Shown: positions 1-20,655 of the stretch, piece after piece
Layout of the letters: every line of letters begins with the position of its first letter
How positions within the stretch are numbered: the first letter of the stretch is position 1
DNA from: a bacterium
GTDB taxonomy: Bacteria > CSSED10-310 > JAJRTK01
Length of the DNA: 20,655 bases
Assembly: GCA_024278345.1 (NCBI GenBank)
Contig: JAJRTK010000058.1
Coordinates: forward strand, 1-20,655
Direction of reading: 5' to 3'
Notes under the pieces: model-generated
What the model was told of the DNA's origin: nothing
Databases searched by the model: none
Seen by the model: the letters and a program-made list of their open reading frames with translations, nothing else
Position numbers and translations under genes: made by a program

Positions 1-111
1 CGTGACTCGAAGGGTCACGTTTGCGTGACTCGAAGGGTCACGTTTGCGTGACTCGAAGGGTCACGTTTGCGTGACTCGAAGGGTCACGTTTGCGTGACTC
101 GAAGGGTCACG
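1..111. repeat. 23-bp tandem repeat array with alternating inverted arms (about 4.8 copies)
   Basis: Five copies start at 1, 24, 47, 70 and 93; the last is cut after 19 bases. Copies are identical by eye. Each unit has the arm CGTGAC, a 7-nt spacer, the complementary arm GTCACG and then TTTG, so every arm can pair with the arm on either side (7-nt or 4-nt loop). There are no unique spacers, so this is not a CRISPR array. The array touches the window edge and may continue to the left. It could be a multi-site protein-binding array, a replication or partition-type iteron set, or a polymorphic minisatellite; the sequence does not decide. Confidence 0.95.
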
Positions 112-459
112 CCTCGCGTTACCCGGCGGTGGTCCGGGGACTCTGGCTGCGGCCCTGTAGGCCGCGTCTTGCTGCGCTCGGCATCCGGCCCCGGGCAGGG
201 CTTCGCCCCGGACCCACCAGGGAGATCGCAGGACCCGTTGCAATGAAGGGCAGCAAGTTCCCCACCCCTCTTCGGACGGTGGGCCTGGCTTATGCTCGGC
301 ATCTCGCTCTGCTCGGCACCGCGGATTTGGCGGGTGCCGAGACGATGACCGCCGTCGAAAAAACTAGAAACGGCCCGGGGATCATGCCCTTGCTCCGGGA
401 AGATCAAATTGCCCGGTGGATGCGGAGAGCTTCCTACGGGACCTGTTGGGGATCGCGTT
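112..459. other. Non-coding GC-rich spacer with several stem-loops
   Basis: No convincing gene is seen. Stem-loops visible by eye are GCGGCC/GGCCGC at 149-165 (5-nt loop), a GGGC-TTC-GCCC hairpin near 197-210, and a 9-bp perfect stem at 312-341 (CTCGGCACC pairing with GGTGCCGAG, 12-nt loop). None is followed by a T run, so they are not classical terminators. Open frames on both strands here are rich in Arg, Pro and Gly and lack domain-like sequence, as expected of translated GC-rich repeats. The stretch resembles REP-like intergenic sequence and serves as the upstream region of the glycosyltransferase gene. Confidence 0.6.
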
Positions 460-2583
460 GTGAGATGCCTTTCCAAACAAACTGACTTCTGGACAGCCGC
501 AATTCTTTATGGCGTCACCCTTTGCTTTTGGCTCTCGTACGCTTCCCTGGGTTTCAACCCTTGGGACGAGTGCGTCTTGGCCAACGGGGCGCTCCGCATC
601 CTGGACGGACAGATGGTCTGGGTCGATTTCTTTGGCTACGCTCCTGGCCGCTATCTGCTGGCGGCACTCTGCTTCAAACTTGGGGGAAACCTGTTGTCGA
701 TCCGGATTGGCATCGCCGTGGTTACGGCGGTGATGCCAGTGATGGCATACTTGGTGAGCCGGTCATTTCTTCCACGGGGCTGGGCTCTCTTCCCGGCGAT
801 CCTTGTGATGCTGGTCCCCAGCACCTACTATGTGAGGTTCTATCCGCTGTTGGCGCTTCTTGGGGCCTGGAGTCTCCTGCGGCTGGTGGAGGCACCCACG
901 CGGTGGAGCCAGGCGGTGCATGGACTGGTTTTGTTGGTCTGTTTCCTGTTCAAGACGGTGTCCGGGGGGTTCATTCTGGTCCTGACCCCTGTGGCTCTTT
1001 GGGCGGGGATGACCCGAAAACCGGGGATGTGTCGCCGCGTGCCGAGGGCGACTTTGGCGGTTGCTGGCTGGGCAGCGCTGGCCGGGGCTCCGGTCCTTGC
1101 GTACTACGCGATCCAGGGTGTGCTTCTCGAGGCGGTCAAGACGCACCTTTACGGATATGTGGTAACGGGCACCTCTCTTTGGGTGCCCTATCCGAATCCG
1201 GTGGAGTCGCTCTTGGCGGGCGATCTGATCATGGCGGTGGAAGAGGCCTTCTTTTGGAGCCTTGCGCTCTTTTTGGTGGCAGGTCTCACTCTGGCGGCCA
1301 GCGGGCGCGGGGGGCTCTGGCGCCGTTTTGCGGGTTCGAGGCCTCCGGCGGAGGTCTGGAAGAAGGTGTCGCTCTTGGTGGCACTGGGGATTCTGAACTT
1401 CTTACTTCCCATTTATCGGGCGGGGCTTTTCAATGTCCTTCGGGCATCACCCATCCCCTGGATCTTGGGGGTCATGATGAGCTACGGGCTTTGGAGTGGC
1501 CGTTTTTTTGGAGTGGGAAAGGGAGCTGGGCCTCGAGCCCCGGGATGCCTGGGAAAGGGCGCTGCGATGCTAATCATGGGGTATCTGGCTGCCCTGGCGC
1601 TCCACCTGTCGGTGAGTCCTGCTTTTCGGAACCTTTCCACGGGAGGAGCCGGGCCGCTTCTGGGCCAGCGATGGCTGAAGCTGGAGGATCAGCGGGCCGG
1701 AGTGTGGATGGAGCCGCGGCACATAGAGCTCATGGAGACGGTTCACGGTTGGATCGAGGAAGCCACGGCGGAGGGAGAACCGATTTTCGCGGCGCCTCTC
1801 GTGCCGCTCTTCTACTATTTCGGCCAGCGGCCGAACCCAACGGGTTTTGACTACATTCTTCCCGGAACCTGGCGCAAAAAGGCTCAGCGGGAAAAGACAC
1901 TGGACCGTCTCCGGAAGGCGGCGCCGAAGCTCTTCCTTTATAGTGATATTGCCGTCGATGGCCTGGATTCGCGGCGTTTCAAGGAGTATTCCCAGCCGAT
2001 TTTCGCTCTTTTCGACCGGAACTACGCCTGGACGGATGTCCTGGGCTATCCCATTTCCGACGCGGCGGAGGCTCCCGTCTACAATTACCGGCTGCTCCGG
2101 CCATGGGCGCGGTGGAACCGGGTGGGCAACTCTTTTCAGAAACCGCGGCCTACCTCCACTAGAGGACCAGTGGTTCCGGGAAATTTTGAGTGTGATGGAA
2201 GAAGGGTTTCCGGCTGGACGCTCCGGCCTGGCGGTCGAATGGAGATCGCCGTGCCGGCGGGAGATCGTCTGGTCTTCCGGCACCGGATTCTGGGACCCGG
2301 TGACGGTTGGTGGAGCCGACCGGCTCTGCGCATCCGGATCGCCGGGGCCGCAGGCGAGGAGGAGCTCTTCCTGTCGGCCGACCCATTCTTCGACGATGGC
2401 CTGCCACCCATGGCAGCCCTGGCCGCGGGACCGCTGGAGGGAGTCATCACCCTGGAAGCAATGGCCGAGAGTCCCGAACAGCTCACGGGAGAAGTCCAGA
2501 TCCTCCATCCCTTTCTCTCTTCAGAGAAGGAGCTCTTCTACGCCAGGACCGAGAAAGCGCCGCCTTTGGCATGGGGTGATTAA
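460..2583 (+). CDS. Multi-spanning GT-C-type membrane glycosyltransferase (PMT/ArnT-like)
   Basis: About 707 residues. The N-terminal two thirds consist of roughly ten hydrophobic segments; the last 200-250 residues are soluble and probably extracytoplasmic. Just after the first membrane segment comes a WDE-containing loop followed by LDGQMVWVDFFGY, the place where GT-C enzymes (PMT, ArnT, Alg families) keep the acidic residues that bind the sugar-phosphate donor. The likely role is transfer of a sugar from a polyprenyl-phosphate carrier to a lipid, glycan or protein outside the inner membrane; the substrate cannot be read. I prefer the GTG at 460, 8 nt after GGGG, over an upstream in-frame ATG at 409, because the extra residues look like spacer translation. 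The gene stands alone and faces the bactofilin gene. A second GT-C-like gene lies at 18264-19883 and shares the acidic-loop layout. Confidence 0.75.
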   Translation: MRCLSKQTDFWTAAILYGVTLCFWLSYASLGFNPWDECVLANGALRILDGQMVWVDFFGYAPGRYLLAALCFKLGGNLLSIRIGIAVVTAVMPVMAYLVSRSFLPRGWALFPAILVMLVPSTYYVRFYPLLALLGAWSLLRLVEAPTRWSQAVHGLVLLVCFLFKTVSGGFILVLTPVALWAGMTRKPGMCRRVPRATLAVAGWAALAGAPVLAYYAIQGVLLEAVKTHLYGYVVTGTSLWVPYPNPVESLLAGDLIMAVEEAFFWSLALFLVAGLTLAASGRGGLWRRFAGSRPPAEVWKKVSLLVALGILNFLLPIYRAGLFNVLRASPIPWILGVMMSYGLWSGRFFGVGKGAGPRAPGCLGKGAAMLIMGYLAALALHLSVSPAFRNLSTGGAGPLLGQRWLKLEDQRAGVWMEPRHIELMETVHGWIEEATAEGEPIFAAPLVPLFYYFGQRPNPTGFDYILPGTWRKKAQREKTLDRLRKAAPKLFLYSDIAVDGLDSRRFKEYSQPIFALFDRNYAWTDVLGYPISDAAEAPVYNYRLLRPWARWNRVGNSFQKPRPTSTRGPVVPGNFECDGRRVSGWTLRPGGRMEIAVPAGDRLVFRHRILGPGDGWWSRPALRIRIAGAAGEEELFLSADPFFDDGLPPMAALAAGPLEGVITLEAMAESPEQLTGEVQILHPFLSSEKELFYARTEKAPPLAWGD

Positions 2584-2685
2584 CCCGCGTTACCGCGGGG
2601 ACCGCGACATAGGGCGCCCCTGGAAGAACCCGGGCCTTGGGACGATTGCCCAGGCCAGGGGTGAAGGTTGCGAGTGGCGCGCAAC
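2584..2685. other. Three stem-loops in the convergent intergenic spacer
   Basis: Immediately after the glycosyltransferase stop codon there is a 6-bp perfect stem with a TTAC loop (2584-2599), then a stem GGCC-T-TGGG/CCCA-GGCC with one bulge (2633-2656), then GTTGCG/CGCAAC (2667-2685, 7-nt loop). A GGGCGCCC palindrome lies at 2612-2619. Because the flanking genes converge, a bidirectional transcription-ending role is plausible, but there is no T run on either strand, so ordinary intrinsic termination is not supported. Confidence 0.5.
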
Positions 2686-2767
2686 GGATGTGAGCGACGG
2701 GAGCGGAACTCAAGGCCAAAGAAAGGGCTCCGGCTTGCCGAAAAACCAGCCGGGCACCGAAGAGCCT

Positions 2768-3106
2768 CTAGGCGTCTCCCACGTGAACATCGCCGTTGAT
2801 GGAGGCTCCGTCGATGATGACGATCTTGGGGACGCGGATGTTCCCATCGATCCTTCCGGCAGCTCTGATTTCGACTCTGCCGGAGGCTTGCAGGTTTCCA
2901 GTGACTTTGCCGGAAAGACAGATATTCTTGGCATCGACATCTCCATCGACGTGCCCTCCGGCCTCGATCCGGCAGTCTCCATCCAGCTTGATGCGTCCCT
3001 GGAGGCTTCCTTGAATCTTGAGGTCTCCCGTCCCGTCGATCTGGCCATTCACGACGAGTCCTTTTGCGATCACACTCGATGAAACTCGCTCACTCCGATT
3101 GTCCAT
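2768..3106 (-). CDS. Bactofilin (polymer-forming cytoskeletal protein)
   Basis: 112 residues. A short polar N-terminal tail is followed by a run of about six-residue beta-helix turns rich in G-x-(I/V/L) and acidic residues (for example KGLVVNGQIDGTGDLKIQG and DGDVDAKNICLSGKVTG), the hallmark of the bactofilin/DUF583 right-handed beta-helix. Bactofilins polymerise without nucleotide into filaments at the inner membrane and organise cell-wall enzymes, stalks, polarity or motility systems. The start ATG at 3106 is preceded 7 nt away by GGGAG; a GTG start at 3148 is also open but lacks such a site and would add a tail unlike the family. Length is at the short end of the family. It is divergent from the transporter gene and convergent with the glycosyltransferase; no peptidase partner is beside it. 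Confidence 0.88.
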   Translation of the reverse strand: MDNRSERVSSSVIAKGLVVNGQIDGTGDLKIQGSLQGRIKLDGDCRIEAGGHVDGDVDAKNICLSGKVTGNLQASGRVEIRAAGRIDGNIRVPKIVIIDGASINGDVHVGDA

Positions 3107-3311
3107 TGGCTGACTCCCAACTCCCGCAAACCCTGAATGTTGAGCCACAAATTTCTGAGGCGATTCCCCGTAGGCGTAAACAATGTTCTTTTAGCACATT
3201 TTTTGGCCAAGATCCCGCTACCGGCTGGAAAAATGCCCGCAATTTGATCGAATGTCCGTCTAAAATCGACTGAAAAATGGAGCCTCCTTCCCATGGGACT
3301 GTTTTTTTTTG
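3107..3311. promoter_or_regulatory. Divergent intergenic region (bactofilin / transporter), left part
   Basis: This AT-richer stretch must carry the promoters for the leftward bactofilin gene and the rightward transporter operon. No pair of boxes stands out enough to call. It holds a 10-bp palindrome TCCCATGGGA at 3289-3298 followed by nine T residues at 3302-3310. The palindrome is too compact for a good terminator stem, so I do not call one. Confidence 0.4.
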
Positions 3312-3413
3312 ATAGGGTGCGCTGCTTGGAAGCTCCGCCACGGGCGTTGGAGCCCTGAAGCAGAAGATTGGGAACCTTGGCAGGCTCTGGCGGGAACCGG
3401 AAAGGCGTCGGAC
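3312..3413 (+). promoter_or_regulatory. Structured 5' leader of the transporter gene (candidate riboswitch)
   Basis: Bases just before the transporter ATG fold into nested helices seen directly: CTGCTT (3322-3327) pairs with AAGCAG (3358-3363), and inside it GCTCC (3332-3336) pairs with GGAGC (3349-3353), capped by GCC/GGC (3337-3339 with 3343-3345). GGTGC (3316-3320) can close the whole domain with GCGTC (3405-3409 region, two G-U pairs). CCTT (3375-3378) can pair with AAGG (3402-3405), the likely ribosome-binding site. A competing helix GAGCC (3350-3354) with GGCTC (3383-3387) excludes the inner stem. Two GGGAACC copies lie at 3370-3376 and 3392-3398. The layout suits translational control. 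The GGGTGC start and the GGGAACCGGAAAGG end recall, from memory only, the nhaA-I (Li+/Na+-sensing) motif; this match is unverified. Confidence 0.5.
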
Positions 3414-5186
3414 ATGGACACGCTATTCATGAGCGCGATTTTGCTGTCGATGGTCGTGCTGCTCATGACACAGGTGGTGCGGGTGGAGGTGGCGGCGCTC
3501 CTCTCCGTGGTGGCCCTTGCGATGACTGGGATCTTGACGCCAGCCGAGGCGCTATCGGGTTTTTCGAATCCGGCCACCATCACGGTGGGAGCGATGTTCA
3601 TTTTGAGCGCGGGTTTGGTGAAGACGGGGATCGTCGATTATTTGGACTCGGCTTTGACTTCGTTGGCAGCCGGGCGAAAGGCGCGGCTCTTGCTGCTTCT
3701 TGGCGCCATCGCGGTGGGATTCAGCGCCTTCGTCAACAACACACCCATCGTGATTATGATGGTTCCCGCGGTCCTCAGCCTGTCGAAAGATGTGGGTTCG
3801 GTACCGTCAAAGTATTTGATCCCGTTGAGTTATTTCTCGATCCTTGGAGGGAGCTGCACACTGCTCGGGACAAGCACAAACATCTTGGTGGACTCCATCT
3901 ACCGGGAAGCGGGAGGCCCGGGGTTCGGGCTGTTCGAGTTTTCACGCCTTGGCGTGATCTTCGTCGTTGTGGGCGGCACTTACTTGCTGCTCTTCTCTGA
4001 TCGTCTTCTTCCGGAACGATATTCCTTGAGCGATTTGTTGTCACCGGTTCACCGGAGCTCGTTCGTCACGGAGATCCGGTTTTCCCAGAGCAGCCGGCTG
4101 CTGGGGCGGCAGTTTTCCGAGATTTTTGAGAGCAGCTCCATCCGTGTGCTCCAACTGGTTCGAGGCGAGGAGGTGATTTTCACGCCTCCGCCTGAAACCC
4201 GCGTGGAAGCCGGGGACTCGATGCTCGTGGAGGCCACGGCTGCGAACCTGCACGAGCTCATCTCCAGGAGGGGAGTGGAGCATGGATCGGCGGTGGCGGA
4301 TCACGAACGAGTCAGTATCAGCCAGGTGGACATGATGGTGGCCGAGGTGGTCATCACTCCCAACTCCACGTACCGGGAGCATCGGCTGAGCGAAATCGGT
4401 CTCAACCGAAACTACGGGATCAAGGTGTTGGGAATGCGGCGAATGGGGCGGCAGCACCAGACACAACTCCGGAATATGGTTCTCCAGACAGGGGATGTAC
4501 TGCTGGTTCATGGGGAGGAACAAGCCCTCCGGAGGCTGCACGAGTCCCAGAATGTTCTGCTTATCGAAGGCGTCGGACACACGCTCCGGTTCCTGAACAA
4601 GGCTCCCATCGCCCTGGGCATCATGGCGCTGGTCGTGGGGCTGGCGGCATTCGGGATCGGGCAAATCTCCGTGCTCGCCTTGACGGGGGTCGTGTTGATG
4701 ATCGTGACGCGGTGTCTTTCGACGGTGGAGGCAAGCCGGGCACTGAATTCGTCGGTCCTCTTGCTTCTGGCGGGGACAATCCCCTTGGGTATGGCCATGG
4801 CGAAGACCGGGATCGCCGAGAATCTTGCCCACCGGGCCATGGAGTTGGCCGGACACCTGGGTCCCATAGCTATACTGAGCTGCCTTTACCTGATAACAAA
4901 CGTGATGACTGAGCTTCTTTCCAACAACGCCACCGCCGTTCTCCTTGCCCCTATCGGAATGGAAATTGCCGCCAAAGTGGGGGCGGATCCCAAGCCGTTC
5001 CTCATCGCCATCGCCTTTGCCGCAAGCGCCAGCTTCTCCACGCCCATCGGATACCAGACAAACCTGATCGTCATGGGCCCCGGCGGCTACAGATTCCGCG
5101 ATTACCTCCGCATCGGCCTGCCCCTCAACATCCTGCTTTGGGCGGTGGCTACGGTGGCGATCCCCTGGCTGTGGCCGTTGAACTAA
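3414..5186 (+). CDS. SLC13/DASS-type ion transporter with two RCK_C (TrkA-C) domains
   Basis: 590 residues from the ATG at 3414, which has AAAGG 8 nt upstream; longer readings would translate the structured leader. Hydrophobic segments fill about residues 5-185 and 390-590. They carry the paired signature motifs of the divalent anion:Na+ symporter superfamily: FVNNTPIVIMM and LGTSTNILV in the first half, LLSNNATAVLLAP and TPIGYQTNLIVMGPGGY in the second. Between them, about residues 205-385, lie two soluble RCK_C-like regions, as in SAC1/sulfate-transporter-like members. The family moves sulfate, dicarboxylates, silicate or other anions, often with Na+; the cargo cannot be told. It is the first gene of a plus-strand run with tamB and tamA-like genes; its TAA overlaps the ATG of a tiny frame leading into tamB. 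Confidence 0.85.
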   Translation: MDTLFMSAILLSMVVLLMTQVVRVEVAALLSVVALAMTGILTPAEALSGFSNPATITVGAMFILSAGLVKTGIVDYLDSALTSLAAGRKARLLLLLGAIAVGFSAFVNNTPIVIMMVPAVLSLSKDVGSVPSKYLIPLSYFSILGGSCTLLGTSTNILVDSIYREAGGPGFGLFEFSRLGVIFVVVGGTYLLLFSDRLLPERYSLSDLLSPVHRSSFVTEIRFSQSSRLLGRQFSEIFESSSIRVLQLVRGEEVIFTPPPETRVEAGDSMLVEATAANLHELISRRGVEHGSAVADHERVSISQVDMMVAEVVITPNSTYREHRLSEIGLNRNYGIKVLGMRRMGRQHQTQLRNMVLQTGDVLLVHGEEQALRRLHESQNVLLIEGVGHTLRFLNKAPIALGIMALVVGLAAFGIGQISVLALTGVVLMIVTRCLSTVEASRALNSSVLLLLAGTIPLGMAMAKTGIAENLAHRAMELAGHLGPIAILSCLYLITNVMTELLSNNATAVLLAPIGMEIAAKVGADPKPFLIAIAFAASASFSTPIGYQTNLIVMGPGGYRFRDYLRIGLPLNILLWAVATVAIPWLWPLN

Positions 5187-5245
5187 TGGCGAAGCTCAGA
5201 AAACCCAAGGAATCGATGGCCATCAGACGGGCAAGACCAGTATGA
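5186..5245 (+). CDS. Possible 19-residue coupling ORF between transporter and tamB
   Basis: The transporter stop and this ATG share bases (TAATG, 5184-5188), and this frame's TGA (5243-5245) overlaps the tamB ATG at 5242. It would encode a basic peptide (MAKLRKPKESMAIRRARPV). No domain is seen. tamB itself has only a weak ribosome-binding site, so reinitiation through this short frame is a reasonable way to start tamB translation. It may equally be chance in a 55-nt gap. Confidence 0.3.
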   Translation: MAKLRKPKESMAIRRARPV

Positions 5246-8200
5246 CTCCCGATAAGGTGCGGCACAAGGCAAATCCGTGGTGGCGGCTCAGCGATTTCCT
5301 CCTCAATGTCGTTGGAATCGCCACACTCGTTCTCTCCACGCTGTTGCTGGTCCTCCAGTCGCCCACGGTCCAGCGAGAGATCATCGATTTCGCCCTTCGC
5401 ACGGCCGAGGAGGCACTGGAGGTCCGGATCGAAGTAGCACGCTCGGGCTACAACATTTTGGGGCTCGGGGCCAGTTTCGGTGACCTCCGCGTTTCCGACA
5501 AAAGCGGGCAACCGCTCCTGACAGCCAAGGGACTGCGTTTGAGCCTTCCCCTGGGCTCGCTTTGGAGCAAACCGGCGGTCCGCCTCCGCCTCACGCATCC
5601 GGAAATCTGGGTGGAGCAACGGCCGAACGGCACCTGGAACCTGCCGTTCATGGGGGATGCACCGGTCGTGGCGGAGTTCGAAGAAGCGCCAGAGGAGCCC
5701 CTGAACCTTCCTCACCTTCTGGTAGAAAGCCTGGCCATCGACGACTTACAGATTCACTACCGCCAGGAAGGAATCGAGCTCACCACCCGAAACACGGAGT
5801 TCGAAGGGCGAATCGAGCTTCCGGAGCTCACGGGAAGGTTGAAGCTCATGCTCCCGGCCGTGGAAATGAAGATGGAGGAGCAAACGTTCCGCCTCGAACC
5901 GACGAAACTGGAGGCAAAATTCACCGAAGGACGAGGCAGCATCAGGCTGGACACCGGCTTCGGCGGCATTGGACTCACCGCCGACGGCCAAGTGGAGTCA
6001 ATCCTGGATCTGCGGTCTCTGGAGTTGAGGGCCAGCCTTCTCTTGGAAGGCGCCTCCGCCCTGGCAAAGAGGTTGTCCATGCCTTTGGCCGGAAAAGTGA
6101 CCCTCAAGGCCAAGGGAACAGGATCGTGGAGATCCATGGAACTTGCGGCCCGTGTCTCGTTCCACCTGCTCCTTGACGAAAAACCGCTGCCGAACCTGCT
6201 TTTCTTCGCCAAGACCCAAACATCCCAGCCTCGTGCCGACCTGGGCTTGGAGCTTCAGACCAAAAATCTGGGCCAGGCGCGAGTTGAGGCCCGGGTGGAA
6301 TGGGAAAAAGGCCATTGGGAAGCCACCGGAGAGCTTCGAGAGCTGGATCTGTCGGAACTTGCCAGGGCTTTTTCCGAGCTCCCACTGCTGCCGGCCTTCA
6401 TCCCTCTGAATGGGCGGATAGAGGCCAAGGGGATCGGTGGCGACATCGGGACGCTTCAGGCCTCGGGAAAGATCTCCACTGGTGCCGAGATCCAGCCGGA
6501 GCTTCTGGCTGCTTTGTTGGGGCGCGAGGCTGTCAGCCCAGACGGGAAGGTCATGGACAAACCGGCGAGTCAGAGTGCGGAACAGGAGGAAGTGGCGGCG
6601 GACCTTCCCCAGCTCGAACCCCGGGCGGTCCTGGCTTTCGCGCTGGAAAGGGGGCGACTGGAGATCCGGGAGTTGCGGGTTTCGGAGAGCGCCGCGGCGG
6701 TTGTGGTATCGGGGAAGGTGATGCCCGATCTTTCGGTCAACTTGGACTTTTCGGGAAAGATCCAGGATTTGGGCCGCTATGGCGCTATCTTCGGACAGGA
6801 GATGGCCGGAAAGCTGGACTTTTCGGGCAGGCTCAGCGGCGGCGCCGAAGATCCCGGGGTGCAGCTTGAGGCAACGCTGCGGGAGGCCATGGTCTCTGGA
6901 GCCCCGCTGGAACTTGCGGCCACGCTGGCATTGGCGGATGGGATCTTGACCTCCAAAAAGCTCGAAATTGCGGCGGCGGATTGCCGGGTGGCCGCGGACA
7001 TTCGCCTCGGGGTTCGCGAATTGCTGCTGGGCGTCACCAGGGGCGCCGGGCGCATCAATCTCGATTCGATGGAATGCGGAGGCACGCGCCTTGGAGGAGG
7101 CGAAATCATCTATGAGCTTGCGCCGGACCAGCTTTCCGTCACCGCCAGCTTGCTCGACGGGGATCTTGCGGGAAACGCCGCCCTTGACCTGCCGCCTACG
7201 CTGGCGACGGCGGAAGTGGCGGGACGCCTGGATCTCGAGAGCTACAGGGAGCTCCTTGGCCTCCAGCCGGAACAAGAGCTCTCGGGCAGGCTGGAGCTCC
7301 AAGGCTCGGCTCGCTACCTCTTTCCCTCGGCGGAAGAACCGGACGGCAGTCTGGACGCCAATGGCGAAATCAAGAAGTTCTGGGCCAGGACCGGGGGACT
7401 GGACATCGGCCTGGCAAGCCCGGCTCGCCTGGACTTCTCCCCCGACGGACGCATCCTTCTAAGAAAGACGACTCTGGCAATCGAGGAATCCCCCCTATCA
7501 GGCGATGGGCCAAAACCTTCCGAGCCCAAGAGAAAGGCACCCGTGGACATGCCATCGTTCGCGGATGCGGATCGGCTGTGGCTGTCTGCTGTTTTTCAGC
7601 CCGAGAATGCTGCCGTCGAGGCTCGATTGTCAGGCGGCCTCCGCCTTCGTCAGCTGAGGGCTTTCCTTGATTTCCCGGAGCTGAGTGGCCTGGCCAAGGT
7701 GGAGATTGCTGTTTCGGGAAACCTGGAGGCTCCCGAGATTCAGGGAACCGCCGAGATCCTAGATCTGGTGCCGGGCCCTCTGGAGGCCGGCTCGATCCAG
7801 ATGAAGATTCCTCTGGTGCCCCGGGGAACGGCAAAACTGGAGCTCGCCCTTTTCCCCCAAAGCCCAACCGCGGAATCCGGACTCTTGGGAAAAATCTCCG
7901 CCAGTCTTGACATCAAGGGCCTTCAACTCGAGGGACAGCCCTTCGGAGACTCCATGGTCAGCGCCTTCATGGACCCGAAAACCGGAGGACTGGGCGCCAC
8001 GGGGATCTTTCTGGACAACCAGGTGCGAGGCTCTCTCTTCATCACGGACGGGACTCTTGACGCCAAGCTCGAGGCTGAGAACCTGGATCTCGGGCCTCTT
8101 CTCCTAGCTGGCGGTTTCCCCAAGGAGGGAACGGACGGCCAGATGGGCTTCGACATTGCGGTGGCTGTACCTCTCAGTGCGCCGGAGAAGCTCACGGGAC

Positions 8201-10440
8201 GACTACACCTCCGAAGCTGGAGTTGCCGGATCGCCGGTCTGCCGCTGGATCTGGAGTTGGCAAGCGATATCGAGATCCAGCCTGGCCCACGCATCCTTTT
8301 GGAGGGCCTGGACCTGGTCATGGGAGATCCCGAAGCACATCTCACGGCCGACCGGGGACAGAGCGAAACCCCCTCCGGCAGCGCCGGGGCCAAGGGTCGC
8401 GCAGGCCGATTCCACCTTCTGGGCGACGTCGATCTCGGGCGGGGGACCTCGAACCTCTCTTTCGCGTCCAGCCTGGACTTAGCAAAGCTGCGGCCACTGG
8501 CCATCTCTGATCTGTCGGGCAGCCTTGGCAGCGAAATCTTGGTGACGGGCCCCTTGGAAGCCCCAATCCTTGAGGGTTACCTCTCCATCTCTGGCTTCGC
8601 CGGAGGCGGATTCGAGGCGGACAAGATCAGCCTGGAGTTCATCCCCCGCGCCGAGGGACCGGAAAAATCAGCGATCTTTGACGCGACTCTCCAGGTCTTG
8701 GGTCTTTCCAGCTCCGGCTATGCCATGGGCGACACTTTCGCCCGGGCATCGGTGGCGGAAGATGGATTTGAGATTCGGGGACGGGCGCTGAATGACCAGG
8801 TGGAGCTCTTTATGGAGTGGCCATTCGACGAGGCGTCCCGGGCAAAGCTGACTTTCCAGACCCGTTCGCTGGTTCTCGACCCGTTTCTGGAGATGGCCGA
8901 TCTTGAAACAGCCCATCCCCCCAAGGGCTTTTTTTCTTCCAAGGGGACTTTTTTTCTTCCGGTGGCCGAACCGATGGCTCTGGACGGCTGGGTCGATCTT
9001 GAACACCTGGAGATGAAGTTCGATGCCTTGACCGTGGCGCTGAAACGCAAAAGCCGCGTCGAGCTAAAAGAGGGGATCGCCCTTCTCCAAGATCTTCGAC
9101 TCGAAACAGAGAATTCCTTTTTCACCGTCGCGGGAACAGCCGGTGCGGAGACCTTGGATCTGCGGACTCAAGGCGAATTCCAGCTTCGGGAGATCCAGCC
9201 TTTCTTGGCATCCATGGCTGCTATCTCGGGGGAAATCACCTGGGAGATCGCCCTCACCGGCCCCCCCACCGCGCCCAGGCTGGACGGGAGAGTGCGGATG
9301 GAGAAGATCGCGGCAACAACGGCGGAACCGGAGGTGACTCTCAAGAACCTCCGAGGCACTCTGGAGGCCAGAGGCACCCACATCCGCCTCGAAGCAATCA
9401 AGGCGGAGTTAGGAAAAGGCCTGGTCACCGTTAGCGGATCCATCGGCCTGGACGATCCCTTCAACCCCACGGCGAACATCGGCATGAACCTCAACGACGC
9501 CCGGATTGAGATCGACGAATACGACGCCGACCTCCTCCTAGACGGTGATTTAGAGTACCGTGGACCGCTGCTCGCCGGGAACCTCACGGGAGAGCTCGAG
9601 CTGCTGGATCTGCGGTACGCTCCCGACCTCAACCCGCTGGAGATCCTGAGCTCCTTGACCTCGAAAGTCAGAACGGTCACTCCGTACACCATCCAGCTCG
9701 AAGATCTCCCCCTCCACGCCGTAGATCAAACGCTGGAGGCGGAACCGGAGCTCAATTTGACCCTGGTGGCGCGAGCCGGTTCCATCGTCGTCGATTCGAG
9801 TCTCGCTGGTGCCACCGCCGAAGCCGAGCTCCAGATTACCGGGACTCCCACATCTCCCGGCATCCTTGGAGCGGTGAAGATCACCAGCGGATTCATCGAC
9901 TTTTACAAGGCGAAATTCGACAACCTCCGCGGATCCATCCTCTTCGAAGGCGATCCCTTCGCCCTCGACCCAAGCCTCAACCTCCAAGGAGAAACAGAAA
10001 AAGATGGCGAGCTCATCATACTGGCCATCCTAGGCAAAGCCTCGGGCCCCCAACTGGACCTCCAATCGAGCTCCAACAAAAGCCAGGCCGACATCGTCCT
10101 CCTCCTCACTCGCTCCCAGTCGGGAAAGAGCAAGTCTCCGGAAGAAATCCTCAAGGGCGCCGCCATTTCCCAGGCCAGCAGCTTCGCCTCCAGCAAGCTA
10201 TCAAGCGCCACCGGCCTCGATGTCCGCCTCGTTCCACCACCCCAAAACGGGAAATCCCTCCTCCTTTCCATAGGAAAACAGATATCAGACGCACTTGCCT
10301 TCACCTTCTACATGACCGAAAGACCCGAAGACCCCGACATCTACGAGGTCAAGTTCCAAGCCAGCGAAGCCGTGAGCCTCGAAGCCCAACGCTCTGATTC
10401 CACGACCCTGCGCCTGCGCTACCGAAAAAAGTTTGACTGA
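5242..10440 (+). CDS. tamB: TamB-like translocation and assembly module / bridge-like lipid-transfer protein
   Basis: 1732 residues. One membrane anchor near the N-terminus (about residues 15-38, LLNVVGIATLVLSTLLLVL) is followed by a very long beta-rich periplasmic region with AsmA-like repeats, and then a C-terminal DUF490/TamB domain (roughly the last 350 residues, ending in the basic and aromatic YRKKFD). TamB is tethered in the inner membrane and spans the periplasm; it works with an Omp85 partner in barrel-protein insertion and is thought to carry phospholipids along a hydrophobic groove. It is longer than the E. coli protein (about 1260 residues). The only in-frame start is the ATG at 5242, with a poor ribosome-binding site. 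The partner barrel gene starts 14 nt after its stop. A GGGC-T7 / GGGGAC-T7 repeat sits inside at about 8923-8960. Confidence 0.92.
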   Translation: MTPDKVRHKANPWWRLSDFLLNVVGIATLVLSTLLLVLQSPTVQREIIDFALRTAEEALEVRIEVARSGYNILGLGASFGDLRVSDKSGQPLLTAKGLRLSLPLGSLWSKPAVRLRLTHPEIWVEQRPNGTWNLPFMGDAPVVAEFEEAPEEPLNLPHLLVESLAIDDLQIHYRQEGIELTTRNTEFEGRIELPELTGRLKLMLPAVEMKMEEQTFRLEPTKLEAKFTEGRGSIRLDTGFGGIGLTADGQVESILDLRSLELRASLLLEGASALAKRLSMPLAGKVTLKAKGTGSWRSMELAARVSFHLLLDEKPLPNLLFFAKTQTSQPRADLGLELQTKNLGQARVEARVEWEKGHWEATGELRELDLSELARAFSELPLLPAFIPLNGRIEAKGIGGDIGTLQASGKISTGAEIQPELLAALLGREAVSPDGKVMDKPASQSAEQEEVAADLPQLEPRAVLAFALERGRLEIRELRVSESAAAVVVSGKVMPDLSVNLDFSGKIQDLGRYGAIFGQEMAGKLDFSGRLSGGAEDPGVQLEATLREAMVSGAPLELAATLALADGILTSKKLEIAAADCRVAADIRLGVRELLLGVTRGAGRINLDSMECGGTRLGGGEIIYELAPDQLSVTASLLDGDLAGNAALDLPPTLATAEVAGRLDLESYRELLGLQPEQELSGRLELQGSARYLFPSAEEPDGSLDANGEIKKFWARTGGLDIGLASPARLDFSPDGRILLRKTTLAIEESPLSGDGPKPSEPKRKAPVDMPSFADADRLWLSAVFQPENAAVEARLSGGLRLRQLRAFLDFPELSGLAKVEIAVSGNLEAPEIQGTAEILDLVPGPLEAGSIQMKIPLVPRGTAKLELALFPQSPTAESGLLGKISASLDIKGLQLEGQPFGDSMVSAFMDPKTGGLGATGIFLDNQVRGSLFITDGTLDAKLEAENLDLGPLLLAGGFPKEGTDGQMGFDIAVAVPLSAPEKLTGRLHLRSWSCRIAGLPLDLELASDIEIQPGPRILLEGLDLVMGDPEAHLTADRGQSETPSGSAGAKGRAGRFHLLGDVDLGRGTSNLSFASSLDLAKLRPLAISDLSGSLGSEILVTGPLEAPILEGYLSISGFAGGGFEADKISLEFIPRAEGPEKSAIFDATLQVLGLSSSGYAMGDTFARASVAEDGFEIRGRALNDQVELFMEWPFDEASRAKLTFQTRSLVLDPFLEMADLETAHPPKGFFSSKGTFFLPVAEPMALDGWVDLEHLEMKFDALTVALKRKSRVELKEGIALLQDLRLETENSFFTVAGTAGAETLDLRTQGEFQLREIQPFLASMAAISGEITWEIALTGPPTAPRLDGRVRMEKIAATTAEPEVTLKNLRGTLEARGTHIRLEAIKAELGKGLVTVSGSIGLDDPFNPTANIGMNLNDARIEIDEYDADLLLDGDLEYRGPLLAGNLTGELELLDLRYAPDLNPLEILSSLTSKVRTVTPYTIQLEDLPLHAVDQTLEAEPELNLTLVARAGSIVVDSSLAGATAEAELQITGTPTSPGILGAVKITSGFIDFYKAKFDNLRGSILFEGDPFALDPSLNLQGETEKDGELIILAILGKASGPQLDLQSSSNKSQADIVLLLTRSQSGKSKSPEEILKGAAISQASSFASSKLSSATGLDVRLVPPPQNGKSLLLSIGKQISDALAFTFYMTERPEDPDIYEVKFQASEAVSLEAQRSDSTTLRLRYRKKFD
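8923..8960 (+). repeat. Imperfect direct repeat with two T7 tracts inside tamB
   Basis: AAGGGCTTTTTTTCTTCC (8923-8940) is followed directly by a near copy with two extra bases (8941-8960). A C6 run precedes it. It encodes the segment KGFFSSKGTFFLP. Such tracts are prone to strand slippage, though the reading frame here is intact. Confidence 0.85.
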
Positions 10441-10454
10441 GAACGCGAATTGAG

Positions 10455-13367
10455 ATGATGGTTGTGTTCCGCTCACATCGGGCGCCGTCCGGCACCCGCT
10501 CCTCGCCAAGATCCGCCGCCAGGCCGCGGCGACACCCGCGCTTCCGGATAGCCGACGGGCTCCTTGGCGGATTCGTTGCCCTCTGGATTCTCTGCCCCAT
10601 GACAGGAACCGCTTTCCCTGCATCCCAGAAAGAAACCCGTGAAGCCAAGGCCACTTCCACCGGTCAAATCACCGGCCATCTCAAGCCGCCATCCTCCCCC
10701 GTCACCGAAATCTTGGCTCGACCGTCACTCTTCGGGCGGTGGGAGCTGGCGCAACTCCTAGAGTTCGAGCCCGGCACCATCATCGACGAAGAGACCCTGC
10801 GCCTCACCGCTGAAAACCTTCTTGCAACAGACCGCGTCCTTGGGGTGGACGTGGCGTGGGAGACGGTCCCCGGCGGCATGCGGCTACTCCTGGAATTGAA
10901 GCCTCAACCCTACGTCAAGAAGATCGGAATCACGGGAAACCACGGGGTCTCCAAAGCCAAGGTCCGAAGCTGGCTGACTCTTCGTTACTATGAAAAACTC
11001 GACCCCAAGGTGCTGAACAAGGCGGTCACCGCCCTGGCCGATCGATACGAGCAAAATGGCTTCAGACGCCCCAGCGTTCGGATCTCGGCCCACCCAATCG
11101 GGCAAGATGGCGCCCACGAGCTCAAGATCCGGATCACCGAGGATCCCCTCCCCAAACTGGAGGGCGGACTAGCCTTCAAGGGCTTGCCCGATTCTCTGGG
11201 CTGGCAGGAAAGGCTCTGGCTGAACTGGCGCTTGTACCGAGGCCATCTTTTTGGGGCGCCGCGACTGAACAAAGCCCACTGGAACCGCCATATCGGGAAG
11301 GCCGTGAGGTATTTGAAGAAGATCGGCTATCCCGATGCCACGGGCGCCTGGAAGGCCGAAGAAAAACCAAGCGCTCCCGGCAAGAAACAGTTGATCCTAG
11401 AGATCGACGCCGGTCGCCGGACCCTCGTCGTGGCGTCCGGTGAAAAGCCTGTAAAAAAGCTCCGCGGCCTCTTCCGGAAGGAGAAGTTCGGCCTTTCGGC
11501 GCGGGAGCTGGACCGGTTTCTTCGGAAATCCTATAAACTATTGAAAAAACAAGGTTTGGCAGGCGGGCAGGTGAGCGCGAAGATCGAGGATGGAGCCCCG
11601 GCTCGGACCCTTCGAATCCGGCTGGACGGGGGCCGGCAAACGACGGTTCGGGAGATCAGGTTTTCCGGAAACGACTCGATCCCCACCTGGGAGCTCCTTG
11701 GTGCCATGCTTACCCGCCGGAAGGGTTGGATACCCTTCGTCAAAAGACCTTTTCGCCAAAGCGTGTTGAACGATGATCTCGAGGCCGTCAAGACCCTCTA
11801 CGCCCTCCGAGGCTTCCCGGCAGCCAAGATCGAGCCGGAAGTGATCATCGATGAGAAAGGCGACGTACAGATCCTTCTTCGGATCGAAGAGGGCCGGCAC
11901 CACCGGGTGGGAGAAATCAAGTTCAAGGGCCAGAAAATGCTCTCGGAGCAAGACCTAAGAGAGCTCGCCGAAGAAACGGGACTGGTTCCAGGCACCGATC
12001 TTTCCAGGGAGATCATCGGCCTGGCGGCACGGACCATCAGCCTTGACTATTTCAAGAAGGGCCATCCCAATGCCACCATCCAGATCCGATCCGACAACCG
12101 GAAGGGAGAAGAGATGGACCTGCTCTTCACCATCGACGAAAAGAGGGAGCAGCGGGCGGGAAAACTCATCGCCAAGGGGAACTACAAGACCTCCACGGCC
12201 CTGATGTTCAAAAGATTCGGCTGGGAGCCCGAAGCGCTCCTCGATTCGGCGAAGGTCGCCAAGCTCCGGAAATATCTCACGGACGTCGGCATCTTCGACT
12301 CGGTGCTCGTGGAAACGGTCCACGGAGCCGATGGGCGCACCGACGTCGTGGCACGGGTCCGGGAACGGCGGTCGGGAAGACTTGATTTAAGCCTGATCTA
12401 CGATACCACCGACAGCTTCGGTGGAGAGGGACTGCTCAGCCACGAAAACCTCTTCGGCCACGCACTGAAGGCCGAAGCCAGGGCACGGGCTCAACTGAAC
12501 TACTACGAGCTGGGAGCGGCCCTGCGGAAGTCCACCTTCTTCGGCTACCGAATCCCCGTTTCCCTCGACGCCACCCTCAGCCGGGATTCCTCCAACCCAA
12601 GTTTCGACCAGCGGCGACTGGGAATCGAATTGAGCGCCGCGAAAATCCTGGCACACCATCTCCGCACCACCATACGAGCAAAATTCGAAGAGATCTCCAT
12701 CGACGCCAGCCAACAGTCGGACGATCTCCCGGAACCGGGGCGCATCGTCTCCATTTCGCCGGCCCTGATCTGGGACCGGCGAGACCAACTGGTCGATCCG
12801 CGCAAGGGGGGGGTGGCCTCGATACAGTTTTCCCTGGCCACCGACATCCTGGGCGGGCAGGAGGAATTCTGGAAGCTCGACCTCGAGTCTCGCCACTATT
12901 TCGCCCTCGGGGAACGGTGGACGCTGGCCGTGGCGGCCCGCGGCGGGATCGCACGGCCCACGGGCACGACATCAGCCCTTCCCCTGAGCGAGCGCTACTT
13001 TTTGGGAGGTAGCGCCACCCACCGCGCCTTCTCTCACGACAGATTGGGACCACGGGACAAAAACGGAATCCTCGTCGGAGGCGACTCCTTTCTTCTCCTC
13101 AATGGCGAGCTCAGGTTTCCCCTTTGGGGTGACCTTTACTGCGGCCTGTTTGTGGACGCGGGCAATGCTTTTGGCTTCGGGGAAAGTTTTTCACTCCGCC
13201 CCGGCCTCGGCATTGGACTGCGTTACATGACCATCGTCGGCCCCGTCCGCTTCGATGTGGGCTGGAACCCGATGCGCCGTTCCCTTGTGCAAGATCCGAC
13301 CGGTCAAACCGGCGATGCCCTAGAGGACCGGTTGACCTTTCACATCGCGCTGGGTCACGCATTCTGA
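10455..13367 (+). CDS. Omp85-family outer-membrane assembly protein (TamA/BamA-like) with many POTRA domains
   Basis: 970 residues. A long basic leader (about 33 residues, Arg-rich) precedes a hydrophobic core (GLLGGFVALWILC) and a probable cleavage site near TAFPA. Several POTRA-like repeats follow to about residue 640, with clear starts at VKKIGITGNHGVSKAKV, VREIRFSGNDSIPTWEL and VGEIKFKGQKMLSEQDL; I count about six or seven, against three in TamA and five in BamA. The rest is a 16-strand-type barrel with RYFLGGSATHRAF in the loop-6 position, GPVRFDVGWNP near the end and a terminal Phe. The loop-6 motif is normally R-G-F/Y; here the Gly is Ala, while the key Arg is kept. Position 14 nt behind tamB argues for the Tam partner; true bamA cannot be excluded. 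The start ATG at 10455 has no strong ribosome-binding site. Confidence 0.88.
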   Translation: MMVVFRSHRAPSGTRSSPRSAARPRRHPRFRIADGLLGGFVALWILCPMTGTAFPASQKETREAKATSTGQITGHLKPPSSPVTEILARPSLFGRWELAQLLEFEPGTIIDEETLRLTAENLLATDRVLGVDVAWETVPGGMRLLLELKPQPYVKKIGITGNHGVSKAKVRSWLTLRYYEKLDPKVLNKAVTALADRYEQNGFRRPSVRISAHPIGQDGAHELKIRITEDPLPKLEGGLAFKGLPDSLGWQERLWLNWRLYRGHLFGAPRLNKAHWNRHIGKAVRYLKKIGYPDATGAWKAEEKPSAPGKKQLILEIDAGRRTLVVASGEKPVKKLRGLFRKEKFGLSARELDRFLRKSYKLLKKQGLAGGQVSAKIEDGAPARTLRIRLDGGRQTTVREIRFSGNDSIPTWELLGAMLTRRKGWIPFVKRPFRQSVLNDDLEAVKTLYALRGFPAAKIEPEVIIDEKGDVQILLRIEEGRHHRVGEIKFKGQKMLSEQDLRELAEETGLVPGTDLSREIIGLAARTISLDYFKKGHPNATIQIRSDNRKGEEMDLLFTIDEKREQRAGKLIAKGNYKTSTALMFKRFGWEPEALLDSAKVAKLRKYLTDVGIFDSVLVETVHGADGRTDVVARVRERRSGRLDLSLIYDTTDSFGGEGLLSHENLFGHALKAEARARAQLNYYELGAALRKSTFFGYRIPVSLDATLSRDSSNPSFDQRRLGIELSAAKILAHHLRTTIRAKFEEISIDASQQSDDLPEPGRIVSISPALIWDRRDQLVDPRKGGVASIQFSLATDILGGQEEFWKLDLESRHYFALGERWTLAVAARGGIARPTGTTSALPLSERYFLGGSATHRAFSHDRLGPRDKNGILVGGDSFLLLNGELRFPLWGDLYCGLFVDAGNAFGFGESFSLRPGLGIGLRYMTIVGPVRFDVGWNPMRRSLVQDPTGQTGDALEDRLTFHIALGHAF
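12806..12813 (+). repeat. G8 homopolymer within the Omp85 barrel coding region
   Basis: Eight consecutive G residues encode part of the segment DPRKGGVASIQF, about residue 784. A change of one base would shift the frame and remove the last part of the barrel. Poly-G runs in surface-protein genes are typical sites of slipped-strand phase variation. Confidence 0.9.
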
Positions 13368-13673
13368 ACTTTCCCCTCCCCTCCATTGACACGAGCTGGC
13401 TTAGACCCGACAATGACTTTCTTAAGGATAGTGTTGGGGAAAAATTGACCTTTGAAGTTCATCATGGCGGCGCTGAGACGCGAGTGCCGGCGCTGAAAGG
13501 CGAGTGGTGGCGGACGGACTGCCGCCGCAGCGAGCGGAAGGCAACACCCAAAAAGATCATGAGGCCCCTTGGTTTCCGCCCCTGAAAACTGATCTGGCGA
13601 AAAACTGGGAACTCAAGAAAACGGTCTGAAAACCCGCGTCATGGCACCGGGAAGCGCTTGAGATGGGACGAAA
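13368..13673. other. Intergenic region upstream of the DUF4388 gene with a short repeat and a hairpin
   Basis: No gene is seen. After the tamA-like stop there is a pyrimidine-rich stretch without a terminator hairpin, then the promoter listed separately. A 20-bp imperfect tandem repeat occupies 13469-13488 and 13489-13508 (16 of 20 bases equal by eye). It is followed by a GGCGG/CCGCC hairpin at 13509-13526. The implied transcript would have an untranslated leader of about 250 nt. Confidence 0.6.
13386..13414 (+). promoter_or_regulatory. Sigma70-type promoter for the DUF4388 gene
   Basis: A perfect -35 box TTGACA (13386-13391), a 17-nt spacer and a -10 box GACAAT (13409-13414, four of six consensus bases) lie in the right direction about 260 nt before the start codon. 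Transcription would begin near 13421. Confidence 0.5.
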
Positions 13674-16172
13674 ATGGTTGTTTATGGCGATTTCAGCAAC
13701 ATGATGCTCCCGGATGCTCTGTCGATGCTCCGGCGAAAAGCGGCAACAGGGGTGCTGAGCTGCCAACGCAACAACGTCCTCAAGCAGATCACCCTTTTTG
13801 CGGGCTCCGTGGTTGCGGCAACGTCCAATCAACCTGAGGAACGGATCGGCCGCCACCTCATCCGCAGGGGCCTTCTGACGGAGGAGCAATTCCATAAGAC
13901 TCTCCGGGCCCAGGCCGGGCTGGGCGCTAAGTTTGGCGAGCTTCTTCTGCGCACGGGAGAGCTGGACGCCATGTCTCTTGCGGACGAACTTTCCAAACAG
14001 GCCGAAAATCTTCTGTGCGGCACCTTCTCTTGGACGTCGGGACAGTTTCACTTTGAAGAGCGGCCCCTGGAAATTGCGCCGAGCCACCCAGTTTGGCTGG
14101 AGATCGACGACCTCATTTTCCGTGGGATTCTGAACGAAGGCATCCCTCTGGCAGATGAAATCCAGGAGGATTCCGAGGTCATCAAAAGCTCTCGGGCCAC
14201 TCTGAGCGCAGCTCCACTGAACGCGGAAGTGATTCTCCTTCTCCAAAAGCTCGACACGCATCGGAGCGTGGCGCAACTGCAGAGCCAGATATCTCTGTCC
14301 AAGGAACGTCTTCGCCGATTGTTGGCAGCCTTGGACGTCCTTGGGATCATAGAGCTTCCCGTGCGTGGCGATAAACCTGTCTGCATCGCTGATATCGTTG
14401 GCTTCTACCGCACGGCCTTTCGCACGATCTTCCTCCACGCCGACACACGAACCGGCACTGAGGGACTTTTGGCCTTCTGGGAAAGCTGGCGAAAAACCAT
14501 CGCATCGACGGCCTCGGATCACAGCGAAGAAGTCCATGCCCTCCGGGTATCAGTCGGTCTTGGCACTTTGCCGAACAAACGGCCCGAAATCGAAATCGAT
14601 CCGGAGGGCGGGCTCCAGATCTTGGAGGCCAAGATCTGGAACAGCCAGACCGACCCCCGTGCCATCGAGGCACTCCGCTCGTTTCTTGAGTCGGCTATCC
14701 TTCAAATTCTAACGGGTTTTCGAAAAAGTTTTGGGATTGATTACCTGACCTCCATGACAAAAAATCTGGAGTTGTGCGCCGAGCTCATCCTGAAACGGAA
14801 CGCCAAACTGGAAGAAATCGTCCTTCCCCGGTGGGCCCGCTTGTTGGAAATGGCTTTCCAAGCGGGCTCTACGGCTCAGCATCCGATAGAAGAACCCACT
14901 CCACTCCCGGACCCGATACCAAAGGCTGCGGCCCTGGATTCACCGGCTTCTCCGTGGAAGCCAACGGACCGCCTCTCGCCGCTTGTCCCTGAAGAGAATG
15001 ATGGAAGCACCATGAATCGACCCAAAGGGAAGAGTCCTGAAGAAAAGGAGGAGCCCATTTCAGAAAACCGGATGGATCACCAGGCTTTCGGCTCCTGGAT
15101 GGATCTCATCGAAGCTTCGGAAACCGCCATCAACGCGCCACCCACAAAATCGGACGAAGTCCGGGATCCCGCCAAGCCGCAATGGGAACGCCCCATCCTT
15201 GTCCACGACCTGGAGAGTCTTGCGGTTCAGGAGCGAAAGCGACGGGCTGAGGCACTTTTCAAGGAGGGCCTCTTGGAGGCAAGCCTCCACCACTACGCCG
15301 AGGCGGCGGATACCTGGAAAGCTTGTCTCTCCGTCGATCCCGATTACCCTGAAGCCGCCCAACGCCTGAAAGAAGCCCGGGAAAAGACTCGGGAGTCCCA
15401 AGATCTGGAGAAAGCGCTGGCCAAATGTCAAAGCATGCTGGAGAAGGACCATCTGACGGAGATGCTCCGAATCGCGGCAGATATCCTCCACAAGGACCCC
15501 CACAATTCCAGCGTACCAAAACTTTTGACGAAGGCCCAAGCGAAGCTCTCCATCGATCCAGGCAAGTTCAAGGAACCCGGTTTCTCTGGGCCAAATGCCG
15601 CAAAAGAGCTCGAAAATCTGCGGATTGCCGCACTTCTGGCCGCCGCCGGTGACGAGATGGCCGAATCCCGCCTCGAAGCAGCCAAGCTCCACTTCGAAGA
15701 AGTTCTGAGACTCGAACCGGGAAACGAAACAGCCACCAAGGAACTAGAAGAAACAGAAAAAAGACTGGAAACCGAAGCCAAGATCGGGCAACTCTTAGGA
15801 AACGCCTATTTTTTCCAGCAACAGCAAAAGCTCCAAGAATCCTGCGGAGCACTGGAAGAAGTTCTGGCCCTCGATCCCGAGCGGCCAGGCGTCCTTGAGC
15901 TCTTCCAGCACGTGCAGGCCAGCATCTCTGACCTTCCTTACAAGGCTGTGGGAGGTGGCAGATGCAAACCGTACCTCCGCCGGGATCTCGCCAACCTCAA
16001 AGACTATCCCCTCACGGCGGATGAATCTTTCCTTCTGACCCAAATCGACGGAGCCACCGACATCCGCTCTCTAGCCGTCATCACCGGACTGGGAAAACCC
16101 GCCACCTCCAGGATTCTACTCTCCCTTGCCAAACGCGGCCTCATCGCCCTACCCACACCCAGAAAAAAGTGA
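13674..16172 (+). CDS. DUF4388 (PATAN-like)-TPR protein with a C-terminal winged-helix-like segment
   Basis: 832 residues, no signal peptide or membrane segment, so cytoplasmic. Residues about 4-140 match the DUF4388/PATAN pattern (GDFSNMMLPDALSMLRRK, then TGVLSCQRN, and GTFSWTSGQFHFE). A charged, Pro-rich linker near 395-515 leads to TPR-like helix pairs at about 517-565, 593-627, 648-695 and 706-750 (for example HYAEAADTWKACLSVDPDY). The last 55 residues (TADESFLLTQIDGATDIRSL, then KPATSRILLSLAKRGLI) resemble a small winged-helix module. PATAN domains sit in response-regulator and gliding-motility proteins and mediate protein interactions; the exact role here is unknown. The ATG at 13674 has GGGA 6 nt or so upstream. 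The gene converges with the MlaF-like gene. DUF4388, TPR and J-domains commonly occur together in such lineages, which may link it to the J-protein at 17153-18157. Confidence 0.75.
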   Translation: MVVYGDFSNMMLPDALSMLRRKAATGVLSCQRNNVLKQITLFAGSVVAATSNQPEERIGRHLIRRGLLTEEQFHKTLRAQAGLGAKFGELLLRTGELDAMSLADELSKQAENLLCGTFSWTSGQFHFEERPLEIAPSHPVWLEIDDLIFRGILNEGIPLADEIQEDSEVIKSSRATLSAAPLNAEVILLLQKLDTHRSVAQLQSQISLSKERLRRLLAALDVLGIIELPVRGDKPVCIADIVGFYRTAFRTIFLHADTRTGTEGLLAFWESWRKTIASTASDHSEEVHALRVSVGLGTLPNKRPEIEIDPEGGLQILEAKIWNSQTDPRAIEALRSFLESAILQILTGFRKSFGIDYLTSMTKNLELCAELILKRNAKLEEIVLPRWARLLEMAFQAGSTAQHPIEEPTPLPDPIPKAAALDSPASPWKPTDRLSPLVPEENDGSTMNRPKGKSPEEKEEPISENRMDHQAFGSWMDLIEASETAINAPPTKSDEVRDPAKPQWERPILVHDLESLAVQERKRRAEALFKEGLLEASLHHYAEAADTWKACLSVDPDYPEAAQRLKEAREKTRESQDLEKALAKCQSMLEKDHLTEMLRIAADILHKDPHNSSVPKLLTKAQAKLSIDPGKFKEPGFSGPNAAKELENLRIAALLAAAGDEMAESRLEAAKLHFEEVLRLEPGNETATKELEETEKRLETEAKIGQLLGNAYFFQQQQKLQESCGALEEVLALDPERPGVLELFQHVQASISDLPYKAVGGGRCKPYLRRDLANLKDYPLTADESFLLTQIDGATDIRSLAVITGLGKPATSRILLSLAKRGLIALPTPRKK

Positions 16173-16228
16173 ATCCTCCCTCTGGCAACGGGATTTGTCC
16201 ACGGGACAGCGTGCCATGGGAGCGGATC
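16173..16228. other. Short convergent spacer with a small palindrome
   Basis: TGTCC-ACG-GGACA (16196-16208) is a 5-bp perfect stem with a 3-nt loop between two convergent genes. There is no T run. A weak two-way transcription end is possible but not shown. Confidence 0.3.
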
Positions 16229-17029
16229 TCAGACCAGCGTTGGAATGGGGCCGTCCTTTGAGCCGGTGACGAACTGACGCACGGCGGGATCATGGGATCT
16301 CAGTATCTCCGCCGCGGGGCCGATGGCGTGGATCCGGCCATCCCAAATCATGGCGATCCGGTGGGCAATCCTTCTGGCGACGGCCATTTCGTTGGAAACC
16401 GCCACCACCGTCATGGAGAGCTGCCTCTTGAGCTGGTTGATCATTTTGCTGATGGCGGCGGCACTGATGGGATCGAGACCGGCCGTTGGCTCGTCCAAGA
16501 GGACGATCTCCGGCTTGTGAACCATGGAGCGTGCCAGGCCCACTCGCTTCCGCATTCCCCCCGACAACTCCACCGGCTTCAGATGCTCGACGTCGAACAA
16601 CCGGACCTCTTCCAAAATGTCTTTCACGCGCTTCCGAATCTCCTCCTCCGGGAAATCGCTGTGGTTCAGCAGGTAGAAGCCGACGTTCTCGAAGACGGTC
16701 ATCGAGTCGAATAGCGCGTAGCTCTGGAAGCTCATTCCCATGACACGGCGGATTTCGGCCAGCTCCGAAGCCCTAAGAGCGGCGAGATCGCGTCCCTTGA
16801 CAAGAACCTTCCCGGTGGAGGGCTTGATGAGGCCGTTGATCGTCTTGAGAAGCACGGTTTTTCCGGTGGCACCGGGGCCGATGAAAACCAAGGTCTCACC
16901 GCGGAACACCTTGAGATTGATTCCCTTGAGCAACGGCGGTTCCGGCGGAAAGCGGACCGATACATCCCGCAGCTCGATCACCGGCTGCGCCTGAGGTTCT
17001 GAAAGCTCCGACCACCCATTCCTATCCAC
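16229..17029 (-). CDS. mlaF: MlaF/Ttg2A-type ABC transporter ATPase with altered H-loop
   Basis: 266 residues. The Walker A motif GPGATGKT is at 51-58, a Q-loop at FQSYALF, the signature LSGGMRKRVGLAR near 157-169 and Walker B plus the catalytic Glu in IVLLDEPTAGLDP near 176-188. The DSMTVFENVGFYL segment and the MRKRV signature are typical of the MCE-associated phospholipid transporter ATPase (MlaF/Ttg2A/Mkl). That ATPase drives lipid exchange between outer and inner membrane with MlaE and MlaD, which are not in this window. The H-loop, normally VSHD, reads VSNEM: Asn replaces the switch His at residue 213 (codon at 16391-16393). The GTG start at 17029 is preceded by a purine-rich stretch. 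It is the last gene of the minus-strand cluster, 123 nt after the J-protein gene. Confidence 0.85.
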   Translation of the reverse strand: MDRNGWSELSEPQAQPVIELRDVSVRFPPEPPLLKGINLKVFRGETLVFIGPGATGKTVLLKTINGLIKPSTGKVLVKGRDLAALRASELAEIRRVMGMSFQSYALFDSMTVFENVGFYLLNHSDFPEEEIRKRVKDILEEVRLFDVEHLKPVELSGGMRKRVGLARSMVHKPEIVLLDEPTAGLDPISAAAISKMINQLKRQLSMTVVAVSNEMAVARRIAHRIAMIWDGRIHAIGPAAEILRSHDPAVRQFVTGSKDGPIPTLV

Positions 17030-17152
17030 GTCCGCTCTCTCCGCTCAGCATTTGTCCAACAGCAGCCGCCAGGGCCACGAGATCCTACCTCCCCGATTCC
17101 ACCGCTAGATCACAGCCCCAGATCCCAATCAGCCTCCGACCATCCATGCAAT

Positions 17153-18157
17153 TCATCGGTTGATCAGCTTCCGTAACCCCTTGAGCACGCTGTGCTTGAT
17201 GTCGCTTCCGAAGTCGCTCAACCCGTCCAAGATCCCCTTCCCTACACCGCCGCCGCCATCATCATCTCCCAGCCCCCACGACGCCCGGTCCATGGAGACC
17301 CGATCCCAAAGGCCCCGGGTCTCCACTTCGACCTCCAATTTCTTCCGAAGAAGCTCGACGCTTTTTGAGCTGTTTCGCGCAAGCAGCCAAAGTGCCTTGG
17401 TATTTCCCTTGCCGTCGTAATGAGCGCTCTTTGCCGCATTCAGCAGCGCCTCCCTCGCCGAGGCAAGGAGCAGCTTCTCATCCAACTCGCTCCAATTCCT
17501 CTGGGCCGAGGCCTCCAAGACCAGGTACACCGCCTCCAGGAAATACTCGATCTTCGCCTTATCATAGCGGCGCTGGGCATAACTTAGTTCGGCCTGCAAG
17601 TTGTAGCTGCTGGACAACCGGCGATTCTCAAGCTCATATCGGCGCGCCTCCTTGGGCGCAACTCCCGTCCCTTCCAAGACCGACCAGAGAATCGACAGGG
17701 CCCTCTCCAGCTTCCCATCGATCTCCGATGGGGAAACCGTCTTCTCGTACTGCTCCATCTCACGCATGAAGGCCTGGTCCCGCTTTCGCCCCACTCCACG
17801 CTTCCAAAAGCGGTCTTCCGCCGCTGGCCGGGGCCTGGCCCGGCTGGGGCCTCCCCGCTTGTCGCGATAGGTCGCCGGATCGTAGCGTTCATTCTCCGAA
17901 AAAAATTGCTTGAACAAGTTGAAGGCGTTGAAAACCTCTTTCTGCCGCTCCTCCATCGACGACTGATTGTCCGGATTCCTGTCCGGGTGGTAAATGAGCG
18001 CCAACTTGCGGAACGCTTTCTTCATCTTGGCCTCATCGATGGGACCACGGAACATCAGCTTCCGCATACCATTCTTCTTGAGGTGGACATTGAAAACGTC
18101 GTAAGCCTCTCGAAGCTCTTCAGCCGTCGGATCAGAAAAACCGTATTTTTTTGCCAT
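17153..18157 (-). CDS. Atypical J-domain (DnaJ-like) protein
   Basis: 334 residues, cytoplasmic. The ATG at 18157 follows a strong GGAGGGA site three bases away; the frame stays open far upstream, but that part translates spacer and the next gene. Residues about 38-95 form a J-domain with the key HPD at 57-59 (KLALIYHPDRNPDN), preceded by an unusual 40-residue N-terminal region. There is no Gly/Phe region, zinc finger or CTD of a class A/B DnaJ. The middle is helical and highly charged; a Gly/Asp-rich linker (LGDDDGGGGVGKG) leads to a basic, amphipathic tail ending in LRKLINR that could bind a membrane or a partner. It should stimulate an Hsp70; no DnaK or GrpE gene is near. Codons 2-4 contain an A7 run right after the start. 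Confidence 0.75.
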   Translation of the reverse strand: MAKKYGFSDPTAEELREAYDVFNVHLKKNGMRKLMFRGPIDEAKMKKAFRKLALIYHPDRNPDNQSSMEERQKEVFNAFNLFKQFFSENERYDPATYRDKRGGPSRARPRPAAEDRFWKRGVGRKRDQAFMREMEQYEKTVSPSEIDGKLERALSILWSVLEGTGVAPKEARRYELENRRLSSSYNLQAELSYAQRRYDKAKIEYFLEAVYLVLEASAQRNWSELDEKLLLASAREALLNAAKSAHYDGKGNTKALWLLARNSSKSVELLRKKLEVEVETRGLWDRVSMDRASWGLGDDDGGGGVGKGILDGLSDFGSDIKHSVLKGLRKLINR

Positions 18158-18190
18158 GGCTCCCTCCGTCGAGCCCACCCGAATCGTTGC

Positions 18191-18214
18191 CACCAAAAAG
18201 TGGTGACAGCCACC
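18191..18214 (-). promoter_or_regulatory. Overlapping inverted repeats upstream of the J-protein gene
   Basis: On the plus strand CACCA (18191-18195) pairs with TGGTG (18201-18205), while GGTG (18202-18205) also pairs with CACC (18211-18214). GCCACC occurs on both sides (18189-18194 and 18209-18214), so the two hairpins compete for the same central bases. It lies 34-57 nt before the J-protein start and just downstream of a possible promoter, so it may be an operator rather than an RNA switch. Confidence 0.35.
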
Positions 18215-18217
18215 TTG

Positions 18218-18247
18218 ATTATCCCCCGTTGGGAACCCCAAGGGCAA
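18218..18247 (-). promoter_or_regulatory. Possible sigma70-type promoter for the J-protein gene
   Basis: On the minus strand a -10-like GATAAT (18218-18223, five of six consensus bases) is preceded by TTGCCC (18242-18247, three of six) with an 18-nt spacer containing the palindrome TTGGG-GTT-CCCAA. It lies in the gap between the upstream glycosyltransferase stop and the J-protein start. It would give the J-protein and ATPase genes their own transcript. Confidence 0.4.
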
Positions 18248-18263
18248 GCTCCCACCCCAATCT

Positions 18264-19883
18264 TCACTTCTCTCCGGGTTGGATTCCGCGTGCGTCAGCG
18301 TCCGTCCGGCCACCGCCGCTCGCCCTTCTTCGCCCTTCTCCAGAGTCTCGCGACACGGCGAAGAATACCGCATAAGGACCCGCCCGAGCCACCGGCAAAA
18401 ACCCCATTCTCCGCAAAGCTCGAACCCCGATGGGTAACTCAGGTTCTGGCACAACCACCCGCACTCTCCTCTTCCGGACTGCATCCACGGCTTCGGGAAG
18501 CCACGTGGCATTGGCGATCCCCAGAGTCTGGGCAAAACTCCCCCTTGGAGTCTTGAAAACCCACTCCAACAGCCGGCCCTGTTGGTGCGCCCAGCGCAAC
18601 TGCCGGGTGAATCCAAGGGTGTCGATATAACTGAAACTCTTGATCCGATCCGCCTCCAACGCAATCAAAGGCGGGCAAATCAAGGCCCGAGACCCCCGTG
18701 GAACCAGTTCCGCCACCACGCTCCCCAAGCGCCGCAGTTCCGCGCGGCGAATGCCCGAAAGACCCATCCGATAAAGGGGCGCCTTCCAAACCTGAACCCC
18801 GAGAACCACCAGACCGAGGACCGCCGCGATCCAGGCAAGACGGCGGTTTGCAGCCTCAGCCGCTACACCCCCCGCCAGCAGCACCATGGGCGCCTGGAGA
18901 GGAATCATGTAGTGAGGCCAAAAGGTCGAACTCAAACCCAGAGAAAAAATCAGCTCGAAGCCAAGCCAAAAAAGCGGAAACAACACCGCCGGGCGCCGCC
19001 TGAAGACCCACAACCCCCAAAGGGTCATGGGCAACAGAGGTCCCACTTCCCAAAAAAGCCGCGGCAAGCGGCTTGCCAAGGGGACAGGCGACCCCTTGAT
19101 GAAATGGAGCAGGAAACTCTGCAAGATGAGCTCGGGGCCGAATTGCCCATACGCAACGGCCAGAAGCCCCAAAATCGAGAAAGCGCTGGAAACCGACAAG
19201 ACCAGAGCACGCCTCCATTCCCTGAGCCCGCAAAGGTAGGCAATGGAAGCCAAACAAGGGAAAAGCCCACCCTGCTTGAACTGGAAGGCGATGCCAAACA
19301 GCAACCCGGCAAGGACCGTGGCTGCCCACGAAGACGCCAAGTTGAACTCTCTCTTCCGCCCAGCCACCAAAAACGCCATGCCCACCAAGGCCGCGGCACA
19401 AGAAAAGACCTCGCGCTCAAACAAGTGGTACCGGAATCCCAACGGCAGCCAAGCCCAGAAAAGAGCCGCCAACGCCCCCGCATTCCAGCCAAAGAACCGG
19501 CTCCCCAAAAACCAGATCGCCAGCGAGCCTGCAAACATCGCCAGCGACGAAAGAAACTCCCCCACGCGGTGGCTCGGGCCGAACCACCGGAAAAAAGGCG
19601 CGGCCGCTTGCTCCAAGAGAGGCGGATTCGCCTGAACGAAATCCCGGTAAGGCATCTCTCCCCGGGAGATCAAATAAGCGCTGTACAGATAATTGTCATC
19701 CTCGATCCAAACCGACGGCCAAAGCGCGCGCCCCACGCGAGGCGCCAAAAGAAGAAAGAGAATCACCACGCACCAGCCGCTCCGCGTCACGCTTCTCTGG
19801 CCGCGCTCATGGGCAATTCCGCGTACGACGCCATTCTGGACACCGTTCGGCTTTATCCCCGGCCCTCCCCGGTCCCCGTTCAC
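18264..19883 (-). CDS. GT-C-type membrane glycosyltransferase (PMT_2/ArnT-like)
   Basis: 539 residues with about ten to twelve hydrophobic segments; the first is near residues 36-52 (WCVVILFLLLAPRVG). The first outside loop has WIEDDNYLYSAYLI and then RGEMPYRDF, matching the acidic donor-binding loop of family-39/83-like enzymes. A soluble tail of about 130 residues closes the protein. It would use a polyprenyl-linked sugar at the outer face of the inner membrane; the acceptor is unknown. The GTG start at 19883 overlaps the TGA of the RpiB-like gene (GTGA) with GAGG close upstream, so translation is probably coupled. The similar acidic-loop layout in the protein at 460-2583 suggests distant homology. 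Confidence 0.78.
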   Translation of the reverse strand: MNGDRGGPGIKPNGVQNGVVRGIAHERGQRSVTRSGWCVVILFLLLAPRVGRALWPSVWIEDDNYLYSAYLISRGEMPYRDFVQANPPLLEQAAAPFFRWFGPSHRVGEFLSSLAMFAGSLAIWFLGSRFFGWNAGALAALFWAWLPLGFRYHLFEREVFSCAAALVGMAFLVAGRKREFNLASSWAATVLAGLLFGIAFQFKQGGLFPCLASIAYLCGLREWRRALVLSVSSAFSILGLLAVAYGQFGPELILQSFLLHFIKGSPVPLASRLPRLFWEVGPLLPMTLWGLWVFRRRPAVLFPLFWLGFELIFSLGLSSTFWPHYMIPLQAPMVLLAGGVAAEAANRRLAWIAAVLGLVVLGVQVWKAPLYRMGLSGIRRAELRRLGSVVAELVPRGSRALICPPLIALEADRIKSFSYIDTLGFTRQLRWAHQQGRLLEWVFKTPRGSFAQTLGIANATWLPEAVDAVRKRRVRVVVPEPELPIGVRALRRMGFLPVARAGPYAVFFAVSRDSGEGRRRASGGGRTDADARGIQPGEK

Positions 19884-20655
19884 TCAGCCTCGACGAGCCT
19901 GAGCCCGATCCCGGCGGCTGTTTCCCTGGCCTGCTGCGTGACAAGTGTCCCCTTGGGGAGCACCAGCGGCCGCGTTCTATCGGCATCAAGAACATCCCTT
20001 TCCGATAGAACCAGCCGCCGCGACGCCTCGGCTCCACCGAAGATCTGGAGACTGCCCTCAGCGCCAACCGCGCCCACGCAACTCGCCGGTTTCGCCTTGG
20101 GAAGAGTGGACGGCGCGTTGCCCATCCAGCCTGCTGGAGCCCGGCCATCCGCCCCGGCACCGTGCTTGGGAGCTGGGCCATCCACCTCTTGGAGAACGAC
20201 CCGCAAAACTCGCTCCACCAGGGCCTGCACCGAGCCGGCACCCAAACCTGCGGACTCGAGCTCCATAATCTTGTCCACCCGCCGCTGGTGCCGGCCTCCG
20301 GCTGGTGGAGTCTCCAGGAAAACCCGCAATATACCGCTGGCGACTCCCATCCCCACCACTTGCGATCCCAGGCACAAGAGGTTCGCGTGATTGTGTTCTC
20401 GTGCGTTCCGAGCCGTGAAAAGATCGTTGCACACGGCGGCGCGAATACCGGGAATCTTGTTCGCCGCCATGCCGCTCCCCACACCCGCGCCATCGATCAT
20501 TAAGCCCAGGGAATCTTCGAGCTTTAAGACCTCGTGAGCTACTTTTCGGGCGATGTCCGGATAATCCACGGAGTCAGCGGTGTGGCAACCCACATCCCTC
20601 ACCTCGTATCCCCACTCCTGGGCAACGCCCTTCAGAACTTCCTTGAGTTCGAACC
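19880..20655 (-). CDS. RpiB/LacAB-family sugar-phosphate isomerase-like protein with C-terminal extension (5' end missing)
   Basis: The frame runs off the right edge; the visible part starts FELKEVLKGVAQEWGYEV, so roughly the first 12-15 residues are missing. Family landmarks follow: DYPDIA, MAANKIPGIRAAVC, TARNAREHNHANLL (the His of E. coli RpiB position 98) and GGRHQRRVDKI (phosphate-binding Arg). The active-site loop that reads CGTGVG in E. coli RpiB reads DGAGVG, so catalytic Cys65 is Asp (codon 20492-20494) and Thr67 is Ala. About 100 extra residues follow the isomerase domain, ending in LVLPKGTLVTQQARETA and a short tail; an ITP-x-AR-like motif of this kind recurs in microcompartment-associated proteins. 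Its stop overlaps the glycosyltransferase start by 4 nt. It may be a modified isomerase or a non-catalytic relative. Confidence 0.85.
   Translation of the reverse strand, partial: FELKEVLKGVAQEWGYEVRDVGCHTADSVDYPDIARKVAHEVLKLEDSLGLMIDGAGVGSGMAANKIPGIRAAVCNDLFTARNAREHNHANLLCLGSQVVGMGVASGILRVFLETPPAGGRHQRRVDKIMELESAGLGAGSVQALVERVLRVVLQEVDGPAPKHGAGADGRAPAGWMGNAPSTLPKAKPASCVGAVGAEGSLQIFGGAEASRRLVLSERDVLDADRTRPLVLPKGTLVTQQARETAAGIGLRLVEAE

Follow-up and report, generated by a model that had tools for sequence, protein, structure and literature searches.

Results

An RpiB-family gene at the contig edge

The stretch of DNA analysed here (the window; 20,655 nucleotides) is the whole of contig C525, and its right end holds a gene of the RpiB/LacAB family followed on the same strand by a membrane glycosyltransferase gene. 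The features of this region are given below; catalytic residues carry the numbers of E. coli RpiB.

18264..19883, minus strand: PMT_2-type membrane glycosyltransferase; its GTG start overlaps the TGA stop of the RpiB gene (GTGA, 2-3 nt)
19880-20653, minus strand: RpiB/LacAB-family ORF, 5' end cut, open at the right contig edge
20252..20653, minus strand: RpiB/LacAB domain, residues 1-134 of the visible ORF (PF02502, Foldseek, AF2)
20474..20494, minus strand: loop DGAGVGS, with Asp at the position of Cys66, Ala at that of Thr68 and Ser at 72 (alignment)
20378..20401, minus strand: REHNHANL, retaining the ring-opening His99 and Asn100 (alignment)
20279..20299, minus strand: GGRHQRR, retaining the phosphate-binding Arg133 and Arg137, and also His134 (alignment)
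20183..20242, minus strand: encapsulation-peptide-like amphipathic helix GAGSVQALVERVLRVVLQEV, residues 138-157 (profile score, AF2)
20021..20182, minus strand: flexible linker, probably disordered, residues 158-211 (AF2 pLDDT <50 for 154-216)
19883..20020, minus strand: EutT/EutQ/PduM-like C-terminal module RRLVLSERDV...GTLVTQQARETAAGIGLRLVEAE, a proposed shell-docking element (hhalign)

The Pfam family LacAB_rpiB (PF02502) covers residues 1-129 of the ORF (E 1e-43; 149 bits against a cut-off of 24.7), while the N-terminally cut ORF scored 135.0 bits with TIGR01120, under the cut-off of 138.65, and far under the cut-off of TIGR02133. AF2 modelled most of the RpiB domain with pLDDT >90, and the top Foldseek match of the model was C. 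thermocellum RpiB (3he8; E 2e-11), with which the domain shares about 48% identity. The contig edge removes roughly 12-15 residues from the N-terminus, among them those at Asp9 and His10, and no other contig of the same assembly overlaps the end of this one. Because the contig ends here, direct physical linkage of the gene to genes of a bacterial microcompartment (BMC) cannot be demonstrated. A second RpiB in the same genome (contig C184) is ordinary; its loop reads CGSGIG and it has no tail.

The glycosyltransferase and RpiB genes are probably co-transcribed. An earlier note on this DNA had coupled the RpiB protein to the membrane glycosyltransferase; the two genes do overlap, but this coupling is unsupported, because relatives do not retain this neighbour next to the RpiB gene, and we do not consider the glycosyltransferase to be part of the BMC system. 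Elsewhere in the window, positions 5242-13367 hold a 1732-aa ORF, TamB/AsmA-like by eye, and directly after it an Omp85 protein with POTRA domains, together a TamAB-like pair. Positions 13674-16172 encode a DUF4388 (PATAN-like) protein with TPR, and a DUF4388-like phmmer match to it lies just upstream of the Asp-type RpiB gene (see below) of a relative (G001, L056). A DnaJ-domain ORF (17153-18664, minus) overlaps the end region of the glycosyltransferase frame.

A loop with Asp66 and Ser72

We aligned the window protein with the RpiBs of E. coli, C. thermocellum and T. maritima and with LacA and LacB. The classical combination of Cys66 with Thr/Ser68 is absent, since these positions are Asp and Ala, and so is the M. 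tuberculosis-type combination of Glu72 with Ser68, position 72 being Ser. With Ala68 and Ser72, the loop therefore lacks the Cys/Thr pair as well as the actinobacterial Ser/Glu pair, in agreement with the earlier note, which had read the catalytic Cys/Thr as replaced in a DGAGVG loop and the actinobacterial pair as missing. Its observation that the ring-opening His and the phosphate-binding Arg are kept likewise holds, as seen in the REHNHANL and GGRHQRR motifs. The loop is not an artefact of decay, because Asp66, Gly69 and Ser72 are invariant across 20 homologues from many phyla.

A tail with a helix, a linker and a EutQ-like module

After the RpiB domain, the protein continues for about 119 residues. 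The earlier note had described an extension of roughly 100 residues ending in a BMC-like GTLVTQQARE motif; a BMC-like module is present, but the tail is longer and the motif lies about 13 residues ahead of its end. Judged by sequence and model, the tail looks like a two-part targeting device.

The first part, residues 138-157, resembles terminal helices of proteins encoded in the same genome, for example the C-terminal end DDQIRALVEQVLRNMKL of the aldehyde dehydrogenase, and the RpiB helix SVQALVERVLRVV is similar to IRALVEQVLRNM of that enzyme. We built an encapsulation-peptide profile from the helices of the aldehyde dehydrogenase, DeoC and class II aldolase of this genome, together with the DeoC helices of three relatives. 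Among all 10 window proteins, the helix segment of RpiB had the highest score on this profile, and 11 of 5000 shuffled tails scored as well, a clear but not overwhelming result. AF2 placed a helix at 143-156 inside an otherwise disordered stretch. The amphipathic helix and the flexible linker that define an encapsulation peptide are thus both found, by sequence and predicted structure only.

The second part, residues 212-257 (about 45 residues), forms a small predicted domain in AF2 (pLDDT 77-84). We do not take the tail motif to be a chance resemblance, because the tails of relatives match the PduM, EutT, EutQ and TIGR02536 models directly (best E 2e-9) and because the module profile matched, in hhalign, residues 3-47 of both EutT (E 5e-7) and EutQ (E 2.5e-5) from E. 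coli but gave no match with EutE or EutD. The shared 45-residue module, (L/V/I)(I/V)TE..(D)(V/I)...(V)TP.AR, occupies the N-terminus of EutQ and EutT and the C-terminus of PduM, whereas it sits on the C-terminus of an isomerase here and on the N-terminus of RpiBs in other phyla (Chloroflexota, Acidobacteriota). In Salmonella, EutQ attaches to the shell through helices H1/H2 (residues 9-41) and to cargo through H3/H4 (PMC12487888), and by analogy the RpiB module may dock to the shell as this EutQ region does. The order of RpiB domain, helix, linker and module is the same in all five genomes of the phylum with an Asp-type RpiB; the encapsulation-peptide profile score is weak in two of these relatives.

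BMC genes on other contigs of the genome

We searched the assembly (6.06 Mb in 550 contigs, 88% complete) and found one PF00936 (BMC-H) and three PF03319 (BMC-P) shell domains. The BMC-H gene adjoins a gene for DeoC (deoxyribose-phosphate aldolase) on contig C353, the three BMC-P genes adjoin a class II aldolase gene on C428, and C133 encodes an acetylating aldehyde dehydrogenase (TIGR02518 E 1.2e-181, just below the cut-off) with an encapsulation-peptide-like C-terminus, GVTDDQIRALVEQVLRNMKL. DeoC, the class II aldolase and the aldehyde dehydrogenase all bear encapsulation-peptide-like helices similar to the one in the RpiB tail. Shell proteins, an aldolase and an aldehyde dehydrogenase, which the earlier note had suggested might lie just beyond the right edge, are thus encoded in the genome, although on other contigs; the search of this genome, 88% complete, turned up neither PduL, which the note had also suggested, nor BMC-T. 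The two families by which sugar-phosphate-utilising (SPU) BMCs are recognised, a DeoC-type aldolase (pfam01791) and an RpiB-type protein (pfam02502), are both present, in an SPU-like gene set scattered across at least five contigs. The ground for refutation proposed in the earlier note, an absence of BMC genes from the surrounding 20 kb or so, would have been misleading here.

Several other loci carry related features, and two of them, in this genome, encode proteins with the module seen in the RpiB tail. A triosephosphate isomerase with an N-terminal EutQ/EutT-like module is encoded on C121 (L133; 1495-2400, plus) and is apparently BMC-directed. On C546 (L134), an ACT-domain protein (1099-1752, minus) has an N-terminal EutQ/EutT-like module and a DUF711 neighbour (1-1065, minus), a possible unrecognised BMC-linked protein pair. 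The BMC-H and DeoC genes of C353 (L005; 8851-15724) are flanked by a TonB-dependent receptor on one side and a PhoD-like phosphatase with a solute-binding protein on the other, a neighbourhood that would be compatible with uptake of debris from nucleic acids or phosphate esters. A class II aldolase with BMC-H and three BMC-P genes in Acidobacteria (L131; G043:C40) is similar to the C428 locus (L007).

An Asp-type subfamily that tracks BMC shells

An alignment of about 70 RpiB-family sequences contained 20 with Asp66, LacA set aside; we call these the Asp type. Asp66, Gly69 and Ser72 occur in all 20 and Cys66 is gone; Ala68 is found in 17, while two members with a DTTGIAS loop keep Thr68. Nearly every one of them retains Asp9, His10, Tyr43, His99, Asn100, Arg133, His134 and Arg137, and several members have no extension. 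The gene lies within 10 kb of, or is fused to, DeoC and/or shell genes in 13 of the 20, and SPU-type loci with DeoC share the Asp-type loop. A single ORF fuses an Asp-type RpiB to DeoC in L062 (G032:C26; 5172-6611). PduL lies beside an Asp-type RpiB in L012, L013, L026 and G036; the L013 operon, from the cultured Pseudogracilibacillus auburnensis DSM 28556, also encodes an aldehyde dehydrogenase, a triosephosphate isomerase, DeoC and shell proteins.

BMC shells are encoded in every one of the 20 Asp-type genomes, as compared to 1 of the 36 that lack this type. When genomes were selected by kinship only (41 genomes), shells were present in 9/9 with the Asp type and 1/32 others (Fisher 2.9e-8), and within the phylum the counts were 5/5 and 0/3. 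The exception, G030, has a Eut-type locus (EutE, EutJ, EutQ) and no DeoC. Together with the BMC genes of the genome and the SPU/DeoC loci that share the loop, these results bear out the earlier idea of a BMC-associated RpiB variant in which a different residue replaces the catalytic base.

In an RpiB tree computed without the loop columns, 17 of the 20 Asp-type sequences grouped on a single branch with weak support (60/74), and 16 of these grouped at 93/92. A single clade of all 20 was not rejected (AU p 0.40), and a single origin is not proven, because three sequences lie outside that branch. In the relatives G001, G003 and G004 of the same phylum, there is no BMC gene within about 9 kb of the Asp-type gene, and the BMC parts sit on several different contigs, so dispersed BMC genes seem to be normal in this lineage.

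Discussion

SPU loci with an RpiB-family protein (pfam02502), a DeoC-type aldolase (pfam01791), an aldehyde dehydrogenase and sometimes a triosephosphate isomerase are already known (PMC4207490, PMC8217296). RpiB-DeoC fusion has been reported for them (Axen 2014, Sutter 2021; PMC4207490, PMC8217296), PduL is not universal in them (PMC4207490), and they are reported to be among the commonest BMC types, with >280 loci in 26 phyla (PMC8217296). The present gene set is alike in its shell proteins, DeoC-type aldolase, RpiB-family protein and acetylating aldehyde dehydrogenase, and in the triosephosphate isomerase and class II aldolase that sometimes accompany them; it differs in its distribution over at least five contigs and in that PduL was not found. 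In the SPU text searched (PMC4207490, PMC8217296), RpiB is treated as an ordinary ribose-5-phosphate isomerase; the text of Sutter 2021 (PMC8217296) contains neither "cysteine" nor "active site", and "catalytic" once, on another matter.

The window protein shares the fold, His99, Asn100 and Arg133/Arg137 with classical RpiB (E. coli 2vvr, C. thermocellum 3he8), whereas Cys66, Thr68 and Ile or Met72 of the latter are Asp66, Ala68 and Ser72 here, and a tail is added. M. tuberculosis RpiB (2vvo, 2bes) is similar in that a carboxylate is proposed as the base replacing Cys; this Glu, which we take to be position 72 in E. coli numbering, stands with Ser68 (Glu75/Ser71 in the enzyme's own numbering), in contrast to Asp66 with Ser72. 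The base in that enzyme has been described as Glu instead of Cys (PMC4783025). LacA, of the LacAB galactose-6-phosphate isomerase (4lfk), also has Asp at the Cys position, but it is a half-site heteromer subunit, whereas Asp-type proteins keep both halves of the active site in the 19 relatives, Asp9/His10 of the window protein lying beyond the contig edge. The base of LacAB is Cys65 of LacB, and LacA is not the subunit that supplies it (PMC3755991).

We consider it somewhat probable that the window protein is cargo of an SPU-type BMC with dispersed genes and belongs to an Asp-type RpiB subfamily that isomerises its substrate with Asp66 as the base and the hydroxyl of Ser72. At the level of sequence, this reading is supported by the residue pattern, the tail modules, the co-occurrence with shells and the linkage or fusion to DeoC elsewhere; from these we infer the Asp66/Ser72 chemistry, the substrate and the targeting to the organelle. 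Proton transfer between C2 and C1 falls to Cys66 in classical RpiB, residue 68 carries the proton from one of O1 and O2 to the other, and ring opening is the task of His99 (PMC4783025; PMC3755991). The Asp-type domain would bind the furanose form of a pentose 5-phosphate, and the conserved His99 would open the sugar ring; a proton would then be transferred between C1 and C2, with Asp66 taking over from Cys66 as general base and with Ser72 providing the hydroxyl missing at position 68. Asp66 with Ser72 would be a third solution, beside Cys66 with Thr68 and Glu72 with Ser68, in which these three loop positions again hold a carboxylate together with a hydroxyl. The encapsulation-peptide helix would condense RpiB with DeoC, the class II aldolase and the aldehyde dehydrogenase, and the EutQ-like terminal module would attach it to the shell. 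With a class II aldolase and a triosephosphate isomerase in the gene set, the system may act on more than a single sugar phosphate. Classical RpiBs are inactive once the Cys has been mutated to Ser or Ala (PMC4783025), and activity of the Asp type is therefore not to be assumed. More tentatively, the RpiB-family protein of SPU BMCs may form an Asp66/Ser72 subfamily with a reaction or substrate other than that of the ribose-5-phosphate isomerase of known mechanism, for example providing open-chain deoxyribose 5-phosphate for DeoC or isomerising another sugar phosphate.

2-Deoxyribose 5-phosphate has no C2 hydroxyl, which makes the usual enediol isomerisation chemically impossible. This sugar is the main substrate assumed for SPU BMCs, and because the gene is tied to DeoC, fused or adjacent to it in many genomes, ring opening is a serious rival: the Asp-type protein would be no isomerase and would ring-open or mutarotate 2-deoxyribose 5-phosphate (or ribose 5-phosphate), handing the open-chain aldehyde to DeoC inside the compartment. 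The loss of the O1/O2 proton shuttle Thr68 in most members, with His99 kept, agrees with such a role. However, pentose phosphate rings open fast without an enzyme, the two DTTGIAS members retain Thr68, and the strictly conserved acid at the base position together with Ser72 suggests that a base is still needed; we regard this role as unlikely, though worth serious weight. In another reading, the RpiB domain has no catalytic activity and acts as a EutQ-like scaffold or linker joining cargo to shell. Replacement of Cys66 kills classical RpiB and the tail combines a cargo-like helix with a EutQ-like shell module, but near-universal retention of the catalytic residues, with Asp66/Ser72 invariant in 20 sequences, is unexpected in a pseudoenzyme, and several members have no extension at all, so we think a scaffold improbable.

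That the BMC association reflects shared ancestry only, the protein being in this phylum a cytosolic isomerase no longer taken into a compartment, would agree with the distance of the gene from BMC genes in G001, G003 and G004. It is still less probable, given that all five Asp-type genomes of the phylum keep the helix and the EutQ-like module and that DeoC and the aldehyde dehydrogenase are likewise dispersed yet carry encapsulation-peptide-like helices. We give the lowest probability to the Asp-type protein being a heteromer partner of the ordinary Cys-type RpiB of the cell, in the manner of LacA with LacB. Besides the Asp at the Cys66 position of LacA, the presence of a Cys-type RpiB in several Asp-type genomes, including this one (C184), speaks for it; LacA and LacB, however, each lack one half of the active site, and searches of G003 and G036 (each at least 93% complete) yielded no Cys-type copy. 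A LacA-like heteromer is disfavoured as the reason for the Asp, both halves of the active site being kept.

Returning to Asp-type isomerases as BMC cargo, the literature text searched, which covered few subscription journals and preprints, made no mention of a Cys-to-Asp replacement in RpiB and yielded nothing relevant on an experimental test of an SPU RpiB. As far as our tools tell, the Asp66/Ser72 signature and its near-perfect tracking of shell-bearing genomes are new, as are the combination of an encapsulation-peptide-like helix with a EutQ-like module and the dispersed SPU-like gene set of this lineage.

Judged by sequence, the RpiB of SPU BMCs lacks the residue known as essential in classical RpiB, and the fixed pattern that replaces it tracks possession of the organelle. 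Since the Asp variant was found only in genomes encoding shells, a known organelle enzyme may work differently or catalyse a different reaction than has been assumed. The Asp66/Ser72 pattern is a simple marker for SPU-type BMC isomerases, and it finds organelle components in genomes with dispersed genes that locus-based surveys would miss. If the reaction or substrate is different, the assumed pathway of a very widespread BMC type would need revision.
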